Shown here: positions 1 through 64,000 of the stretch, in pieces
Position numbering within the stretch: the first letter of the stretch is position 1
How the letters are laid out: each line of letters begins with the position of its first letter
Source: Candidatus Gastranaerophilales bacterium
GTDB taxonomy: Bacteria; Cyanobacteriota; Vampirovibrionia; Gastranaerophilales; Gastranaerophilaceae
Length of the DNA stretch: 64,000 bases
NCBI GenBank assembly: GCA_944322885.1
Contig: CALUQH010000003.1
Location: 62,001 to 126,000 of the forward strand
Direction: 5' to 3'
Position numbers and translations under genes: made by a program
Notes under the pieces: generated by a model
Databases searched by the model: none
Told to the model about the DNA's origin: nothing
Seen by the model: only the letters and a program-made list of their open reading frames with translations

Positions 1-163
1 CGCTCTGCTCTATTCTGTCGAGGCGTGATGCGTCATCGGATGTTGTATATGTAAAACCGTATAAAGAATTTTCTATTTTATCAAGAATTTGTGAGTACTG
101 GCCGGCTGCTGCGCAGCCGTTTATACTTAATATAATGCATAAGGAAATAACAAATTTTTTCAT
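1..163 (-). CDS. Exported protein, N-terminal part only (window edge)
   Basis: The gene runs off the left edge, so only the first 54 codons are visible. The start is an ATG with a GGAG Shine-Dalgarno about nine bases upstream. The product begins MKKFVISLCIILSINGCAAAG, a short basic n-region plus hydrophobic core. ING before Cys17 makes a loose lipobox, so it may be a lipoprotein; cleavage after the Ala run is the alternative. The mature part starts with a Leu/Ile-spaced helix (QILDKIENSLYGF, then SRLDRIEQS) suggestive of a short repeat that continues outside the window. Function is not recognisable from this fragment. Confidence 0.7.
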   Translation of the reverse strand, partial: MKKFVISLCIILSINGCAAAGQYSQILDKIENSLYGFTYTTSDDASRLDRIEQS

Positions 164-252
164 AACAAAAAACTCCTTATGCATAGGATAAGGCTGAACG
201 TAATCTAAAACTATTCTACACGGTCAGTATTTCTAAAAGATAAAAAATACAT

Positions 253-290
253 AAAAAATCGCAGTACCTGAGCACTACGATTTTTTTTTA
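253..290 (-). terminator. Rho-independent terminator after nifS
   Basis: A nine-base-pair stem (AATCGTAGT with ACTGCGATT on the minus strand, one G-U pair) is followed by a T run on both strands. It lies just past the nifS stop codon and probably ends the nifU-nifS transcript. Confidence 0.75.
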
Positions 291-316
291 ATTGTATAAA
301 AGTATTAATTTCAAGA

Positions 317-1510
317 TTAATGTCTTAATCTTTTCAATGCCTCGAGTTCATCCTGAAATGGCGATAAATTAGTTAATTTTTCAATTATTCCGGGCATTTT
401 TTCGCATACATAATCAATTTCAGCTTCTGTTGTGAATTTGCTCAAAGAAAATCTTATGCTGCCGTGAATTGCCGTGAACGGAACATTCATCGCTCTTAAC
501 ACGTGAGACGGCTCAAGTGAACCTGATGTACAGGCGCTTCCCGAACTTGCGCAAATTCCCAAGTCGCTCAAATGAAGAAGAATAAGCTCCCCTTCAATGT
601 ATTCAAAACCGATGTTTGTTGTGTTGGGAACTCTGTTTGCTACTCCCGTGTTCAATCTTGCGTTAAATATGTTTTTAACAATATTTTGTTCAAGTTTGTC
701 ACGAAGTCTTTTAACTTCTGTTGCCTCATATTTCAAATGGTCTGTTGCAAGTTCAGCCGCTTTTGCCATCCCGACAATGTAAGGAACGTTTTCTGTTCCT
801 GCACGTTTCCCGCGTTCCTGATGACCGCCGATAATTAAAGGTGTTATTAATGTTTTTGAATTTACATAAAGTGCTCCGATACCTTTTGGAGCGTGGAATT
901 TATGTCCTGAAATTCCGACCAAATCAGCACCCATCGCCTGAACATCAATCGGGATTTTGCCTGATACCTGAACCGCATCTACAAAGAATTTAGTTTCTTT
1001 ATTTTTTGATTTGATGATTTCCGATATTTTTTCAATCGGGAAAATTACACCGGTTTCGTTGTTGGCATACATTACGGAAACAAGGGCTGTATCATCATTT
1101 ATGGCTTCTTCCAGTTGAGCTAAATCAAGTTCTCCGTTAGAATTTACCCCTATATAGTCTACTCTGTAACCTTCTTTTTCCAGTGTTTGGTACAAATTCA
1201 AAACGCACGGGTGTTCAACTTTTGTTGTTATAATGTGGCGTTTGTTTTTATTCATGTTTAGCACACCGCGAATTGCTGTGTTTGCACTTTCAGAACCGCA
1301 GGAGGTGAAGATTATTTCTTTTTCGTCTTTTGCGTTAAAGAAATCTTTCATAACGCCTCTTGCATCTCTTACTGCATGGTTTGCATGTTTTGCAAAATCA
1401 TAAACGCTTGAAGGGTTAGCATATTCGTCTTTTAAGTATGGAAGCATTGCCTCTAAAACTTGCGGGTCAACTTTTGTTGTTGCGTTATTGTCTAAATATA
1501 TTAAATTCAT
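317..1510 (-). CDS. nifS: Cysteine desulfurase, NifS/IscS type
   Basis: This is a PLP enzyme that removes sulfur from cysteine and passes it, as an enzyme-bound persulfide, to the Fe-S scaffold encoded just upstream. At 397 residues it has the family's usual length. Visible signatures are the N-terminal LDNNATT motif, the PLP lysine K204 in SGHKFHAPKG, and the catalytic cysteine C327 in SSGSACTSG. The loop around C327 is the class I (NifS/IscS) form. Its ATG overlaps the nifU stop by one base (TAATG), so translation is probably coupled. The neighbouring partner has the NifU domain layout, so nifS is preferred over iscS. No nitrogenase gene is present; a general housekeeping Fe-S role is inferred. 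Confidence 0.95.
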   Translation of the reverse strand: MNLIYLDNNATTKVDPQVLEAMLPYLKDEYANPSSVYDFAKHANHAVRDARGVMKDFFNAKDEKEIIFTSCGSESANTAIRGVLNMNKNKRHIITTKVEHPCVLNLYQTLEKEGYRVDYIGVNSNGELDLAQLEEAINDDTALVSVMYANNETGVIFPIEKISEIIKSKNKETKFFVDAVQVSGKIPIDVQAMGADLVGISGHKFHAPKGIGALYVNSKTLITPLIIGGHQERGKRAGTENVPYIVGMAKAAELATDHLKYEATEVKRLRDKLEQNIVKNIFNARLNTGVANRVPNTTNIGFEYIEGELILLHLSDLGICASSGSACTSGSLEPSHVLRAMNVPFTAIHGSIRFSLSKFTTEAEIDYVCEKMPGIIEKLTNLSPFQDELEALKRLRH

Positions 1511-2361
1511 TATTCAACCTCCACAACTTCGATATTTGAATCAACTGTATCCTTCAGTGTTTTTTCAACAAACGCTTTGAGTGTCAGGTGGGAATTTTTA
1601 CAGCCCGAGCACTTTCCGCGAAGTTTTACCATAACTTTGTTGCCGTTAATATCAACGAGTGTTATATCTCCGCCGTCTTTCATTAATTCAGGTGAAATCT
1701 GTTTTTCAATAACATTATTTATTTTAATAATTTTTTGTGCGGGGGTTAACGTTGATTCGGTTTTTTCGTGTTCTTCTTTTTTGTAATATGTATCAATGAT
1801 ATCCTGAATCAGGCCTTTGCATTTCCCGCAGGCGCCGCCGGCCTTTGTATAATTAGTTACTTCTTCAACTGTCTTAAGTCCGTTCATTTTTATTGCGTCC
1901 CAGATTACGTTTTCAGTAATTCCAAAGCAGGTGCAGACAATTTTTTCACGCTGCTTATTTGCTTCTTCTTCATTTCTGATGTCGTCAAGGTCGGTGTAAT
2001 CATCATAATTTTTCAGGGCATCTTCCAATGCTTCATAGCCCATAACCGAACAATGCATTTTTTCCGGAGGAAGTCCGCCTAACTGGTCTGCAATATCTTT
2101 GTTTGTAATTTTTTTTACTTCTTCAATCGTTTTCCCGATAATCATTTCAGTTAAAATGCTCGAACTTGCAACGGCAGAACCGCATCCGAAAGTCTGAAAT
2201 TTAGCATCAGTTACAATTCCGTCTTTAATTTTTAAATATATTTTCAGTGAATCGCCGCAGGCTAATGAACCTGCTTCTCCGATAGCATCGGCATTATCAA
2301 TTTTCCCGACATTTCTCGGGTTTCTGTAATGATCTATAACTTTATCTGAGTAATCCCACAT
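1510..2361 (-). CDS. nifU: Fe-S cluster scaffold NifU, three-domain form
   Basis: This 283-residue protein is a scaffold on which Fe-S clusters are built with sulfur from NifS. It has all three NifU modules. The N-terminal IscU-like domain (about 1-125) carries cluster ligands C35, C60 and C104. The central Bfd-like [2Fe-2S] domain has C143/C145 and C178/C181. The C-terminal NifU (Nfu) domain has CSGC at 251-254. It is the first gene of the nifU-nifS operon. A TATAAT about 30 bases before the ATG (2391-2396) is a possible -10 box, and AAGGA gives a reasonable ribosome site. The two-gene unit without isc or suf regulators is typical of Epsilonproteobacteria and some deep lineages. Confidence 0.95.
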   Translation of the reverse strand: MWDYSDKVIDHYRNPRNVGKIDNADAIGEAGSLACGDSLKIYLKIKDGIVTDAKFQTFGCGSAVASSSILTEMIIGKTIEEVKKITNKDIADQLGGLPPEKMHCSVMGYEALEDALKNYDDYTDLDDIRNEEEANKQREKIVCTCFGITENVIWDAIKMNGLKTVEEVTNYTKAGGACGKCKGLIQDIIDTYYKKEEHEKTESTLTPAQKIIKINNVIEKQISPELMKDGGDITLVDINGNKVMVKLRGKCSGCKNSHLTLKAFVEKTLKDTVDSNIEVVEVE

Positions 2362-2469
2362 AGTCTTTATCCTTATTTATCTCACACATAATTATATTTT
2401 ATCTCAAAAACTTTAGAGGGAATACATATTTAATATAAAATTAATTATTTTATATTTAGCTATGTTTTT

Positions 2470-2526
2470 GTCATGCTGAATTTATTTCAGCATCTCTGAA
2501 AGATTTTGAAACGAGTTCAGAATGAT
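2470..2526. repeat. Inverted pair of small palindromic repeats
   Basis: Two units of one family lie head to head. The first (2470-2496) is GTCATGCTGAA-TTTAT-TTCAGCATCTC. The second (about 2500-2525) is the opposite orientation, GATTTTGAAA-CGAG-TTCAGAATGAT. Each unit is an imperfect palindrome, and together they could form a long hairpin. Further copies lie at 13834-13862 and 50882-50910. The pair overlaps the last codons and stop of the LD-carboxypeptidase gene. Confidence 0.8.
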
Positions 2527-3320
2527 GTAAAGCCGTATGGTATAGTTGCTTTTTTCGCAGAATGTGATGCAGGAAAATTCTTTATCAACGGTAATCCTAA
2601 ATCTTCAAAGATATAATAAATGTCGTCAACGCCCAAAAAGTCACCGATTGCTATTGCTTTAGTATTTTTGCGGATTTTTTCTATATTGAAGAGCTGCGTA
2701 ACCATTTTATCTATTTTGTAAGGCGGTTCGTTCAAATCTTCCAAAAATAGGGTAAATTCAAAATCCGGAATAAAATCCTGACCGCAAAGAGAAACAAGTG
2801 TTGACAAATTCCCGCCCCAGAATGTACCTTCATAATCAAATTTGCCGGTCGTTACTGTTTCAAAAAATTTATTGATTGTGTATCCGCATAAATTTTCCTC
2901 TCCAAAGTCGCTTAAAATCATTGGACCAGAGAAAGTCGCAAGTCCTGCATATTTTAGAAACATTGCATTAAGTGCTGTAATATCAGAGTAGCCGCAGAAA
3001 ATTTTAGGATTTTGTCGGATTAAATCATAGTCGATTTTGTTAATAAGTCTGATTGCTCCGTAACCGCCTCTCAGGCAGATTATCGCATTTACGGATTTGT
3101 CTGAAAACATTTTATGAAGCGCGTCAAGTCTTTCACTGTCGCTACCTGCAAGATATCTGTTTTTTGAATAAACATTATCGGATAATTTAACCTTGTAGCC
3201 TCTGTTTTCAAAGAATGTAACGGCACGCTTGAGGTTTGTATCGTTTTCCATTGAGCCTGACGGTGCTAGAATTCCTATTGTATCTCCATCCTTTAATAAC
3301 TGTGGTTTAATAATTTTCAT
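2517..3320 (-). CDS. ldcA: LD-carboxypeptidase (peptidase S66), C-terminal tail altered
   Basis: The enzyme is predicted to remove the terminal D-alanine from muramoyl tetrapeptides during peptidoglycan recycling. Signatures are GILAPSG near the N-terminus, the LRGGYGAIRL strand, the nucleophile S112 in GYSDIT, an acidic EDLNEPPY segment, and the catalytic H253 in SHSAKKATIPYG. At 267 residues it is somewhat short (relatives are about 290-310). The protein ends in IPYGFTSF, and those last codons lie inside a palindromic repeat, so the final strand seems to have been replaced. The active-site residues are intact. A TAGAAT six bases before the ATG and no clear Shine-Dalgarno suggest a leaderless message. 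No signal peptide is seen, so it should be cytoplasmic. Confidence 0.88.
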   Translation of the reverse strand: MKIIKPQLLKDGDTIGILAPSGSMENDTNLKRAVTFFENRGYKVKLSDNVYSKNRYLAGSDSERLDALHKMFSDKSVNAIICLRGGYGAIRLINKIDYDLIRQNPKIFCGYSDITALNAMFLKYAGLATFSGPMILSDFGEENLCGYTINKFFETVTTGKFDYEGTFWGGNLSTLVSLCGQDFIPDFEFTLFLEDLNEPPYKIDKMVTQLFNIEKIRKNTKAIAIGDFLGVDDIYYIFEDLGLPLIKNFPASHSAKKATIPYGFTSF

Positions 3321-3341
3321 AATTTAATTCTAGCACAAATA

Positions 3342-4349
3342 TCAGTACGGATAATCTTTAGGGAACTGCCAGCCGTTCATCATTATCCACTGTGCACAAT
3401 ATTCACCTGAGCCCGTTTTACTACAATTCGCATATATTTTATTTTGGTCGGTATTATATCCATTTGGTAGTATACCTTTATTTTTTACTAATTTAAACAT
3501 AAAATAGTCTTTGCCCAATGTATTTGGCTCTTTTGAACCATTAATGTCAATATATATTGTACTGTCAACAGACAGCGCTTCATTTGTTCCTGCTCCAATT
3601 GAAATTGAAAATAAAATGCCATCAGTTGTAATAAATGGTATACGTCTAGAATTACTTGCAAAACCCATGCTATAGCTATTACCGTTTAATAATTTATAGG
3701 GGTAATCATTATCATAATTGCATTCAGAAGAGTTATTACAAATTTTTAAAACATTAAAGTAGGGTAACCAGTATTTATTCAAATATTCTTTTGCACCTAC
3801 ATCAAATCCACTATCCCAGTATTCATATTCTCCGTTGGCAGCTTCAGACATTTTCAAAGCCTGATTGATAATGGAGTATGCTTTTTTTAGTCTTGATAAA
3901 GTTTCCTGTCTTTTATAATGTCCGATTATTGTTGGCATTGTCATGGCTGCGACAACGCCGATAATACCAAGAGTTATTAATACTTCCGCCAATGTGAATG
4001 CAATTTTACGTTGATTGTCCCACATGGCTACGTGCGTAGCACCTTCTGCCAGAGTAAATGCAGGTTTTCCCTCCCTGATTAGAGAGGGGGCTGGGGTGGG
4101 TAGCAATCTGGTTGTATATTTGAACCCCATCCTAAACACCTCTCCCAAAACGATACTCAATCGTTTTGGGCTGCAGAGTCCTATTAAGGGAAGGAACATA
4201 TTTTTTCGTGAGCTTTGCTCACAGATAGCAGCCTGCCCTCTTGTTTTCCTGCCCTCCGGTCTTCTAATTACAGATCTATAAATCTTTTTTACATTTGGGT
4301 TTTTCGGGGGGGGGGCACTCTTAAAGCTTCTCTGGTAAACATTTTTCAT
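3342..4349 (-). CDS. Type IV pilin-like prepilin with repeat-derived N-terminal region
   Basis: The core is a pilin or pseudopilin: AFTLAEVLITLGIIGVVAAM is a prepilin peptidase site plus the hydrophobic helix, followed by HYKRQETLSRLKKAYSIINQ and a disordered/beta C-terminal head with paired cysteines. Roughly the first 115 residues are abnormal. They are Arg/Pro-rich, encoded by palindromic repeats, and contain a second AFTLAE copy about 25 residues before the true one. The first ATG touches AGGAGG with no spacer. An ATG seven bases later (at 4342) has ideal spacing but is out of frame unless the adjacent C10 tract changes length. Another in-frame ATG at 4130 also has a GGAGAGG site and would give 262 residues. 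The end of the gene is secure; the start is not. The exported mature protein begins at FTLAEVLI. Confidence 0.75.
   Translation of the reverse strand: MKNVYQRSFKSAPPPKNPNVKKIYRSVIRRPEGRKTRGQAAICEQSSRKNMFLPLIGLCSPKRLSIVLGEVFRMGFKYTTRLLPTPAPSLIREGKPAFTLAEGATHVAMWDNQRKIAFTLAEVLITLGIIGVVAAMTMPTIIGHYKRQETLSRLKKAYSIINQALKMSEAANGEYEYWDSGFDVGAKEYLNKYWLPYFNVLKICNNSSECNYDNDYPYKLLNGNSYSMGFASNSRRIPFITTDGILFSISIGAGTNEALSVDSTIYIDINGSKEPNTLGKDYFMFKLVKNKGILPNGYNTDQNKIYANCSKTGSGEYCAQWIMMNGWQFPKDYPY
4018..4235. repeat. Cluster of palindromic repeat units in the prepilin 5' region
   Basis: Several hairpin units are packed together. They are GGCTACGTGCGTAGC (4026-4040), the hairpin CCCTCCCT-gatt-AGAGAGGG (about 4070-4090), an 11-bp perfect stem CCCAAAACGAT/ATCGTTTTGGG (4144-4170), and GTGAGC-ttt-GCTCAC (4208-4222). 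The first unit recurs at 53954 and the CCCTCCC unit at about 50837-50870. The block is translated in frame with the prepilin, which gives its odd N-terminal sequence. Confidence 0.75.
4306..4315. repeat. Homopolymeric G/C tract (10 bases)
   Basis: Ten consecutive G bases (C on the coding strand) lie 35 bases into the prepilin reading frame, in a genome that is otherwise AT-rich. Tracts of this length are classic slipped-strand sites. A tract of 11 or 8 would put the well-spaced ATG at 4342 in frame with the pilin core. Confidence 0.9.
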
Positions 4350-4445
4350 CCTCCTGACTTAGATTCTCTGTTTTTATTATTTATTATTTTTTAATTTTTG
4401 TCAATATTAACTCAAGTATTGTTTTTATTTTTTGTATGCGTTTGA

Positions 4446-4451
4446 TATAAT
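4446..4451 (+). promoter_or_regulatory. -10 box of dnaX, leaderless arrangement
   Basis: A perfect TATAAT ends six bases before the dnaX ATG, which places the expected transcription start at or next to the start codon. No Shine-Dalgarno is present and no good -35 is visible. Confidence 0.55.
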
Positions 4452-4457
4452 TAACTT

Positions 4458-6338
4458 ATGAATGAAAAATACATACCTTTATACAGAAAATACCGCCCGC
4501 AAAGGTTAGAAGAAGTTGTCGGGCAGGAACATATTAAAAAAGCTTTAAAAAACGCGATTGAACTTAATAAAATTTCTCATGCATATCTTTTTACGGGGCC
4601 AAGGGGTACCGGAAAAACTTCTACCGCCCGTATTTTTGCTAAATCTCTGAACTGTAAAGAGGGGCCGACAATCAATCCTTGCGGAGTTTGCGAAAATTGT
4701 ATTGATATCACAAATTCAACTCCAATGGATGTTATAGAAATTGATGCAGCAAGTAACAGAAAAGTCGAAGATGCGCAAAATATTCTTGAAAAGGTTATGT
4801 ATGCTCCTGTTAACAGCAGGTATAAGATTTATATTATAGACGAAGTTCACATGCTTTCTACGACAGCGTTTAACGCACTTTTGAAAACTCTTGAAGAACC
4901 GCCGAAAAATGTTATTTTCATACTTGCTACGACAGAAGTTCATAAAGTCCTTGATACGATAAAAAGCCGCTGCCAGAGGTTTGATTTTAAGCGTATTACA
5001 ACAGATGACATTGTAAAGCATCTGAGATATATTGCTGATAACGAAAAGATTAATATTACAGATGATGCACTTTTTACAATTGCGAAAAATTCTGCTGGCG
5101 GAATGCGCGACAGTATTGCCCTGCTTGATCAGTTAAGTGTTCTTGATGGTGATGAGGCTATTTCAACTGATGATATAAACAATCTTCTCGGGCGTCTTTC
5201 ATTTGATACGTTAAATTCTCTTGCGGACAAAATTGTTAATTCAAAACCGCAGGAGGCTATTGAAGAGTTGGAAAAGATTTACAACTCGGGTAATGAGCCT
5301 GTACAAATTCTCACTAATTTGATGGATTATCTGAAAAATCTGCTAATTGTTAAAAATTGCAGAAAAGAAATAGTGTTTGAATTAACTCAGGCTAACGATG
5401 CACAGGTTAAAGCTATGACAGCGCAGTCTGAAAATATTGAAACTCATCAGATTGTTTTTCTTATTGATAAATGCTCTGAATATATTAAAGAGTTAAAACT
5501 TACTAATAATCCGCGTTTGTGGCTTGAAGTTGCAATAATTGACCTTGCAAATCTAACTGAAAATACATCTCTGCTGGAACTTCAAAATAGAATTGCAAGA
5601 TTAGAAAGCGGAAATGTTCAACCTGTTAAAGTTTCTGCTTATAAAACAGCTCCAGCCCCTGTTATGAAGTCTGAAATGCAAAGGACAGAACATGCAAAAC
5701 CGGATATAGTCTTGCATAAAGAAGAAGAAAAGGTTCAAGCGACGGAGAAGCCTCAAGAAAAAGAGCCTGTTTCTTCTGAACCAAAGGCTGAAAGTGCTCA
5801 CAATACAGATGATTTTTCACCGATGCCGATGTCAAAACACTCTGACGGAGCTGATATTGCTGTTTTGTGGGGAAGACTGCTTGATAATGTGCACAGTGCT
5901 CCAACACGTGCATTACTGAAACAATGGGCTAATCCTGTTAAAATTGAGCCTGATGAAACAGTTTTGACAATGAAAAATGAGATTTTCTTAAATCAGGTTC
6001 AAAGCGGTTCTAAAAAACAGGCAGTTGTTGATGCTGTTAATTCTTTGTTCTCACAGGAAAATTCAAATGTGGTTATAAGGCTTCCTCATGCCGATGATAT
6101 TCAGATAAAACCGGTTCAGCCTGCCACGAAGAATATAGAAGCACCTAAACCAAAGCCTTCACCGGTTATGAAATCTGTTCAAATGGAGCCAGAGGTTTCT
6201 TCAGATGAAGTAGAAGAATTGAAAGAAGATGTTCAGACCAACGTAGAGTCCGAAAGTGCATCAAAAATTACCAATTCTTTACATTCTGATAATGTAAATA
6301 TGGTAATTGATGTATTTGAAGGTAAAGTTATTGATTAA
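4458..6338 (+). CDS. dnaX: DNA polymerase III subunit gamma/tau
   Basis: This is the clamp-loader ATPase that loads the beta sliding clamp and organises the replisome. The N-terminal AAA+ region shows Walker A GPRGTGKTS (47-55), a four-cysteine zinc site (C66, C75, C78, C81), Walker B DEVH (128-131) and the SRCQRF sensor/arginine-finger region. After about residue 380 a low-complexity Pro/Glu/Lys/Val linker leads into a helical tau-like C-terminal part (about 450-545) and a second acidic linker. The 626-residue length fits a full tau form. I saw no convincing slippery site for making gamma by frameshift. The ATG has a TATAAT six bases upstream and no ribosome site. A small gene follows after only ten bases. 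Confidence 0.95.
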   Translation: MNEKYIPLYRKYRPQRLEEVVGQEHIKKALKNAIELNKISHAYLFTGPRGTGKTSTARIFAKSLNCKEGPTINPCGVCENCIDITNSTPMDVIEIDAASNRKVEDAQNILEKVMYAPVNSRYKIYIIDEVHMLSTTAFNALLKTLEEPPKNVIFILATTEVHKVLDTIKSRCQRFDFKRITTDDIVKHLRYIADNEKINITDDALFTIAKNSAGGMRDSIALLDQLSVLDGDEAISTDDINNLLGRLSFDTLNSLADKIVNSKPQEAIEELEKIYNSGNEPVQILTNLMDYLKNLLIVKNCRKEIVFELTQANDAQVKAMTAQSENIETHQIVFLIDKCSEYIKELKLTNNPRLWLEVAIIDLANLTENTSLLELQNRIARLESGNVQPVKVSAYKTAPAPVMKSEMQRTEHAKPDIVLHKEEEKVQATEKPQEKEPVSSEPKAESAHNTDDFSPMPMSKHSDGADIAVLWGRLLDNVHSAPTRALLKQWANPVKIEPDETVLTMKNEIFLNQVQSGSKKQAVVDAVNSLFSQENSNVVIRLPHADDIQIKPVQPATKNIEAPKPKPSPVMKSVQMEPEVSSDEVEELKEDVQTNVESESASKITNSLHSDNVNMVIDVFEGKVID

Positions 6339-6348
6339 GGAGTTAAAT

Positions 6349-6699
6349 GTGAAAATTCAAAACATAAATTCTGTTAATTTTGGCAAATATAATATAACGT
6401 CTAAAGTAGAGTCAGGCGAAGAAGATTTTAGATACTTATCTGAAAATAACAAATTACTTGTTATTTATGATATGCTACAGGAGCAAAAAGAGACTTTGCA
6501 TAGTTTATCAAACAAGCAGTATGACAGCCAGGAAGAGTTAAAAAATGATTTAAAGAAATTATCTTTAAATCAGCAAAAAATGCATAAATCAGCAATGCAG
6601 GCAGCAATTTGGATGTCATCACAAGCAAAATTTAATGACACTGCAGATGCAATAAGCGATCAATTATATTATGGCAAAAAAATTGATATTGTAGGCTAA
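6349..6699 (+). CDS. Small lineage-specific protein with N-terminal VNFGK motif
   Basis: Function unknown. The start chosen is GTG, because AAGGAG lies seven bases before it and an ATG two bases earlier runs straight into a stop. The product (116 residues) begins with a short polar stretch ending in NSVNFGK and continues as a Gln/Lys/Glu-rich, mostly helical protein (about 35-90 predicted coiled coil). It has no signal peptide or membrane segment. It follows dnaX by ten bases and is probably co-transcribed. The N-terminal Asn-x-x-Phe-Gly pattern resembles that of four other small proteins in the window. Confidence 0.75.
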   Translation: MKIQNINSVNFGKYNITSKVESGEEDFRYLSENNKLLVIYDMLQEQKETLHSLSNKQYDSQEELKNDLKKLSLNQQKMHKSAMQAAIWMSSQAKFNDTADAISDQLYYGKKIDIVG

Positions 6700-6716
6700 G
6701 TTATTTATAAGTTTTT

Positions 6717-7379
6717 CTATGATGACCAATTTATATTTCTCTGAATTATTTTTGCCGGATTTCCTGCAATCGAAACATTGGTTTCTTCAAACTGTTTGGC
6801 AACTACCGCACTTGTACCGATAATTGAATCTTTTTTGACATGTGCTCGTTTTAGTATTGTTGCGTTTAATCCAACCCAAACATGATCTTCTATAACAACA
6901 TTGCCGGATAAGGATTTGTAGGTGTTTGTGCTGAGATCTATAATCTTATGAGCAGTTCCGTCGCCGCATCTTATAGTTATTCCATCTGAAAACATGCAGT
7001 CATTACCTATAATGAGACTTGACCTATAATCAACAAAAGCATTTGTACTACCGCAATAAAAATTTTTACCGATTATCAATTTTGAATGATTGATTAGTTC
7101 TGCAGTAAAATTATTAATGTTGCTGTTTTGACCAATTTCGACAACACAGTTACTCCTAATTAAAATTTTGCAATTGTTAAAATTGTTTATTGGTGAATGT
7201 AGAATTATTTTAGAGTTTTTCCCTTCAAATTTTACATCCAGCCCTTTGATTTTTTTGACCTTTCTCCTTAACCCGTTTTCGTCAATCAGGATAATTTTAT
7301 TGTTATTTATGGCAAAACTCAACTTAATAAACAAAATATTAATAATTAATCTATTCTTAATTCTTTTAATTTTTATCAT
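6717..7379 (-). CDS. Left-handed beta-helix acyltransferase (hexapeptide repeat)
   Basis: The 220-residue product shows imperfect hexapeptide repeats from about residue 60 to 200 (for example NSNINNFTAELINHSKLIIG, then VIEDHVWVGLNATIL). It ends with the family hallmark GTSAVVAKQF...VSIAGNPAKII. These features match CatB/serine-acetyltransferase-like O-acetyltransferases, probably acting on a sugar of a surface polysaccharide. Acceptor and donor cannot be read from sequence. The N-terminus is basic. A TATAAT sits exactly six bases before the ATG and there is no Shine-Dalgarno. It converges on the preceding plus-strand gene with 17 bases between stops. Confidence 0.85.
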   Translation of the reverse strand: MIKIKRIKNRLIINILFIKLSFAINNNKIILIDENGLRRKVKKIKGLDVKFEGKNSKIILHSPINNFNNCKILIRSNCVVEIGQNSNINNFTAELINHSKLIIGKNFYCGSTNAFVDYRSSLIIGNDCMFSDGITIRCGDGTAHKIIDLSTNTYKSLSGNVVIEDHVWVGLNATILKRAHVKKDSIIGTSAVVAKQFEETNVSIAGNPAKIIQRNINWSS

Positions 7380-7385
7380 TTAATT

Positions 7386-7391
7386 ATTATA
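7386..7391 (-). promoter_or_regulatory. -10 box of the acyltransferase gene, leaderless arrangement
   Basis: TATAAT on the minus strand ends six bases before the ATG, the same spacing as at dnaX and several other genes here. The surroundings are very AT-rich, so a chance match is possible for this single case. Confidence 0.4.
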
Positions 7392-7444
7392 ATTTAAAAT
7401 TTTATTTTAGGGAAGTTTATTAGAGACAAATATTTCTTAAACAT

Positions 7445-8767
7445 TTATATTTTTGTAGTTGTAAATTTAAAAGCCTCAAAGCTATCGGAAAAATGTCCTT
7501 TAGGAAGACCGGCTTTTATTTTTAATTGATTAAGAAACTCTTCTTTTTGCGGCAGCTGTTCCCAAACATCAGGTAAAAAAACTGCCTGATAGTTGCCGTC
7601 ACGGATAATAAGTCCGTCAGTTGTCGGTGATAATTCATTAAGTAGTTCTTCTTCCGTTTCAAATTCAATTCTTTGAGGTTTTGAAAGAAGTGATACTCCT
7701 AGTGTTATTCTATTGTATTCATTTAGAGTAAGAGCAGGAAATCTGGGATCTGAAAATGCTGCAGCATGTGCATTATGAATTAAATCTTTAATTAAAGGTT
7801 TATGTGCAATAATTGAACCAATACATCCGCGTAGAATCCCGTCCAGTTCAAGAGTTACAAAACTTGCTCCATACTCCTCGAATACGCAATCATAATTATC
7901 TATTGCAGCCTGACCGAGCTGTAAACCGGATAAGATACTGTCTTTACAAATTTTTTTGACAAAATCAGTGTAATATTTTTTTATATAATTATTTTTTTTT
8001 CCATCATATAAAAACCAGCATCCGTAACCGACAACACGCGACGAATCTCCGGTTGCCGATGCTGAATTTGTAAGCCCTGTCCTTATAAGAGAAAAATTTT
8101 TCTTTTTTGCAAATTCAATAAGCCCGCAAATCCCGACTGCACCGCATGCCTGTTCCTGTTCAAAATTTGAGAGATTGTTTTCTTCAATCATTTTTGCGGT
8201 GTAATAGTCTATTTTAGAAGCTTCTTTTTCCGGATAAAAATGGCTTAAATCGCTTGATATTATGAAAACATTTTCTTCATCGGTCCAAAAATGTTCTATA
8301 GTTTCACACAAATTTTTAAAATTTTCGCATCCGTATAGAACAGGTACAATTTGTGCATCTGGTAAAAAATATTTAATTAGAGGCAGTTGAACTTCTATTG
8401 AGTGCTCTTTTTCAAATGCGAAGTCAGCAGTATTACAGTCGCAAAATGCTGCAATTTTCTGTGTTAGGTCTTTGTTGACTTTTATATTTCCTAACGGTGT
8501 TTCAAATTCATCGTAATCGCAGACTGCACAGCCAAAAATTCGTTCATAGTGTGCCGGTGCAAATATGAAAACATTTTTTGCCTCTTTTTTTATACGCTGT
8601 ATCCCGTTTGCAGAAAGCCTGCCCGAGTATGCATATCCTGCATGCGGTACAATTACAGCTCTTGAAAGATATTTAGGCTCCTCTATTTCAAAATTCTTTA
8701 TAAGATTTTCTAATTCTGTTTTATCGGCAGGATAAAATGTTCCTGCAGCCGTTGCTCTTTTCTTCAT
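7445..8767 (-). CDS. Memo-AMMECR1 fusion (AmmeMemoRadiSam proteins B and A)
   Basis: Two domains normally encoded separately are joined in one 440-residue chain. Residues 1 to about 260 are a Memo-like (AmmeMemoRadiSam B) domain related to class III extradiol dioxygenases, with conserved VPHAGYAYSG, EHSIEVQLP, SSDLSHF and CGAVGICG motifs. Residues about 275-440 are an AMMECR1 (AmmeMemoRadiSam A) domain with the signature LRGCIG and SDPRFPAL. In many genomes these accompany a radical-SAM protein of unknown biochemical role. None is visible in this window. The gene follows ribD by 24 bases; a TATAAT seven bases before the ATG may give it its own leaderless transcript. Confidence 0.92.
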   Translation of the reverse strand: MKKRATAAGTFYPADKTELENLIKNFEIEEPKYLSRAVIVPHAGYAYSGRLSANGIQRIKKEAKNVFIFAPAHYERIFGCAVCDYDEFETPLGNIKVNKDLTQKIAAFCDCNTADFAFEKEHSIEVQLPLIKYFLPDAQIVPVLYGCENFKNLCETIEHFWTDEENVFIISSDLSHFYPEKEASKIDYYTAKMIEENNLSNFEQEQACGAVGICGLIEFAKKKNFSLIRTGLTNSASATGDSSRVVGYGCWFLYDGKKNNYIKKYYTDFVKKICKDSILSGLQLGQAAIDNYDCVFEEYGASFVTLELDGILRGCIGSIIAHKPLIKDLIHNAHAAAFSDPRFPALTLNEYNRITLGVSLLSKPQRIEFETEEELLNELSPTTDGLIIRDGNYQAVFLPDVWEQLPQKEEFLNQLKIKAGLPKGHFSDSFEAFKFTTTKI

Positions 8768-8791
8768 AAAATCTATTATACAACTTTTTTA

Positions 8792-9835
8792 TTATTTTGA
8801 AATAGGATAGTAAGTTAATAAAATATCAGGTTCAAAGGTATCAATTTGAGTAATTTTAAAATTGTAACTGTCATTTATATTGTCAATTTTTCTGAAATCA
8901 AAGCAGGATAAGGAGCTGTTATCGCCGGTGATTTTCGGAGCAATAAAATGATAAATTTTGTCTGTGTATTTTAAAATTTCTCCGTTAAGATGACCGCCTG
9001 CTTCAACTAATATACTTTTTATCCCTAAATCAAATGCCTTTTTCAATATGAATTCCAAATCAAGTTTTTCATTTATTACGGGTGTTTTTATAAAATTTAT
9101 TCCGCCTTCAAACATATCAAGAGTTTCGTTAAATAGGTAGATTTCGCCGTCTTTGTAAATCGGAGCTTCAAGATTTGTTTTTAATTCTCTGTCCAAAATA
9201 ATTTTTTTTCTATGAGCCATTGTCGGATTATCGGCAAGTATTGTTGAAGATGTTGTTAAAATTGCATCATAGCGGTTTCTTATTTTTTTTACTTCTTCTC
9301 TGGCTTTTTCGGATGTTATCCATTTGGAAGATCCGTTTGACGTTGCAATTTTTCCGTCCAAAGTTGCAGCGGTTTTCAGCGCAACAAAAACTTCGTTTTT
9401 TGTCATGTTTCTAATAAAAATTTCATTTAATGCTTTGCATTCATTTTCAAGAACGTTTTCTATTACTTCAATCCCTGCATTTTTTAATTTTTTGATTCCA
9501 TTTCCCGCAACAATAGGATTTACATCTTGCATTCCTATAACAACTTTTTTTATCCCGCGTTCAATTATTAAATCAGCACAGGGAGGAGTTTTCCCGTAGT
9601 GCGAGCATGGTTCTAGATTTACAATAAGTGTTCCGCCTTTTTCCTCCCCGTTTTGAAGTTTTAAAAGAGCATCGCGTTCTGCGTGGTTATCTCCATATTT
9701 GTGATGATAGCCTGTTGAAATTTCATTTCCGTAATTATCGAGAACAACGCATCCTACAAGAGGATTTGGAGAAGTCTGCCCCTCTGCCTGTCTTGCTAGT
9801 TCTATACATTTTTGCATTAATTTTTCATATTCCAT
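8792..9835 (-). CDS. ribD: Riboflavin biosynthesis deaminase/reductase
   Basis: This bifunctional enzyme performs the deamination and the side-chain reduction that follow GTP cyclohydrolase II in riboflavin synthesis. The N-terminal deaminase has the zinc site H51/E53 (HAE) with C77 and C86 in PCSHYGKTPPC. The C-terminal reductase domain (about 145-347) begins VALKTAATLDGKIA and contains VEAGGHLNG. The length of 347 is slightly below the usual 360-370. No other rib gene is adjacent and no FMN riboswitch is visible in the short upstream spacer. TAGAAT lies six bases before the ATG with a weak TTTCAA -35, again a leaderless layout. The gene is divergent from the neighbouring UPF0173 hydrolase. 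Confidence 0.95.
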   Translation of the reverse strand: MEYEKLMQKCIELARQAEGQTSPNPLVGCVVLDNYGNEISTGYHHKYGDNHAERDALLKLQNGEEKGGTLIVNLEPCSHYGKTPPCADLIIERGIKKVVIGMQDVNPIVAGNGIKKLKNAGIEVIENVLENECKALNEIFIRNMTKNEVFVALKTAATLDGKIATSNGSSKWITSEKAREEVKKIRNRYDAILTTSSTILADNPTMAHRKKIILDRELKTNLEAPIYKDGEIYLFNETLDMFEGGINFIKTPVINEKLDLEFILKKAFDLGIKSILVEAGGHLNGEILKYTDKIYHFIAPKITGDNSSLSCFDFRKIDNINDSYNFKITQIDTFEPDILLTYYPISK

Positions 9836-9889
9836 ATTTGCATTCTACAATAAAATTTGTTATATTGAAATGGAAAAAAGGAGATTATT

Positions 9890-10549
9890 ATGGATTTAAG
9901 GTATATTGGACACAGTGCATTTGAAATTAAATTAAAAGACAATTCTATTATGATTGATCCTTATGTTAGTATAAATCCTAAATATGACTGGCATAATGCA
10001 AATATTACGGATATATTTCTGACTCATGCACACGGAGACCATCTTGGTCAAGCAATAGAAATTGCAAAAGAAAAGGATGCGACAATTACTGCAATTGTTG
10101 AACTTGCCCAATACTGCAAGGAACAGGGTTGTAAGGTTCGTTCTGTTAACTTTGGCGGGTGGATTAATTATGCTTGGGGCAGAGCGGTATTTGTTCCTGC
10201 ATCGCATACAAGTGTTTTACCTGACGGCAGGTATGCAGGTGAGCCTGCAGGAGTTGTTATAGATACGGAAAATGTCAGAATTTATCATGCAGGCGATACA
10301 GGGTTAACTTCTGAAATGAAAATTATAAAAGAGTTGTACCGTCCGAATATTGCAATGCTTCCTATCGGCGGACATTATACTATGGATATAGAACATGCGG
10401 CTGTTGCTGCTGATTGGCTGGGAGCACAAACAGTCATTCCAATGCATTATAACACTTTCCCTGAAATTAAGGCTGATATAGAAAAATTTGCAGCTCTTTT
10501 ACAAATTAATAATTCTCGTTGTGTAGTTTTAGACCCGGATAAAGTTTAG
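9890..10549 (+). CDS. Metallo-beta-lactamase-fold hydrolase, UPF0173 family
   Basis: The 219-residue protein has the metal-binding signature THAHGDH (H46, H48, D50, H51), a second-shell HAGDTGL and the late histidine in PMHYNTFPEI. This is the UPF0173 (YtkL-like) group of metal-dependent hydrolases, related to UlaG. The substrate is unknown. The start ATG has a textbook AAGGAG site eight bases upstream. It is a stand-alone gene, divergent from ribD and followed by a bidirectional terminator. No signal peptide is seen, so it should be cytoplasmic. Confidence 0.92.
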   Translation: MDLRYIGHSAFEIKLKDNSIMIDPYVSINPKYDWHNANITDIFLTHAHGDHLGQAIEIAKEKDATITAIVELAQYCKEQGCKVRSVNFGGWINYAWGRAVFVPASHTSVLPDGRYAGEPAGVVIDTENVRIYHAGDTGLTSEMKIIKELYRPNIAMLPIGGHYTMDIEHAAVAADWLGAQTVIPMHYNTFPEIKADIEKFAALLQINNSRCVVLDPDKV

Positions 10550-10579
10550 CAGCGCAATAACTATAATAATGTTAAAAAT

Positions 10580-10614
10580 TAAAAACGGCTGAATTTTAAT
10601 TCCGCCGTTTTGTA
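10580..10614. terminator. Bidirectional terminator
   Basis: An eight-base-pair stem AAAACGGC/GCCGTTTT with an AT-rich loop sits between two convergent genes. The U run is better on the minus strand. Confidence 0.75.
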
Positions 10615-10640
10615 TATACAAGGTAAATCTATGTCTGCTA

Positions 10641-11474
10641 TTATTTAGCTTCTTTTTTGCTTCCGCTGAGAACTAATCCGGCAATTAAACCTACTGCTGC
10701 TGCAATACCGCCCCAGATAGCTGCTGCTTTGCCTTTCCCTTCTTTCGGGAATAATTTTTTGATTTTGTCAAAAGCTGATTTCATATTTTCATCTTTTACA
10801 AGATTTGAAATTTTTTCAGTCTTTTTAGTTTTTGCAGCTTCTACAGCATCATCAAATTCTTTTACAATATTTTTAACTTTGTCATCTGCAGATTCTCTGA
10901 CGAGTTTTTCTTTTGCAGTACGTACATTTTGTTCTGCTGTTTTAACAGCTTTTGCTTCATCAGATTCTTTTAATGCTTCTTTAGCTGCTTTTTGAGCATC
11001 TGCCGGTGCATCATTAACTTTTGCGAATTTTTCACCGTCTTTTTTGTCTTTGTTTAATTCTTCCAAAAGTTTTTTGTCATAATTTTCATTAGCTTCTTTT
11101 AAAGCTTTTGTTTCAGAAGCATCGTCTTTAAGAGTTTGTTTATTTACTTCAGCATCAAAAGCATCTTTTTTAGCTTTTTCAGGTGTATATTCACCATTTT
11201 CATCGTTTAATTTTTTAATTTCTTCTCCGATTTTGTTAGCTTCTGTTTTTACATCTCCTTCAGCACTTTTTACGTGTGATTCAAAAGTGTCAGGTTCCAT
11301 TTTAAAAACTTCTTCTAATCCCGGTCTTTTGCCGCCTGCTAAGTAGCCGGCTCCGGCACCAACAACACCTAAACCAATTGTAGGAGCTGCTACAGATGAT
11401 GATGAGTGTTTTTTCTTGGATACTTCTGGTGCAGCTGCTGCAGCGCTTGCAGAATTAACTGAATTTACTGACAT
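10641..11474 (-). CDS. Lys/Glu/Ala-rich coiled-coil protein with hydrophobic ends
   Basis: Function unknown. The 277-residue product has a low-complexity Ser/Ala/Lys start, then a Gly/Ala hydrophobic stretch (about 29-48, VAAPTIGLGVVGAGAGYLAG). A long charged helical region (about 55-235) follows that should form coiled coil. A C-terminal transmembrane segment (about 252-272, AAIWGGIAAAVGLIAGLVLS) is followed by a basic tail. The tail-anchored layout suggests a membrane-attached rod. A TATAAT and an AAAGGT ribosome site precede the ATG. The internal charged part contains repeated EAKAVKTAEQN-like heptads. Its MSVNSVNS start recalls, weakly, the N-terminal motif of other small proteins in the window. 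Confidence 0.75.
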   Translation of the reverse strand: MSVNSVNSASAAAAAPEVSKKKHSSSSVAAPTIGLGVVGAGAGYLAGGKRPGLEEVFKMEPDTFESHVKSAEGDVKTEANKIGEEIKKLNDENGEYTPEKAKKDAFDAEVNKQTLKDDASETKALKEANENYDKKLLEELNKDKKDGEKFAKVNDAPADAQKAAKEALKESDEAKAVKTAEQNVRTAKEKLVRESADDKVKNIVKEFDDAVEAAKTKKTEKISNLVKDENMKSAFDKIKKLFPKEGKGKAAAIWGGIAAAVGLIAGLVLSGSKKEAK

Positions 11475-11605
11475 AATTTCTACCTTTCTTTTTATAAATT
11501 ATTATACACACTTCATTATATTTATAATAACACTTGTGAGAATTTTTTTTTGCTTTTTTTAACTAAAATATTAAGAATTATTACAAATATTATACTTTTT
11601 ACTTA

Positions 11606-11632
11606 TTGAAAAATCTGTGTTAAGGTTATAAT
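11606..11632 (+). promoter_or_regulatory. Candidate promoter of gshB
   Basis: TTGAAA and TATAAT are separated by 15 bases. The TATAAT lies 21 bases before the ATG, leaving room for the AGAGG ribosome site. The spacer is short for a housekeeping promoter. Confidence 0.45.
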
Positions 11633-11653
11633 CTCTATTGAACAGAGGCATAT

Positions 11654-12616
11654 ATGGATATTTTATTTGTTATTGACAGACTTGAACTTAAATATTTTGA
11701 ATTTAACAATCTTGTAACAAATTTTTGGTTAATAAGAGAGCTTTTAAGAAATAGAAATAATGTTTATATTACTACGATTGATTTTCTTACTCTTATTTCG
11801 GGCAGAGCGTTTGCGCATTGTTTTAAAACCTTTGAAGTAAATGAAAATATATTATATGAAAAATCAGAAGAATTCCGCCAAATTGATGATTTTAAACTTG
11901 TTATGTTCAGACCTGATCCGCCTGTTGATATTGATTATATTAATGCAACTTATGTTTTTGATTTTGTGGACAGAGATAGGACATTAATACTTAATGATCC
12001 GTGTTCTATTCGTAATTTTAATGAAAAATTACATACATTAAAGTTTTTGAATTTGATGCCTGAAAATATTGTGACATCATCAAAATCCGATATTATAGAA
12101 TTTTTAAACCAACACGAAGAAATAGTTTTAAAACCTCTTAACGGCTGTTTTGGCTCCGGTGTAATGACTTTGAAAAAAAATGATAAAAATACCGCTGTTA
12201 TAATTAATACGATGACAAAAAATCAAAAACAGCTTATTATGGTCCAAAAATATCTTCCAAAGGCAAAATTCGGAGATAAGCGGGTTATGTTTCTTGGTGA
12301 TGAAGTATTAGATGTTTGCGTGCAGAAGCTTCCTTCAAATGATGATTTTAAATTTAATGAGCATTGTGATTCAAATATTGTGAAGGCTGAATTAACTCAG
12401 GAAGAAAAGGAAAATTTTGTTCCTGTTGCTAAAGAGTTAAATAAATTAGGGCTTCCTATGGTTGGTCTTGATGTTATTGACGGTAAAATAATTGAAATTA
12501 ATGTGACAAGTCCGTGCTATTTTATTAAAGAAGTAAACAATCATTTTCAATGTAATCTTGAGAAAAAAATTACAGAGTTTATACTCTCAAAACTTTATAC
12601 AAATACCAAAATATAG
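11654..12616 (+). CDS. gshB: Glutathione synthase, prokaryotic ATP-grasp type
   Basis: The enzyme ligates gamma-glutamylcysteine and glycine with ATP. The N-terminal domain carries FRPDPPVDIDYINATY, a prokaryotic GshB hallmark, followed by LILNDPCSIRNFNEKL. The ATP-grasp part has IVLKPLNGCFGSGVM (glycine-rich loop region), a DKRVMFLGDEV strand and the metal-binding end GKIIEINVTSP. At 320 residues the length is normal. The usual partner gshA is not in the window. Glutathione synthesis of this type fits a cyanobacterial-side lineage. The ATG is preceded by AGAGG and a candidate promoter. Confidence 0.9.
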   Translation: MDILFVIDRLELKYFEFNNLVTNFWLIRELLRNRNNVYITTIDFLTLISGRAFAHCFKTFEVNENILYEKSEEFRQIDDFKLVMFRPDPPVDIDYINATYVFDFVDRDRTLILNDPCSIRNFNEKLHTLKFLNLMPENIVTSSKSDIIEFLNQHEEIVLKPLNGCFGSGVMTLKKNDKNTAVIINTMTKNQKQLIMVQKYLPKAKFGDKRVMFLGDEVLDVCVQKLPSNDDFKFNEHCDSNIVKAELTQEEKENFVPVAKELNKLGLPMVGLDVIDGKIIEINVTSPCYFIKEVNNHFQCNLEKKITEFILSKLYTNTKI

Positions 12617-12756
12617 TAAAGCGGAACCTTTTCAGGATCCGCAAGAAGATTTCATAGTATAGTTTTGTTTCCCAAGATGTTTTTTCTATACTACTAAATA
12701 TGTAACAAAATATTTTTTGCTAATTTATTAGTGTAATCTTTACAATTTTTAAAAAT

Positions 12757-13812
12757 TTATTTTACTCTTGAAAAAACTTCCGTATTTATGTCATCAAAAG
12801 TATTTGTATTGAAATAAGCACATGATGCAACCATTGCAGCGTTATCAGTACAGTATTTCATTGGCGGGGCGTATACTTTATAACCTTCGTTTTCAAGATT
12901 AAATATTTTTTTTCTGATTTCAGAATTTGCTGCAACGCCGCCCGCTATAACAACTTGTTTGTATCCCGAATTCTCAAGAGCTTTTTTTAATTTGTGCAGA
13001 AGGGTTGAGGATACACATTCTTGAAAGCTTGCACAAATATCTTTAACGGGCATTTCTTTCCCGTCAAAAGATTTGACAAGACGGAGAACTGCTGTTTTAA
13101 GCCCGCTAAAACTAAAGTTGTAGCCTTCAACTTTGGCTTCCGGGAGTTTGAATGCATAAGGATTACCTTCCTGCGCCAGTTTATCAAGTTTTGGACCGCC
13201 CGGATAAGGAAGACCTATCAGTCTTGCAACTTTATCGTAGGCTTCTCCGACTGCATCATCAATTGTTTCTCCTAAAATATTTTGTTCGGAATAAGATTTT
13301 ACATCAATAATCTGTGTATGCCCGCCGCTGACTAAAAGTGCCATAAAAGGCGGTTTTAGCTCCGTATCAAGATAGTTTCCGCAAAGATGTGCGTTTAAGT
13401 GATTTACGCCGATAAACGGTTTGTCATAAGTCAAAGCGAGTGTTTTTGCAGCGTTTAAACCGACAAGAAGGCAGCCCACAAGTCCTGGGCCTACTGTTCC
13501 TGCAAATGCAGTTATATCTTCAGGGTTAATATTTGCGTTTTCTTTTGCCTGTTTAAAAGCTTCATCTATTACTATATTAATTGAATCCAGATGTTCTCTT
13601 GCCGCAATTTCCGGTATTACACCGCCGAATTGTGCGTGTGTTTTAATCTGCGAGGCTACAACATTTGCAATCACCTCACGGCCGTTTTTTACTATTGCAC
13701 ACGCTGTTTCGTCACAGCTTGATTCAATTGCCATTATATAATTATCGTATCCGCTTTGGGGGCCGATTGTTACAGGTTCTTTAGAGAATAATTTATTTTT
13801 TATGTTTTTCAT
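12757..13812 (-). CDS. tsaD: tRNA N6-adenosine threonylcarbamoyltransferase
   Basis: TsaD transfers the threonylcarbamoyl group to A37 of ANN-decoding tRNAs. Motifs are MAIESSCDETACAIV, the metal-binding HLNAHL histidines, the nucleotide loop LVSGGHTQI and the late GGVAANSEIR and CTDNAAM segments. The ATG at 13812 was chosen. It gives 351 residues with an approximately 26-residue N-terminal extension relative to most TsaD. A TTG further upstream lies inside the promoter and is unlikely. TATAAT ends nine bases before this ATG, and TTGTTT, donated by a palindromic repeat, is a possible -35. It is divergent from obgE. TsaB/TsaE/TsaC are not nearby. Confidence 0.94.
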   Translation of the reverse strand: MKNIKNKLFSKEPVTIGPQSGYDNYIMAIESSCDETACAIVKNGREVIANVVASQIKTHAQFGGVIPEIAAREHLDSINIVIDEAFKQAKENANINPEDITAFAGTVGPGLVGCLLVGLNAAKTLALTYDKPFIGVNHLNAHLCGNYLDTELKPPFMALLVSGGHTQIIDVKSYSEQNILGETIDDAVGEAYDKVARLIGLPYPGGPKLDKLAQEGNPYAFKLPEAKVEGYNFSFSGLKTAVLRLVKSFDGKEMPVKDICASFQECVSSTLLHKLKKALENSGYKQVVIAGGVAANSEIRKKIFNLENEGYKVYAPPMKYCTDNAAMVASCAYFNTNTFDDINTEVFSRVK

Positions 13813-13833
13813 AGTAGTATTATTATAGTACAA

Positions 13834-13862
13834 AGAGATTCTGAAACAAGTTCAGAATGACA
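13834..13862. repeat. Small palindromic repeat between tsaD and obgE
   Basis: One unit reads AGATTCTGAAACAAG then TTCAGAATGACA, matching the family at 2470-2526 and 50882-50910. It fills most of the 65-base spacer between two divergent essential genes. It also creates an ATG in frame with obgE that is probably not used. Confidence 0.8.
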
Positions 13863-13877
13863 AAAACCGGTGTAAAT

Positions 13878-15161
13878 ATGAAGTTTATTGATAAATGCAA
13901 GATTAGGGTTATATCAGGACGCGGCGGCAACGGAATGGTTGCGTGGCGCAGGGAAAAATATGTGGATAAAGGCGGACCTGCTGGCGGCGACGGCGGTAGA
14001 GGCGGTGATGTTTATTTAATTGCCGACGAAAATATGTCTACTTTGATGGACTTTAAACATAAATCAGTCTTTAAAGCTGAAGCAGGTGAGAACGGCGGTA
14101 TTAAAAATATGCATGGCGCCTGCGCAAAAGATTTATACATAAAAGTGCCGGTAGGAACTGTTGTTAAGGATATCAAAACAGGTAATATAATTGCCGATTT
14201 AAAAACTCATGATCAAAAGGCTCTTGTTGCAAAAGGCGGCAGGGGAGGCAGAGGTAATGCAAGATTTGCTACTGCTCAAAAACGTGCACCGCAGTTTTGT
14301 GAGCCGGGTGAACCGTCTATAGAACGTGAATTATTCTTAGAGTTAAAACTTATTGCTGATGTGGGGCTTCTAGGGATGCCAAATGCGGGTAAATCTACTT
14401 TAATAAGCAGAATAAGTTCTGCAAAACCTAAAATTGCTGATTATCCTTTTACAACTTTGATACCTAATTTGGGAGTTGTCAAGAAACGCTCCGGTGACGG
14501 TTATGTTGTTGCAGATATCCCCGGGTTGATTGAAGGTGCTTCAGAAGGTGTAGGATTGGGTTTTGATTTTCTCCGTCATGTAGAAAGATGCAGATTTCTT
14601 GTACATTTGATTGACACTACCGAAGAAAATCCGTTTGAAAACTACAAAAAAATAAATCTTGAACTAGAAAAGCATTCTGAGCATCTTGCAAATCTCTATC
14701 AGATTGTTGTTTTGAACAAAATTGATGCGATAGATGAACAAAGAAAAAAAGAATTGTTGGAACAATTCAGATATGTTTCGCCTGATGTATTTGAAATTTC
14801 TGCGGTTACAGGTGAAAATCTTGACAAACTTCTTGATTTTATGGGGCAAAAAGTTGATGATATTCCTAAAACAGATACTGAAATTGTCGTTGAAGAAGAT
14901 TTAGGCGCTTATTATAATGACGACAGTTCTTTTGAAATATTTAAGGTGGCTAAAGATACATTTATTATCGAAGGCGGTAAAATAGAAAGAATTGCAGGGG
15001 TTACGGATGAAAGAAATTCTGAACAGGTAATCCGCTTTCAAAATATTATGAAATCTATGGGAGTGTTTGAGGCACTTTCACAAAAAGGAATAAAAGATGG
15101 TGATACAATAATCATAGGTCATTTGGAATTTGTATTTTACGCTGATGAAATGTATGGTTAA
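13878..15161 (+). CDS. obgE: GTPase Obg/CgtA
   Basis: Obg is a ribosome-associated GTPase needed for 50S assembly and stress signalling. The start at MKFIDKCKIRV matches the family's conserved first residues; an upstream ATG lies inside a repeat and adds seven unrelated residues. Domains in order: the glycine-rich Obg fold (about 1-158, with GGDGGRGGD), then the G domain with GMPNAGKST, DIPGLIEGASEG and NKID. A C-terminal OCT domain (about 355-427) starts at SFEIFKVAKDTFIIEGG. At 427 residues it is a full-length three-domain Obg. No strong Shine-Dalgarno is visible. yjbQ follows after 11 bases. Confidence 0.95.
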   Translation: MKFIDKCKIRVISGRGGNGMVAWRREKYVDKGGPAGGDGGRGGDVYLIADENMSTLMDFKHKSVFKAEAGENGGIKNMHGACAKDLYIKVPVGTVVKDIKTGNIIADLKTHDQKALVAKGGRGGRGNARFATAQKRAPQFCEPGEPSIERELFLELKLIADVGLLGMPNAGKSTLISRISSAKPKIADYPFTTLIPNLGVVKKRSGDGYVVADIPGLIEGASEGVGLGFDFLRHVERCRFLVHLIDTTEENPFENYKKINLELEKHSEHLANLYQIVVLNKIDAIDEQRKKELLEQFRYVSPDVFEISAVTGENLDKLLDFMGQKVDDIPKTDTEIVVEEDLGAYYNDDSSFEIFKVAKDTFIIEGGKIERIAGVTDERNSEQVIRFQNIMKSMGVFEALSQKGIKDGDTIIIGHLEFVFYADEMYG

Positions 15162-15172
15162 GGAGTATAAAT

Positions 15173-15589
15173 ATGACTGTAATTAATGAAAAATTTACGA
15201 TTAATACTCAGGGGTTTACAGATATTATTGATATAACGCAAAAAGTAAAACATGCTGTTTATAATCACTCGCTGCAGTCTGCGGTTGTGCATGTATATGT
15301 CGCAGGCAGTACTGTTTCTATAACAAATATTGAGTTTGAACCCGGGTTACTTGTAGATTTGCCTGAAGCACTTGAAAAAATTGCACCGGTTAAAGATGGA
15401 TATCATCATGATGAAACTTGGCACGATGGTAACGGATATGCCCATATTAGAGCTTCAATAGTAGGCAACAGTACAACAGTGCCTTTAATAGACGGAGCTT
15501 TGCAGCTCGGACAGTGGCAGCAGATTGTCTTAATTGATTTTGATAATAAGGCACGTACCCGTACTGTTTATGTGCAAATTGTTTATTAA
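15173..15589 (+). CDS. YjbQ/UPF0047 family protein (secondary thiamine-phosphate synthase fold)
   Basis: The 138-residue protein matches the YjbQ family: TINTQGFTDIIDIT, GSTVSITNIEFEPGLL, the central HHDETWHDGNGYAHIRAS histidine cluster, and the closing LGQWQQIVLIDFDNKARTRTV. Members complement thiamine-phosphate synthase loss in E. coli, but the physiological role is not settled. The cluster of His and Asp residues would bind metal. A good AAGGAG precedes the ATG, and the gene is in an operon with obgE, ending at a strong terminator. Confidence 0.93.
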   Translation: MTVINEKFTINTQGFTDIIDITQKVKHAVYNHSLQSAVVHVYVAGSTVSITNIEFEPGLLVDLPEALEKIAPVKDGYHHDETWHDGNGYAHIRASIVGNSTTVPLIDGALQLGQWQQIVLIDFDNKARTRTVYVQIVY

Positions 15590-15605
15590 ATTGTTTAATT
15601 AGTTT

Positions 15606-15639
15606 ATAAAAAAAGCCCCGAATTACTCAGGGCTTTTTT
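15606..15639. terminator. Bidirectional terminator between yjbQ and pyk
   Basis: AAAAAAGCCC and GGGCTTTTTT arms flank a short loop, with A and T runs on both sides. It serves the convergent operon ends. Confidence 0.9.
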
Positions 15640-15656
15640 ATTTTGTATTGAAGTTA

Positions 15657-17093
15657 TTAATTTTTCCCTATCTCATGAATTTTAATAAAGTTTGTTCCGC
15701 CGACAAGCAATTCAGGAACAGAACCTGTAATTACAACATAATCACCTTTTTCAAGGCCTAAATTATTAATTAAAAATTCATCCAACACGGCAATTGAAGC
15801 TTTATCAATTGAACCGTTAAAATCAAGAGGAATAGGGAATACGCCTCTGAATAATTTTACATCACGGCAGATGTGTCTGTTCGGACAGCAGGCAAAAATA
15901 GGAACGCTTAATTTAGCTTCAGCTAACATTGCTGCGGTAAATCCGCTGCCTGTAAGAGCTATTGCTGCTTTTATGTTCATTTTTCTTGCCATATCAGCGA
16001 TAGACATACCGATTGCCATTGCCTGAGAATCTTTTTCTTCCTCAATCATTTTTCGCGGGAATTTATTTTTTCTCATAAACGGAGATTCTTCAACGGCAAC
16101 TGCAATCTTTTTCATCATTGCAACGGCTTCTACCGGATATGCACCTGCTGCTGTTTCTCCGGAAAGCATAATTGCATCAGTTCCGTCAAGGATAGCATTT
16201 GCAACATCAGAAGTTTCAGCACGCGTAGGTATCGGGTTTTCAATCATGCTGTCAAGCATTTGTGTTGCAACAATTACAACTTTTCTTTTTGCATTTGCTT
16301 TTCTGATAATTGTTTTTTGTACAATAGGAACTTTTTCTGTAGATATTTCAATACCTAAGTCGCCTCTTGCAACCATAATGCCGTCAGATACTTCTATAAT
16401 ACTGTCGATATTTTCAACAGCCTGCGGTTTTTCTATTTTTGAAATAATTTTTGCCGTTGTGTTTCCATGGCCTTCCAGTAATTCACGAAGTTTAACAACA
16501 TCTGATGCATTTCTTACAAATGAAAGTCCAAGGTAGTCTATGTCATTATGAGCAGCAAATTCTACAAATTTAATATCTCTTTCTGTTAAAACATCTAAAC
16601 TTCCTTGTGAACCGGGGATATTAATACCTTTTCTTTGTTTAAGCAGGCCGTCAGTCAAGACTTTTGCAAAAATAACTCTGTCTTCAACTTTTACTACTTC
16701 AAGCTGAATTTTTCCGTCGTCAATCATAATTTTTTCGCCGGGAGTAACGTCATCTGCCATGCCTTTATAATCAACAGGAAGAATATCGCCTGTAACTTCG
16801 GGCTGATGTCTGAATTTTAAGATTTGATCTTTTGCGATTTCAATTGACTCAGGCAAATTACCGATTCTGATTTTAGGGCCTTGAAGGTCTAAAAGTACAG
16901 GAATTAATGTTTTTTCTTCTTTTTCAATTTCTCTTATGTAAGACAAATTTGTTTTGTGCATGTCAATATCGCCATGAGAAGAATTTAATCTGAACATGGT
17001 AACACCTGCATGGAAAAGTTCTCTGATCTTTTCTTTTGTTGACGTTGCAGGACCAAGTGTTGCAACGATTTTCGTCATAGTGTAACTATCCAT
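15657..17093 (-). CDS. pyk: Pyruvate kinase
   Basis: The enzyme converts phosphoenolpyruvate and ADP to pyruvate and ATP, the last step of glycolysis and of the Entner-Doudoroff route encoded elsewhere in the window. The start MDSYTMTKIV has AAAGGAAA just upstream, so it is preferred over a more upstream in-frame codon. Signatures are KIVATLGPATS, LDLQGPKIRIG, the catalytic lysine in SKIEKPQAVENID, MVARGDLGIE, TQMLDSMI and LSGETAAGAYP. At 478 residues it lacks the extra PEP-utiliser domain seen in Bacillus. The promoter region is shared divergently with the SLH gene. Confidence 0.95.
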   Translation of the reverse strand: MDSYTMTKIVATLGPATSTKEKIRELFHAGVTMFRLNSSHGDIDMHKTNLSYIREIEKEEKTLIPVLLDLQGPKIRIGNLPESIEIAKDQILKFRHQPEVTGDILPVDYKGMADDVTPGEKIMIDDGKIQLEVVKVEDRVIFAKVLTDGLLKQRKGINIPGSQGSLDVLTERDIKFVEFAAHNDIDYLGLSFVRNASDVVKLRELLEGHGNTTAKIISKIEKPQAVENIDSIIEVSDGIMVARGDLGIEISTEKVPIVQKTIIRKANAKRKVVIVATQMLDSMIENPIPTRAETSDVANAILDGTDAIMLSGETAAGAYPVEAVAMMKKIAVAVEESPFMRKNKFPRKMIEEEKDSQAMAIGMSIADMARKMNIKAAIALTGSGFTAAMLAEAKLSVPIFACCPNRHICRDVKLFRGVFPIPLDFNGSIDKASIAVLDEFLINNLGLEKGDYVVITGSVPELLVGGTNFIKIHEIGKN

Positions 17094-17141
17094 AATTTTC
17101 CTTTCTTTATTGGGTAAATAATTCAATTATTACAATACATG

Positions 17142-17170
17142 TTTACAAATATTTAAATCTGCGTTATAAT
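17142..17170 (+). promoter_or_regulatory. Sigma-70-type promoter of the SLH protein gene
   Basis: TTTACA and a perfect TATAAT are separated by 17 bases. The predicted start near 17177 leaves a leader of about 35 bases containing a GAGGAAG ribosome site. This is one of the best canonical promoters in the window, in keeping with an abundant surface protein. Confidence 0.75.
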
Positions 17171-17212
17171 CATACACGAAAAAGGTTTACTAGTAAATAT
17201 GAGGAAGTAAAA

Positions 17213-18487
17213 ATGAAAAGAATTATTTCAGGAGTTATGGCTTTATGCTTGGTCGCATTTAATGCCGTATCTGTTCTTGCAGCCTCAATAGCTGATGTAA
17301 ATCAGAATTATTGGGCAAGCAAGGAAATTAATATTGTTGTTGATAACAATATTATGACTTTATCAGGAGATCGTTTCAATCCTGAAAAAACTATTACAAG
17401 GGTTGAATTTGTTAATGCTTTGTTGAAAGTTTTATCTGATGAAAACATTAATGTTAACATTTCAAACAAATTTACTGATGTTGCAAAAAGCAATCCAAAT
17501 TATGACAACATCTTACGTTCACAACAATTAGGTTTGGTTTATGGTTATCCTGACAATACTTTCAAACCTGACAGAGCAGTGTTGAGATCAGAAGCTCAAT
17601 CTGTAATCAGCCATATTACTAAGGATATGGATGCTGATACATCTGTTCTTAATCAATTTAAAGACGCATCTGCTATTCCTGTTTGGGCTAAAAAAGTTTA
17701 TGCAAAAACAATCAACTACGGCATTTACGTAAACTATCCTGATTCAAGAGAACTCAGACCTAACGACAATTTGTCAAGGGCTGAAGCTGCTGTTCTTTTA
17801 GCAAGATTAAAAGAAAAACTTGATTTAGTTAAAGAACAATACTTAGGTAAAACAAGAGTAGAACATCTTGATGTTAAGAGAAATGCTCCTAACAATGAAG
17901 TTATGGTAAACAATGTTGAAAGTGTAATTGCTGAAGGAAACGTTCTTTCTGTTGCATTCACTGAAAAATTTAAATCTGAAAAACATAAAGCTGGTGACAT
18001 TGTTACTTTTGTGGCACCGGAAGCTATTTACACTAAAGAAGGTACACTTGTTATTCCTGAAGGAACAAAATTCATTGCACAAATCAATGAAATTAAAGAT
18101 CAGAGATGGTTTAACAAAAATGCAAGAGTTTATCCTCAGTTAACAAAGGTTGTTCTTCCTAACGGAAAAGAACTTGCTTTCAATGCAAAACCTTTCTCTA
18201 AAGATTATTCTTTAAAAGAAGGCCCATGGATGACTGCAGGTAAGCTTGCATTATGCACAGTAACAGGCGGTGCAATCGGTACCGGTGCAGGTGTTGGTTT
18301 CGCATTTATCCCAAGCCCTGACAAAATCGGTACAGGTGTTGCAATCGGTACTCCGGTTGGTGCTGCTGTCGGTTTAGTTACAGGCCTTGTAACTCCGGGC
18401 TTGAAATACCATGCAAAAGCCGGTGAAGAAGTATATGTAATTTTGCTTGATGATGCTTCAATTTGCAGAGTTCAGCAGGCTCTTTAA
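17213..18487 (+). CDS. Exported SLH-domain protein
   Basis: A cell-envelope protein of 424 residues. A signal peptide (about 1-24, ending VSVLAAS) precedes three SLH modules (about 27-75, 85-135 and 145-200), each with DV/DA, W, and RAEAA or RSEAQ features. SLH modules bind pyruvylated cell-wall or outer-membrane-linked polymers; the CsaB encoded at 41852 would supply that pyruvylation. The C-terminal half has a beta-rich stretch and then a glycine-zipper hydrophobic segment (about 345-395, with GGAIGTGAGVGFAF). The final YVILLDDASICRVQQAL is soluble. The C-terminal part is not a standard porin barrel by length. Strong promoter and GAGGAAG site suggest high expression. Confidence 0.9.
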   Translation: MKRIISGVMALCLVAFNAVSVLAASIADVNQNYWASKEINIVVDNNIMTLSGDRFNPEKTITRVEFVNALLKVLSDENINVNISNKFTDVAKSNPNYDNILRSQQLGLVYGYPDNTFKPDRAVLRSEAQSVISHITKDMDADTSVLNQFKDASAIPVWAKKVYAKTINYGIYVNYPDSRELRPNDNLSRAEAAVLLARLKEKLDLVKEQYLGKTRVEHLDVKRNAPNNEVMVNNVESVIAEGNVLSVAFTEKFKSEKHKAGDIVTFVAPEAIYTKEGTLVIPEGTKFIAQINEIKDQRWFNKNARVYPQLTKVVLPNGKELAFNAKPFSKDYSLKEGPWMTAGKLALCTVTGGAIGTGAGVGFAFIPSPDKIGTGVAIGTPVGAAVGLVTGLVTPGLKYHAKAGEEVYVILLDDASICRVQQAL

Positions 18488-18511
18488 TTCATATATTTTA
18501 AATTTAATCTT

Positions 18512-18546
18512 AAAAGAGGACTACTTTCGGGTAGTTCTCTTGTTAT
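18512..18546 (+). terminator. Probable terminator of the SLH gene
   Basis: A ten-base-pair stem, AGAGGACTAC with GTAGTTCTCT (one wobble), encloses a TTTCGG loop and is followed by a modest T-rich stretch. Confidence 0.65.
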
Positions 18547-18631
18547 TTAGGCTATAGTAACCATAAGTTATAAAGTTTAAAATAAATCTGTAGGCAGATT
18601 TGTAGCTGTCAAAAATTTATGGGAGTATTTT

Positions 18632-18991
18632 ATGAAAAATTTATGTATTACTTTAGCATTGATTGGTGCTATTTCATTTTCAACTCAAGGAGCATTTGCT
18701 GCGTGGGAAGGTGCTCAGTCTTTAAACCCTATGCCTTATATTTCTTATCTTAATCCGCTGCCATATATCGGTATAGGTGAAAATAAGACTAATTTTAGCC
18801 TTAATCCTTTCACAGGATTTAAAAATTGTAATAAGTGTAAGGTTAAAAAGGTTAAATGTGACGAGTGTACCCGTGTAACATTAAATACATGTCCAACATG
18901 TACAAGGGCTTTTAACGAAACCTGCGATACCTGTGAAAGAATTTACTTGCAGCCTGTGCAGCCAAAATGCCCCTGCATGATTAATCACTAA
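18632..18991 (+). CDS. Small exported Cys-rich protein with four CxxC motifs
   Basis: Function unknown. The 119-residue product has a signal peptide (1-23, cut after AFA) and a short repeat NPMPYISYL / NPLPYIGIG (32-48). Its C-terminal half carries pairs C66/C69, C76/C79, C87/C90 and C98/C101, then C113/C115. The regular CxxC-x6/7-CxxC spacing resembles tandem zinc-ribbon knuckles, unusual for an exported protein, where disulfides would be expected instead. A GGGAG site precedes the ATG. It lies just after the SLH gene but has its own hairpin-rich upstream region, and a strong terminator follows. Confidence 0.85.
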   Translation: MKNLCITLALIGAISFSTQGAFAAWEGAQSLNPMPYISYLNPLPYIGIGENKTNFSLNPFTGFKNCNKCKVKKVKCDECTRVTLNTCPTCTRAFNETCDTCERIYLQPVQPKCPCMINH

Positions 18992-18997
18992 AAAATA

Positions 18998-19026
18998 AAA
19001 GAGCCTGATTTTTCAGGCTCCTTTAT
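18998..19026. terminator. Bidirectional terminator
   Basis: GAGCCTGA-tttt-TCAGGCTC with flanking A and T runs separates the convergent Cys-rich protein and kinase genes. Confidence 0.9.
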
Positions 19027-19030
19027 TTTA

Positions 19031-19867
19031 TTAATATTCAACTATATTTTTTAATGTATTAAATATTTCGTCTGTAATTTCCTGAATATATTTTTGGGAA
19101 ACCATTCCGTTAATAACGGCGTCCGAAATCTGGTATGCAGGACGTATATATTGTTGTGCGGTTTTGTTTACATCCTGGAACTGTAAATCCGCTGCCGTTC
19201 CTGTTTTCCCTCTCAGAGCTGCTCTTTTGTACCATCTTTCTTTAATAACTTCAAGCGGGGTATAGACATATACTTTTACATCCATAATATCTCTTATACC
19301 TTCGTTTAAAACATATAATCCTTCTGTTAACACGACTTTGGCAGGCTTTTTTACATCTCCTGCAGGGTCGGATACACAGGTAACGAAATCATATCTGGGA
19401 GAAACAATTTCTCTTCCTGCTTTTAATTTCATAAGATGTTTTTTCATTAATTCCAAATCAATAGCATCAGGAGTATCGAAGCTGAAGCCTGTTTTGAATA
19501 ATTCCTCATAGCTGCCCGCTGCTAAAAGTTCTTTTGAAGTATCTTTGTAATAGTCATCACAGCGTATTACAGTGTATATACCTTCTTTTTTTTCTTTAAC
19601 GCAGGCTTTTATCGTATTGTCAACAAAAACCGTTTTACCGGAAGCACTTTCACCTGTAATGCCTATTAAGAAAGTTTTCTTTTTCTCCTGAACAACTTTT
19701 CTTGCAATATTCAAAATAAGATTTTCGGATGTTTTCAAAAATAAAGGCTGAGTTTGAAGTTTATCTTCTTCCAAAATTTTTTTTAAAGACTCAACAATAT
19801 TTGATATGACTTCCATATCACGTCTGCTTGAATAATAATCGTAACTTGTTAGAAAATCGGTTGCCAT
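19031..19867 (-). CDS. Uridine kinase/phosphoribulokinase-family P-loop kinase
   Basis: The 278-residue protein has an unusual N-terminal helical extension of about 55 residues, then a P-loop GITGESASGKTVF. Uridine-kinase-like motifs follow: VIRCDDYYKD, DTPDAIDLELM and a late RRxxRD-type region in ERWYKRAALRGKTG. These place it in the phosphoribulokinase/uridine kinase superfamily. Whether the substrate is uridine, another nucleoside or a sugar phosphate cannot be settled from the motifs. A GGGGA ribosome site precedes the ATG. It is monocistronic and ends at a strong terminator. Confidence 0.82.
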   Translation of the reverse strand: MATDFLTSYDYYSSRRDMEVISNIVESLKKILEEDKLQTQPLFLKTSENLILNIARKVVQEKKKTFLIGITGESASGKTVFVDNTIKACVKEKKEGIYTVIRCDDYYKDTSKELLAAGSYEELFKTGFSFDTPDAIDLELMKKHLMKLKAGREIVSPRYDFVTCVSDPAGDVKKPAKVVLTEGLYVLNEGIRDIMDVKVYVYTPLEVIKERWYKRAALRGKTGTAADLQFQDVNKTAQQYIRPAYQISDAVINGMVSQKYIQEITDEIFNTLKNIVEY

Positions 19868-19955
19868 TCTTTTTCCCCTGTATTCTAATATTCTACATTA
19901 AAGTTATTTTATTTTGTAGAAATAATCATAAAATAATAAATTTTGTAACAATATT

Positions 19956-19993
19956 GCCAAATTTGTTAAAGAAAGTTTTTAAAAATACCGTTA
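19956..19993 (+). promoter_or_regulatory. Conserved element upstream of the 57-residue small ORF
   Basis: GCCAAATTT, then TTAAAG, 13 bases, then ATACCGTTA. The TTAAAG-N13-ATACCGTTA arrangement is repeated with identical spacing at 58308-58345 before another small ORF. It also resembles the 36-bp AT-rich element of the secreted-protein genes, beginning with G-C-A-A. Confidence 0.55.
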
Positions 19994-20056
19994 GAGGGAA
20001 TATGTGAAGTAGTTTTGCAGTATAAATCTGCAAAGGTATTATAAGGAGATTTGTAT

Positions 20057-20230
20057 ATGTATCATGACGAGATTTTTGAAAACGCATTGAGGGATGTAAA
20101 AGAAGAAAACTATAAAGCTTTAAAAAAAGAAATTTCCAGTATGGAACTTGCTATAGATAAATTTTTAAAAATTATATTTGAATGTTCTTCAAGTCGTGCT
20201 GAAAGAGATTTCAATGTATCATCAATTTAA
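20057..20230 (+). CDS. 57-residue small ORF
   Basis: MYHDEIFENA opens a 57-residue acidic/basic helical protein with a single Cys and no signal peptide or membrane helix. Support for translation is an AAGGAG eight bases before the ATG, a strong terminator right after the stop, and an upstream element shared with another small ORF at 58373 that also starts MY-D. The middle (KEISSMELAIDKFLKIIFE) is amphipathic and could dimerise or bind a partner. I do not recognise a family. Confidence 0.65.
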   Translation: MYHDEIFENALRDVKEENYKALKKEISSMELAIDKFLKIIFECSSSRAERDFNVSSI

Positions 20231-20234
20231 ATAC

Positions 20235-20264
20235 AAAAAACGGAAGCTTATGCTTCCGTTTTTT
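20235..20264. terminator. Strong bidirectional terminator
   Basis: AAAAAACGGAAGC-ttat-GCTTCCGTTTTTT, a 13-base-pair perfect stem with A/T tails, serves both the small ORF and the convergent 451-residue protein gene. Confidence 0.93.
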
Positions 20265-20273
20265 GTATTCTGT

Positions 20274-21629
20274 TTATGCTTGTCCAAAGCTGATAATATT
20301 TGAAAGAGTATCGAGAATTCGGGGTTCTTCTTCTGTACCTTCCAAACTTTGTTCTCGTCTTTCTATTAAATATTTGTAGGCGTTAAGTACATCTTCCGGT
20401 GCCTCATTCCCACTGTCAACACTTTCTTTAACGGCTGCTAATATTTCATCTTCCATTTCAGTGCTTAATGCTGCCAGTTTAGCTGTTTGCTCCGCTTCTT
20501 GAGCCGATTTTTTATTTTGTTCTTCTGCATAAATTTGTGCTTCTGATTTATCAAGTGAATCTTTTTCCCCAGTTGCTGCATCCATAATCTTGCCTGCAGC
20601 TTTTGTTGCAATAAATCCTCCGATAAGACCGCCGACGAAGCCTATAACTGCTCCTGCAACGTTTCCTATTCCCGGGACAACAGAGCCTACTATTGCTCCT
20701 GTTGCTGCAGCACCGGCCGCATAACCTAAGACTCCTGCACCGACTTTAACTGCAGATTTTGCAAGTTGTTTATTCCCTCTATTAGATTTTCTTCCTTCTG
20801 CTTCTTCTGCTTTATCAATTTTGTATGCAGATATAATATCCGGAATTTCCATAACTCCTTGAATTACTGCCATCCATCCTGCACCTTTTACGCATTTTGA
20901 TGCACCTTTAAGAGCGGAGGCTCCTCTTGCAGTTTTTAGTAGTTCGCCGTTTACTTTATATCCGCCTGTTTTTAATTTTACCTGATGTTTTGCTTTCCCA
21001 AACCATGATGTCGGTTTTATAACCCCATTTTTCATTGCAGTGTTTAGCTTTGCGTCTCCAGTTCTGACAGCTTCTCTAATTTTATTTAATTGAGTTTTAA
21101 GCTGTTCTTTCGAAATGGTTGTACCGTTTCTTTTGGCATTTTCAATCATTTGTTTGGTTTCTTCTATTAAACGTTTTGCGTCACCGTAATATGCACTTTT
21201 GGTTACGTTATTTTGATATTTTAAAAGTTGTTTACTATTAAGTTTTGATATATCTGTATTAGGATCAAAAGATGGTATTTCTGCTCCCATTCTGTTAATC
21301 TGTTTGTACATTCCTCTGTTTTGGTATGACTGCCATATATTATTACCTTTAAGAGCGGCCTTTTCTGACTTTGTTTTGTCAGATAATTCTTTCCAAACTT
21401 CGGAATAACTTTTCCCATCTTTACCCATTTGCTTAAAAGTATTAATAGGTTTTTTCAGCGGCATTGTAAACATAGGAAGTCCAAGAATGAAAGCACTGCC
21501 AACCATTGCTTCGTTACCTAATGCGCTTAGTTCATTTGTTAATGTCGGTTCAGGCGCAGGTGCCTGAACTCCGTTCAGCCAATTCGTTAATACTAAATTT
21601 TGGGTCTGAATACTGTTTGGTTCAGCCAT
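20274..21629 (-). CDS. Glycine-zipper protein, lineage-specific (paralogue of 21814 gene)
   Basis: Function unknown. The 451-residue product has no signal peptide. Residues about 40-60 form a hydrophobic patch (MVGSAFILGLPMF), followed by a long Lys/Asn-rich helical region. Residues about 290-350 form a glycine-zipper membrane-type region (GAGVLGYAAGAAATGAIVG, then GFVGGLIGGFIATKAAGK), and the C-terminus is acidic and helical. The segment from IPDIISAY through the zipper aligns with the neighbouring gene, so the two are paralogues. Such zippers occur in membrane-inserting toxins, porin-like and secreted proteins. The gene carries the shared AT-rich element about 40 bases upstream, and GGGG ahead of the ATG may be its ribosome site. 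Confidence 0.85.
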   Translation of the reverse strand: MAEPNSIQTQNLVLTNWLNGVQAPAPEPTLTNELSALGNEAMVGSAFILGLPMFTMPLKKPINTFKQMGKDGKSYSEVWKELSDKTKSEKAALKGNNIWQSYQNRGMYKQINRMGAEIPSFDPNTDISKLNSKQLLKYQNNVTKSAYYGDAKRLIEETKQMIENAKRNGTTISKEQLKTQLNKIREAVRTGDAKLNTAMKNGVIKPTSWFGKAKHQVKLKTGGYKVNGELLKTARGASALKGASKCVKGAGWMAVIQGVMEIPDIISAYKIDKAEEAEGRKSNRGNKQLAKSAVKVGAGVLGYAAGAAATGAIVGSVVPGIGNVAGAVIGFVGGLIGGFIATKAAGKIMDAATGEKDSLDKSEAQIYAEEQNKKSAQEAEQTAKLAALSTEMEDEILAAVKESVDSGNEAPEDVLNAYKYLIERREQSLEGTEEEPRILDTLSNIISFGQA

Positions 21630-21667
21630 AATTTTCCCCTTAATTAATAATTCTTTATTTCCCCGTG

Positions 21668-21705
21668 TTATATATATAATAAAAATTTTTTTTTGAAAAA
21701 ATTGC
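21668..21705 (-). promoter_or_regulatory. Shared AT-rich regulon element, copy D
   Basis: Starts TTATATATATAAT and ends AAAAAATTGC in plus-strand reading, 38 bases, two longer than the main copies. It lies 38 bases before the ATG of the minus-strand 451-residue gene. Confidence 0.6.
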
Positions 21706-21741
21706 CTTTATTGTAAAGAAGTGTAACATTTACTTGTTTAT

Positions 21742-21778
21742 ACAGGCGAAGATGCAAAGCCTGTTGGGACCTTGCATC
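21742..21778. other. Possible H-type pseudoknot RNA
   Basis: Two interlocking stems can form: ACAGGC (21742-21747) with GCCTGT (21759-21764), and GATGCAA (21751-21757) with TTGCATC (21772-21778). The second stem's 5' arm lies in the loop of the first, which is pseudoknot topology with connectors of 3, 1 and 7 bases. It lies in the spacer between two paralogous genes, downstream of the 263-residue gene. Confidence 0.4.
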
Positions 21779-21813
21779 ATATATGTATTGCCTCACACTA
21801 ATGGTGTTGTTAT

Positions 21814-22605
21814 CTAGCACATATAATTAAGCCTGTTTATTCCTGATGTCATAGCCATAAAGTCTTGATCCATCGGATTCTCAAAACCGCCGCTGTATAG
21901 CATTTGCTGCATTGCCATTAACTGTTGCGGGGTAATTGTCGGTTGTGCATAATTTAAACCTGTTGTCCCGGATGTTCCATGTTGTGCGTAGGGATTTACG
22001 ACTTGTGATGCTACATTTTGCTGTTGTCCCAATGCTGATTGAGCTTGGAGTTCAGCCTCAGCTTTTTTTTCTGAATGACTTTTGCCCACAACTTTGCTAG
22101 CGAGCCAGTCACCTATAAAGCCACCTGCAAAACCTCCGACGAAACCGCCTAGACCTGCACCGATAATGAAGCCTGCTGTGGCTCCGGCTAGTCTTGCTGT
22201 TGATTTACCTATTTCAATAAGTCCGCCGCCAAGCCCTTTATCCTGAAATGCAGAAACTATATTTGGTATTTCAATTCCTACAGATAACAGTACGCCTAAT
22301 AATGGCATTCTTTTCCCTAATTGTCCAAATATTGCTTTACTTTTTCCTGTAAATCCCGATGCAGCTTTCCAACTTGTTTTAATATCAGGACCAAGACTGG
22401 TAAGTGATTTTCTCATACTTTTCCAAAGCGGTGTATTAACCGTTGCCTTATCAGCCTTTACAAAAGCATCTCCTATCTGCTTGTGGATATTTCTGTATCC
22501 CATTGATTTTTTTGATGCCTTAATGGTATTTGTTGCGATATCCTGAAATTTAGGATCAAATAACAGCCTTCCGCCGGCTTTCAATATTCTGGAAACACCT
22601 ACCAT
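21814..22605 (-). CDS. Glycine-zipper protein, lineage-specific (paralogue of 20274 gene)
   Basis: Function unknown. The 263-residue product starts with a basic amphipathic region and carries IEIPNIVSAF. It then has an extended glycine-zipper hydrophobic segment (about 128-165, including GFIIGAGLGGFVGG and FAGGFIGDWLASK). The tail is Gln/Met/Gly-rich (QQLMAMQQMLYSGGFENPM). The zipper block aligns with the larger downstream paralogue. No signal peptide is visible, so export, if any, would use a dedicated system. Upstream lies copy E of the shared AT-rich element, and AGGTAGG is a possible ribosome site. Confidence 0.83.
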   Translation of the reverse strand: MVGVSRILKAGGRLLFDPKFQDIATNTIKASKKSMGYRNIHKQIGDAFVKADKATVNTPLWKSMRKSLTSLGPDIKTSWKAASGFTGKSKAIFGQLGKRMPLLGVLLSVGIEIPNIVSAFQDKGLGGGLIEIGKSTARLAGATAGFIIGAGLGGFVGGFAGGFIGDWLASKVVGKSHSEKKAEAELQAQSALGQQQNVASQVVNPYAQHGTSGTTGLNYAQPTITPQQLMAMQQMLYSGGFENPMDQDFMAMTSGINRLNYMC

Positions 22606-22635
22606 GTTAAACCTACCTGATTTTTCTAACCTACC

Positions 22636-22671
22636 TTAATTACATAAAAAATTTTTTCCTTTATAAATTGC
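22636..22671 (-). promoter_or_regulatory. Shared AT-rich regulon element, copy E
   Basis: A 36-base block reading TTAATTACATAAA at one end and ATAAATTGC at the other (plus-strand reading). Length and ends match copies A-C, though the TATATATA core is degraded. It sits 30 bases before the ATG. Confidence 0.5.
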
Positions 22672-22712
22672 CTATTAATTTAATTATATTAAGAAATGTT
22701 AATTTTTTTTTA

Positions 22713-22741
22713 TTTACAAACCGGGATCAAAGTTGTATAAT
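22713..22741 (+). promoter_or_regulatory. Sigma-70-type promoter giving a leaderless mRNA
   Basis: TTTACA, a 17-base spacer and TATAAT are followed by exactly six bases and then the ATG. Standard spacing puts the first transcribed base on the A of the start codon. This is the clearest leaderless case in the window because both boxes are strong. Confidence 0.75.
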
Positions 22742-22747
22742 GCTTGT

Positions 22748-22966
22748 ATGTATTGTGATAACGGTAAAATTTTTATAGAAGATGATGATCAGTGCATGAA
22801 TTGTAAAAATTATGCAGAGGGTGTTTCTTGTCCTTTATTGACGGCTTTAGGATTAGGCGTTGTCTATTTGGAGGATAGTTTAACCGTTACAAATTGTGGA
22901 TTTTTTGAAAAGTTTGAGCGTAGACTTCATATTGTGAGGAATAATGAAACAGATAACATTGATTAA
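22748..22966 (+). CDS. Small Cys-containing hypothetical protein
   Basis: The 72-residue product begins MYCDNGKIFIEDDDQCMNCKNY and has CMNC and later SCPLL and NCGFF cysteines, a pattern suggestive of a metal site. The central LLTALGLGVVYLEDSL is hydrophobic. I do not recognise a family. The ATG was chosen because a strong promoter ends six bases before it; a TTG further upstream would lie inside the promoter. Its 3' end overlaps the start of the dehydrogenase gene by 23 bases in another frame, so the two genes are translationally linked. Confidence 0.7.
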   Translation: MYCDNGKIFIEDDDQCMNCKNYAEGVSCPLLTALGLGVVYLEDSLTVTNCGFFEKFERRLHIVRNNETDNID

Positions 22967-23936
22967 CGGTGATGGTATCGGCCCGGAAATTTCAGAGGCG
23001 GTTGTAAAAATTATTGATGCTTCAGGATTAAAAATTGACTGGGATATTCAAACAGCAGGTGCTGATGTTATGGAGTCTGAGGGTACACCGCTACCTGAAA
23101 GAGTGTTAAATTCAATAAAGAGAAATAAAGTAGCGCTTAAGGCTCCAGTTACAACTCCTATAGGAAAGGGATTTCGTTCGGTAAATGTCCAATTGAGAAA
23201 AGAACTTGATTTATATGCTAATCTCCGCCCGTGTAAAAATCTTCCCAATGTAAAAACAAAGTTTGATAATGTTGATATTGTAGTTGTTCGTGAAAATACA
23301 GAGGATTTGTATGCAGGAATAGAACGTCAAATTGATAACGATACCGCTGAAAGTATAAAAGTTATAACAAGAAAAGCCTCAGAGCGAATTTGTCGTTTTG
23401 CATTTGATTATGCTTTGAAGAACAATCGAAATGAAGTGTGTGTTGTTACAAAGGCTAATATCATGAAGCTTTCTGACGGTTTATTTCTGGAATGCTTCCG
23501 TAATGTAGCTTGTGACTATCCACAAATTAGTAAACGTGAAATACTTGTTGACAACCTTTGTATGCAGTTAGTACAAAATCCTTCGCAATTTGATGTTCTT
23601 GTTTTGCCGAATCTATACGGAGATATTGTATCTGATTTGTGTGCGGGCTTAATCGGTGGTTTAGGCGTTGCACAGGGAGCTAACATCGGTCTTGAGTATG
23701 CTGTATTTGAGCCTGTTCATGGCTCCGCACCTGATATTAAAGGGCAGAATAAGGCTAATCCGACGGCACTTTTACTCTCTGCTATAGAAATGCTTAAATA
23801 TATCGGAGAAAATTCTTATGCTCAAATAATTGAAAAAGCTTTGTTTAAAACTTTTTCACAAGGGAAATTTACTAAGGATTTAGGTGGAAATTTATCTACG
23901 AAAGAATTTACTAATTTGATAATTCAGAATCTTTAA
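22944..23936 (+). CDS. Isocitrate/isopropylmalate dehydrogenase family, probably NAD isocitrate dehydrogenase
   Basis: A beta-decarboxylating dehydrogenase of 330 residues. The start MKQITLINGDGIGPEIS, the substrate loop GKGFRSVNVQLRKELDLYANLRPC, the VRENTEDLYAG strand, catalytic Lys in VVTKANIMKLSDG and GDIVSDLCAGLIGGLG are all present. The S-V-N-x-x-L-R loop fits isocitrate dehydrogenases better than isopropylmalate dehydrogenases (which have an L-L-x-LR form), so isocitrate to 2-oxoglutarate is the likely reaction; homoisocitrate is an alternative. GTGAGGA gives the ribosome site. The gene overlaps the small ORF upstream by 23 bases. Confidence 0.88.
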   Translation: MKQITLINGDGIGPEISEAVVKIIDASGLKIDWDIQTAGADVMESEGTPLPERVLNSIKRNKVALKAPVTTPIGKGFRSVNVQLRKELDLYANLRPCKNLPNVKTKFDNVDIVVVRENTEDLYAGIERQIDNDTAESIKVITRKASERICRFAFDYALKNNRNEVCVVTKANIMKLSDGLFLECFRNVACDYPQISKREILVDNLCMQLVQNPSQFDVLVLPNLYGDIVSDLCAGLIGGLGVAQGANIGLEYAVFEPVHGSAPDIKGQNKANPTALLLSAIEMLKYIGENSYAQIIEKALFKTFSQGKFTKDLGGNLSTKEFTNLIIQNL

Positions 23937-23972
23937 GTAAAATCATGTTCTGAAAAAATATCATGTAATAAG

Positions 23973-24299
23973 TTAATCAATAAGGCCTAAATCTTTTAAA
24001 AATCTTCTGTTATCAGAAAGTTCAAGAAGTTTTTCATCATCAGCAGGGTCAATTACACCCTTTCTGAAAAGTTCATTTACTATTTCATTATGAGATGTGT
24101 TTTCGGGATCAGAAAGAGCAAGTTTGGTAAAATTTTTGATATCGCATTTTTTTTCGTATAAATTAAGCGCATTTTTTGTAAGTTTGCTGAGGAAATCTTG
24201 TTTTCGTCCGTCAAAATCAACGTCAATAGGATTAATAGATGCACTTGATACTCTTTCCTTTTCGATATTAAGTTTTTGAACAAGCTTTTTAAACATCAT
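23973..24299 (-). CDS. Small hypothetical protein
   Basis: A 108-residue, highly charged, helical protein starting MMFKKLVQKLNIEKERV. An AAGGG lies ten bases before the ATG-ATG pair. An earlier TTG is in frame but overlaps a promoter-like TATAAT and is not favoured. The section INPIDVDFDGRKQDFLSKLT and the DNRRFLKDLGLID end are distinctive. There is no signal peptide, no membrane segment and no recognisable domain. It converges on the dehydrogenase gene with a 36-base gap. Confidence 0.65.
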   Translation of the reverse strand: MMFKKLVQKLNIEKERVSSASINPIDVDFDGRKQDFLSKLTKNALNLYEKKCDIKNFTKLALSDPENTSHNEIVNELFRKGVIDPADDEKLLELSDNRRFLKDLGLID

Positions 24300-24449
24300 A
24301 AACACATATCCCTTTGTCAATATTATACATTATTTGTCAAGAAAATCCATAATTCTTTACAAATGTACACAGATAATTTTAATCTTGATTATAACTTTTA
24401 TTTAAACTAAAATTAATACATAAATTATAATAATAAAAGAGGTGTAGAA

Positions 24450-25715
24450 ATGCTTGATATCAAAATGATTAGAGAAAATCCCCAAAAGGTAAATGAACTT
24501 TTAAAACGCAGAAATCCTGAACTGTCTGTAGATGAAGTTTTGGAAATAGATGTTGAGAGAAGGAAAATTCAGACTCAGGTTGATGAATTAAGAGCCAAAA
24601 GAAAAAGTGATTCGCAAAAAATCGGTATAATGAAAAAAAATGGAGAAAATACTGATGCTGTTCAGGAAGAAGTTCGCAAACTCGGAGATGATATTAAAGC
24701 ATTAGAAGAAAAGCAGACGGAACTTGACAATAAACAGCGTGATATTCTGCTCCATATCCCTAATATTCCCGATGAAACAACTCCTATAGGTCTTTCTGAA
24801 GATGATAATATTGAGGTTTATAAGTGGGGAGAACCAAGAAAATTTGATTTTGAATATAAAGCTCACTGGGACTTGTGTGAAGAAAAAGGTCTTGTAGATT
24901 TTGAACGTGGCGTAAAACTTTCACAAAGCCGTTTTATTCTTTATCGCGGTAAAGGTGCAAAACTTGAACGTGCTATTATAAACTTTTTCTTGGATTATCA
25001 TACATCCGAGCAAGGTTACGAAGAAGTTTTGCCTCCATTTATGGCAAATGCTGCGACTATGACGGGAACGGGACAGCTGCCAAAGTTTAAAGAGGATATG
25101 TATAAATGTGTTGACGAAGATTTATACTTAATTCCGACTGCAGAAGTTCCTGTTACTAATATTTATGCAAATGAAATACTGTCAGAAGATGATTTGCCGA
25201 AATATATGACTGCTTACACTCCGTGTTTCAGACGTGAATCAGGTTCTGCGGGTAAAGATACAAGAGGACTTATAAGGGTTCATCAATTTAATAAAGTTGA
25301 ACTTGTAAAACTTTGTACTCCTCAAACAAGTAAAGAGGAACATGAAAAATTAACTGAAGATGCTGAAAAAATGCTCCAGCTGCTTGAACTTCCTTATCGC
25401 CGTGAAGCATTGTCAACCGGCGATATAGGTTTTTCTGCAAACAAATGCTGGGATTTAGAGGTTTGGATGCCGTCATACGGAACTTATAAAGAAATTTCAA
25501 GCTGTTCAAATTACGGTGATTATCAGGCAAGACGCGCTAATATAAGATATCGTGATAAAGCAACTGGAAAGACTCAGTTTGTTCATACAATCAACGGTTC
25601 GGGATTAGCTGTAGGGAGAACTTTTGCAGCAATCGTTGAAAATTACCAGCAAGAAGACGGAACAATAATTATTCCGCAAGTCTTAAGAAAATATACAGGA
25701 TTTGATAAGATATAA
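24450..25715 (+). CDS. serS: Seryl-tRNA synthetase
   Basis: Class II synthetase that charges tRNA-Ser. The N-terminal 100 residues form the long antiparallel coiled-coil arm that contacts tRNA. The catalytic core shows motif 2 ([15 protein letters not shown]) and motif 3 ([18 protein letters not shown]). The usual zinc-free bacterial form of 421 residues is complete. GAGGTG precedes the ATG. The 150-base upstream region is AT-rich with no T-box antiterminator. A terminator follows immediately. Confidence 0.97.
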
Positions 25716-25743
25716 AAAAACTCCCAAAAGGGAGTTTTTTTAT
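25713..25743. terminator. Bidirectional terminator after serS
   Basis: AAAAAAACTCCC-aaaa-GGGAGTTTTTTT, a perfect 12-base-pair stem with a long T run, ends serS and the convergent small gene. Confidence 0.93.
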
Positions 25744-25745
25744 TA

Positions 25746-26150
25746 TTACATTTTTCTGAAAATGTCTTCATATGTGTCAGCTTCAAATAGCCTTATTTTC
25801 GAAGCTTGTTTATCCGCAATTTTTGCGATTTTTTCAATAAATCCTACTGGACCTTGGAACAATTTTGTAAAAGCATTTTCTCTATAATTTTTAAAGAATG
25901 CAAAGGTTAGGGAATCATCTTTATCTAATGAATATACATTAGCAGTTAAAGTTTTTCCATCAGGCATAATCATAAGATTTATGTCTACTTTATCATTTTT
26001 TGCCTGTTGTTCAACTATTTTATTAAGTTTTTCTAATTCAGAAGTTTTTTTAATTCGTGCCTTAAGAGCTTTATTAACAACTTCATTTGAATGTATTGCC
26101 ATTCCGAAATTCGGTTGATTTGATGTGTGTGTGTTTATGCCTATATTCAT
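25746..26150 (-). CDS. Small lineage-specific protein with N-terminal PNFGM motif
   Basis: Function unknown. The 134-residue product opens MNIGINTHTSNQPNFGMAI, a polar Asn/Thr-rich lead ending in Asn-Phe-Gly, then a basic helical segment (KALKARIKKTSELEKLNKI). A beta stretch with MIMPDGKTLTANVYSL follows, and a final helical part. It has no signal peptide by classical criteria. AAAAGGAG precedes the ATG at good spacing. A copy of the shared AT-rich element begins 19 bases upstream, linking it to the glycine-zipper, EF-hand and other unexplained genes. Confidence 0.8.
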   Translation of the reverse strand: MNIGINTHTSNQPNFGMAIHSNEVVNKALKARIKKTSELEKLNKIVEQQAKNDKVDINLMIMPDGKTLTANVYSLDKDDSLTFAFFKNYRENAFTKLFQGPVGFIEKIAKIADKQASKIRLFEADTYEDIFRKM

Positions 26151-26168
26151 CTGTTTACTCCTTTTGTC

Positions 26169-26205
26169 TTATATATAGTGGTGTTAACAAGCATTTATAT
26201 AATGC
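26169..26205 (-). promoter_or_regulatory. Shared AT-rich regulon element, copy F
   Basis: Begins TTATATATAG and ends ATATAATGC in plus-strand reading, 37 bases. Both ends match copies A-C but the middle is diverged. Confidence 0.45.
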
Positions 26206-26288
26206 ACGTAAAAATATTATTTGCTGAAGATAATTAATATATTTTACAAATATTAATATTTTTGGCATAATAATATTAAGGAGAAAAC

Positions 26289-28574
26289 ATGTACGAATTC
26301 CCGTTTGAGCTGGATGATTTTCAAAAAGAGGCCTGTGAATATATTAATGAAGGCAAAAGTGTTGTAGTATGTGCTCCAACAGGTGCAGGTAAAACTGTTA
26401 TTGCTCAGCATGCAATTCATAAAGCATTAGAGGAAAATAAAAGAATTTTTTATACAACACCTCTGAAAGCTCTTTCTAACCAGAAATACTACGATTTCGG
26501 AGAAAAATACGGGACTGATAAGGTTGGTTTATTAACCGGTGATACTTCTATCAACAGAAATGCCCAAATTGTTGTTATGACAACTGAAGTTTTCCGTAAT
26601 ATGCTTTACGGAACGAATTTTGGTGCTGTGGCTGACAATATGAAAGATGTCAGATATGTTGTTCTTGATGAAGTTCATTATATGAATGATGAGCAGCGCG
26701 GAACTGTTTGGGAAGAAAGTATTATTTACTGTCCGACAAATGTTCAAATTATCGCGTTATCTGCAACAGTTGCCAATGCGGATGAACTTACTGAATGGAT
26801 AAATACAGTTCATTCTAAAACAGAGCTTGTTGATACTGATTTCAGACCTGTACCTTTAAAGTTTTATTACTTTGACAGTTCCCAACCGACAAAATTGCTG
26901 CCTCTTTTGACGCCGTGCGGGCAGCTTAATAAGAAAATTCGTCCGGAAAAACGTCTTTTTGGTAAAAAATTACAGAATAGAAGGTCTTTTGTTAAAGATA
27001 TTGTGCGAAATTTACAGGAAAATAACATGCTTCCTGCTATATATTTTACGTTTTCAAGGAAAAAATGTGATGAGCAGATGGAAAAATGTGCCTCGCTTGA
27101 TCTTATAACAAAAGGTGAAAAAGCTCAGATAAAGCAATTTGTTGATGAATATATAGCTGAAAATCCACATTTGTATAATAATAAACATTTAGATTATTTA
27201 TATCAAGGGGTGGCTTCCCATCATGCAGGACTTTTACCTGCCTGGAAAAATCTTGTTGAAAAATTATTCCAAAAGGGTTTAATAAAAGTTGTCTTTGCAA
27301 CAGAGACTCTTGCTGCTGGGATTAATATGCCGGCGAGAACGACAGTTATAAGTTCTACAAGCAAGAGAACTGACAGCGGGCATAGAATGCTTACGGCAAG
27401 TGAATTTTTGCAAATGTCGGGCCGTGCAGGCAGGCGCGGGATGGATGAAGTTGGTTATGTTGTTATTGTCGGAACACAGTTCCAGAGCCCGGAAGAAGTT
27501 GCTGAACTTGTATTGAGTGATGCAAATCCATTGGAAAGCAGATTTTCTCCTTCATACTCAATGGTTTTGAATTTGCTTCAACGTTTTAGCCTTGAAGAAG
27601 CAAAAGAACTTATTTTAAAAAGTTTCGGGTATTTTTCTGCGGGTTCGCGTCTTCAACCGCTCTTAAAACTAAAAGAACAATTGGAAAATGACATTGTATC
27701 CAGAAAATTTATTTGTCCTTCAAAATTGTCTGATAGTGAATTATGTGAATATGATAAAATCCGTCATATTTATGTTCAAAACAGGCAAACTTATAAAAAA
27801 ATATGTAAACAAGAGCGCTCTAAAAACAGACCTTTGCCGGCTGAAGCTGTTCAATTCGGTAAAGAAACAAAAGCTCTTTTAAGTAAAATGCACAACTATC
27901 CTTGTGATAACTGCAAACTTTATAAAAAACATTCAAAGAATGTTGAAGTTCTTTCTCGTTTTTCTGTTCGTTTAAAAAAGCTTGAAAAAGAAATCGATCG
28001 TCAAAGAGATATTTTCTGGAATAAATTTTTAGCACATCGGAGTGTTTTAACTGATATGGGATATCTTGTTGATGATTATCCGACTGATAGAGGTGTGACA
28101 ACGGCCCAGATACGTTCTGAAAACGAATTATTTATCTCGGAAATTATATTTTCAAATATTTTGGAAAACCTTACTCCTGCCCAGCTTGCCGCGGTAGTTT
28201 GTGCAATTACTACGGAGGATTTGCGAATTGATATCCCATATCTTCCTATATCTGAGTCTGTAAGAAAAACGCTAAATTTAATAAGAAATATTCGAAGAAA
28301 AATTGAAAAAGTGCAAAATCGTTATTTAGTCGAATCTCCAATGTACATTAATCCCTATTTCAGCTCTTTGATTGAACTCTGGGCTGATGGTGCCGAATGG
28401 GAAACTATTACCGAGCAAATTGAAATCGGAGAAGGGGATATTGTGCGTTCATTTAAAAGAACGGTTGATGTGTTGAGACAGTTTACAACTATTTCAAATG
28501 TACCGGAGGCACTTGTTTTTACGGCGCGAGAAGCAATAGAAAAAATCCTCAGAGAACCTGTTGATGTTGACTAA
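26289..28574 (+). CDS. Ski2-like DEAD/DEAH-box RNA helicase
   Basis: A 761-residue superfamily 2 helicase. Motif I is GAGKTVIAQ, motif II DEVH (DEVHYM), motif III SAT and motif VI QMSGRAGRRG. The C-terminal 200 residues are helical, with the ILENLTPAQLAAVV segment typical of the DSHCT/arch region of Ski2/Mtr4 enzymes. A Cys pair (CDNCKLY) lies in the middle. Proteins of this architecture occur in cyanobacteria and plastids and probably assist RNA turnover or ribosome processing. AAGGAG precedes the ATG. The small gene after it starts 69 bases later. Confidence 0.9.
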   Translation: MYEFPFELDDFQKEACEYINEGKSVVVCAPTGAGKTVIAQHAIHKALEENKRIFYTTPLKALSNQKYYDFGEKYGTDKVGLLTGDTSINRNAQIVVMTTEVFRNMLYGTNFGAVADNMKDVRYVVLDEVHYMNDEQRGTVWEESIIYCPTNVQIIALSATVANADELTEWINTVHSKTELVDTDFRPVPLKFYYFDSSQPTKLLPLLTPCGQLNKKIRPEKRLFGKKLQNRRSFVKDIVRNLQENNMLPAIYFTFSRKKCDEQMEKCASLDLITKGEKAQIKQFVDEYIAENPHLYNNKHLDYLYQGVASHHAGLLPAWKNLVEKLFQKGLIKVVFATETLAAGINMPARTTVISSTSKRTDSGHRMLTASEFLQMSGRAGRRGMDEVGYVVIVGTQFQSPEEVAELVLSDANPLESRFSPSYSMVLNLLQRFSLEEAKELILKSFGYFSAGSRLQPLLKLKEQLENDIVSRKFICPSKLSDSELCEYDKIRHIYVQNRQTYKKICKQERSKNRPLPAEAVQFGKETKALLSKMHNYPCDNCKLYKKHSKNVEVLSRFSVRLKKLEKEIDRQRDIFWNKFLAHRSVLTDMGYLVDDYPTDRGVTTAQIRSENELFISEIIFSNILENLTPAQLAAVVCAITTEDLRIDIPYLPISESVRKTLNLIRNIRRKIEKVQNRYLVESPMYINPYFSSLIELWADGAEWETITEQIEIGEGDIVRSFKRTVDVLRQFTTISNVPEALVFTAREAIEKILREPVDVD

Positions 28575-28642
28575 TAAGTTTGACATATATTATCGTTTGA
28601 AGTTAAATAAATTATGTATTACAGAAAGAGGATATATTAATT

Positions 28643-29086
28643 ATGATTTCAAAAATTACAGTTACCCCGACGGCATCTTTTGCTGTTAAAAATTCTTTTA
28701 ATTTCTATCAAAATAGAAATAATTCCGTTGCAAATGTCAATTCGGGATTAGATAAGGATACTGTTTCTTTTACCGGGAAAAAAAATCAGCGTATTATTTC
28801 TAAGGTTGTTGATAAAGCTTTTAAAAAACTCTCGACATATCAGTTAAAAACAAAAAATAATTTGAAAATGTTTGGAACAAAATCAGGTGAAGTAAATGTT
28901 CTTATTCAAGAAAATGTTTTAGGAAAAGAAGCAAGATTAACTTTGAGTAACGGTGATTTTAAAGGTGGTTCTTTTTTAAACTTTGATTTAAAACGTTCAA
29001 CAGGTGAAAAATCAAAAATTACTCCCGTTGATTCTGATATGTCTGCTTCAGAGGCTGCAAAATTAATAAAACGTTATTTGAAATAA
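28643..29086 (+). CDS. Small lineage-specific protein with N-terminal VSFTGKK motif
   Basis: Function unknown. The 147-residue basic protein has an Asn/Thr/Ser-rich leader (KNSFNFYQNRNNSVANVNSG) followed by DTVSFTGKKNQR. After that come a helical segment and a beta-rich C-terminal part with NVLIQENVLGKEARLTLSNG. There is no hydrophobic signal peptide. AAAGAGGA lies upstream of the ATG. The S-F-T-G motif at the leader boundary recalls the N-F-G or A-F-T motif in four other small proteins here. Confidence 0.75.
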   Translation: MISKITVTPTASFAVKNSFNFYQNRNNSVANVNSGLDKDTVSFTGKKNQRIISKVVDKAFKKLSTYQLKTKNNLKMFGTKSGEVNVLIQENVLGKEARLTLSNGDFKGGSFLNFDLKRSTGEKSKITPVDSDMSASEAAKLIKRYLK

Positions 29087-29147
29087 AAGTGTAAATAATA
29101 CCTTATTTAGTTTTGTAAAATCTTTATAACTCTTTAGTGGTGTGGGG

Positions 29148-29176
29148 TTGAGGTTTTTGTTAAAATATGTTACAAT
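29148..29176 (+). promoter_or_regulatory. Candidate promoter of the phosphodiester glycosidase gene
   Basis: TTGAGG and TACAAT are separated by 17 bases. The expected start near 29183 would give a leader of about 145 bases. Confidence 0.5.
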
Positions 29177-29182
29177 AGTAGT

Positions 29183-29329
29183 AGAGGGACGTTCCTATTT
29201 AGGGACGTCACAAATAAGAAAAAGAAATTTAACGTCTCTAAACAGTAAAATAGTCCTTCTCTGAGTGTTATTCCCCACCCCACTCACAAATAAAAAAGGT
29301 ATCCGGTTACTTAACCAAGAGGTGACATT
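29183..29329 (+). other. Long structured 5' leader
   Basis: The leader holds two direct copies of GGGACGT (one followed by TCCTATTTA). Further down, AACGTCTCT can pair with the first AGGGACGTT over nine bases with one wobble. A C-rich stretch CCCCACCCCACTC lies before the ribosome site. The arrangement suggests a regulatory fold but matches no riboswitch class I know. Confidence 0.4.
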
Positions 29330-30589
29330 ATGGATACGTTATTTTTTGTTGACAATTATGAGCTGAGAAGATTAACAGAAGTTACAGTAAACGTAACTAT
29401 AATAGGGGTATTAGTTTTGTGCCAGGCGCTGCTGCCTATCCAAGCAAGTAATATGAAAATTGCAAAGGTTACAGCGCCCGGCTTTGATACAAGCGAAGTC
29501 AAAGTTAAAATATTTAACCGCCTTAATCCGGAATTAAAAAAGAAGGCTTTTGATGAGAATATCAGTAATAAATATCCAAAGGCTGTTATTAACGATGTTG
29601 CTGAAGGTGTAAAGCATATTAAAATGACTAAATTTTACAGTGGAAGACCTGTTAGGATAAATGTTGTAGAAGTTGATATGGATTTAGCTGAAAACCTTGA
29701 GTTAACACCGGCACTTTCCTCAAATAATACTTTGAAAAGCAGGAGAACTATTTCGACAATTGCAAAAAATAATGATGCTCTTGTAGCATTAAACGGTACT
29801 TATTTTAAGTTTGAAAATGGGGTTCCTCTGGGAACTTTGATGATTGATAAAAAATTATATACTGGTCCTGTATATGACAGAGTTGCACTGGGAATTTTTG
29901 AGGACGGTTTTGATATCGCAAGGGTTCAGCTTGATGCAACCGTTAAAGGAAGCGGCAAAACAGTTAAAGTTGATAATATTAACCAGCCCAGAATGCTATC
30001 CACTCATGTTCTTGTCTATACTCCGGATTGGGGAAAATTTGCGCCGGCTGCTCCAAAATATGGTGTAGGGCTTCAAGTTGTTGATGATACAATCGTTAAA
30101 GCAACTGCAAATTCAGTAGAAATTCCGCAAAACGGATATGTAATTTCAGGCCCGAAAAGTATACTTTATGCGCTGCTGGATAAAAAAGATGTGAAATTAT
30201 CAATTAAAACAACTCCCGAATGGAAGGGGGTAAAACATATCATAAGCGGCGGTCCGTATCTTGTAAAAGACGGAGAAGTTTATGTTGATATGACGGCCCA
30301 AAAGCTTGCCTCAATAGGCGGCAGAAACCCACGCAGTGCCATTGGTTATACAGAAGACAATCATTTACTGCTTGTAGCGGTTGACGGACGTGAAGGAAGT
30401 TCTATCGGGATGACATTGATGGAACTTGCTAATTTTATGAAAGCGTCCGGTTGTATCGGGGCTATAAATCTTGACGGCGGCGGTTCTACAGTTATGTATG
30501 TAAACGGCCAAATTGTAAACAAACCTCAAATGAAGGGCGGTATACCTCTATCAAATGCAATAATTTTTGCAAGAACAGCAGAATCTTAA
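29330..30589 (+). CDS. Exported phosphodiester glycosidase (NAGPA) domain protein
   Basis: The 419-residue protein has one N-terminal hydrophobic segment (about 20-38, VTIIGVLVLCQALLPIQA), serving as signal peptide or anchor. The C-terminal domain (about 120-415) carries the NAGPA signatures NGTYF, GGRNPRSAIGY, VAVDGREGSSIGMTL and the metal/active-site NLDGGGSTVMYVNG. Family members cleave phosphodiester-linked sugars, as in the mammalian uncovering enzyme, or act in exopolysaccharide metabolism. An envelope polysaccharide role is inferred. AGAGGTGA precedes the ATG. The gene has a long structured leader and a strong terminator. Confidence 0.9.
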   Translation: MDTLFFVDNYELRRLTEVTVNVTIIGVLVLCQALLPIQASNMKIAKVTAPGFDTSEVKVKIFNRLNPELKKKAFDENISNKYPKAVINDVAEGVKHIKMTKFYSGRPVRINVVEVDMDLAENLELTPALSSNNTLKSRRTISTIAKNNDALVALNGTYFKFENGVPLGTLMIDKKLYTGPVYDRVALGIFEDGFDIARVQLDATVKGSGKTVKVDNINQPRMLSTHVLVYTPDWGKFAPAAPKYGVGLQVVDDTIVKATANSVEIPQNGYVISGPKSILYALLDKKDVKLSIKTTPEWKGVKHIISGGPYLVKDGEVYVDMTAQKLASIGGRNPRSAIGYTEDNHLLLVAVDGREGSSIGMTLMELANFMKASGCIGAINLDGGGSTVMYVNGQIVNKPQMKGGIPLSNAIIFARTAES

Positions 30590-30625
30590 TATCATAATTC
30601 ATAATCTTTTCATTAGTGCACATGC

Positions 30626-30656
30626 TCCCTGCATCTCCTGCAGGGTTTTTATTTAT
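30626..30656 (+). terminator. Terminator of the glycosidase gene
   Basis: CCCTGC-atctcct-GCAGGG followed by TTTTTATTTAT. The T run overlaps the end of the convergent membrane-protein gene. Confidence 0.85.
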
Positions 30657-31063
30657 CTTGACACATTCTGGTCAATTATATCGGAAATCCAGGGAATATA
30701 GCTGAATTTCCCAGCAAATGCCATAACTGCAAGGTAAATTAACAAAATATATATGACACTCTGAATTAAAGAATAGTCAAATATTAACGGCATGTTAAGC
30801 AAAAAAGTAATCTGTGCAACGAGTTTATTAATAAACGGTATAAAGCTTAATAAGTTTGAAATCCATCCTACAAAAATTGAAATAACTGCAAAAGCAAGTG
30901 ATATAAAAATTGACTGGAATATATGATACTGTAAGAAAGGTTTTAAACCCGCCTTTGTAAATAGGCTGATAATAAGCCATATAAAACCTGCCATACCCAT
31001 TGTAAGATAAGAAAAACCTGCAACAAGCCTTTCTATCATATATGGTGAATAACTTTCTTTCAT
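30653..31063 (-). CDS. Small membrane protein, Tic20-like
   Basis: The 136-residue protein has an N-terminal MIERLVAGFSYLTMGMAGF region and about four transmembrane helices. The FLQYHIFQSIFISL segment resembles the F-N-x-x-Q helix of cyanobacterial Tic20-family proteins. Its function in bacteria is unknown; plastid Tic20 is linked to protein import. The assignment is tentative because the family is weakly conserved. Its ATG abuts the stop of the TPR gene (TAA-ATG), so the two are co-translated. Confidence 0.75.
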   Translation of the reverse strand: MKESYSPYMIERLVAGFSYLTMGMAGFIWLIISLFTKAGLKPFLQYHIFQSIFISLAFAVISIFVGWISNLLSFIPFINKLVAQITFLLNMPLIFDYSLIQSVIYILLIYLAVMAFAGKFSYIPWISDIIDQNVSR

Positions 31064-32122
31064 TTATACAGGTTCTCCGTTTCTTTTTTTATCAATATAT
31101 TCGTCAATAACTTGAGTATATACAAGTCTGTATTCGTCATTTTCCGGTGAAATATTTATTGATGCACGGTAAGATGCGATAGACTGTTCAATTTCTCCTT
31201 TGAGGTAGTGGGCGTTGCCGAGAAGCATATATGTTTGTGCACTGTTTGGTTTTAATCTTACTGCTTCTTTATACAAATCCATTGCTAAATCAAGATGGTT
31301 GAAGTTGGTGTATAGATTTGCCAGAAGAATTTGTGCATCAATTTCTTTTGGTTGAACATTTTCAGCACGCTTGTACATTTCAACGGCCATATCATATTCC
31401 CCAAATTCAGAAAGGGCGATTGCATAGCAGATATAAGCTTTGTAATTATCCCCTTCCATTTTTAGGGCTTTTTCAAAGTAATTGTATGCTTTTTCTCTTT
31501 CACGCATCAGGGTTAGAGTGTTTCCTATGCAGATTGCAACAATTTTATTATCAGGGTTGAGTGCAAAAACTTTTTTGTATAATTCAAGCGCAGTTTCATA
31601 ATCAAACAGTTTGAAACAAACATTACCCATATCAACAAGTGCCGTAATATTTTCAGGGTCAAGCGATAAAGCTTTTTCATAATAAGCTTTTGATTCTACA
31701 TAGTCTTCATTATCCTGATAAAGCAAAGCTATTGCGTTATAAATTTCAGGATTTGTTGAGTTTAAATCAATTGCGCGGTTATAATAGAAAAGAGCTTTCG
31801 GGAAATTTTTCCATTCCGCAAAAACATTGCCCATATTGTAATAAATTAAGAAATTTTTAGGATTAACTTCAAGAGCTCTGTTATAGTATGAAAGCGACTT
31901 TCTGAAATCCTTTTCATAAAACCACATTGTGCCCATACCTACCAATGCCTGAACGTCGTCCGGTTTAATTGTCAAAAGGCTTTCAAGAACGGACATAACT
32001 TTGTCGTAATCTTCCATTTTAAGATATAATTCCGCAAGTTTGTGGTAATTTTCAATATTTTGCGGATCTTTAGCCATTTCCATTATTAAGTCATTTATTT
32101 GCTTTTGAATATCTGTGCTCAT
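31064..32122 (-). CDS. TPR-repeat protein
   Basis: A 352-residue soluble scaffold made almost entirely of tetratricopeptide repeats, about nine of the usual 34-residue units, each with the A-Y-Y-x-A-L and N-P-x pattern (for example SYYNRALEVNPKNFLIYYNM). The repeats are contiguous from about residue 15 to 340. TPR arrays bind partner proteins; the partner may be the membrane protein encoded directly downstream with no gap. The ATG has AGGTTAGG close upstream. No signal peptide. Confidence 0.93.
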   Translation of the reverse strand: MSTDIQKQINDLIMEMAKDPQNIENYHKLAELYLKMEDYDKVMSVLESLLTIKPDDVQALVGMGTMWFYEKDFRKSLSYYNRALEVNPKNFLIYYNMGNVFAEWKNFPKALFYYNRAIDLNSTNPEIYNAIALLYQDNEDYVESKAYYEKALSLDPENITALVDMGNVCFKLFDYETALELYKKVFALNPDNKIVAICIGNTLTLMREREKAYNYFEKALKMEGDNYKAYICYAIALSEFGEYDMAVEMYKRAENVQPKEIDAQILLANLYTNFNHLDLAMDLYKEAVRLKPNSAQTYMLLGNAHYLKGEIEQSIASYRASINISPENDEYRLVYTQVIDEYIDKKRNGEPV

Positions 32123-32241
32123 CCTAACCTGCTTTTCTCTCTTTGTATAATATACCTGCTTTTATTGTACAATATTTCAGATATATTGCAATACTATTTA
32201 GAAATGTAACGTGAATATATTAGTAACCTTATTTATATAAA

Positions 32242-32268
32242 GAAAAAGCTCCACAAATGCGGAGCTGA
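32242..32268 (-). terminator. Terminator after rsfS
   Basis: AGCTCC-gcatttgt-GGAGCT followed by TTTTTCTTT on the minus strand. Confidence 0.85.
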
Positions 32269-32276
32269 TTACGTTA

Positions 32277-32669
32277 TTAAAATTTTGCATATTCTTTGGA
32301 GATTTCACGCCATTCATCTTCCGTAATACTGAAAGCGTTGCTCCAGAATTTTTCTATAGCATAAGTTTCCCGTTCTTCTCTGTGGAGAATGTGAACAACC
32401 ACATCCCCGTAATCAAGAAGATTCCATCTGTTTCTCGCGTCATTTTCAACTCTCAAAGGCAAACGTGAAAAAAGTTCTTTTATTTTATCTTTGGTTTCAT
32501 TCATCAAAGCTTTAACCTGCGGTGTAGAGTCCCCTGTAACTATTACGAAATAATCCGCGAGGGAAGAAACATTGCTTATATTAAGTATGGTAATATTTTT
32601 TCCTAATTTGTCATCAAGTATGCGAGCTATCACGCAGGCAAGTTTTTTTGAATCAATTTCTTCTGTCAT
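32277..32669 (-). CDS. rsfS: Ribosomal silencing factor RsfS (Iojap/YbeB)
   Basis: RsfS binds protein L14 on the 50S subunit and blocks subunit joining during starvation. The 130-residue protein has the family core LADYFVIVTGDSTPQVKAL, RWNLLDYGDVVVHIL and REERETYAIEKFW. In many genomes it neighbours nadD; here it follows rpiB by 63 bases. AAGGTAAATTT precedes the ATG. Confidence 0.95.
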   Translation of the reverse strand: MTEEIDSKKLACVIARILDDKLGKNITILNISNVSSLADYFVIVTGDSTPQVKALMNETKDKIKELFSRLPLRVENDARNRWNLLDYGDVVVHILHREERETYAIEKFWSNAFSITEDEWREISKEYAKF

Positions 32670-32732
32670 AAATTTACCTTTAATGTTGTGTCATATAATT
32701 CTAACATAAAAAATCACTGTCTGCAAGAAAAA

Positions 32733-33170
32733 TTATGCTTCAAGCATATCAATTCTTTTCTGATGTCTGCCGCCTTCAAAATCTGTTTTAAGCCACATAT
32801 CAACAATATCTAGTGCAAGACATTCACCTATTACTCTTTCTCCCATGCACAAAACGTTTGAATTGTTGTGTGCTCTTGTTGCTCTTGCAGAAAATGTATC
32901 ATGACATAAGGCTGCTCTAATACCTTTGATTTTGTTTGCCGCAATAGACATTCCAATGCCTGTGCCGCAAATTAATATTCCTCTGTCAGCTTCCCCTGAT
33001 AGTATTTTTTCGCATAATTTTTTAGCAATTACCGGATAGTCGCAAGAGTCTTTTGAATATGTCCCTATGTCGATACAATCTATATTTTTTGATTGCAAAA
33101 ATTTTATAATAGATTCTTTATATTCAAATCCGCCATGGTCTGAACCCACTGCAACTTTTAAATTTCCCAT
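32733..33170 (-). CDS. rpiB: Ribose-5-phosphate isomerase B
   Basis: Interconverts ribose 5-phosphate and ribulose 5-phosphate in the pentose phosphate route; the allose-phosphate isomerase variant is a close relative. The start MGNLKVAVGSDHGG has AAGAAGG at good spacing, so it is preferred over a TTG two codons upstream. Conserved features are GSDHGGFEYK, the CGTGIGMSIAANK phosphate loop with its catalytic Cys, HDTFSARATRAHNN and VDMWLKTDFEGGRHQKRI. Length 145 is normal. Confidence 0.95.
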   Translation of the reverse strand: MGNLKVAVGSDHGGFEYKESIIKFLQSKNIDCIDIGTYSKDSCDYPVIAKKLCEKILSGEADRGILICGTGIGMSIAANKIKGIRAALCHDTFSARATRAHNNSNVLCMGERVIGECLALDIVDMWLKTDFEGGRHQKRIDMLEA

Positions 33171-33231
33171 TTTCAACCTTCTTTCTATTTACATAAATGA
33201 TTATACAATTTCTTTATATTGTTGTAAATAA

Positions 33232-33262
33232 TAAAGCAGCTCTCTGTTATCTGAGAGCTGCC
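33232..33262 (-). terminator. Terminator of the 303-residue protein gene
   Basis: GCAGCTCTC-agataaca-GAGAGCTGC stem on the minus strand, followed by a T-rich tail. Confidence 0.85.
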
Positions 33263-33281
33263 AGATTGTATAATGCTGTAT

Positions 33282-34193
33282 TTACCATGCGGCTTTTCCA
33301 AATCCTGCTGTATTTGTAAAGGTCCTTTGAGATAGCTGATAACTGCCTGATGGTGTTTTTTCGAGTATGTAAATTTGTTCACCGTTTCTAGTTGATTTAG
33401 TATCTTTGAGATATACAAATCCGTCTTCAGATTTAACAATTTTATAATCTTTACCGCCGATGCTAATTGTTTCACCTTCTTTGAAAGATGTTTTACCTTT
33501 CAAATCTGCCTTTGCATCCTCAAAATCGCCGATTCCTTCTCCATAGTCAAATACGCCTGTAAGGTTTTTGAATATGTCGGTTAAATTAGCCCCATCAAAT
33601 TTAACCGGTGAATAGCCGTCGGTGTTTTGTTGGTAAGCCTTTTCCAGCTCTGTTAAAGTCGGTTGCGGTGGTTTTGAGTCGGTATTATTTACCGGTTCTT
33701 TTTGTGCTTCCGGTTTATCCTTTTTCATGTTTTTAATTTGCCCGAGCAAGTCATTTACGGATGTTCCTTGGAGCTGTGTATCTCCATTTACTGCATAGTA
33801 AATATCTCCTTCTTTTGCAAATTTCCAATCTGGATATAATTTTTCTGCTGAGGCAAATTCATCCGTTTGGGCTTTTGCTTCCGGTGCTTCTCCTCCTGCT
33901 TCGGCTTTTTTACCTCCAAAAAGACCGAGGATTCCGCCTAAGAGTGATGTGCCAAGCCCAATGCCCATCATCCAGTTCATCCATTTGGGTGTTGAGTTGC
34001 CGCCACAGCATTGCTGGTCAAAATAGCCGTAATTATAACCGCCCATGTATCCTCCTGCAAAAATGTTATTGTTAATAACAGTTTTGTTCTGAAAGACATT
34101 GTATTTACCTGTTCTGAATTGTCCGGCTTTCAGTCCGTAGTTAATCGGTCTTCGACCGCCTCCGGACCAGCCTGTAATGCCATAGTAGCCCAT
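33282..34193 (-). CDS. Gly/Tyr/Asn-rich protein of the shared-element regulon
   Basis: Function unknown. The 303-residue product has a Gly/Tyr/Arg/Asn-rich N-terminus (MGYYGITGWSGGGRRPIN) and the phrase NKTVINNNIFAGG, also found in the next gene as NTVINNNILLA. A CCGG cysteine pair and a hydrophobic Gly/Leu helix (about 80-98, GIGLGTSLLGGILGLFGG) follow. The C-terminal 200 residues are polar, with a LYPDWKFAKEGDIYYAVNGD strand set and a Gly/Lys-rich end. There is no classical signal peptide. Copy B of the shared AT-rich element is 26 bases upstream, and GAGGAA serves as ribosome site. It looks secreted or structural. Confidence 0.85.
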   Translation of the reverse strand: MGYYGITGWSGGGRRPINYGLKAGQFRTGKYNVFQNKTVINNNIFAGGYMGGYNYGYFDQQCCGGNSTPKWMNWMMGIGLGTSLLGGILGLFGGKKAEAGGEAPEAKAQTDEFASAEKLYPDWKFAKEGDIYYAVNGDTQLQGTSVNDLLGQIKNMKKDKPEAQKEPVNNTDSKPPQPTLTELEKAYQQNTDGYSPVKFDGANLTDIFKNLTGVFDYGEGIGDFEDAKADLKGKTSFKEGETISIGGKDYKIVKSEDGFVYLKDTKSTRNGEQIYILEKTPSGSYQLSQRTFTNTAGFGKAAW

Positions 34194-34218
34194 GTCAGTT
34201 CCTCTTATTTATTCTCTC

Positions 34219-34254
34219 TTATATATATAAAGTATATACTTATTCAATAATTGC
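34219..34254 (-). promoter_or_regulatory. Shared AT-rich regulon element, copy B
   Basis: A 36-base block starting TTATATATATAAAGTATATA and ending AATAATTGC in plus-strand reading. The first 20 bases are identical to copy A. In gene orientation, GCAATTAT is followed by TATACT at positions 19-24 and then the TATATATA stretch. Confidence 0.75.
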
Positions 34255-34359
34255 GTATATAATACTCTTTTGTTACATTTCTTTACAAAATATATATAAG
34301 ATTGAGGTAATATATATATACCCTTATTTTCTCCTTAATAATCAAATCTTTAAAATAAA

Positions 34360-34388
34360 ATAAGCCTTCACTATTAGTGAAGGCTTAA
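34360..34388 (-). terminator. Terminator of the 465-residue protein gene
   Basis: AAGCCTTCAC and GTGAAGGCTT arms form a ten-base-pair stem with a short loop; the minus strand continues ATTTTATTTT. Confidence 0.85.
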
Positions 34389-34409
34389 GTTCGATTATTA
34401 CAACTAATT

Positions 34410-35807
34410 TTATTTTACTTTTTCGGCTCCGCTCATAACGTTATCCATAAGATAACTTTTGTTATTTACTGTAACGGTCACTCTTCCGTCTGATTCGCGT
34501 TTTATTATAGCATTATCAAGTTTGCCTGTGTAACCTGGTTCTGCTTCTAGTCTGTAGCTTACTTTAAGGTTTTCGCCCCAGACACCTACATTTTTTTGGC
34601 CATTAAAGCGTCCAGTCTTAGGATCTATCAATTTGTAATCCATAAAGTGTAATACGCGATTATCGGTTATCTGGCAGTAATCAAGTTTAGTATTCTGTCC
34701 GTTTATTTTAAGCGAATATTTTACATCGTCAATAACAAATATTGCATCATCATCCAAAGTTCCTGTGCCATTTTTCTTATATATGTAGTTGCCTGATTTG
34801 TAGACCATTTTATAGTTTACATCTTGCGCAAGAACTGCAGGTTGTTTGGATTTAATTTGCTTAGAGCTCTTTTTTGTGTAATTTTCTTTAACAGATGTGG
34901 AGGTAGGTATGTCGAGTTTGCATATATCTGAGTTTTCTTTTAAATTTCCATCAGCATTAAATACACTCGGGTTCTTTTTAATAAGGTCAGCTCTAAGTTT
35001 GTCCTTGTTAATATTGCTGGCAGAATAACCGTTTACAAATTGATTTACAATGAAATCAACACTGGTGTTTGCACCTTTGTGTTCTTTTAATTCCGATTCA
35101 GTAAACTGATATAAATCACTGTTTGCGTTTTGTGATCTATACCAGCCTTTAGGCGAACTGTTGTTTGATAGATAGGTTTGAGATTGTCCGTATGCATCTC
35201 CATTATCTTCTGCATTGGTCGTGTTACTATAAACTGCCGCTCCTGCATCTTCTGCATCTTCTTCTGAAGGTGCAACATCTTCTCCGCCATGTTCAGCTGC
35301 AGGTACAAACCAGTTATCATCTTCTGTTTCTGTAGTTTGTGCGTTTTGAGTCGTTTGTGTTTCTTGTGGTTCTTGTGACTTTTCTTTTGAAGCAACTTGT
35401 TTATCCAACAATTCTTTCAAATTCCCCGCACTAATTGTTTGTGAGCCGCGTGTATATGTATATGTTAATTTACCATCTTCACCCATTGAAACACTATAGC
35501 CTGATTCTTTGGTAAATCCTAAGCTGTCAAGAGTTCTTCTTGCTGCTGACATAGCATCAATGCCTGTAGCATTATGTGCCAGCGAAGTATATGGTACTCC
35601 TGTAAAATTATAGTAAGGAGTCATTGGCATAAATGATTGCATTTTAAATGGAGAAAATAAACCGCTCATAAAATTTTGAGCCAAACTAAATCCTGCCATC
35701 CAATTAAATACATTTCCGAAGCCGCTAAAATGATTATGATGTATTCTTGGCGGAGCAAGTAATATATTGTTGTTTATTACGGTATTTCGCCTAACTCGAG
35801 GCCACAT
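34410..35807 (-). CDS. Asn/Ser/Thr-rich protein of the shared-element regulon
   Basis: Function unknown. The 465-residue product begins MWPRVRRNTVINNNILLAPP, sharing TVINNNI with the previous gene's product. A moderately hydrophobic Phe/Met/Gly segment follows (about 28-55, NVFNWMAGFSLAQNFMSGLF). The next domain has YTYTRGSQTISAGNLKELLD, comparable to the LNGD/NDLLGQI part of its neighbour. A Glu/Thr/Ala-rich linker (about 140-215) then leads to a polar C-terminal domain rich in Lys/Tyr/Asp. No signal peptide is visible. AAGGAG lies before the ATG, and copy C of the shared AT-rich element is 25 bases upstream. Confidence 0.85.
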   Translation of the reverse strand: MWPRVRRNTVINNNILLAPPRIHHNHFSGFGNVFNWMAGFSLAQNFMSGLFSPFKMQSFMPMTPYYNFTGVPYTSLAHNATGIDAMSAARRTLDSLGFTKESGYSVSMGEDGKLTYTYTRGSQTISAGNLKELLDKQVASKEKSQEPQETQTTQNAQTTETEDDNWFVPAAEHGGEDVAPSEEDAEDAGAAVYSNTTNAEDNGDAYGQSQTYLSNNSSPKGWYRSQNANSDLYQFTESELKEHKGANTSVDFIVNQFVNGYSASNINKDKLRADLIKKNPSVFNADGNLKENSDICKLDIPTSTSVKENYTKKSSKQIKSKQPAVLAQDVNYKMVYKSGNYIYKKNGTGTLDDDAIFVIDDVKYSLKINGQNTKLDYCQITDNRVLHFMDYKLIDPKTGRFNGQKNVGVWGENLKVSYRLEAEPGYTGKLDNAIIKRESDGRVTVTVNNKSYLMDNVMSGAEKVK

Positions 35808-35831
35808 AATAATACTCCTTATTTTATACTC

Positions 35832-35867
35832 TTATATATATAAAATATATAACTATTAAATAATTGC
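35832..35867 (-). promoter_or_regulatory. Shared AT-rich regulon element, copy C
   Basis: A 36-base block starting TTATATATATAAAATATATA and ending AAATAATTGC in plus-strand reading. It differs from copy B at one of the first 20 bases. In gene orientation TATATT takes the place of TATACT. Confidence 0.75.
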
Positions 35868-35931
35868 CTTTTTTATTATTTTTTCTTAATAAAACGTTAC
35901 AAATGAATTTTATTGAATCCGCAGGTTCAAA

Positions 35932-38310
35932 TTATATATCAAGACTTCCTAAAATATTTGTTGATGTTGCTTCTTTTAGCTCGGGGTAGTTATCTATATT
36001 TTGTGTTTTTACAAAATCAATTGCTTCATTTCTTGCGATTTCAAGTATTTTTGCATCCCTTACAATATCTGAGATAATTAAGTCGGGCAGACCGCTCTGG
36101 CGTGTTCCGAGAAATTCTCCAGGACCTCTCAGCTGTAAATCTTTTTCTGCTATCACAAAGCCGTCATTTGTTTGAGCCATGATATTTAATCTTTCCCGCG
36201 TTTCCTGAGATTTTGATGCAGTGTATAAAATACAGTAAGATTGCAAATCATTTCTTCCAACCCTTCCTCTCAACTGGTGAAGCTGTGAAAGGCCGAAGCG
36301 TTCCGCATTTTCAATGAGCATAACCGTTGCGTTAGGAACATCCACACCGACTTCAACAACTGTTGTTGAAACAAGAATGTCGTATTTTTTATCTTTAAAG
36401 TCTGCCATGACTTTTTCTTTTTCGTCATTTTTAAGTTTTCCGTGCAGCAGACCTATCTTGAATTGTGGAAATATTTCTTTTTGAAGCCGTTCAGCTTCAA
36501 TTGTTGCAGCTTTAGCCGAAAGAGTTTCGCTTTCTTCTATTAACGGATAAACTACGTATGCTTGTCGTCCCTGTTCAATTTCATGTTGAATAAGTTCGTA
36601 AACGCCTCTATGTGATGTAACAAGTGATGTTTTTATTGGTTTTCGTCCTTTAGGAAGTTCGTCAATTATTGTTAAATCGAGGTCTCCATGAACAGTCAGC
36701 GCTAGTGTCCTTGGTATCGGTGTTGCGGTCATGGTTAACATTTGAGGATTTTGAGATTTCTTTTTCAGCACATTTCTTTGCTTTACGCCGAATCTGTGTT
36801 GTTCATCAACAACAATTGCTCCGAGTTTATTAAAATCAACACCTTCCTGAATAAGGGCATGTGTACCTACTGCTATGTTCATTTGCCCGTTTCTTAGATC
36901 AGTCCGGAATTTTTCACGGACTTTTTTGCCTTGACTTCCTAAAAACAGTCCGACACTTAATCCCATTGGTGTTAACCATTTTATTAGATTATTGTAGTGC
37001 TGTTGCGCAAGAATTTCTGTAGGAGCCATAATTGCTCCCTGATAGCCATTTTCAACACCTGCAAGAAGCATTATCGTTGCAACAACGGTTTTACCACTGC
37101 CTACATCACCCTGTAATAGCCGTGCCATTGGTACGTCAGAATTTAAATCATTTAAAATTTCATTAATCGCCTTTTTTTGTCCGCCGGTAAGCTCAAACGG
37201 AAGGTTGTCTATAAATTGTCTTACAAGGCCGTTAGTTTTTACTGTTAATGCTATAGATGAATGAGAATTTGAATTTTCTTCTCTTATTCTTGCCAGTTTA
37301 AGCTGGATTATAAAAAGTTCTTCAAATATAAGTGAAAATCGTGACTGCTCTAAAAGCTCAATACTTTCCGGAAAATGTATCTGCTCAACTGCAATTTTTT
37401 TATCAAGAATTCCGTATTTTTGCCTTATAAAATCGGGTACGATATTTTCTATTTCATCTTTATACATTTGAATTGCATTGTATATTGCCCTTCTTAGAAC
37501 TTTAATGCTTAAATCTTCACAGACAGTATATATAGGAACAATTCTTGCAAGATTAAGATTTGAATTTTTGTCCTCGACAAATTCGCCGGTCATTATTGAG
37601 TAATTAGGTTTATCGAAAGTAAGTTTGTTGTCGTAACTGTTACGTTTAACTTTTCCTGAAACCATAATTCCTGCATTTTTAGGAAATTGTGCCTTTATTC
37701 TCTGTAGCATAAATTGGTTTGATTTTGATTGAAAAAAGCTAAGGTCGAGTTTCCCGCTTTCGTCTGCAACCGTAACTTTTACTACGGATAATTTATTTCT
37801 TGTATTGAAAGCGGAAACTGATGTAATATACCCGAAAACAGTGGTTGTTTCATCCTCTTTAAGATTTTTTATCAATGTTCTTGTAGAGTAATCAATATGT
37901 TTTTTGGGAAAGTAGAGCATTAAATCTTTTGCGGTATAAATTCCGAGCTTGTTAAGTTTATAGGCTATTTTAGGACCGACTCCTTTGATATACATAACGT
38001 CTGTTTCACCTGCCGGTTTTTTAGGATGTGATTTGGTATCAATTTCAGTTTTGGGCACTGTTTCCGATTTAAGAACCTTAATAAGTCTGTCAATACTTCT
38101 CCTGCGCTCATTTATTCCGGCAAAAGGATAGTGCTCAAATGTTTCAACAAGTACAGCCCATTTGGGATTTTTATTTGAAAGTTTGTAGTATTTTTTTGCT
38201 TCGTGTTTGATAAAACTTGAAAAAGCTTGAGTTTTACCATGAATGTCAATATATTTATATTGAATTTCAATCTCTATTGCTTTTTTCAGTTGTTCCAGAT
38301 TTTCAATCAC
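35932..38310 (-). CDS. recG: ATP-dependent DNA helicase RecG
   Basis: RecG remodels stalled forks and branched DNA. The 792-residue protein has an extended N-terminus (about 100 residues) before VMYIKGVGPKIAYKLNKLGI, then the OB-fold wedge (about 150-270). The helicase core follows with motif I GDVGSGKTVVA, motif II DEQH (DEQHRFG), motif III TATPIPRT and motif VI QLRGRVGRN. The start is a GTG whose codon lies within the last codons of the upstream cyclase gene, an eight-base overlap that implies coupled translation. Relatives are about 680-830 residues, so the length is normal. Confidence 0.95.
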   Translation of the reverse strand: MIENLEQLKKAIEIEIQYKYIDIHGKTQAFSSFIKHEAKKYYKLSNKNPKWAVLVETFEHYPFAGINERRRSIDRLIKVLKSETVPKTEIDTKSHPKKPAGETDVMYIKGVGPKIAYKLNKLGIYTAKDLMLYFPKKHIDYSTRTLIKNLKEDETTTVFGYITSVSAFNTRNKLSVVKVTVADESGKLDLSFFQSKSNQFMLQRIKAQFPKNAGIMVSGKVKRNSYDNKLTFDKPNYSIMTGEFVEDKNSNLNLARIVPIYTVCEDLSIKVLRRAIYNAIQMYKDEIENIVPDFIRQKYGILDKKIAVEQIHFPESIELLEQSRFSLIFEELFIIQLKLARIREENSNSHSSIALTVKTNGLVRQFIDNLPFELTGGQKKAINEILNDLNSDVPMARLLQGDVGSGKTVVATIMLLAGVENGYQGAIMAPTEILAQQHYNNLIKWLTPMGLSVGLFLGSQGKKVREKFRTDLRNGQMNIAVGTHALIQEGVDFNKLGAIVVDEQHRFGVKQRNVLKKKSQNPQMLTMTATPIPRTLALTVHGDLDLTIIDELPKGRKPIKTSLVTSHRGVYELIQHEIEQGRQAYVVYPLIEESETLSAKAATIEAERLQKEIFPQFKIGLLHGKLKNDEKEKVMADFKDKKYDILVSTTVVEVGVDVPNATVMLIENAERFGLSQLHQLRGRVGRNDLQSYCILYTASKSQETRERLNIMAQTNDGFVIAEKDLQLRGPGEFLGTRQSGLPDLIISDIVRDAKILEIARNEAIDFVKTQNIDNYPELKEATSTNILGSLDI

Positions 38311-40249
38311 TTAGCCGCAAAACCTCATAAATATCCATTTTTTTTGCTTTTCCACGGATAGTAACATCCGCAATTTTAATAACATCTACAATATCGCTCA
38401 CATAAGAGTATGTAGAACTGCTTATCAGCATGTTTGTTTTATAAACTTTGTTATAGCTTTCAATCCTGCTGGCCAGGTTTACCATATCACCGATTACAGT
38501 GTATTCAAGACGTGTTTCGGAACCTATATTTCCGACAAAAGCTTCTCCCGTATTAATCCCTATTCCAATTTCAATTTTGGGTTTACCTTCAAAAATCCAT
38601 TTATCCTGAAGCTGATCAACCTTTTTTAACATCTCACAGGCACATTTAACAGCATTCTGTGGGTGGTTAATATCCTGTATCGGTTCGCCGAAAATTGCCA
38701 TTACAGCATCACCGATAAATTTATTAATGACGCCGTTATATTTTGTAATAATCGGTTCTATCTCTGAAAAATACTCATTTAAGATAACAGAAACTTCTTC
38801 GGCAGTCATTTTTTCACTCATGCTTGTAAAGCCTCTTATATCCGCAAAAAGAACTGTTACGTTTGCTTTTTTCCCGCCCAGTTTTATGTCGTCAATGTTT
38901 TGAACAACATTTTTCATGATGTCCTGAGACAGGTATTTGCCCATTGCATTTTTAATTTTTTCTTTATTTCTACCCTCTGCTATAAATCTGTATGAATACC
39001 CGAATATCATTGTGCTTAGCTGAACTGCAAGGGGTGTTATGACATTAGGTGCAATATTGTTTTTGAAACAAAAGATACAAAATATCAGATATAAAACGGC
39101 ACCTGCAATCAGTGCAAGCAGTGAAGCAAGAAAAGGAAACATTAATATAAGCGCAAATGTTATTACTGTGAATAGTACTATAATAAAGAAATTTAGCCAT
39201 GGCGAAAATTTTACGATAAATTCGTTGTTCAAAAAGTTGTCTAAGATTGTTGCCTGAATGTCAACTCCGGGATGATTTAAAGATATTGAGGTTTCTAAAA
39301 CATCTTCAACGCCGATTGCATTTGCTCCGACAAGTACAATCTTATTATCAAATTCTGCAGGGTTTATAATAGGTTGTTTCCCTTCTTTAATAAGTCTGTT
39401 TGAATTGATTATATCTATTGCAGAGTAATTTTTGTGCGAATAAGCAGAATTGTTATACAGTTTATAATATTTTATATAATGGGTAAGATCACCGTCCTTT
39501 TTTACTGTAGGGATTTTTAAGCCTGTTTTGTCAATTGTAATGTTTGTATTCGTAAGTGTAATTTTATCAGTCTTATTTGCAAGCAAATAAGCGCTTAGAG
39601 CCAGTGAAGGGTAAAAATTATCATTATAACTTATTAAATCATTTGAAGAACGTAAAACACCGTCTACGGCAGTTAAATTAAGATTGACAGAACCAACATG
39701 CTGCTGTGCATCAAAATATGCTTCGGGGAACATTGTTAAGCTGTTATAAGCACTGTATCTTGCGTTATTTTTAGTTCTTCTGTCAGATACATCAATTGCA
39801 AATTTCTTATGAAATTCATTGTCATACTTTTCGCCCTCTTGCGGATTTTCATAATCTTTGGTTAGAGCCATATAACCACCGATAAAATTCGGAGTTTTGC
39901 TCACAATATCAAAGAAGTAATTATCAGAAGAGGCAGGCCGTTCCTTATCAAGACTTCTTATGATAGAGTCAAATACAACTACTTTGGCATTTGTCTTATT
40001 TAAATAGTCAAAAATTTCTCCATACAATGACCGCGCCCATGGCCATCTGTATGAATCAAGTGATTTGTCATCAATTACTATTAAAGAAATCTCATCAGAA
40101 CCTGTTTTGGTTGCGTTAACAGAGTTAATTATTGTATCATATATAAAATTTTCCCAAAAATTAAGTGATACAAATGCTATTATTAAAACCAGAAAAATAT
40201 GAAACAGTATTGTCTTTAAAAAGAACGATTTTCTTTTAAATAATTTCAT
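38303..40249 (-). CDS. CHASE2-domain adenylate cyclase
   Basis: A membrane receptor making a cyclic nucleotide. Helix 1 (about 13-33) is followed by an extracytoplasmic CHASE2 sensor (about 35-335, with ISLIVIDDKSLDSYRWPWAR). Three transmembrane helices (about 345-425) lead to a cytoplasmic class III cyclase domain (about 455-645). Both metal aspartates are present (FADIRGF and GDAVMAIFG). The purine-selecting positions (NKFIGDAVM lysine, EYTVIGDMVN aspartate region) fit ATP rather than GTP. This architecture is common in cyanobacteria. AAGGGA precedes the ATG. The gene overlaps recG, an unexpected operon partner. Confidence 0.9.
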   Translation of the reverse strand: MKLFKRKSFFLKTILFHIFLVLIIAFVSLNFWENFIYDTIINSVNATKTGSDEISLIVIDDKSLDSYRWPWARSLYGEIFDYLNKTNAKVVVFDSIIRSLDKERPASSDNYFFDIVSKTPNFIGGYMALTKDYENPQEGEKYDNEFHKKFAIDVSDRRTKNNARYSAYNSLTMFPEAYFDAQQHVGSVNLNLTAVDGVLRSSNDLISYNDNFYPSLALSAYLLANKTDKITLTNTNITIDKTGLKIPTVKKDGDLTHYIKYYKLYNNSAYSHKNYSAIDIINSNRLIKEGKQPIINPAEFDNKIVLVGANAIGVEDVLETSISLNHPGVDIQATILDNFLNNEFIVKFSPWLNFFIIVLFTVITFALILMFPFLASLLALIAGAVLYLIFCIFCFKNNIAPNVITPLAVQLSTMIFGYSYRFIAEGRNKEKIKNAMGKYLSQDIMKNVVQNIDDIKLGGKKANVTVLFADIRGFTSMSEKMTAEEVSVILNEYFSEIEPIITKYNGVINKFIGDAVMAIFGEPIQDINHPQNAVKCACEMLKKVDQLQDKWIFEGKPKIEIGIGINTGEAFVGNIGSETRLEYTVIGDMVNLASRIESYNKVYKTNMLISSSTYSYVSDIVDVIKIADVTIRGKAKKMDIYEVLRLSD

Positions 40250-40303
40250 TTTTAATAATCCCTTTATTTTATGATATAATAAATTCCTGAAAAAGGATAG
40301 ATT

Positions 40304-40912
40304 ATGACAGAAAATTTAATTAAGCTTTTATCCGAGGAGAAAGTTTTTCCGATAGTTAGGAACAGTGACCCGAAAAAGGCTGAAGATATTGCTAATGCTC
40401 TAATTGAAGGTGGAATTAAGGCCCTTGAAATAAATGTTGAAAATCCTTCAATATATAAAGTTTTAGAAGAAGTTTCAAAATCCGCTTATGTTTGTGCCGG
40501 CGGTGTAATAACTTCTATGCAGGCGGATGCTGCCATCTTATCGGGTGCAAAAATTTTATCTTCTCCGGTATTTTCAATGAACCTGGTAAAGATTTCAAAG
40601 GATAAAGAAATCCCTTATATCGCAGGAACTTCCACGGCAAATGAAGCCTATAATGCATGGAAGGCCCGTATTCCACTGATAAAAATTTATCCTATTACGG
40701 CCATGGGCGGGGCAATGTATGTTGAAGATTTGTTAAGACCCATGCCGTTTTTAAATATTATGCCTTTAGGTAATGTTAAAATTGATGAAATCAGGTCTTA
40801 TATAAATGCCGGAGCTTCTGTTGTTGGCGTTGGCCGTGATTTCTATGAAAATTATTCTTTGCATGAAATAACTCAAAGAGTTAAAAGAGTTTTGAAAGAG
40901 TTAAAAGGTTAA
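40304..40912 (+). CDS. eda: KDPG/KHG aldolase
   Basis: The aldolase cleaves 2-keto-3-deoxy-6-phosphogluconate into pyruvate and glyceraldehyde 3-phosphate. The 202-residue TIM barrel has the catalytic Glu E42 in ALEINVEN, the Schiff-base lysine K127 in LIKIYPI, and phosphate-site elements VCAGGVIT and LSSPVF. Some positions differ from the E. coli enzyme (IAGTSTANEAY for the usual PGxxTPTE), so KHG or a related aldol substrate is possible. The kinase gene follows after two bases, making the eda-kdgK pair that ends the Entner-Doudoroff branch. AAGGATAG precedes the ATG. Confidence 0.87.
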   Translation: MTENLIKLLSEEKVFPIVRNSDPKKAEDIANALIEGGIKALEINVENPSIYKVLEEVSKSAYVCAGGVITSMQADAAILSGAKILSSPVFSMNLVKISKDKEIPYIAGTSTANEAYNAWKARIPLIKIYPITAMGGAMYVEDLLRPMPFLNIMPLGNVKIDEIRSYINAGASVVGVGRDFYENYSLHEITQRVKRVLKELKG

Positions 40913-40914
40913 AT

Positions 40915-41859
40915 ATGGATGAAAAACTGGATATTATAGCTATAGGTGAGAGTTTAGTTGAATTATCGACAAATGCTAAATTGTCTGATGCAAGTTGTCT
41001 TTATAAAAGTTATGGCGGTGATGCTCTTGCAACTGCTATTGCCGCACAAAGAATGGGATCAAAGGCAGGATTTATTACGAGAATTGGCGATGACCCGTTC
41101 AAAAGCTTTTTGCTCGAAAGTTGGGAGGCTGAAGGTCTTGATGTTTCACAGGTAAAACTTTCTAATGAGGCTAACGGACTGTATATTATTGCAAGACCGG
41201 CTTTAGATGAAAAGGAAATTGTACACTACAGAAAAAAAATAGCACCTTCTAAACTATCTATTGATGATATTAATGTTGATTATATAACTAATTCTTCGGT
41301 AGTTTACGCATCAGGAGTAACTCAGTCGCTTTCTCCATCTGCTGATGAGGCTGTCGAATATGCTTTTAAACTTGCTAAGGATAATGGTATAACAACTGCG
41401 TATGATCCTAATTACTATTCCAAGTTAACTACTCCTGATGATGCAAAGGAGGCTTTTTCAAGGATTAATTCATATGTTGATATTATGTTTATGAATACCA
41501 AACATGATTCTATAAATATTTTAGAAATTGATTCTTATGAAAATGCTATTAAAAAGCTCTGGGATATGGGAATATCAATTGTTGTTTTAAAATCTATAGA
41601 AAGAAAAGGCTATTATACAGGATATAACGGTAATATTACATTTACGGAATTTTATTCTTCCGATTACGTTGATACGACATGCTCCGGTGATGTATTCAAC
41701 GGAGGATTTTTGCATGCTTTTACTCATGGCTTTACACCTATGGAGGCTACAAAATTTGCCTCAATCCTTGCAGGTATTCAGGCTCAGGGTATTGGTGCAA
41801 TAAAATCTATTCCGTATAAAGATAAAGTTTATGAAATTTACAGGGGTAACAATGGTTAG
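40915..41859 (+). CDS. kdgK: PfkB-family sugar kinase, probably 2-keto-3-deoxygluconate kinase
   Basis: The 314-residue kinase fits the PfkB family: a GGDALATAIAAQRMGS N-terminal motif and a C-terminal ATP/anion motif DTTCSGDVFNGGF with the catalytic base D259. Most PfkB enzymes have DTTGAGDxF there; here Cys-Ser replaces Gly-Ala. Position directly after the KDPG aldolase gene makes KDG the likely substrate, feeding the aldolase. The 3' end overlaps the pyruvyltransferase gene by eight bases, so the three genes form one operon. Confidence 0.82.
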   Translation: MDEKLDIIAIGESLVELSTNAKLSDASCLYKSYGGDALATAIAAQRMGSKAGFITRIGDDPFKSFLLESWEAEGLDVSQVKLSNEANGLYIIARPALDEKEIVHYRKKIAPSKLSIDDINVDYITNSSVVYASGVTQSLSPSADEAVEYAFKLAKDNGITTAYDPNYYSKLTTPDDAKEAFSRINSYVDIMFMNTKHDSINILEIDSYENAIKKLWDMGISIVVLKSIERKGYYTGYNGNITFTEFYSSDYVDTTCSGDVFNGGFLHAFTHGFTPMEATKFASILAGIQAQGIGAIKSIPYKDKVYEIYRGNNG

Positions 41860-42862
41860 GGCTGTAATATCGGGTTATTACGGATTTAAAAATTTCGGTG
41901 ATGAAACTATACTTTCTGTGTTAGTAACTCATTTAAAAAAGTTGGGTGTTGATATTACGGTATTTTCTTCTGATACTGAATTTACTTCAAATACTTATCA
42001 AGTAAATTCAATAAACAGTTTTGATTTAAAGAATGTTATATCGGCAATTAAATCTTCTGATGTTGTTATATCAGGCGGAGGAAGTCTTTTGCAGGATGTT
42101 ACAAGTCTAAAGAGTCTTGTATATTATTCGCTCATTATTGCCGTCGGACTTTTATTTAATAAAAAAGTAATAATTTTTGCACAGGGAATAGGACCTGTTA
42201 ATAATAAATCTGCTCGTTTTATTCTTATGAATTTGCTGAAGTTGTGTACACTAGTAACAGTAAGAGATCAGGCAAGCCTTAATTTGTTAAGTCAATTCAA
42301 AGTAAATGCAAAGCTCGTATGTGACCCTGTATATTCTCTTGAGATTAAACGTGGATATTCTTCGGGTGCAGTTGGTGTTCAACTTAGAAGTTTTAAGACA
42401 ATGAGTGACAACCTGCTTCATAAACTTGCTCTTTTTATTGCAAAGAATTTTTCAGACAGGAAAATAGAAATATTTTCACTTCAGGAAGCCTTGGATTTTG
42501 AACTTTGCAAATATTTTGAGAATATACTCAATAATATTAACCCTGCTATAAAAACGGAGATTGTAACAAAGGATGTTATTAACAGAATTGCTGCTCTTGA
42601 CTTTATGATTGGAATGCGTTTCCATGCACTTTTGACTGCAATCAAGTGTGGGATAAAAACCTGTGCAATTAACTATGATATAAAAGTTGAAAAGCTCGCC
42701 AAAGAAGCTTCTATTCCGATTATATCAATGAGCGCTGATGAAGATTTTGATGAAATTTATGTACAAATGCAAAATCTCAAAAGTGATGAGCTCTTGAGAT
42801 TTGCGAAAACTAAATCTTTTGACTGGTTAGAGTTCGATAAATTATTCGTCCTTCCCGAATAG
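41852..42862 (+). CDS. csaB: Polysaccharide pyruvyltransferase CsaB
   Basis: CsaB transfers a pyruvyl group from phosphoenolpyruvate to a cell-wall glycan, creating the ligand for SLH domains. The start chosen (MVRAVISGYYGFKNFGDE) has AGGGG upstream and matches the family's first strand; an ATG seven codons earlier would lie deep inside kdgK. Visible motifs are VISGGGSLLQDVTS, FAQGIGPVN, a VCDPVYSL strand and DFMIGMRFHALLTAIKCGI. At 336 residues it is typical. It connects functionally to the SLH protein at 17213. The 3' end overlaps the convergent EF-hand gene by 21 bases. Confidence 0.9.
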   Translation: MVRAVISGYYGFKNFGDETILSVLVTHLKKLGVDITVFSSDTEFTSNTYQVNSINSFDLKNVISAIKSSDVVISGGGSLLQDVTSLKSLVYYSLIIAVGLLFNKKVIIFAQGIGPVNNKSARFILMNLLKLCTLVTVRDQASLNLLSQFKVNAKLVCDPVYSLEIKRGYSSGAVGVQLRSFKTMSDNLLHKLALFIAKNFSDRKIEIFSLQEALDFELCKYFENILNNINPAIKTEIVTKDVINRIAALDFMIGMRFHALLTAIKCGIKTCAINYDIKVEKLAKEASIPIISMSADEDFDEIYVQMQNLKSDELLRFAKTKSFDWLEFDKLFVLPE

Positions 42863-43879
42863 CCTGTTGTAGTTTTTAATTACAGTGTCTGAGAAGGCGG
42901 AAGAAGTAGTATCAATCATAGGATCTGTCCATCGTTTTAAATCGTTTGAACTTATATTTCCATCTACTTTGCCTTTGGAATCAGTATCAAATGTGGCCAT
43001 TGTAGCTGCAACTTCCTTCCAATCAGCCTTACCGTCCTGGTTTAAATCCATTCTTGCAAATGTTATTTGAGCAATTTTCTGTGCTTCTTGTTTTTCTGCA
43101 GCAGTGGCATCTGCAGGTAATTTAGATAATTCATGATTAACAAATTCTTGTAAAGTTAATTCTTGGTTAACAGTACCATTTCCGCTTTCTTCCATATAAG
43201 CGGCATAAGATTTAGCAAGTTCGGATAAATCCTTCTTATATTGTTCCTCATTTGTAGCATTAGATGTTATTTTAAAATTCTTTCCTTCAACAACTTTGCC
43301 ATCTTTATCTACCATTGCCTGTGTTGCTTCATCAAAACTTTTTCCGGCTTCCGTACTTTGTTCGGAAGCCCATTTCCCTGCATATTCATTGTCTTGCTTT
43401 TTTACACCTGCAATAGTTCCGCCTGATGCATTTCCCGGATTTTGAGCATTAAGTTGCTGCATATACATTCTTCCGTATTCGTATGGATCCATACCGCCTG
43501 TTAAACCCATCCCAACCATATTCATAGAGCCGGGCATACCCATTGTCATTTGGGTTCCGCCCATAAAATTCATTGCACCCGGCATCCCCATAGCCATTGG
43601 ATAGCCGTTCATAAGATTCATTCCACCCATGCCATACAGGCTTCCGCTAAGCATTCCCATTGTAGCAGGATAATTGCAGCCGCCAAACATTCCTGAAAAA
43701 ATGCTACCCCCACCGCAGCAACCTCTGTTATTATTTAAGTCATGTATCATTGCACCGGTTGCTCCTACAGTAAATGCTGTAGCACCCAAAGCGGTAACCC
43801 CTTTAGCAAGGTTTCCGTTATTCCAGCCGTTTTTAAAAGCCTGGCCTATTTTATTAAAGAATCCTGATACATTTGTCAT
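42842..43879 (-). CDS. Met/Gly-rich EF-hand protein of the shared-element regulon
   Basis: Function unknown. The 345-residue protein starts with a polar helix and a Gly/Ala hydrophobic stretch (about 25-45, AKGVTALGATAFTVGATGAM). A Cys/Gly patch GCCGGGSIFSGMFGGC and a Met/Gly repeat (two MGMPG units, about 95-125) follow. The C-terminal half is helical. One canonical EF-hand loop is clear (DLNQDGKADWKE), followed by a degenerate one (DTDSKGKVDGNIS), so calcium binding is likely. No signal peptide. Copy A of the shared AT-rich element is 25 bases upstream. The glycine and CCGG features echo the 33282 gene product. Confidence 0.85.
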   Translation of the reverse strand: MTNVSGFFNKIGQAFKNGWNNGNLAKGVTALGATAFTVGATGAMIHDLNNNRGCCGGGSIFSGMFGGCNYPATMGMLSGSLYGMGGMNLMNGYPMAMGMPGAMNFMGGTQMTMGMPGSMNMVGMGLTGGMDPYEYGRMYMQQLNAQNPGNASGGTIAGVKKQDNEYAGKWASEQSTEAGKSFDEATQAMVDKDGKVVEGKNFKITSNATNEEQYKKDLSELAKSYAAYMEESGNGTVNQELTLQEFVNHELSKLPADATAAEKQEAQKIAQITFARMDLNQDGKADWKEVAATMATFDTDSKGKVDGNISSNDLKRWTDPMIDTTSSAFSDTVIKNYNRLFGKDE

Positions 43880-43904
43880 AGTAAACCTGTTAGATTATAT
43901 GTCT

Positions 43905-43940
43905 TTATATATATAAAGTATATAATAAGTAGATAATTGC
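43905..43940 (-). promoter_or_regulatory. Shared AT-rich regulon element, copy A
   Basis: A 36-base block with TTATATATATAAAGTATATA at one end and GATAATTGC at the other in plus-strand reading. In gene orientation GCAATTAT comes first, TATACT at positions 19-24, then the TATATATA stretch, and the ATG 25 bases later. Confidence 0.75.
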
Positions 43941-43973
43941 TATATTAAATGATTTTTGTAATATTTGTTAACG

Positions 43974-44001
43974 AAAAAAAAAGAACTCTTTTGAGTTCTT
44001 T
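43974..44001 (-). terminator. Terminator of tRNA-Leu
   Basis: AAAGAACTC-aaaa-GAGTTCTTT followed by TTTTTT on the minus strand, directly after the tRNA. Confidence 0.9.
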
Positions 44002-44006
44002 CTAAA

Positions 44007-44092
44007 TGCCCTGGGCCAGACTTGAACTGGCACTGGATTTAACTCCAACCGGATTTTAAGTCCGACGCGTCTACCGATTCCGCCACCAGGGC
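44007..44092 (-). tRNA. tRNA-Leu (anticodon TAA)
   Basis: On the minus strand the 86-base sequence folds as a class II tRNA. The acceptor arms are GCCCTGG and CCAGGGC with discriminator A. The D arm contains CGGTAGACG, the anticodon loop reads CTTAAAA (anticodon TAA), and a long variable arm follows. The T loop is GTTCAAGTC. The CCA end is not encoded and must be added. Confidence 0.95.
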
Positions 44093-44153
44093 ATATTTAA
44101 TTTTATTTACAAAAGCTGATATCATACGCAATACCAAGATTTTGAGCAAATTT

Positions 44154-44182
44154 ATATTAACGTAAACATACTGTAATGTCAA
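44154..44182 (-). promoter_or_regulatory. Promoter of tRNA-Leu
   Basis: A perfect TTGACA, 17-base spacer and TAATAT on the minus strand. The -35 box overlaps the stop codon of the patatin gene. The predicted start leaves a leader of about 55 bases before the mature tRNA. Confidence 0.75.
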
Positions 44183-45390
44183 GAAATTTGTTTGTTTTGA
44201 TATTTATTAATATATTCAGTTAAATCAGCAGTTTTTGTTTTAAATTTGTTATTAATTCTGGTAAGTTCCGTCTTAACAAGAGTTTCATTTGCAAGTTTTG
44301 CTGCACCAAAGAGAGGTGGATATTTAATATTTTGCAATAATAAATCTTTAAATGATTTTATTGCATTGTAATCATCTTTATCAATCATAGAGCTTAAATC
44401 TGCAAGTTCTATAAATAGTTCTCCAAGTTCTATTTTTGTCTTAATAATTTTTTTCGCAGATATAAATTTGTGCATTCGATTTGTAAAACTAAGAATTTTT
44501 TCATAACATTTTTTTATTTTAACTTTTTTATCTGTCAGGTAATGGGAAAAATATTCCATGGTCTGATTGTATCCGGATTCAATCAGTTCGTTTCTTTTTG
44601 CCTCATTCATATTGAAGTCAACAATAACTATGTCTCCTGTATTAAGAACGATATAATCATATTTATCATTTGCACCATAGAGGCTTTTTATAAATAAAGT
44701 TGACATGGCAGTCATGCAACTATATACAGCATTAGCATAATCTATACCTGAAATATTATTTTTGTCATAATCGCCTTCAAGTCTGAATTCCAAAATTCTG
44801 GCGTCATCTCTTAGTAGATTTTTAGAAAGCTTCCACATTGGAAGACTTTTTTGCAAATCACCGTCCACAAGAAGAGTATTGTTGTATTCAATAGGTTTCA
44901 TAAGTCCGGGCATACATGATGAAATTCTTATTGCAGATGCTATTTCATAATCAGGAGTTTCAAATTTTGAAAATTCTTTGCATTCAAAATTTGAGAGATT
45001 TGTTGTTATTATAACCAGATTTTTTTCAATATCTTTGAAGGTTACAGCCTTATTTGCACCTTTTTTATAATTTTCACCATAAAATTTTGTTTCTATAAGT
45101 TCTCTTACCCATTCAAGAAAAACTTCTCCTTTGCTTATTGCAAAGAGAGGCCCCAAACCTATAGAAATATCTTTGAACAATTCAAAGTTAACTTTAATAA
45201 ATATTTGTTTTAGTTCATCCGCTGTATAACCAACAGCAAGCAGACCTGCTATAATAGAGCCAACCGAAGAACCTCCGAAGGTTCCAATTTGTACCCCAAG
45301 TTCTTCCATTGCTTTTATTGCTCCTATATATGATACTCCGCGGATTGCTCCTCCGCCGAAAAGACATGTATATTTTAAATTATTATCCAT
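44179..45390 (-). CDS. Patatin-like phospholipase
   Basis: A lipid acyl hydrolase of 403 residues. The patatin features are the oxyanion glycine loop FGGGAIRGVSYIGAI (11-25), the nucleophile elbow GSSVG (Ser42) and the dyad aspartate in LLVDGDLQKSLP. The last 100 residues are a helical extension outside the catalytic domain. There is no signal peptide, so it acts in the cytoplasm or is delivered by another route; patatins in bacteria can be housekeeping lipases or secreted effectors. The ATG has TATAAT six bases upstream and no ribosome site, a leaderless layout. Confidence 0.9.
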   Translation of the reverse strand: MDNNLKYTCLFGGGAIRGVSYIGAIKAMEELGVQIGTFGGSSVGSIIAGLLAVGYTADELKQIFIKVNFELFKDISIGLGPLFAISKGEVFLEWVRELIETKFYGENYKKGANKAVTFKDIEKNLVIITTNLSNFECKEFSKFETPDYEIASAIRISSCMPGLMKPIEYNNTLLVDGDLQKSLPMWKLSKNLLRDDARILEFRLEGDYDKNNISGIDYANAVYSCMTAMSTLFIKSLYGANDKYDYIVLNTGDIVIVDFNMNEAKRNELIESGYNQTMEYFSHYLTDKKVKIKKCYEKILSFTNRMHKFISAKKIIKTKIELGELFIELADLSSMIDKDDYNAIKSFKDLLLQNIKYPPLFGAAKLANETLVKTELTRINNKFKTKTADLTEYINKYQNKQIS

Positions 45391-45396
45391 ATTTTA

Positions 45397-45402
45397 ATTA
45401 TA
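45397..45402 (-). promoter_or_regulatory. -10 box of the patatin gene, leaderless arrangement
   Basis: TATAAT on the minus strand ends six bases before the ATG. The -35 region is weak. Confidence 0.5.
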
Positions 45403-45405
45403 CTC

Positions 45406-46914
45406 TTATTTAAATTTTATACCTGTAGTAAATAGTGTATTTTTATAATATTCCAAATCATCGCTCGGTTGTATAAATTTTCTGTTAGCTTTCGATACGG
45501 GTAGAAAAACGCCGAAAGTTTTATCGCTGTATACAAGTTTCCAACCGTTTTCTTTCTGCAAAACATTATATATCGGGTAATATTTTTCAATAATTATTAT
45601 ATCAGGCGGGAAATAAGTTAGAATTTGTTTCCAATGCGGATAAGCAAGGCAGAATTCTTTCAGCATGGGAACCATATAATCATAGTAAACTTCCTCATAT
45701 CTGCCGTCCATAAATATCAAATTATCCGGATAAGTTTTATAAGCAACATAGCTTCCGAGCCCGAAATTAACAAGTATTTTCCCTTTAAGGTTGTTTTGTT
45801 TAATAAATTCAACTTCTTTTACAGGGTAAGTTCCCATACCTACAGGAACTGAAAAGTCTTTTGATATAAATGTAAACAAAGAAATAAACAACAGAAGAGC
45901 ATATATAACTTTGTCTTTCCAGCGGGGAAATTCATATTTGGAAATAAGGGCGTAAAAGTCTTGATATACAAAACAAAGTGCTGATATAACAAAAAACGGA
46001 ATAAGTTTTACATGGCTTACTGCGAGGTAGAAAGTCGATAAAAGTACGATATATTTAACTTTATCCGCATTATTATACCAGTTTTTAAACCCTTCAATTT
46101 TAATTTGTTTGAATACGCTTATACATTCAACAATAATTGAGGCAAACATAAAGAGTTTAAATGTAATGTATTTAAACAAATGAAATTTCGAAAAAATATT
46201 CCACCATTCTACAATATAAGTCCTCTGCATGGTATTTGCCATTAATAAAAATTTTATGTACCCATATCCCCATGGGTTAATAATTAGGGCAAAAGACGAG
46301 ATTGCAAGTGTAATCAAATATTTTGCATAACTTTTTTTATTAAGGAATTCTCCAACCCCGTACATTAAAAGCAAGCCTATTCCGGAAACAACTCCGCCGT
46401 GTACATTATTCCAAAATATAGTCAAAATCGGGATAAGAAATAGCAGTTTATTATTCCCGAGCCTTACTCTTTCAAGTATATATATAAATACAGTAAACAG
46501 CAAAAAACTGAACATGTGGCATCTTATCGGGCTATTCAGGGTTCCCATCGCTGCCATTAACGCAAAGAAGTAGAATAAAATATTATATGGGTTAGTGTTT
46601 GTTTTTATCTTAATTATTCTTGATGCAGTAAAAAATATCAAAAACATAAGAACAGCTTGCAGGATAATAAGGCTGTACGGCCCGAAATATTTTAAACATA
46701 AATAAAAAATTACTCCTGAGCCCCATTCGTGATCCCACCATGTATGCACCGGTGTGTAAGATAAAAAGTCTTCTTTTAAGACCTGACCGCCGTCTACAAC
46801 CCCCATGCCGGCAATAAGCCGCGCCCACAGATCAAAATCAAAATAATTAGCTGTGGTATATATTGCAAGAATAAGTAAAAATAAAGTTAAATAAAATAAT
46901 ATCCCCTTTTTCAT
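45406..46914 (-). CDS. Multispanning membrane protein, GT-C-like
   Basis: The 502-residue protein has roughly ten transmembrane helices. After helix 1 comes an exposed loop with FDFDLWARLIAG and LSYTPVHTWWDHEWGSG. The acidic D-x-W and W-W-D-H-E-W motifs resemble the first periplasmic loop of GT-C-fold glycosyltransferases. The last 130 residues form a soluble domain. A role in glycan or lipid-carrier sugar transfer at the envelope is inferred only. The start MKKGILFYL was chosen; the longer reading frame would run through a terminator hairpin. TAAAAT lies seven bases before the ATG. Confidence 0.78.
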   Translation of the reverse strand: MKKGILFYLTLFLLILAIYTTANYFDFDLWARLIAGMGVVDGGQVLKEDFLSYTPVHTWWDHEWGSGVIFYLCLKYFGPYSLIILQAVLMFLIFFTASRIIKIKTNTNPYNILFYFFALMAAMGTLNSPIRCHMFSFLLFTVFIYILERVRLGNNKLLFLIPILTIFWNNVHGGVVSGIGLLLMYGVGEFLNKKSYAKYLITLAISSFALIINPWGYGYIKFLLMANTMQRTYIVEWWNIFSKFHLFKYITFKLFMFASIIVECISVFKQIKIEGFKNWYNNADKVKYIVLLSTFYLAVSHVKLIPFFVISALCFVYQDFYALISKYEFPRWKDKVIYALLLFISLFTFISKDFSVPVGMGTYPVKEVEFIKQNNLKGKILVNFGLGSYVAYKTYPDNLIFMDGRYEEVYYDYMVPMLKEFCLAYPHWKQILTYFPPDIIIIEKYYPIYNVLQKENGWKLVYSDKTFGVFLPVSKANRKFIQPSDDLEYYKNTLFTTGIKFK

Positions 46915-46931
46915 GCTAACAATTTTAGCAT

Positions 46932-46962
46932 AAAAAAAGACCGTACAGTTACGGCCTTTTTT
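46932..46962 (-). terminator. Terminator of the HEAT-repeat gene
   Basis: AAAAAAGGCCGTA and TACGGTCTTTTTT arms on the minus strand, with a four-base loop and one G-U pair. Confidence 0.88.
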
Positions 46963-46978
46963 ATGATTTAAATTTTGA

Positions 46979-47263
46979 TTAAGCTGCAATTGAACCTTTG
47001 ATTTCTCTGATTAAATATTCAGCAACCCATTCAAAGTCTTTATTGCATTCAGCAGCTTTTTTTAAATATTTAACGGAAGCATCACCTATTCTAATCAAAG
47101 TCATCGCAACAACACCTCTTTTGATACCTCTTACAACCTGAAGTTCGTCAACAAGCTGAGGAAGTACTGAAGTTCCGATATTAACAAGTTCGTTTTCAAG
47201 TTCATTTTTTGTTGTGTTGTCTGCATTTTCTAATTTTGAAAGAATTTCGTTAACTGTTTCCAT
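46979..47263 (-). CDS. Small HEAT-like repeat protein
   Basis: A 94-residue helical protein with two to three HEAT-like helix pairs: ENELVNIGTSVLPQLVDEL, then GVVAMTLIRIGDASVKYLKKA. Such short arrays act as protein-binding modules; no catalytic residue is evident. The start METVNEILSKL was chosen because GGAGA lies eight bases before it, whereas an earlier ATG overlaps that site. Monocistronic, with a good terminator. Confidence 0.8.
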   Translation of the reverse strand: METVNEILSKLENADNTTKNELENELVNIGTSVLPQLVDELQVVRGIKRGVVAMTLIRIGDASVKYLKKAAECNKDFEWVAEYLIREIKGSIAA

Positions 47264-47383
47264 TATAATTATCTCCATTTATCTTATCTATATTCAAATT
47301 ATAAACGAAAAATTACCATGACTTAGATTTCCTTACATAATCTTTATATCTGTATAAAAATTTTAATTATGTATTTAATAAAA

Positions 47384-47404
47384 AAGCAGGTTAATATCCT
47401 GCTT
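47384..47404 (-). terminator. Terminator of the 752-residue protein gene
   Basis: AAGCAGG-atattaa-CCTGCTT followed by TTTTATT on the minus strand. Confidence 0.8.
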
Positions 47405-47430
47405 ACTGGTGTGTAGTGTGTAATTTTCTA

Positions 47431-49689
47431 TTAGCTGTATATTTTGAATGTTCTTTCAATATTTTTATCAATTGCTGTTTTTATTGAATCGTATTCAGTT
47501 TGGAGAGAATTATGTTCAGTATCAATATTTTTCAATTCCAAATCATATCTTTTATCTTTGTTTTCTATTTTGTTCATTGCTGCGTTATATTCAGCTTCAG
47601 CAAGAGCCACGGCCTTGTCATTTGTTTGTTCAGTAATATCACTGCAGTTTGCATAATTCAATCCGTTCCAGTTATCTTCGGAATCAACCTGTTCCATTGT
47701 AACAATCCCGTTTTCTAGCGCAAACTGAATCCATTCATTGCTTGATGCCAGACCATCCTGGAGCACCGCAAATCCTTTTTGCATACGTGTGAAGAGATTT
47801 GAATACCAGGCATATTTTGCTTCACCATTTTCATTCGGATTATTCTTATCTATCCAGGTAATTTTTGGTTCGCCGTACGTATTCATTACGTTGTTAAGTG
47901 TAATTACATCCAGTAAATCCTGCATTACTTCTTTGCTGAGTGTTAGGGTAGTTCCTGTCCCTTGATTTATATCAGGGGAAGTCCCAGTTGCTTCTATGGC
48001 AGGAATCCCACTTGTAATATAAGTTGATAACATATCAGGATTCGTCGCTAAGTTTGTTATGTCATTCATGTCTACATAATATGTCTTCGTGCCGTCAGTT
48101 AATTTTACATAGCCTAATTCGTCTGCCGGTTGCGATTCATTCATGTCTGCTACAGAAAGTTTCGTGCCATTTTCACCTTTTGCTTCATTATAAAGCATTA
48201 CAAGAAATTCTGCAGCTGCCTGTCTGTATGCTAAGTGTGCAGCAGATTCTTTACCATCAACCATTATAAAGGCTTGTTTATTTGTATCCCAATTATTAAA
48301 AATTGCAGTGTCAAGTTCATCTATTATATCAATTGCTGCCTCTATCTTATCTATATCTGTTAATTTAGATGTACAAGTTATGCTGGCCGTATCAGGGACT
48401 TCCTCCTGACACATACTACTGATTGTCGTGTTAAATTCATAACATACATAATCACCAGCAGAGGGAGCAGTTGTTTGGGCAGATATGTTGCCGCTACTAT
48501 CAGTTACTATATACAATTTAGTAGTTCCATCTGGTATGGATACTCCAAGACTTGTATATTCATCAGCCTCTTCCGCCTCTGTATCTTCTGTATCTTCTGT
48601 ACCTTCAGTACCCTCTGTATCATCGGATGAAAGTATATAAACATCATAACTGCCAGTGCTATTTTTTCTTAATACTATATCCTCAAAAGAAAGTTCATTA
48701 GTTGTACTGTCCCAGCTAATATCCTGATTGGTTAGTTGACTGATGCTTGTACCATCTTTTATGGCATTTACTTCATTCTGCAGATCCGTAAAATATGCAT
48801 TATTTTCACCTGCATATTCTTTATCGCTAGCTAATGATACTATTGTAGAAAGATCATCTAGATACGGTTCTAAAGTAGCTGGTGATTTTAGATTACCATT
48901 TTCATCAAAGTTACTGTCGGTGCTTTTTATTTGTTCAAGTTGAGTTTTTATATCGTTAAGATTATTATTATTATTACCTTTAAAACCATGTAAAACATTG
49001 CTCATGTTTGTCACAATTGACTCTGCATAATCAGTAAATGCAGAATCAAATTTCTCAGCATAAGATATATAGTTGTTATAAATTGAAGAATGTAATGCAG
49101 TATCATAACCGCTGTGTTTTACTCCATTATCATCTGTGCCGCCGTTAAACATTATTTCCAGTTGTTCCGGGGTATAGCCTGAATCAACATATATAACATT
49201 TCCGCTATCATCTGTTGACATAACAGGTACATTGCCATTAGGTGTCCAAAGAGATGTTTCTCCATCTTCTCCTACTATTTTTGTCTCTGCTGCTTTTGTT
49301 AATTCATCAAAGTACGTTGTAGTCTGTTCCAGACCGTAACTTGCCAAGAATTTATCCATATCACCATCTGCATTCATAAAATTCTTTGCATCTGTTTCAG
49401 ACACAAGTAATTGCCCTGAAGCATTAACAAGCCCATACTGGTTGTTATATGGATTATAGGAAGTTAATGAATTAAACGTCAACTGCTGATAACTTGCATT
49501 ATTATCAGCATCATAGTTTGTAAACATCATTTGGGCCTGGTTCAAAGCATTAACATAAGCTTCACTTACCTGTGAGCTTTCTGTAGCAAGACGCATCTTG
49601 TTATTGTTGATAATCTGGGCTCTAAGCTCGTTATCAGACATACGAGATGTGATTGATAATAATCTAGCTTGTCCTGCCGCCATTCCCAT
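47431..49689 (-). CDS. Large filament-like protein with helical termini
   Basis: Function unknown. The 752-residue acidic protein opens MGMAAGQARLLSITSRMSDN. Its N-terminal about 70 residues and C-terminal about 60 residues (NKIENKDKRYDLELKNIDTE onward) are strongly helical. They flank a long Asp/Asn/Ser/Thr-rich central region with sparse cysteines. Helical ends around a variable beta middle is the layout of flagellar axial proteins and of needle/filament subunits, but no conserved flagellin motif is seen, so this is only a shape analogy. A Thr-Glu-Gly/Asp tandem repeat lies near residues 360-380. No signal peptide. The ribosome site is weak; AAGGAA is 13 bases from the ATG. Confidence 0.82.
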   Translation of the reverse strand: MGMAAGQARLLSITSRMSDNELRAQIINNNKMRLATESSQVSEAYVNALNQAQMMFTNYDADNNASYQQLTFNSLTSYNPYNNQYGLVNASGQLLVSETDAKNFMNADGDMDKFLASYGLEQTTTYFDELTKAAETKIVGEDGETSLWTPNGNVPVMSTDDSGNVIYVDSGYTPEQLEIMFNGGTDDNGVKHSGYDTALHSSIYNNYISYAEKFDSAFTDYAESIVTNMSNVLHGFKGNNNNNLNDIKTQLEQIKSTDSNFDENGNLKSPATLEPYLDDLSTIVSLASDKEYAGENNAYFTDLQNEVNAIKDGTSISQLTNQDISWDSTTNELSFEDIVLRKNSTGSYDVYILSSDDTEGTEGTEDTEDTEAEEADEYTSLGVSIPDGTTKLYIVTDSSGNISAQTTAPSAGDYVCYEFNTTISSMCQEEVPDTASITCTSKLTDIDKIEAAIDIIDELDTAIFNNWDTNKQAFIMVDGKESAAHLAYRQAAAEFLVMLYNEAKGENGTKLSVADMNESQPADELGYVKLTDGTKTYYVDMNDITNLATNPDMLSTYITSGIPAIEATGTSPDINQGTGTTLTLSKEVMQDLLDVITLNNVMNTYGEPKITWIDKNNPNENGEAKYAWYSNLFTRMQKGFAVLQDGLASSNEWIQFALENGIVTMEQVDSEDNWNGLNYANCSDITEQTNDKAVALAEAEYNAAMNKIENKDKRYDLELKNIDTEHNSLQTEYDSIKTAIDKNIERTFKIYS
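48578..48624. repeat. Nine-base tandem repeat in the filament-like gene
   Basis: About five imperfect copies of the unit TCTGTATCT (variants TCTGTACCT, TCAGTACCC) lie in tandem. On the coding strand they encode Thr-Glu-Gly and Thr-Glu-Asp triplets. Copy number could vary without breaking the frame. Confidence 0.8.
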
Positions 49690-49799
49690 AGTTGACGATA
49701 ATTCCTTTCGATTTCCTTAGTAACTTTCACTATGGTATATCGGACATTTTACAAAAAAACTTTAATAATGCATGAATATTTCGTTACAAATTGTAATAT

Positions 49800-50825
49800 T
49801 TATATTTTTTTCAATTCTCTAGACAATCGTGTTAATTTTTTTTCATCGGTACCAATTCCGCATAAAAGCATGGTTGAAATGTTATTTGTTTTTTCATCCT
49901 CAATATTAAATTTTTCGAATAATATTTCTGACAGTTCATATCCGGTCATGCTTTTATGTTTTATGAGTATTTTTGTTATGTCGTCACCGCCAAATTCAAT
50001 ATTTTGTACTTTATTTTTTAGAGTTTTAATATTTTCAATAAGAGTATCCAGTTTTTTTCTTCCTCTTTTTGAATTTAAAAAATTTATATTTGCCTCAATA
50101 CTTGCAAGGAGCGGATAAGAAGGAGAGGTAGTATTAATCATTGAAAGAGCATTTTCTGCGCTTAAACCGCAATTTACATGCAAAAGAGCCGTAGGGTTAA
50201 GCCCGCCCGCAGTTTTGTGAAGCGACTGAATTGTGAAATCCGCAATTTTTACGGCACTTTCAGGAAGTTTATCCGAAAAAGGATAAAGTGCACCGTGTGC
50301 CTCATCAACGATTAAATATGCATTATTTTTTTCGCAAACTTTTTTCAATGCTTTTATATCAGAAACAATTCCTTCATAAGTCGGTGATGTTATGATAACG
50401 GCCTTAACTCCTTTTATATCAATTACATCGGACGTGGTTTTATCCGGAATTCCCCATTCTTTTATTTGCGGCAGATTGTAATATACCGGTTCGCAGCCTG
50501 CAAGTTTTAGTGCGTTTAGATGTGACGGATGAGAGTTATCCCATATCAATACCTTATCCCCTTTTTGTGTGCAGGCAAGTACAGAAGCAATTATACCGCT
50601 TGTAGACCCGTTTGTAAGAAAATATGTGGCTTTCGTTCCATAAATGTTTTTTGCTTGTTCCTGAGCCTTCTGCAAAGCTGTCTGTGGATCATAAGCATCG
50701 GTTTCAGAGATATCATATTTATAAAATTGTCTGAATTTATGAAAAATAAAAAACTTTTGAGAATGTGACGGTGTCGTAAACAAAAGCTTTTTATTTTTTT
50801 TTCTTAATAAATTTACAAGGCTCAT
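49800..50825 (-). CDS. PLP-dependent Orn/Lys/Arg decarboxylase-like protein, short form
   Basis: The 341-residue protein matches the major PLP domain of Orn/Lys/Arg decarboxylases: TTPSHSQKF at the start, FLTNGSTSGIIA, VDEAHGALYPF with the cofactor aspartate, and the PLP lysine in IQSLHKTAGGLNP. The usual C-terminal domain of 120 or more residues is mostly lacking; YaaO-type relatives are about 480 residues. It may be a compact amino-acid decarboxylase (arginine or lysine) or a related lyase. The spacer upstream is full of repeats. AGGT lies only three bases before the ATG, an unusually tight spacing. Confidence 0.82.
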   Translation of the reverse strand: MSLVNLLRKKNKKLLFTTPSHSQKFFIFHKFRQFYKYDISETDAYDPQTALQKAQEQAKNIYGTKATYFLTNGSTSGIIASVLACTQKGDKVLIWDNSHPSHLNALKLAGCEPVYYNLPQIKEWGIPDKTTSDVIDIKGVKAVIITSPTYEGIVSDIKALKKVCEKNNAYLIVDEAHGALYPFSDKLPESAVKIADFTIQSLHKTAGGLNPTALLHVNCGLSAENALSMINTTSPSYPLLASIEANINFLNSKRGRKKLDTLIENIKTLKNKVQNIEFGGDDITKILIKHKSMTGYELSEILFEKFNIEDEKTNNISTMLLCGIGTDEKKLTRLSRELKKI

Positions 50826-50836
50826 TGACCTGTTTT

Positions 50837-50990
50837 ACCCTCTCCCTAACCCTCCCCCGAGGGAGGGGAATAATATTTGTAAGAGATTCCGAAATAAGTT
50901 CGGAATGACATTTATTAGAGCGGCTACGCTCTTCTTTAGTTAGGATTGCACAAATTTATGCATAGCCCGTGTTGCGGGTTGAGCGGCACG
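50837..50990. repeat. Spacer made of small palindromic repeats
   Basis: Four units lie in a row. The hairpin CCCTCCC-ccga-GGGAGGG (50850-50867) is preceded by ACCCTCTCC, related to the block near 4070. The AGAGATTCCGAAATAAG/TTCGGAATGACA unit (50882-50910) belongs to the family at 2470 and 13834. The last two are GAGCG-gcta-CGCTC (about 50918-50931) and GAGCG-gca-CGCTC (about 50979-50991), with CCCG-tgttg-CGGG between them. No gene is visible here. Confidence 0.75.
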
Positions 50991-50991
50991 C

Positions 50992-51582
50992 TCATTTGTT
51001 GCGGATTTCTATGCTTCTTTTTGCACAGTATTGGATTAACGTCATTCTGTCTTTGCTGTCGTTATATTCAAACCTTCCGGAAATGGTGTATCCGCCGTTT
51101 TCGTTCTTCTCAATTCTTATAGGTAAAAAGAAGCATTCAACGGATTGTTCTTCTGACAACGGAAGTATAATTGAATATTTGCCTTCAATATTAATATTTT
51201 CATTTGTACGGCATTTCATACCGCCTGCAGAAATATCAAGAGTTGTTATTTTATGCGACATTCCATCGGCGTTTAAATCTAAGTTATACACATATTTAAT
51301 ACGCGTATATTGACGTCTTTGTAAAAATCTATGTTTTGCCGGGCTTGCTACTTTGATTTTATTCCCCTCAATAGTTTCCGGATAAGAATCAAAATATAAT
51401 GTACCATGCGTAGTCTGTGTATAAAATTCACAATAGTTATGACGCATTATACCTTTTGGTTCATACTCAAGCTCAACAGTAAAATATCTGGGTTCAACGT
51501 CAATAACAGTACCCTTATTTGCACATTTGAAATCAGCGGGAACAACCGTAATTTTTCTGTCTTTTTCAATTAATTCTCTCAT
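50992..51582 (-). CDS. PilZ-domain cyclic-di-GMP receptor, YcgR-like
   Basis: The 196-residue protein has an N-terminal beta domain (about 1-90, YcgR-N-like) and a PilZ domain (about 91-190). The two c-di-GMP-binding signatures are present: RRQYTR (R-x-x-x-R type) and DISAGGMK (D/N-x-S-x-x-G). Such proteins couple cyclic-di-GMP to motility or surface polymer production; with a prepilin in the window, pilus control is a reasonable guess. AAAGAGGAA precedes the ATG. It lies between a repeat-filled spacer and a terminator-bounded region. Confidence 0.9.
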   Translation of the reverse strand: MRELIEKDRKITVVPADFKCANKGTVIDVEPRYFTVELEYEPKGIMRHNYCEFYTQTTHGTLYFDSYPETIEGNKIKVASPAKHRFLQRRQYTRIKYVYNLDLNADGMSHKITTLDISAGGMKCRTNENINIEGKYSIILPLSEEQSVECFFLPIRIEKNENGGYTISGRFEYNDSKDRMTLIQYCAKRSIEIRNK

Positions 51583-51648
51583 AAATTCCTCTTTCTTTAG
51601 ATATATTCTACACTATTTTTAGTTGTTTGTCGATATGTTAAGAAAGAA

Positions 51649-51674
51649 AAGCCCTGATCATATGAGTCAGGGCC
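51649..51674 (-). terminator. Second, apparently orphan terminator
   Basis: GCCCTGA-ctcatatga-TCAGGGC on the minus strand followed by TTTTCTTTCTT. It lies about 100 bases beyond the secY terminator and 67 bases before the PilZ gene, with no gene between. Confidence 0.75.
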
Positions 51675-51775
51675 AAAATACTGAGCAATCAGAAGAGTTG
51701 AGGATTTACATTTATATAATACAGATTTTTATACCGCTTATCATTCAACTAAATAGCTATTATTTTTCGCAAAAA

Positions 51776-51803
51776 AATAGCCCCTAAGTATTAGGGACTA
51801 CTT
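51776..51803 (-). terminator. Terminator after secY
   Basis: TAGTCCCTAA and TTAGGGGCTA arms on the minus strand, with A and T runs on both sides, directly after secY. Confidence 0.88.
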
Positions 51804-51822
51804 TTTTATTTTTTTATTATGT

Positions 51823-53160
51823 TTATTCCTTTAGGAAGGATTCATAATTTCTTGCCAGCAGGTGTGTTCTAACCTGATTTATTAAATCAAGCGCTACACC
51901 GACCATGATTATTAATGATGTTGCACCGATACCCTGCAAGGTTTTGATATTCGTAATATAACTTGCAAGTGACGGAACAAGTGCAATAATACCAAGTCCC
52001 ATAGCTCCAATGAATGTTGTTTTTGTCAAAATTCTGTCAAGAGCTTCCGCTGTCGGTCTGCCGGGTTTGATACCCGGAATGGATGAACCGTATTTCTTTA
52101 AGTTATCTGCAATATCTTTAGGCTGCATATTCGGCATGATTGAAGCGTAGAAAAATGTTAGTGCAACAATCAGCAAGAAATATAATACGTAATAAGTTAT
52201 ACCATCAGGACTTAAAAATTGGTTTAACTGTATAACAACGCTTTTAACAGCCTCGTTTTTGAAATTAGCCTGCCCCACAAGACTTAAAACAGTCGAAGGG
52301 AAAAGCAAAATTGCAATTGCGAAGATAATCGGCATAACACCGCCGGGATTAAGTTTGAACGGTATAAATGAATTCATACCGCCGTAAACTTTGTTTCCGA
52401 CCTGTCTTTTAGGATTAACAATAATAACTTTTCTTACAGCTTCTTGCATTATTACAATGAAAATCATTGCTGCAAAGAAAATTAAAAGTAAAACTGCCAA
52501 GCCTAACTGCATCATAGAATTGTTTGCAACAATCTGTGCTGTTCTTGATGCATAAATCGGAATTCCTGATAAGATACCGATAAAGATTATTAAGGAACCG
52601 CCGTTTCCGATACCTTTTTCAGTAATGAGTTCAGAAATCCACATTACAAGAACAGAACCGGCCGTTAACACTACAATTGAACTTATAAAGAACATTACAG
52701 GGTTAACGTTAGGCAATACCGCACCCGGTAGATGGTGCAGATATAACATAAAGATTAATGATTGGAAAACTGCGAGTACAACCGTGAACACACGAGTATA
52801 CTGTGACAGTTTTCTTCTGCCTGCTTCTCCTTCCTCCTTCTGGAGTTTTTCCAGAGAAGGAATAACAACAGAAACAAGCTGGACGATAATTGATGATGTG
52901 ATGTAAGGTCCTATACCTAATGCGAATATTGAAACTTTTCCAAGAGCACCGCCAGAGAACAAATCTAAAAATCCGATTATGTTGTTACCCTGAGCGATAT
53001 TTTGGAAAATTTGGTTGTTAATACCGAATAAAGGCATCTGAACCCCGAATCTGAATGCGGCAATCATCAGGAAGGTAAACAATATTTTTTGTTTCAATCC
53101 GGAAGCATTCCACATTGATAATAAATCATCAGTTGTCGGCATTTTCATTTGTGGTGCCAT
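51823..53160 (-). CDS. secY: Protein translocase subunit SecY
   Basis: SecY forms the protein-conducting channel of the Sec system in the inner membrane. The 445-residue protein has ten predicted helices. Conserved elements are FGVQMPLFGIN at the start, LDLFSGGALGKVSIFALGIGPYITSSII in the plug/helix 2 region, and NPGGVMPIIFA. The cytoplasmic loop GIKPGRPTAEALDRIL is also present. It starts with a TAATG overlap at the end of rplO. In most bacteria adk, map and infA follow; here a terminator ends the operon. Confidence 0.97.
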   Translation of the reverse strand: MAPQMKMPTTDDLLSMWNASGLKQKILFTFLMIAAFRFGVQMPLFGINNQIFQNIAQGNNIIGFLDLFSGGALGKVSIFALGIGPYITSSIIVQLVSVVIPSLEKLQKEEGEAGRRKLSQYTRVFTVVLAVFQSLIFMLYLHHLPGAVLPNVNPVMFFISSIVVLTAGSVLVMWISELITEKGIGNGGSLIIFIGILSGIPIYASRTAQIVANNSMMQLGLAVLLLIFFAAMIFIVIMQEAVRKVIIVNPKRQVGNKVYGGMNSFIPFKLNPGGVMPIIFAIAILLFPSTVLSLVGQANFKNEAVKSVVIQLNQFLSPDGITYYVLYFLLIVALTFFYASIMPNMQPKDIADNLKKYGSSIPGIKPGRPTAEALDRILTKTTFIGAMGLGIIALVPSLASYITNIKTLQGIGATSLIIMVGVALDLINQVRTHLLARNYESFLKE

Positions 53161-53606
53161 TATACTAACTCAACCTTTCCGCCTGCTTTTTCGATTTTTT
53201 CTTTTGCTGATGGTGTTACATAACAAGCTTTTACAGTAACAGCACCTTTTAATTCGCCGTTACCTAAAACTCTTAAACCAACGCATGAAGGATGTACTCT
53301 GCCTGCTTCTTTCAAAATTTCAAGAGAAACTTCTTTCAAACCGTACTGAGCAATTCTGCCGACATTGATTTCAGCATATTGAAGCTGGTTGATAAGTTTA
53401 AAGCCTTTTAATTTTGGCATTTGTCTGTAACCCGGCATCTGTCCGCCTTCAAAACCTCTTTTTGCAGAGCTTCCTGAACGCTGGCCTTCACCGTTGTGAC
53501 CGCGGCAAGATGTTTTACCTCTGCCTGATGAACGGCCTCTGCCTACTCTTTTAATTTTATGTGTTGAACCTTCTGCAGGTCTTAAATCTTCTAATGTAAT
53601 TGTCAT
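53160..53606 (-). CDS. rplO: 50S ribosomal protein L15
   Basis: L15 is a late-assembling 23S-binding protein. The start MTITLEDLRPAEGSTHK has AAAGGAAA just upstream and matches the family; a longer in-frame extension is not supported. The basic glycine-rich N-terminal arm (KRVGRGRSSGRGKTSCRGH) and a KRGFEGGQMPGYRQMPKLKG core are typical. The 148-residue length is normal. Its stop overlaps the secY start by one base. Confidence 0.97.
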   Translation of the reverse strand: MTITLEDLRPAEGSTHKIKRVGRGRSSGRGKTSCRGHNGEGQRSGSSAKRGFEGGQMPGYRQMPKLKGFKLINQLQYAEINVGRIAQYGLKEVSLEILKEAGRVHPSCVGLRVLGNGELKGAVTVKACYVTPSAKEKIEKAGGKVELV

Positions 53607-53702
53607 TTTAATTTCCTTTCTTATTACTGCGCCCAACATTAAACTATGTTTGGCTTGCTCGCTTTCACTATCGCCATAAGGCTGTACGCAATTATGCAGA
53701 TT

Positions 53703-53894
53703 TTACTCAACAATTGTAACTAAGTGAGGTACTTTATTTACCATACCTAAAATAGTTGCACTGTTGTAGTGTTCTACAATTTGATTTTGTTTTTTCAAAC
53801 CTAAACCGGCAACAACTCTGCGCTGTTTTTCAGAAGCACCGATAAGGCTGCCTGTAAGCTTGATTTTAATTTGTTTTAATTCTGTTTTTGCCAT
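53703..53894 (-). CDS. rpmD: 50S ribosomal protein L30
   Basis: The 63-residue protein has the L30 pattern: KQIKIKLTGSLIGASEKQRR, then VVAGLGLKKQNQIVEHYNSA and a final hydrophobic IL-G-M-V segment. It lies between rpsE and rplO as in the spc operon. The 96-base spacer before rplO is longer than usual for this operon and contains no gene I can see. AAGGAAAA precedes the ATG. Confidence 0.95.
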   Translation of the reverse strand: MAKTELKQIKIKLTGSLIGASEKQRRVVAGLGLKKQNQIVEHYNSATILGMVNKVPHLVTIVE

Positions 53895-53953
53895 TTTATT
53901 TTTCCTTATATCTTATAATACGAAATTTGGTTAATATAATAAATAACCTGATT

Positions 53954-53972
53954 GGCTACGTGTGTAGCACCT
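53954..53972. repeat. Palindromic repeat copy after rpsE
   Basis: GGCTACGTGTGTAGCACCT differs by one base from 4026-4044. On the coding strand it directly follows the rpsE stop codon. Confidence 0.7.
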
Positions 53973-54648
53973 AATTTAGTAATTCAGCCATTGTTAAGCC
54001 GCGTTTTGAAGCAACTTCAGAAAACGGAGTTAGTTTTTGAAGAGCATCTAATGTAGCATTTGCTGCGTTAAGCGGGGATTTTGAACCTAAAGATTTTGAA
54101 AGAATATTTTCAATACCTGCAAGTTCAAGAACTAAACGAACAGCACCGCCGGCGATAATACCTGTACCTTGAGAAGCCGGTTTAAGCATTACAGCACCTG
54201 CTCCTGAACGTCCTGTAATCGGGTGAGGAATAGTTGTTTTGAAAATAGGAACTGTGATAAGATTTTTTCTTCCGTCAGCAATTGCTTTTTGAATAGCAAT
54301 AATAACTTCTGCAGCTTTAGCACAGCCTACGCCAACCTGTCCTTTTTTATTTCCTACAATAACAATTGCACGGAAACTTAATTTTTTACCGCCTTTAACA
54401 ACTTTTGTTACACGGCTGATTTGAACAACACGTTCAACCCATTCTGATTGAGGTTTTTCTTCTGTTGTTTCGATTTTTTGTTTTTTGCCGCCTCTAGATC
54501 TTCTTTTAGAAGGTCTTTCTTCTTCAGCAGGCAATTCTTCAACTTTAACTTCTTCAACAACTTCTTCTGCCTGAGCAGTTTCTGTATCTTTAACTACATT
54601 ATCTGCAGCAGCTTCTACGTTCATTTCGTCTTTGTTTTCTAAATCCAT
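53971..54648 (-). CDS. rpsE: 30S ribosomal protein S5 with acidic N-terminal extension
   Basis: S5 is a universally conserved small-subunit protein for decoding accuracy. The core begins at [20 protein letters not shown] (about residue 69) with the dsRBD-like fold, [17 protein letters not shown], and the C-terminal [21 protein letters not shown]. The first about 65 residues are a Glu/Val-rich extension followed by [12 protein letters not shown]; most S5 proteins (about 165 residues) have only a short lead. It heads this operon fragment. AAAGGT precedes the ATG. Confidence 0.96.
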
Positions 54649-54770
54649 TGATTTTTACCTTTCATTTTAGTTTGAATTTTATATGTACTGAATATACCAA
54701 AATAAAGCTATTTAAAGCCTATGGTAAAATATTCGTGAGTAACTTTTCTGACAGAATATATAATAACAAT

Positions 54771-54806
54771 AAAAAGATTATAATGCAAGTGCTTTGCAAT
54801 CTTTTT
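54771..54806. terminator. Terminator upstream of rpsE
   Basis: AAAAAGATT and AATCTTTTT arms with inner TGCAA/TTGCA pairing. On the minus strand it ends the 182-residue protein gene, separating it from rpsE, which therefore needs its own promoter in 54649-54770. Confidence 0.75.
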
Positions 54807-54835
54807 ATTTAATTTCTTAATTATCAGTTTTAAAC

Positions 54836-55384
54836 TTATAATTTACCGCTTTTTACTTCATCTAAAAATTCATTAAAAGAAACTTTTTTTGCATTATTTT
54901 TTTCTAAAAAGTTTTTGAATTGAGGTAATTTTTTGTCAGCAAAATTTTTCATAACCAATGATCTGATTAAGTGTTTCGGACATTCTGAAACACCTTTGAA
55001 GATACTTTTGTTACAGGTAAGATAAGCGGGTAAAAAAGAAAATAGAAAGTCTTTTATAGTTTTACGCGTATATTTAGCCTTATCTTTGCCGGTCATTACA
55101 ATTATCGGAAGCTGTTTTATTTTTTCAATATCAACCAAACCGTATTTTTGAGCATTTAAAAATGCCCATCTTGTAGATGTCCTTTCTTCTTTTCCAATTT
55201 TTATTAATGAATTTTGAAAAGCTGCATGGTGGAATGATTCTGCTCGGATAATTAAATTTTTCGAACAGAAATCTTTGAATTCGTTAACAAATTTTACATA
55301 CTGTTCAGGTTTGCTTTCAACAATTCTTATTGAAGTAAACCCCGGATTATACCTATTTGGATTATTATAATTAACTGTTATCAT
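54836..55384 (-). CDS. Lineage-specific protein with N-terminal NPGFTS motif
   Basis: Function unknown. The 182-residue product starts MITVNYNNPNRYNPGFTSIR, an Asn/Tyr/Pro-rich leader ending in Gly-Phe-Thr. It continues as a basic alpha/beta protein with RIVESKPEQYVKFVNEFKDF, an IIVMTGKDKAKYT strand and Lys/Asn-rich helices. It has no signal peptide or transmembrane helix. The start was taken at the ATG following AAAGAA; an upstream in-frame start adds only three residues. The leader motif matches those of other small proteins here. Confidence 0.75.
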   Translation of the reverse strand: MITVNYNNPNRYNPGFTSIRIVESKPEQYVKFVNEFKDFCSKNLIIRAESFHHAAFQNSLIKIGKEERTSTRWAFLNAQKYGLVDIEKIKQLPIIVMTGKDKAKYTRKTIKDFLFSFLPAYLTCNKSIFKGVSECPKHLIRSLVMKNFADKKLPQFKNFLEKNNAKKVSFNEFLDEVKSGKL

Positions 55385-55436
55385 AGCGAACAATTCTTTC
55401 TTTGTGAATTAATAAAACATCTAAAAAATTGTTTTG

Positions 55437-56924
55437 TTATTTCAAAATGTTTTCAAGAGTTTTAATCATACAAGATTTAAACCTATCACATTCGTCTTTG
55501 TTTTTTGCCTCAAATCTTAGAGTAAATACAGGTTCTGTATTGCTTTGTCTGATTAAAGCAAAACCTCCGTCAAAAACAATTCTCATACCGTCAAGAGTAA
55601 TAATATCCTTAATATCAGAACCAAACATATTTCTATTTGCATCAACGCAATGTTTGAACTGTTCCAGAACTTCTTTTTTCTTTTCATTCGGGCAAGGAAA
55701 TCTTACTTCTTCGGATGAACAGACATTGTCAAATGCTTTAAGCATATCGGATATTTTAAAATTTGGATTATTCTTTTTGTGTTTTGCAATAATTTCTATA
55801 ATCCTGCATCCCGCATATATTGCATCATCAAATCCGTAATACCTGTCTTTGAAGAACGTATGTCCGCTCATTTCACCTGCAAGAATGGCCCCTGTCTCTT
55901 TCATTTTATCTTTAATATACCCGTGTCCCGTTTTACACATCACTGCGTTACCGCCAAGTTTATTTATTTCATCGTATAAAACTTGTGAACACTTGACCTC
56001 ACTTACTATAGTAGGACAGGTACCGTTCTTTTTACAGTCGTTTATCAAATCCTGAGCATATATTAAAAGAAGTTTATCTCCTGTTAAAAATTTTCCATTT
56101 TCGTCCACAACTCCAATTCTGTCGCTGTCGCCGTCGTACGCAATTCCAAGGTCTGCTTTATTATCAATAACCGCTTTCTTTAAAGTATCCAGAGTTTTTT
56201 CAACACTCGGGTTGGGATGGTGATTAGGAAAGTTGCCGTCAGGTTCGGAGAATAATTCTATAACTTCACATCCCAATTCTCTGTATAGTTTTGGGCCTAC
56301 TACACCGCCTGTTGCATTTGCACTGTCTACTACAACTTTTATTCCCGTACCTATTTTGCCGAATTTATGCTTCATTTCATTTATATACTTAGGAATAATA
56401 TTGTATTCTTTAACCTTACCTGTATTGCTAAATTCCGGTTCAGCCTTTAAGATATCTGTAACATTAATTGGTTCAAATATTTTAAAAGTTTCTTCTTTTA
56501 CTTCTGCAATTTGTTTTTCGGTAAGTGTACGTTTATTATAAGTCATTTTTAAGCCGTTATATTCTTTCGGATTATGGCTTGCAGTAATAATGAGGGCAGA
56601 CGTAACATCTTTTCCTTCCGTAATTTCTTTTGGTAAACCTGCAGCTTCGCTGTAATAACCTATTGGTGTAGGTGCGAGGCCTAAATTAACAACATTGGCT
56701 CCGGTCGATATGATACCTTTTTCTAAAGCCTTTTCAAGCACAGGAGAATGCAATCTTGCATCACGGGTAATTGTTATCCACATATCAGATTCCGGTTTCG
56801 AGGTCTGTTTTTTTAGCCATTCAACAAATCCGCGTCCTGTATTGTAAAATAATTCTTCAGTTATATCTTCACCGTATATTCCGCGAATATCATTTTTACC
56901 GAATGCGTGTTCATATTTTTTCAT
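55437..56924 (-). CDS. Phosphomannomutase/phosphoglucomutase
   Basis: An alpha-D-phosphohexomutase that interconverts the 1- and 6-phosphates of mannose or glucose for nucleotide-sugar supply. At 495 residues it has all four domains. It shows the phosphoserine S116 in TASHNPKEYNG, the metal loop DGDSDRIGVVD, the sugar-selecting GEMSGHTFF, and the phosphate-binding RQSNTEPVFTLR. GEMSGH is characteristic of the bifunctional PMM/PGM (AlgC) subgroup. GGGGAG precedes the ATG. It is divergent from the ABC permease. Confidence 0.93.
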   Translation of the reverse strand: MKKYEHAFGKNDIRGIYGEDITEELFYNTGRGFVEWLKKQTSKPESDMWITITRDARLHSPVLEKALEKGIISTGANVVNLGLAPTPIGYYSEAAGLPKEITEGKDVTSALIITASHNPKEYNGLKMTYNKRTLTEKQIAEVKEETFKIFEPINVTDILKAEPEFSNTGKVKEYNIIPKYINEMKHKFGKIGTGIKVVVDSANATGGVVGPKLYRELGCEVIELFSEPDGNFPNHHPNPSVEKTLDTLKKAVIDNKADLGIAYDGDSDRIGVVDENGKFLTGDKLLLIYAQDLINDCKKNGTCPTIVSEVKCSQVLYDEINKLGGNAVMCKTGHGYIKDKMKETGAILAGEMSGHTFFKDRYYGFDDAIYAGCRIIEIIAKHKKNNPNFKISDMLKAFDNVCSSEEVRFPCPNEKKKEVLEQFKHCVDANRNMFGSDIKDIITLDGMRIVFDGGFALIRQSNTEPVFTLRFEAKNKDECDRFKSCMIKTLENILK

Positions 56925-56950
56925 ATTAAGTCTCCCCTAGTTTATTATTG

Positions 56951-56956
56951 TATAAT
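56951..56956 (+). promoter_or_regulatory. -10 box of the ABC permease gene, leaderless arrangement
   Basis: TATAAT ends six bases before the ATG with no Shine-Dalgarno. The -35 is not clear. Confidence 0.5.
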
Positions 56957-56962
56957 TATAGC

Positions 56963-57844
56963 ATGAAAAAATTTCTTGAAAAATTCTCTAACAGCGAAAA
57001 ATTCGCCGGTTGGGTATTTATTCTGCCGGCCTTGGCAGGAACATTTATTTTTATTATTATTCCTGTAATTTGTTCTTTTGGGCTAAGTTTTACTAAGTGG
57101 GATTTGCTAAATCCTATTAAATTTGTGGGATTGGAAAATTACAAATTATTATTTCAAGAACAATTATTTTATAAAATATTATTAAATACAGTTATTTTTG
57201 CCATGTCTACATCAATTTTGGGCGTTATAATTCCGTTAATTTTAGCCTGTATTTTAAACTCTAAAATAAGAGGCTCGGAATTTTATAAAACTGCATATTT
57301 TCTTCCGTTCATTACACCTATGATTGTAATAGGTGTTGTATGGGAATGGATATTTGACCCTAATATAGGAATACTTAATCATTTATTAAATTTACATATA
57401 AACTGGCTTTATGATACTCATTTTGCAATGCCTGCATTGATAATTGTTTCAGTATGGAAGCTTATAGGATACAACATGGTGATATTTTTAAGTTCCTTGA
57501 GTACAATATCACAAAGTATGTTTGAGGCTGCTAAAATTGACGGTGCAACTCCGGCTCAGACTTTTATTAATGTAACTGTACCGCTTCTGTCACCAAGCAT
57601 ATTTTTCGTCGTAATAATTACGGCCATAAGTTCATTTCAGATATTTGATTTAATATATTTGATGACTCAGGGTGGACCTTTGGACAGTACAAATGTTCTT
57701 GTATATTCAATATACAAAAATGCTTTTGAATATTTTAACGTAGGCAAAGCTTCCGCTATTGCCTACGTTTTATTCATAATTATCCTCGTATTAACTCTTT
57801 TCCAATGGTCATTGCGTAAAAGACTTGTATACAATGAAGATTAA
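56963..57844 (+). CDS. Sugar ABC transporter permease (MalF/UgpA type)
   Basis: A 293-residue inner-membrane permease with six helices. It shows the EAA loop EAAKIDGATPAQTFINVTVP that docks on the ATPase and the early SFTKWDLLNPIKFVGLENYK signature of carbohydrate uptake permeases. The start MKKFLEKFSN follows TATAAT by six bases; a TTG further upstream lies in the promoter. The usual partners (second permease, binding protein, ATPase) are not adjacent, so it is an orphan gene here. The 3' end overlaps the convergent small gene by four bases. Confidence 0.9.
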   Translation: MKKFLEKFSNSEKFAGWVFILPALAGTFIFIIIPVICSFGLSFTKWDLLNPIKFVGLENYKLLFQEQLFYKILLNTVIFAMSTSILGVIIPLILACILNSKIRGSEFYKTAYFLPFITPMIVIGVVWEWIFDPNIGILNHLLNLHINWLYDTHFAMPALIIVSVWKLIGYNMVIFLSSLSTISQSMFEAAKIDGATPAQTFINVTVPLLSPSIFFVVIITAISSFQIFDLIYLMTQGGPLDSTNVLVYSIYKNAFEYFNVGKASAIAYVLFIIILVLTLFQWSLRKRLVYNED

Positions 57845-58227
57845 ACGTTTATATCTGATGTATAATTTTTCATTATATCATTTGCAGATATGTTTTCTTT
57901 GACATTCCCGCCTATGAGTTTTCTAAATTTTGCACCTAATGTGCCAAGATCTAAAATACCATTGAATGATGCCTCTGCTGGATTTTGTGCGGTCGAATTA
58001 TATACAGATTTTTTACCCATTGTAAAATTTGAGAATACATGTCCGTTGTTTGCACCGTGCACAATTAAAATATCGCCTTCGTTAGCTTTTTTAATATTAT
58101 TCAATGCACTATCAAGTGCTCTTAGCTGTTTGGTATTTGCAGCATAGTCAACAACTTCTTTAAAAGCTTTGTTAGGGATAAATTTTGCAGTAAATGCGGG
58201 GTGGTTACATTTTTTAGAAATTTCCAT
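57841..58227 (-). CDS. Small lineage-specific protein with N-terminal AFTAKF motif
   Basis: Function unknown. The 128-residue product begins MEISKKCNHPAFTAKFIPN, again a short polar leader ending in a Phe-Thr pair. A helix (KEVVDYAANTKQLRALDSAL) follows, then beta segments with LIVHGANNGHVFSNFTMGK and a C-terminal GTLGAKFRKLIGGN. No signal peptide. AAGGAGG precedes the ATG at good spacing. The upstream DNA holds a faint G-C-A-A start of the AT-rich element, too diverged to call. It is divergent from the 46-residue small ORF. Confidence 0.77.
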   Translation of the reverse strand: MEISKKCNHPAFTAKFIPNKAFKEVVDYAANTKQLRALDSALNNIKKANEGDILIVHGANNGHVFSNFTMGKKSVYNSTAQNPAEASFNGILDLGTLGAKFRKLIGGNVKENISANDIMKNYTSDINV

Positions 58228-58307
58228 TATTGCCTCCTTATTTTGTATTGATATTTAAAAGCAGTAAAAATTTTTTTTGCTAAAAAATAAATTTTTGTAA
58301 CAAAAAT

Positions 58308-58345
58308 CATGATTTATTTAAAGAAAAAGTATATATATACCGTTA
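58308..58345 (+). promoter_or_regulatory. Conserved element upstream of the 46-residue small ORF
   Basis: TTAAAG, 13 bases, ATACCGTTA, identical in arrangement to 19956-19993. It includes TATATATA, which also links it to copies A-C. Confidence 0.55.
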
Positions 58346-58372
58346 TAAATCATGAGCAAGGGAGTGTATATT

Positions 58373-58513
58373 ATGTATGATGATTTAAGAAATGAAAAAA
58401 TTGTTATTGAAATAATCAATCTTGTAGATGGTATTGAACAGTTTGAAAATGATGTAGATGCGTATTGCGCCTTTATGAAAGAGGTTATTTTGAATACATC
58501 AGGACTTAATTAG
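58373..58513 (+). CDS. 46-residue small ORF
   Basis: MYDDLRNEKIVIEIINLVDG opens a 46-residue acidic helical protein with one Cys and no signal peptide or membrane helix. Support for translation is GGGAG nine bases before the ATG and an upstream element shared in spacing with the 57-residue ORF at 20057, whose start (MYHDE) is similar. No family is recognised. Confidence 0.6.
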   Translation: MYDDLRNEKIVIEIINLVDGIEQFENDVDAYCAFMKEVILNTSGLN

Positions 58514-58563
58514 TAATGTTGATAATTGTTTTATATTCAAAAACCTGCTAAATTAAATTTGTT

Positions 58564-59925
58564 ATGAAAATAGTAATTATCGGAGGCGTAGCCGCAGGCG
58601 CAAAAGCTGCGGCAAAATCACGCAGGGAACTGCCTGACGCTGAAATTAATTTATATACGGATGATACGCACGTTTCATATTCAGCCTGCGGACTTCCCTA
58701 CTATATTGAAGGGAATTTTGAGGACTACAAATTGCTTCTTGTCCGTTCGCCAGAGGAATTTGAAGAAAAAAATATTCATATCCACTTGAGGCACAGAGCA
58801 GTAAAAATTATACCTGAATCAAAGCAGGTGCTTATTCAGAATTTGGACTCCCAAAAAGCTTTCTTGACGGAATATGACAAATTGATAATTGCAACCGGTG
58901 CAAGACCGATTGTTCCTAAGATTAAAAATGTAAACCTGCCTAATGTTTTTACATTGAGAAAAATTGAGGACGGGATTGCTATAAAAGAAAAAGCTCTTAA
59001 ATCAAAACATGCAACAATTGTCGGAGCCGGTTATATAGGGATAGAACTTTTAGAGGCATTTGTCCGGCAAAATTTGCATGTTACTGTTTGTGAATATTCC
59101 CCGCAGATTGTGAATTTTTTTGATGAGGATATGTCAAAGTTAATAGAAGAACAGCTTAAATCTATAAGCAACGGCAGATTTGATATATATACCTCTGAAC
59201 TTGTAACTGAATTTTCCGGGGATGCAAACGGTATTAATGGAGTACAGACAGGTTCCGGCAGAGAATTCCAAACTGACCTTGTCGTTTTGTGTGCCGGAGT
59301 TACTCCAAATGTAGAAATTGCAAAGGAAGCAGGAATAGAACTTGGTATTACTGGTGCAATAAGCGTTAATGATAAAATGGAAACAAGTATAAAGGATATC
59401 TATGCCTGCGGTGACTGCGTAGAATCAAATCTTGTTGTCAGCAATACAAGAATATGGATGCCGCTTGGTTCAAATGCTAACAAACAGGGCCGAACCGCAG
59501 CAATTAACGCCTGCGGTGGAGATGATAAATTTGGCGGTGTTCTTGCATCTGCTGTTACAAGGTGTTTAAATCTTACAATGTCAATGACCGGATTAACTCA
59601 AAAAAAAGCTCTGGCACTCGGTTATAATCCTGTTTCAGTTACAGTAACCAAAAATGACAAGGTAGGCTATATGCCTGATGTGAACAATATAACATTAAAA
59701 CTTATTGCCGATTATGACAGCGGACAAATTTTGGGAGCACAGGCCGTCGGGGCAGGAGATGCGGATAAGAGGATTAATGCTCTTACGGCTGCGCTGCTGG
59801 CTAAAATGTCTGTGGCAGAATTCTACAAAAATGATTTAACTTATGCGCCGCCGTATTCTCCGACAATTGACCCTCTTTTGAATGCAGCCCAAATTCTTGC
59901 AGGGAAAATTAAGCCAAAAGTTTAG
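58564..59925 (+). CDS. CoA-disulfide reductase/NADH oxidase-family flavoprotein
   Basis: A 453-residue FAD/NAD(P)H enzyme. The FAD fold is GGVAAGAKAAAK, and the single redox cysteine C42 lies in YSACGLPYYIEG. The NAD fold is IVGAGYIGIELLEAF, and the second FAD motif is IYACGDCVE. The lone Cys42 is typical of CoA-disulfide reductases, NADH oxidases and NADH peroxidases; the end YAPPYSPTIDPLL is shared by CoA-disulfide reductase and Nox. It would reduce CoA disulfide, a persulfide or oxygen. The 3' end overlaps the convergent FAD gene by 17 bases. Confidence 0.9.
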   Translation: MKIVIIGGVAAGAKAAAKSRRELPDAEINLYTDDTHVSYSACGLPYYIEGNFEDYKLLLVRSPEEFEEKNIHIHLRHRAVKIIPESKQVLIQNLDSQKAFLTEYDKLIIATGARPIVPKIKNVNLPNVFTLRKIEDGIAIKEKALKSKHATIVGAGYIGIELLEAFVRQNLHVTVCEYSPQIVNFFDEDMSKLIEEQLKSISNGRFDIYTSELVTEFSGDANGINGVQTGSGREFQTDLVVLCAGVTPNVEIAKEAGIELGITGAISVNDKMETSIKDIYACGDCVESNLVVSNTRIWMPLGSNANKQGRTAAINACGGDDKFGGVLASAVTRCLNLTMSMTGLTQKKALALGYNPVSVTVTKNDKVGYMPDVNNITLKLIADYDSGQILGAQAVGAGDADKRINALTAALLAKMSVAEFYKNDLTYAPPYSPTIDPLLNAAQILAGKIKPKV

Positions 59926-61204
59926 CAATATATTTTGCTACCCCTTCTCCCATGGAAAAGCAGCTTCCCTGTACTCTTAATGCCCCCTGAGATAAGAAAT
60001 CCGCAGAAAGGCATCTGCCGGCGACAAAAAGATTGTCAATATCCGCAGACATAAGGCTTTCAATAGGCAATTGGTAATCCTGAACCTTTTCTAGTCTGCT
60101 TTCTGTTCTTTTATTAGAATGTACATCCACAGGGTAGTCGGATACTACAACAGGATGCTCAAACTTTTTGCCTGATCTCAAGTCATCTATTGTATATACA
60201 TATTTCCCTTTAATTCGGCGAGATACCCGAACTCCAATCATGTCGGCCATATTTGAAATATATGAATTTTCAAATCCAGGGAAATATTCGCGGCAAAACT
60301 GCAGATATCTGTATATGTTCTGTCTCGCAATCAAAAGCGCCTTTGATATGCTCTTTACCTCAAGTGAATTGTTGTAATCTATTATGCGCGGGCAGTTAAA
60401 AGCCACAGTATCCGGCATTCCGGGCACAGTAAATATTTGAAAATAGTTTGTATCATACCTTTTTAATATCCCTTTTTTTACAGCGTCCTTAAATAAAGGT
60501 TCCAGCGCCCATTTTTTATCTTTATCCCAAGTATAAGCAGTAGAAAGATGTATATACCCGTCAATTTCTTCAACAACAGTAACGTTTCTGTCCTTGTCAA
60601 AATCCTTCAGCCATTCGGAAAACTTTTTCAAATTAATCCCACCCATCATAAAACGCAAAGTGACAGGTTGAAATTCATGATCTTTTTCCAAAAAATTACA
60701 ATTACAAATTTTTCCGACAACACAATTTCCTGTTGCATCAATTACATATCTCGCTCCGACAGATACCGATAATTTTTTAACTTCCAACTCTATCTCATCG
60801 TTATATGCCGATAATATTTCTTTGGTTATTTTAATACGTTTAATCCTATTATCTTCTATTTTTATACCCAAAATATTTGTATCAAAGAAAATTTCAACCC
60901 CTGCTCGCCTCATTAAGTTATCCAAAGCTATTTTTGTAATTTCAGGGTTGAACCAGGCCGGATTATTTTGAAAAGTTGTCTGTCCGCCGAGCTTTTTACA
61001 TTCTTCGATTAAAGCATTTCGAAAATCAGTATTTATCTGATTATTTCCTGATTTCATAACCGGAATAACAAGTCCTGAAGTTATTGTTCCGCCAAGATGA
61101 ATATTTTTTTCAATAATTAATGTTTTTAAACCGAGCATCCCTGCAGTATAAGCTGCTGCACAACCTGCAGTTCCGCCGCCAACAACTACAACATCATATA
61201 TCAT
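59909..61204 (-). CDS. FAD-dependent oxidoreductase (FAD_oxidored family)
   Basis: The 431-residue protein starts with a Rossmann FAD motif, VVVVGGGTAGCAAAYTAGMLG, and carries GGTITSGLV plus a VIDATGNCVVGKICN segment. It ends LFVAGRCLSADFLSQGALRVQGSCFSMG, a signature of the FAD_oxidored (PF12831-like) group of dehydrogenases. Substrate unknown. Its start overlaps the end of the MnmD-like gene by 11 bases, so the two are coupled. In E. coli MnmC a methyltransferase and an FAD oxidase are fused, but this oxidoreductase belongs to a different family from the MnmC oxidase. Confidence 0.88.
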   Translation of the reverse strand: MIYDVVVVGGGTAGCAAAYTAGMLGLKTLIIEKNIHLGGTITSGLVIPVMKSGNNQINTDFRNALIEECKKLGGQTTFQNNPAWFNPEITKIALDNLMRRAGVEIFFDTNILGIKIEDNRIKRIKITKEILSAYNDEIELEVKKLSVSVGARYVIDATGNCVVGKICNCNFLEKDHEFQPVTLRFMMGGINLKKFSEWLKDFDKDRNVTVVEEIDGYIHLSTAYTWDKDKKWALEPLFKDAVKKGILKRYDTNYFQIFTVPGMPDTVAFNCPRIIDYNNSLEVKSISKALLIARQNIYRYLQFCREYFPGFENSYISNMADMIGVRVSRRIKGKYVYTIDDLRSGKKFEHPVVVSDYPVDVHSNKRTESRLEKVQDYQLPIESLMSADIDNLFVAGRCLSADFLSQGALRVQGSCFSMGEGVAKYIAKLLA

Positions 61205-62417
61205 ATTTGCTTCCCTTTCTGAAAGATTTAATATATTTTGAACTTGATATTAAGTTTGAATTTTTTACGTCTATTTCATGCTGCTTTATAATAGCCTCGT
61301 TAGAAGCGTTTAAATTTTCATCACGATAAAATATACCTGCTTTAGTTTTCATAAGCCCTAAATCGAATTCTGAGAGTTCGTTAACTATTAGATCTTTATT
61401 TTTAACTGCAACCGTACCTGTAAATTTATTTGCGGTTTTAGAAAAGATTTTCCCGACATAAAATCCGGCATTGATAAATGCGCTGCGTACAGCAGAAGAA
61501 TTTGAATATGTAAGAAGCATTCCGCTATTATCAAGACGTTCATATAATAATTTAAAAAAATCAACAGTCCATAAACATGGGCACTTTGCGGGTGTAAAAG
61601 CATCCAAGAATATATAATTATATATATTGTTATCTTTAATAATAGTGTTTCTAGCATCATCAATATCAAGCTTAAAATTAAAACTCAGTAATTTATTGGT
61701 TCTTACCACCATTTTATAACTATAAGAAATATACTTATAATATATATTATGTAAGAAACAATTTATCACCTCCAAAGGAGTAGATTTATACCTTTTTAAT
61801 TTTAAAAACCTGTATAAATCGATTAGAGTACGGTCAAAAAATTGAGAATATTTTTTTGAAAAAAGAATGCTTTCTGTTTCACAATCAATATTATTTTTAA
61901 GCTTTTCTAATAATAAAATAGATACCTCTTTTTTTAATTTAAAATTTGAAGCTGTTTTCCCTGATAACATTTTTTTGATTTTATCTTCATTAAAATTTAA
62001 TTTGTTATTATTTATATTATTTTTTTGAGTAATAAAAAATGGAGACAAATTTGCCAAAATTTTATCTTTGTCTATAGCATGTATAAAAACTTTATATTTC
62101 TTGTTATTGGTATATAACTGCCCGTTATAAAATAAAGATTTTTTGTTTTCATTATTATTTGTATGTATCGTTTCGGTATATAGAAAATCTAAAAAATAAT
62201 TTAAAAAACTTTTTGAGTTATAACCAATTCCATAACAAATATCCAAAATTTTTATTTCAGAATTTTTTTTTAAAAATTCATTTAAGTTGGCGGGAAAGAT
62301 AAATTTTTCATAAGCCTCGGTAAGTGCGCCGTAAGTTGAGTGGTAGATGTCATCAGCTTCAGGAGAATACAAACCTACCGAGCCATCATTTGTAAAATAT
62401 GGATATAATTCATACAT
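61194..62417 (-). CDS. MnmD-like tRNA methyltransferase with a large insertion
   Basis: The start (TNDGSVGLYSPEADDIYHSTYGALTEA) and the SAM motif ILDICYGIGYNSKSF match the MnmD/MnmC methyltransferase that completes 5-methylaminomethyl-2-thiouridine at the tRNA wobble base. The late FLDAFTPAKCPCLW and LLTYSNSSAVRSAF are the other family motifs. Typical MnmD is about 230-250 residues; here 407, because an Asn/Lys-rich low-complexity block (about 85-245) splits the methyltransferase fold. The catalytic elements on both sides are kept. TATAAT sits six bases before the ATG with TTGAAC 16 bases earlier, a leaderless layout. Confidence 0.85.
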   Translation of the reverse strand: MYELYPYFTNDGSVGLYSPEADDIYHSTYGALTEAYEKFIFPANLNEFLKKNSEIKILDICYGIGYNSKSFLNYFLDFLYTETIHTNNNENKKSLFYNGQLYTNNKKYKVFIHAIDKDKILANLSPFFITQKNNINNNKLNFNEDKIKKMLSGKTASNFKLKKEVSILLLEKLKNNIDCETESILFSKKYSQFFDRTLIDLYRFLKLKRYKSTPLEVINCFLHNIYYKYISYSYKMVVRTNKLLSFNFKLDIDDARNTIIKDNNIYNYIFLDAFTPAKCPCLWTVDFFKLLYERLDNSGMLLTYSNSSAVRSAFINAGFYVGKIFSKTANKFTGTVAVKNKDLIVNELSEFDLGLMKTKAGIFYRDENLNASNEAIIKQHEIDVKNSNLISSSKYIKSFRKGSKYDI

Positions 62418-62423
62418 ATTACT

Positions 62424-62451
62424 ATTATATAGCCGTATTTTTACAGTTCAA
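62424..62451 (-). promoter_or_regulatory. Promoter of the MnmD-like gene, leaderless arrangement
   Basis: TTGAAC, 16-base spacer, TATAAT, then six bases and the ATG, on the minus strand. Confidence 0.6.
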
Positions 62452-62524
62452 ATTATTTAAATATCTTCATTATTAGCATTTTTTAATGTTTTTGCTATAA
62501 TATAATTGTATAAATGAGGGAAAT

Positions 62525-63472
62525 ATGAAAATAAGTGTAAAAGTACCCGCTACAACCGCAAATTTAGGCCCTGGATTTGATTGTTTAGGGATGGCTTTGC
62601 CAATATATAATACAATTACGATTGAAGAAACTGTACTGCCTGGTACTGGAATAGAAATTAATGTAATAAATAATGATGACAGTGCTGATGCCCTGATGCT
62701 TGAACATATTCCTATGGACGAAAACAGCATTATTTATAAGGCTGTAGAGCTTTTATATAATTCAATAGGGCAGACTCCAAGCGAGCTTAAAATAACTGTT
62801 CAGGGACAGATACCTATAGCACGCGGGTTAGGGAGCAGTGCGGCAGTAATTGTCGGAGGATTACTAGCTGCTAATGAGTTGCTTGGTCATCCTGCAGATG
62901 AGGTTGCCCTATTATCAATTGCAACTGAAGTTGAGGGACACCCTGATAATGTAACACCGGCTATAGTCGGCGGGTTGGTGCTAACTTCTCAGGAAGACGA
63001 TGGTAGCGTTGTGTACACAAAACTTAATTGGCCTGATGAATGGAATATTACTGTTTGTATCCCTGATTATGAACTATCTACTGAAATTTCTCGCTCGGTT
63101 CTGCCTAAAGAAGTTCCGATGCAGGATGCAATTTTTAACGCTAAGCGTTTGGGGATGTTTGTACAGGCTGTTAATACTAAAGATGCCGAGTTAATGAAAC
63201 TTGCTCTGCAAGACCGATTACATCAGCCATACAGGATGAAGCTAGTTCCCGGATTGGATAAAATAGCAGAAAATCTTAAACATGAAGAAGATGTTCTGGG
63301 GTGTGTTTTAAGCGGTGCAGGCCCCGCAATTATTGTAATCTCACAAAAAAATAATCTTGATAAGATTAAAACAATAGTCAAAAATACCTGGGAAGAGATG
63401 AATGTCAAGGTTAATATACTGACACTTCCGGTAGCAAAAGATGGTGCACTAATTATAAATAATGAAAATTAA
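62525..63472 (+). CDS. thrB: Homoserine kinase
   Basis: GHMP kinase that phosphorylates homoserine, the penultimate step of threonine synthesis. The 315-residue protein begins MKISVKVPATTANLGPGFDC, the substrate motif of the family. It has the phosphate loop PIARGLGSSAAVIVGG and the VEGHPDNVTPAIVGG segment. The C-terminal VLGCVLSGAGPAIIV is the third GHMP motif. GAGGG precedes the ATG and TATAAT lies further up. thrC and hom are not adjacent. A strong terminator follows. Confidence 0.96.
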   Translation: MKISVKVPATTANLGPGFDCLGMALPIYNTITIEETVLPGTGIEINVINNDDSADALMLEHIPMDENSIIYKAVELLYNSIGQTPSELKITVQGQIPIARGLGSSAAVIVGGLLAANELLGHPADEVALLSIATEVEGHPDNVTPAIVGGLVLTSQEDDGSVVYTKLNWPDEWNITVCIPDYELSTEISRSVLPKEVPMQDAIFNAKRLGMFVQAVNTKDAELMKLALQDRLHQPYRMKLVPGLDKIAENLKHEEDVLGCVLSGAGPAIIVISQKNNLDKIKTIVKNTWEEMNVKVNILTLPVAKDGALIINNEN

Positions 63473-63481
63473 GCATTAAAA

Positions 63482-63507
63482 AAGGCTCCCTGTAAAAGGG
63501 GAGCCTC
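63482..63507. terminator. Bidirectional terminator after thrB
   Basis: AGGCTCCC-tgtaaaag-GGGAGCCT with a TTTTTT tail on the minus strand. It serves the convergent coiled-coil protein gene as well. Confidence 0.88.
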
Positions 63508-63515
63508 TATATCTG

Positions 63516-63974
63516 TTAGCCTTGACCGCCTGTGTAATCCGGTACGGCATTTTTTGCGCCGTCCTGTTCTTCTTTCTTTTTGGCTTCGTATTGACCTTTG
63601 GCAAGTTCAAGTCGTGATTCAAGATTATCTTTTTGCGTTTCTAACTCTTCCTGTAAAGCTTTTAATGGCTCAAGCTGAGCGTCCCTCATAATATCAAACT
63701 GCTCAGCCATCATTGTTTGCTGCATCATCATCTGTTGTTGAAGTGATTGTGTGCCCCACAAATAATTGTTGTATGAATTCATATCAGATTGATTTACACC
63801 AGACATCATACCCATTCGAACCTGGTTAAAGACATTTGAATTATACATATTGTACATACGTTCTTGACGCTGCAGGCTTTGTTCCATATCACCAACTTGT
63901 TTGGTAATACGGTTATAACGGCTTGTTACGCTTGTCAACTGCCATTGTAGCTGTCTGACAAGTCGCCCGGCCAT
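63516..63974 (-). CDS. Gln/Met-rich coiled-coil protein
   Basis: Function unknown. The 152-residue protein has an N-terminal helix (LQWQLTSVTSRYNRITKQVG), a Met/Asn/Gln-rich middle (QQQMMMQQTMMAEQF), a long Glu/Lys/Gln coiled coil (about 95-135) and a Gly/Pro tail. No signal peptide. The style resembles the ends of the 752-residue filament-like protein and the Met-rich tail of the 21814 gene product. Its promoter region falls off the window edge, so membership of the shared-element group cannot be tested. Confidence 0.8.
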   Translation of the reverse strand: MAGRLVRQLQWQLTSVTSRYNRITKQVGDMEQSLQRQERMYNMYNSNVFNQVRMGMMSGVNQSDMNSYNNYLWGTQSLQQQMMMQQTMMAEQFDIMRDAQLEPLKALQEELETQKDNLESRLELAKGQYEAKKKEEQDGAKNAVPDYTGGQG

Positions 63975-64000
63975 TAATTTACCATATGCGCCTGATAGGA

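What the first reader, a model, noticed from the sequence alone, without database searches (positions are those of the whole stretch)
25746..26150. A family of small proteins shares a polar N-terminal leader ending in Asn/Ser/Ala-Phe-Gly/Thr
Unrelated small proteins at 6349 (NSVNFGK), 25746 (NQPNFGM), 28643 (DTVSFTGKK), 54836 (NPGFTS) and 57841 (NHPAFTAKF) all carry a Phe-Gly or Phe-Thr motif. It lies within about the first 10-45 residues, after an Asn-rich leader, with different bodies behind it. No classical signal peptide is present. A conserved short leader on different cargo suggests a targeting or secretion signal not previously named.
Basis: partly seen in the sequence, partly recalled or inferred. 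Interest (0 to 1): 0.7.

Follow-up and report, generated by a model that had tools for sequence, protein, structure and literature searches.

The report
Shared N-terminal leader in Gastranaerophilales proteins
In this group of gut bacteria (non-photosynthetic relatives of cyanobacteria), many unrelated lineage-specific proteins carry the same kind of short Asn/Ser-rich N-terminal leader ending in a Phe-x-Gly motif, which looks like an undescribed sorting or export tag, possibly for a flagellum-derived secretion machine kept by these non-flagellated cells.

Summary
All five named proteins are real genes. In each family the leader varies across relatives while the Phe motif is kept, and no sequence relationship was detected between the bodies. 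The motif is better written [I/V/P/N]-[N/S/T/A]-F-[T/S/K/Q/G]-[G/A/S], usually after a start such as M-[K/Q]-[I/V]-[N/Q/S]. In about 1,190 Gastranaerophilales genes outside the window, [NSPTVIAQ]F[TSKNRQ]G is 2.2-fold denser in residues 5-64 than internally (p=1.6e-5; z=5.5 against shuffled N-termini). Replacing F by Y, L or I, in a closely related form of the pattern, removes the excess. A DTVSF[ST]G-type DNA pattern is about 5-fold over its control in 193 genomes of the order, but 0.5-2.5-fold in other families of the class. What the leader does is not shown. The best-supported guess is an export signal for a second, flagellum-derived type III secretion system: its FlhA occurs throughout the order, including the window's own genus, where no flagellin was found in 13 genomes tested. 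The link is inferred and confounded with phylogeny, and rival targeting roles remain open. No prior description was found in the literature searched.

The parts
25746..26150 (-). 134-aa protein P0001; leader MNIGINTHTSNQ, motif PNFGMA (residues 13-18)
   Evidence: 22 of 97 genomes searched have a match; leader variable, [NQS]FG[M/A/K] kept
26097..26114 (-). motif PNFGMA of the 25746 protein
   Evidence: sequence read directly
6349..6699 (+). 116-aa protein from GTG 6349: MKIQNINSVNFGK...; motif VNFGK at 6373-6387
   Evidence: orthologues start MKIQNINSVNFGK with ATG
28643..29086 (+). 147-aa protein P0003; long-leader type, motif DTVSFTGK (residues 39-46) at 28757-28780
   Evidence: the D-x-V-S-F motif recurs at residues 34-39 of unrelated proteins
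54836..55384 (-). 182-aa protein from ATG 55384: MITVNYNNPNRYNPGFTSIRIV; motif PGFTSI at 55328-55345
   Evidence: homologues NFTSIRVV, NFTAIRIV, SFNGIRIV
57841..58227 (-). 128-aa protein P0005; leader MEISKKCNH, motif PAFTAKF at 58180-58200
   Evidence: homologues SSFTAKF, PSFSGKF, PAFNARF, TAFGMKF

Best explanation
A bipartite N-terminal sorting leader of the order Gastranaerophilales: M-[K/Q/E]-[I/V] start, an Asn/Ser/Gln-rich and acid-poor (probably disordered) spacer of about 5-50 residues, then a Phe-centred motif [I/V/P/N]-[N/S/T/A]-F-[T/S/K/Q/G]-[G/A/S], fixed to a few percent of genes that are mostly lineage-specific and otherwise unrelated. Its existence and enrichment are shown. Inferred: it is an export signal read by a second flagellum-derived type III secretion system (FliF, FliE, FliH, FlhA, FlgB/FlgC and FlgF/G-like rod proteins, a transglycosylase), kept throughout the order and present without flagellin in the window's genus. 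By analogy with early flagellar substrates, the Phe motif would dock at the export gate (FlhB-C, FlhA-C, or the separate soluble FlhA-C-like protein found alongside), and the hydrophobic start would then engage the gate.
For: Motif real and N-terminal. Restricted to the order: DNA pattern for D-[ST]-[VI]-S-F-x-[GA] over its reversed control is 510:109 in 188 Gastranaerophilaceae and 16:3 in 5 genomes of other families of the order, against 232:148 in 50 f8 genomes (FlhA absent in the two tested), 2:4 in 3 f13 genomes (FlhA absent in the two tested) and 30:12 in f9+f14. T3SS: FlhA in all 80 Gastranaerophilales genomes tested; the second type is 76-78% identical between families and 64-66% to f9/f14, while flagellar FlhA is only 38% identical to it. 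Conserved operon; flagellin absent in all 13 own-genus genomes tested although FlhA is present in each. Known T3SS substrates look alike: a flagellar FliK in the order (PF02120) starts MSVLSESNILDLSFKAFSS, and a FlgM from another phylum (PF04316) has DTVNFSA with F at residue 43, as in P0003. Carriers avoid Sec-like starts; one with an EF-hand/LysM body starts MSEKINFGQ; bodies are Cys-poor. The layout parallels the hydrophobic N-terminal signal plus gate recognition motif of early flagellar subunits (PMC8983047).
Against: No direct evidence of export or of binding to the T3SS. The clade distribution is confounded with phylogeny, and families f10-f12, whose tested genomes have an FlhA, show only weak enrichment (ratio 1.9 for f10, f11, f12 and f15 pooled). 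A hydrophobic residue at +4, which I recalled as part of the gate recognition motif (Fxxx-phi), is not enriched (0.38 vs 0.38), and many F positions (8-20) are closer to the start than the 26 or more residues needed in Salmonella. Rod proteins of the second system do not carry the motif. FliPQR and FlhB of the second system were not found in the sampled part of the own genome.
Confidence: 0.4

Rival explanations
1. The leader is a docking tag for another destination: an intracellular scaffold or compartment, a different secretion or pilus system, or the inner membrane. The T3SS merely shares the clade.
For: Some carriers have enzyme-like bodies (aldose epimerase, AAA ATPase, HD, alpha/beta hydrolase) that could work inside the cell. 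Many F positions are too close to the start for a Salmonella-type early signal, and +4 is not hydrophobic-enriched. The organism also has many type IV pilin-like genes.
Against: No scaffold or shell candidate was found, but none was searched for. A leader on FliK and a similar motif in FlgM fit flagellar-type export better.
Confidence: 0.35
2. The leader is a mobile or shared N-terminal module spread by gene fusion or recombination, with no sorting role.
For: Very short motif; a 13-residue stretch 69% identical between P0003 and L156:13085.
Against: Leader spacers are not homologous between families. Within families the motif is the conserved part while the spacer drifts, which neutral hitch-hiking would not give.
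Confidence: 0.1
3. Chance or composition: FG/FT near N-termini of Asn-rich, AT-rich proteins.
For: The loosest pattern [NSA]F[GT] is only mildly enriched in the first sample, and early pattern sets gave p=0.03-0.3.
Against: z=5.5 against composition-preserving shuffles; flat Y/L/I controls for the related four-residue form; internal rates half as high; 62% of M[QK][IV][NQS] starters carry the wide motif against 14%; about 5-fold over control across 193 genomes, far less elsewhere.
Confidence: 0.05

Closest known systems
Early flagellar T3SS substrates (FlgD/FlgE/FlgG): hydrophobic N-terminal signal plus gate recognition motif (PMC8983047)
   Same: Short N-terminal signal, hydrophobic residue near the start, polar spacer, Phe/hydrophobic-centred second element, no shared body
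   Different: Here the second element is F-x-[G/A/S], +4 is not hydrophobic-enriched, the spacer is often shorter than 26 residues, and cargo are lineage-specific proteins, not rod/hook subunits
FlgM (exported anti-sigma-28 factor, PF04316)
   Same: One FlgM (L260) has an MNI start, a polar leader and DTVNFSA with F at residue 43, like P0003 (F43)
   Different: Bodies unrelated; in FlgM this element starts the Pfam domain; only two FlgM-like sequences were examined; leader proteins do not match PF04316
Non-flagellar T3SS / injectisomes (Abby and Rocha 2012, PMC3459982; title and abstract only)
   Same: Flagellum-derived export apparatus kept without a filament; many small lineage-specific candidate substrates
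   Different: Rod and MS-ring genes remain flagellar type; no needle, secretin or translocator was identified (not searched systematically)
Sec/Tat signal peptides, lipoprotein and type IV pilin leaders
   Same: N-terminal sorting leaders
   Different: No n-region/h-region, no hydrophobic core; M[KR][KR] starts are depleted among carriers

Membership tests
Early flagellar T3SS export signal (GRM plus N-terminal hydrophobic signal) | hydrophobic or small non-polar residue(s) at the extreme N-terminus | tested here: met
   M[QK][IV][NQS] starts strongly associated with the motif, 13/21 vs 165/1215, p=5e-7
Early flagellar T3SS export signal (GRM plus N-terminal hydrophobic signal) | second element Fxxx-phi (hydrophobic at +4; definition recalled, not confirmed in the paper text) | tested here: not met
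   +4 hydrophobic 39/102 N-terminal vs 198/524 internal, p=0.5
Early flagellar T3SS export signal (GRM plus N-terminal hydrophobic signal) | at least about 26 residues between the two elements | tested here: not met
   27 of 59 strict carriers have F before residue 20 (requirement from PMC8983047)
Early flagellar T3SS export signal (GRM plus N-terminal hydrophobic signal) | export through, and binding to, FlhB-C | not testable with these tools
   needs experiment
T3SS substrate in general | a T3SS export apparatus in the same genomes | tested here: met
   FlhA in all 80 Gastranaerophilales genomes tested; FliF/FliE/FliH/FlhA operon
T3SS substrate in general | complete export gate (FliPQR-FlhB) in the own genome | tested here: inconclusive
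   only part of the own genome sampled; not found there
T3SS substrate in general | motif absent where T3SS is absent | tested here: inconclusive
   f8 ratio 1.6 and f13 ratio 0.5 vs about 5 in the order; 0/7 polar leaders of the right start class by my reading; confounded with phylogeny, and FlhA tested in two genomes of each family only
Sec/Tat/lipoprotein signal peptide | basic n-region plus hydrophobic core | tested here: not met
   carriers counted only among genes without a hydrophobic N-terminus; M[KR][KR] starts depleted (2/50); the five window leaders have no hydrophobic core
FlgM family | PF04316 domain | tested here: not met
   no FlgM match in the five window proteins or in the other carriers scanned

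The most novel reading that the evidence does not exclude
Non-flagellated gut Gastranaerophilales have turned an ancestral second flagellar export apparatus into a general protein secretion machine, and the F-x-G leader marks its whole repertoire of tens of lineage-specific exported proteins and enzymes, a secretome that Sec/Tat-based annotation misses entirely.
Probability: 0.35. Interest if true: 0.85.

Novelty: new variant of a known kind. Interest (0 to 1): 0.6.

Why it matters
If it is a sorting signal, a few percent of the genes of a whole order of gut bacteria, nearly all unannotated, can be grouped by one sequence feature and assigned a common destination. If that destination is the T3SS, it explains why non-motile Gastranaerophilales keep the incomplete flagella gene sets noted by Soo et al. 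2014 (PMC4040986), and it would give one of the few recognisable consensus leaders for flagellar-type export, where substrates are said to share no common peptide sequence (PMC8983047).

Tried and rejected
(1) Chance/composition: rejected. (2) Gate recognition motif Fxxx-phi as the exact identity: rejected, +4 not hydrophobic-enriched. (3) DNA patterns for the whole bipartite leader: too few hits to be useful. (4) Window protein 23973 (VDFDGRK) as a sixth member: rejected, the same-genus relative has VDFDTRK. (5) Glucose-6-phosphate isomerase-like L113:13807 as cargo: rejected by eye, since 'VKFSGIDFSG' sits where other isomerases have ordinary N-terminal sequence (recalled comparison). (6) Excess of [IVP][NSTA]F[..][GAS] at N-termini in flagellar loci of other phyla: mostly one repeated family, a FliN/FliY-like protein (IGNISFGS), plus FlgM. 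(7) Structure prediction of P0005 and P0001 without alignment: pLDDT 37 and 43, meaningless, so no fold search. (9) Unbiased residue-pair enrichment: dominated by CxxC, noise ORFs and composition.

Full report
WHAT WAS CHECKED. The window is a 64-kb piece of a 1.86-Mb, 35% GC genome (G000:C3:62001-126000). Its relatives are named Candidatus Gastranaerophilales in public records (FlhA 90-100% identical to records of that name). The one at 6349 begins at a GTG with a good Shine-Dalgarno match; its orthologues begin MKIQNINSVNFGK with ATG. None of the five has a Pfam match above cut-off.

WITHIN-FAMILY CONSERVATION. Homologues of the five were searched in 58-97 genomes and their N-termini extracted. 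In every family the leader drifts in length and sequence while the Phe motif stays. 25746 family: MQVNLNTQKNNRPNFGMAIH, MQISSNNKQNFGMAIH, MKTNLNCNCPKPQFGMAIH, MKINSTSPSFGKTHIN. 57841 family: MEISKKCNHPAFTAKFI, MTISKTCNHPSFSGKFI, MQIQQTNLNQTAFGMKFI, MEIQKTNFASNHTSFGMRFI, MKIEKRCYTPNFNAKFI. 28643 family: spacer of about 35 variable residues, then D[TSM]VSF[TS][GSA] in most members. 54836 family: NFTSIRV, NFTAIRI, SFNGIRI, VNFTGIYKI. 6349 family: VNFGK, QNFGK, IFGN. The element is therefore F-x-[G/A/S] (or F-G-x), not simply FG or FT.

BEYOND THE WINDOW. Genes were called with a simple script on samples of the own genome and of seven relatives. Many unrelated proteins of 70 to 1,100 residues carry the same leader. 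Examples: MQISAVNPSFQGSR (298 aa), MQVSNNNKYTPNFQAIP (204 aa), MAIHQITSFNGYY (258 aa), MNIQAISSINFRGN (308 aa), MKIQNIP...NINFKGF (554 aa), MQVNFN...SPSFRGN (261 aa). In 1,190 genes outside the window, [NSPTVIAQ]F[TSKNRQ]G occurs 53 times in residues 5-64 (0.74 per 1000) against 0.34 per 1000 internally (p=1.6e-5), and against 26.1+-4.9 in shuffled N-termini (z=5.5). The related form [NSPT]F[TSKNRQG][GAS] has ratio 1.73 (p=1.1e-4), and the same form with Y, L or I in place of F has ratios of 0.89-1.05. The tighter form [IVP][NSTA]F[TSKRQNG][GAS] is 3.8- to 4.4-fold enriched in the own genus and family; in that tighter form the L and I controls are also mildly raised in some sets. It is absent from 235 genes with homologues outside the order and present in 29 of 1001 others (p=0.002), against 4 of 715 internal segments (p=2e-4). 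That form was refined after looking at the data, so these last p-values are optimistic. The first, loose patterns gave only weak signals.

BIPARTITE ARCHITECTURE. Genes starting M[QK][IV][NQS] carry the wide motif in 13 of 21 cases, against 165 of 1215 others (p=5e-7); Sec-like M[KR][KR] starters do so in 2 of 50. The spacer is rich in N/Q/S/T (36% vs 22%) and poor in acids (5% vs 12.5%). The F falls in two position classes, mostly residues 10-19 and 25-49. The bodies are poorer in Cys and acids and richer in Lys/Arg than other non-conserved genes. In the long class, D[TSY][VI]SF[STG] recurs at residues 34-39 of proteins of 147, 219, 419, 535 and 562 aa. D.[VI][SNT]F[STGKNRQ] occurs 13 times in N-termini and twice internally (22-fold, p=2e-7; includes a few housekeeping-like hits). 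All-against-all blastp of 23 own-genome carriers found no homology of the window proteins beyond the motif; one pair of other carriers has a weak 39-residue match.

TAXONOMIC RANGE. The reversed control does not respect codon structure, so ratios near 1.5-2 are probably baseline. FlhA was absent in the two f8 and two f13 genomes tested. In the FlhA-less genomes, genes of the same start class are mostly hydrophobic signal-like sequences, and in my reading none of the 7 has a polar leader with the motif. The automatic motif count there was 2 of 7, both within or next to hydrophobic stretches, against 9 of 19 in Gastranaerophilales genomes not used in the samples above.

A CANDIDATE MACHINE. An FlhA search found FlhA in every Gastranaerophilales genome tested. 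A second FlhA type is 76-78% identical across families and 64-66% identical to f9/f14, while canonical flagellar FlhA is only 38% identical to it. It sits in an operon with FliE, FliF, FliH, a transglycosylase, FlgB, FlgC and FlgF/G-like rod proteins (FlgB, FlgC, FliE and FliH assigned by eye, the others by Pfam). A separate soluble protein with only the FlhA C-terminal domain occurs as well. Flagellin is absent from all 13 own-genus genomes tested but present in flagellated relatives. Soo et al. [quoted passage not shown] the strong conservation of FlhA suggests a retained function. FliPQR and FlhB of this system were not verified in the own genome.

LINK BETWEEN LEADER AND MACHINE (inferred). 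Early flagellar subunits carry a hydrophobic N-terminal signal plus a downstream gate recognition motif (PMC8983047). The leader has the same layout. A flagellar FliK of the order (PF02120) starts MSVLSESNILDLSFKAFSS, and a FlgM from another phylum (PF04316) has DTVNFSA with F at residue 43, as in P0003. Among carriers is one with EF-hand and LysM domains starting MSEKINFGQ with no Sec signal. Against: +4 is not hydrophobic-enriched, many spacers are shorter than the 26 residues needed in Salmonella, rod proteins of the second system lack the motif, and the distribution is confounded with phylogeny. I therefore put T3SS export at about 0.4, another targeting role at about 0.35, and chance at 0.05.

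VERDICT. The interpretation as a targeting signal is plausible and partly supported. The T3SS assignment is a testable hypothesis. No earlier description was found in the open-access library, which does not hold most subscription papers.

Noticed in passing
L134:8473-18868 (genome G068); L236, L238, L239, L240, L243, L246 (named genomes); G000:C15:43525-45579: Second flagellar-type T3SS operon conserved in Gastranaerophilales, including genomes without flagellin; FlhA 76-78% identical between families.
   Followed up: partly
L228:1498-2976 (G000:C24:12707-13792), L135:13538-15019, L227: Stand-alone soluble protein of about 492 aa with only the FlhA C-terminal domain plus an N-terminal domain; seen in many genomes of the order.
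   Followed up: partly
L019:9147-11855: 902-aa glycosyltransferase-like protein (glycogen-synthase-like by eye; Pfam match below cut-off) with a 75-residue leader-type N-terminal extension ending in ITFTGG.
   Followed up: no
L188:12615-14279, L322:1513-3021, L188:14290-16041, L189:10461, L010:1060: Leader-bearing proteins of different size share a segment like 'VDLxSMVIPRTTVDF' or 'MTDTIVVPRTIFKG', possibly a membrane-insertion element.
   Followed up: no
G006:C2:248789-250095, G045:C2:20335-21530, G002:C10:8511-9384: Two or three tandem copies of the 25746-family gene in some relatives.
   Followed up: no
window 6307-6699: The ORF list places the start at TTG 6307; orthologues and the Shine-Dalgarno match put it at GTG 6349.
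   Followed up: yes
L011, L015, L125, L217 and others: Many pilin-like genes with the signature GFTLAEVLITLGIIGVVAA; they had to be excluded because FTLAE mimics the F-T motif.
   Followed up: no
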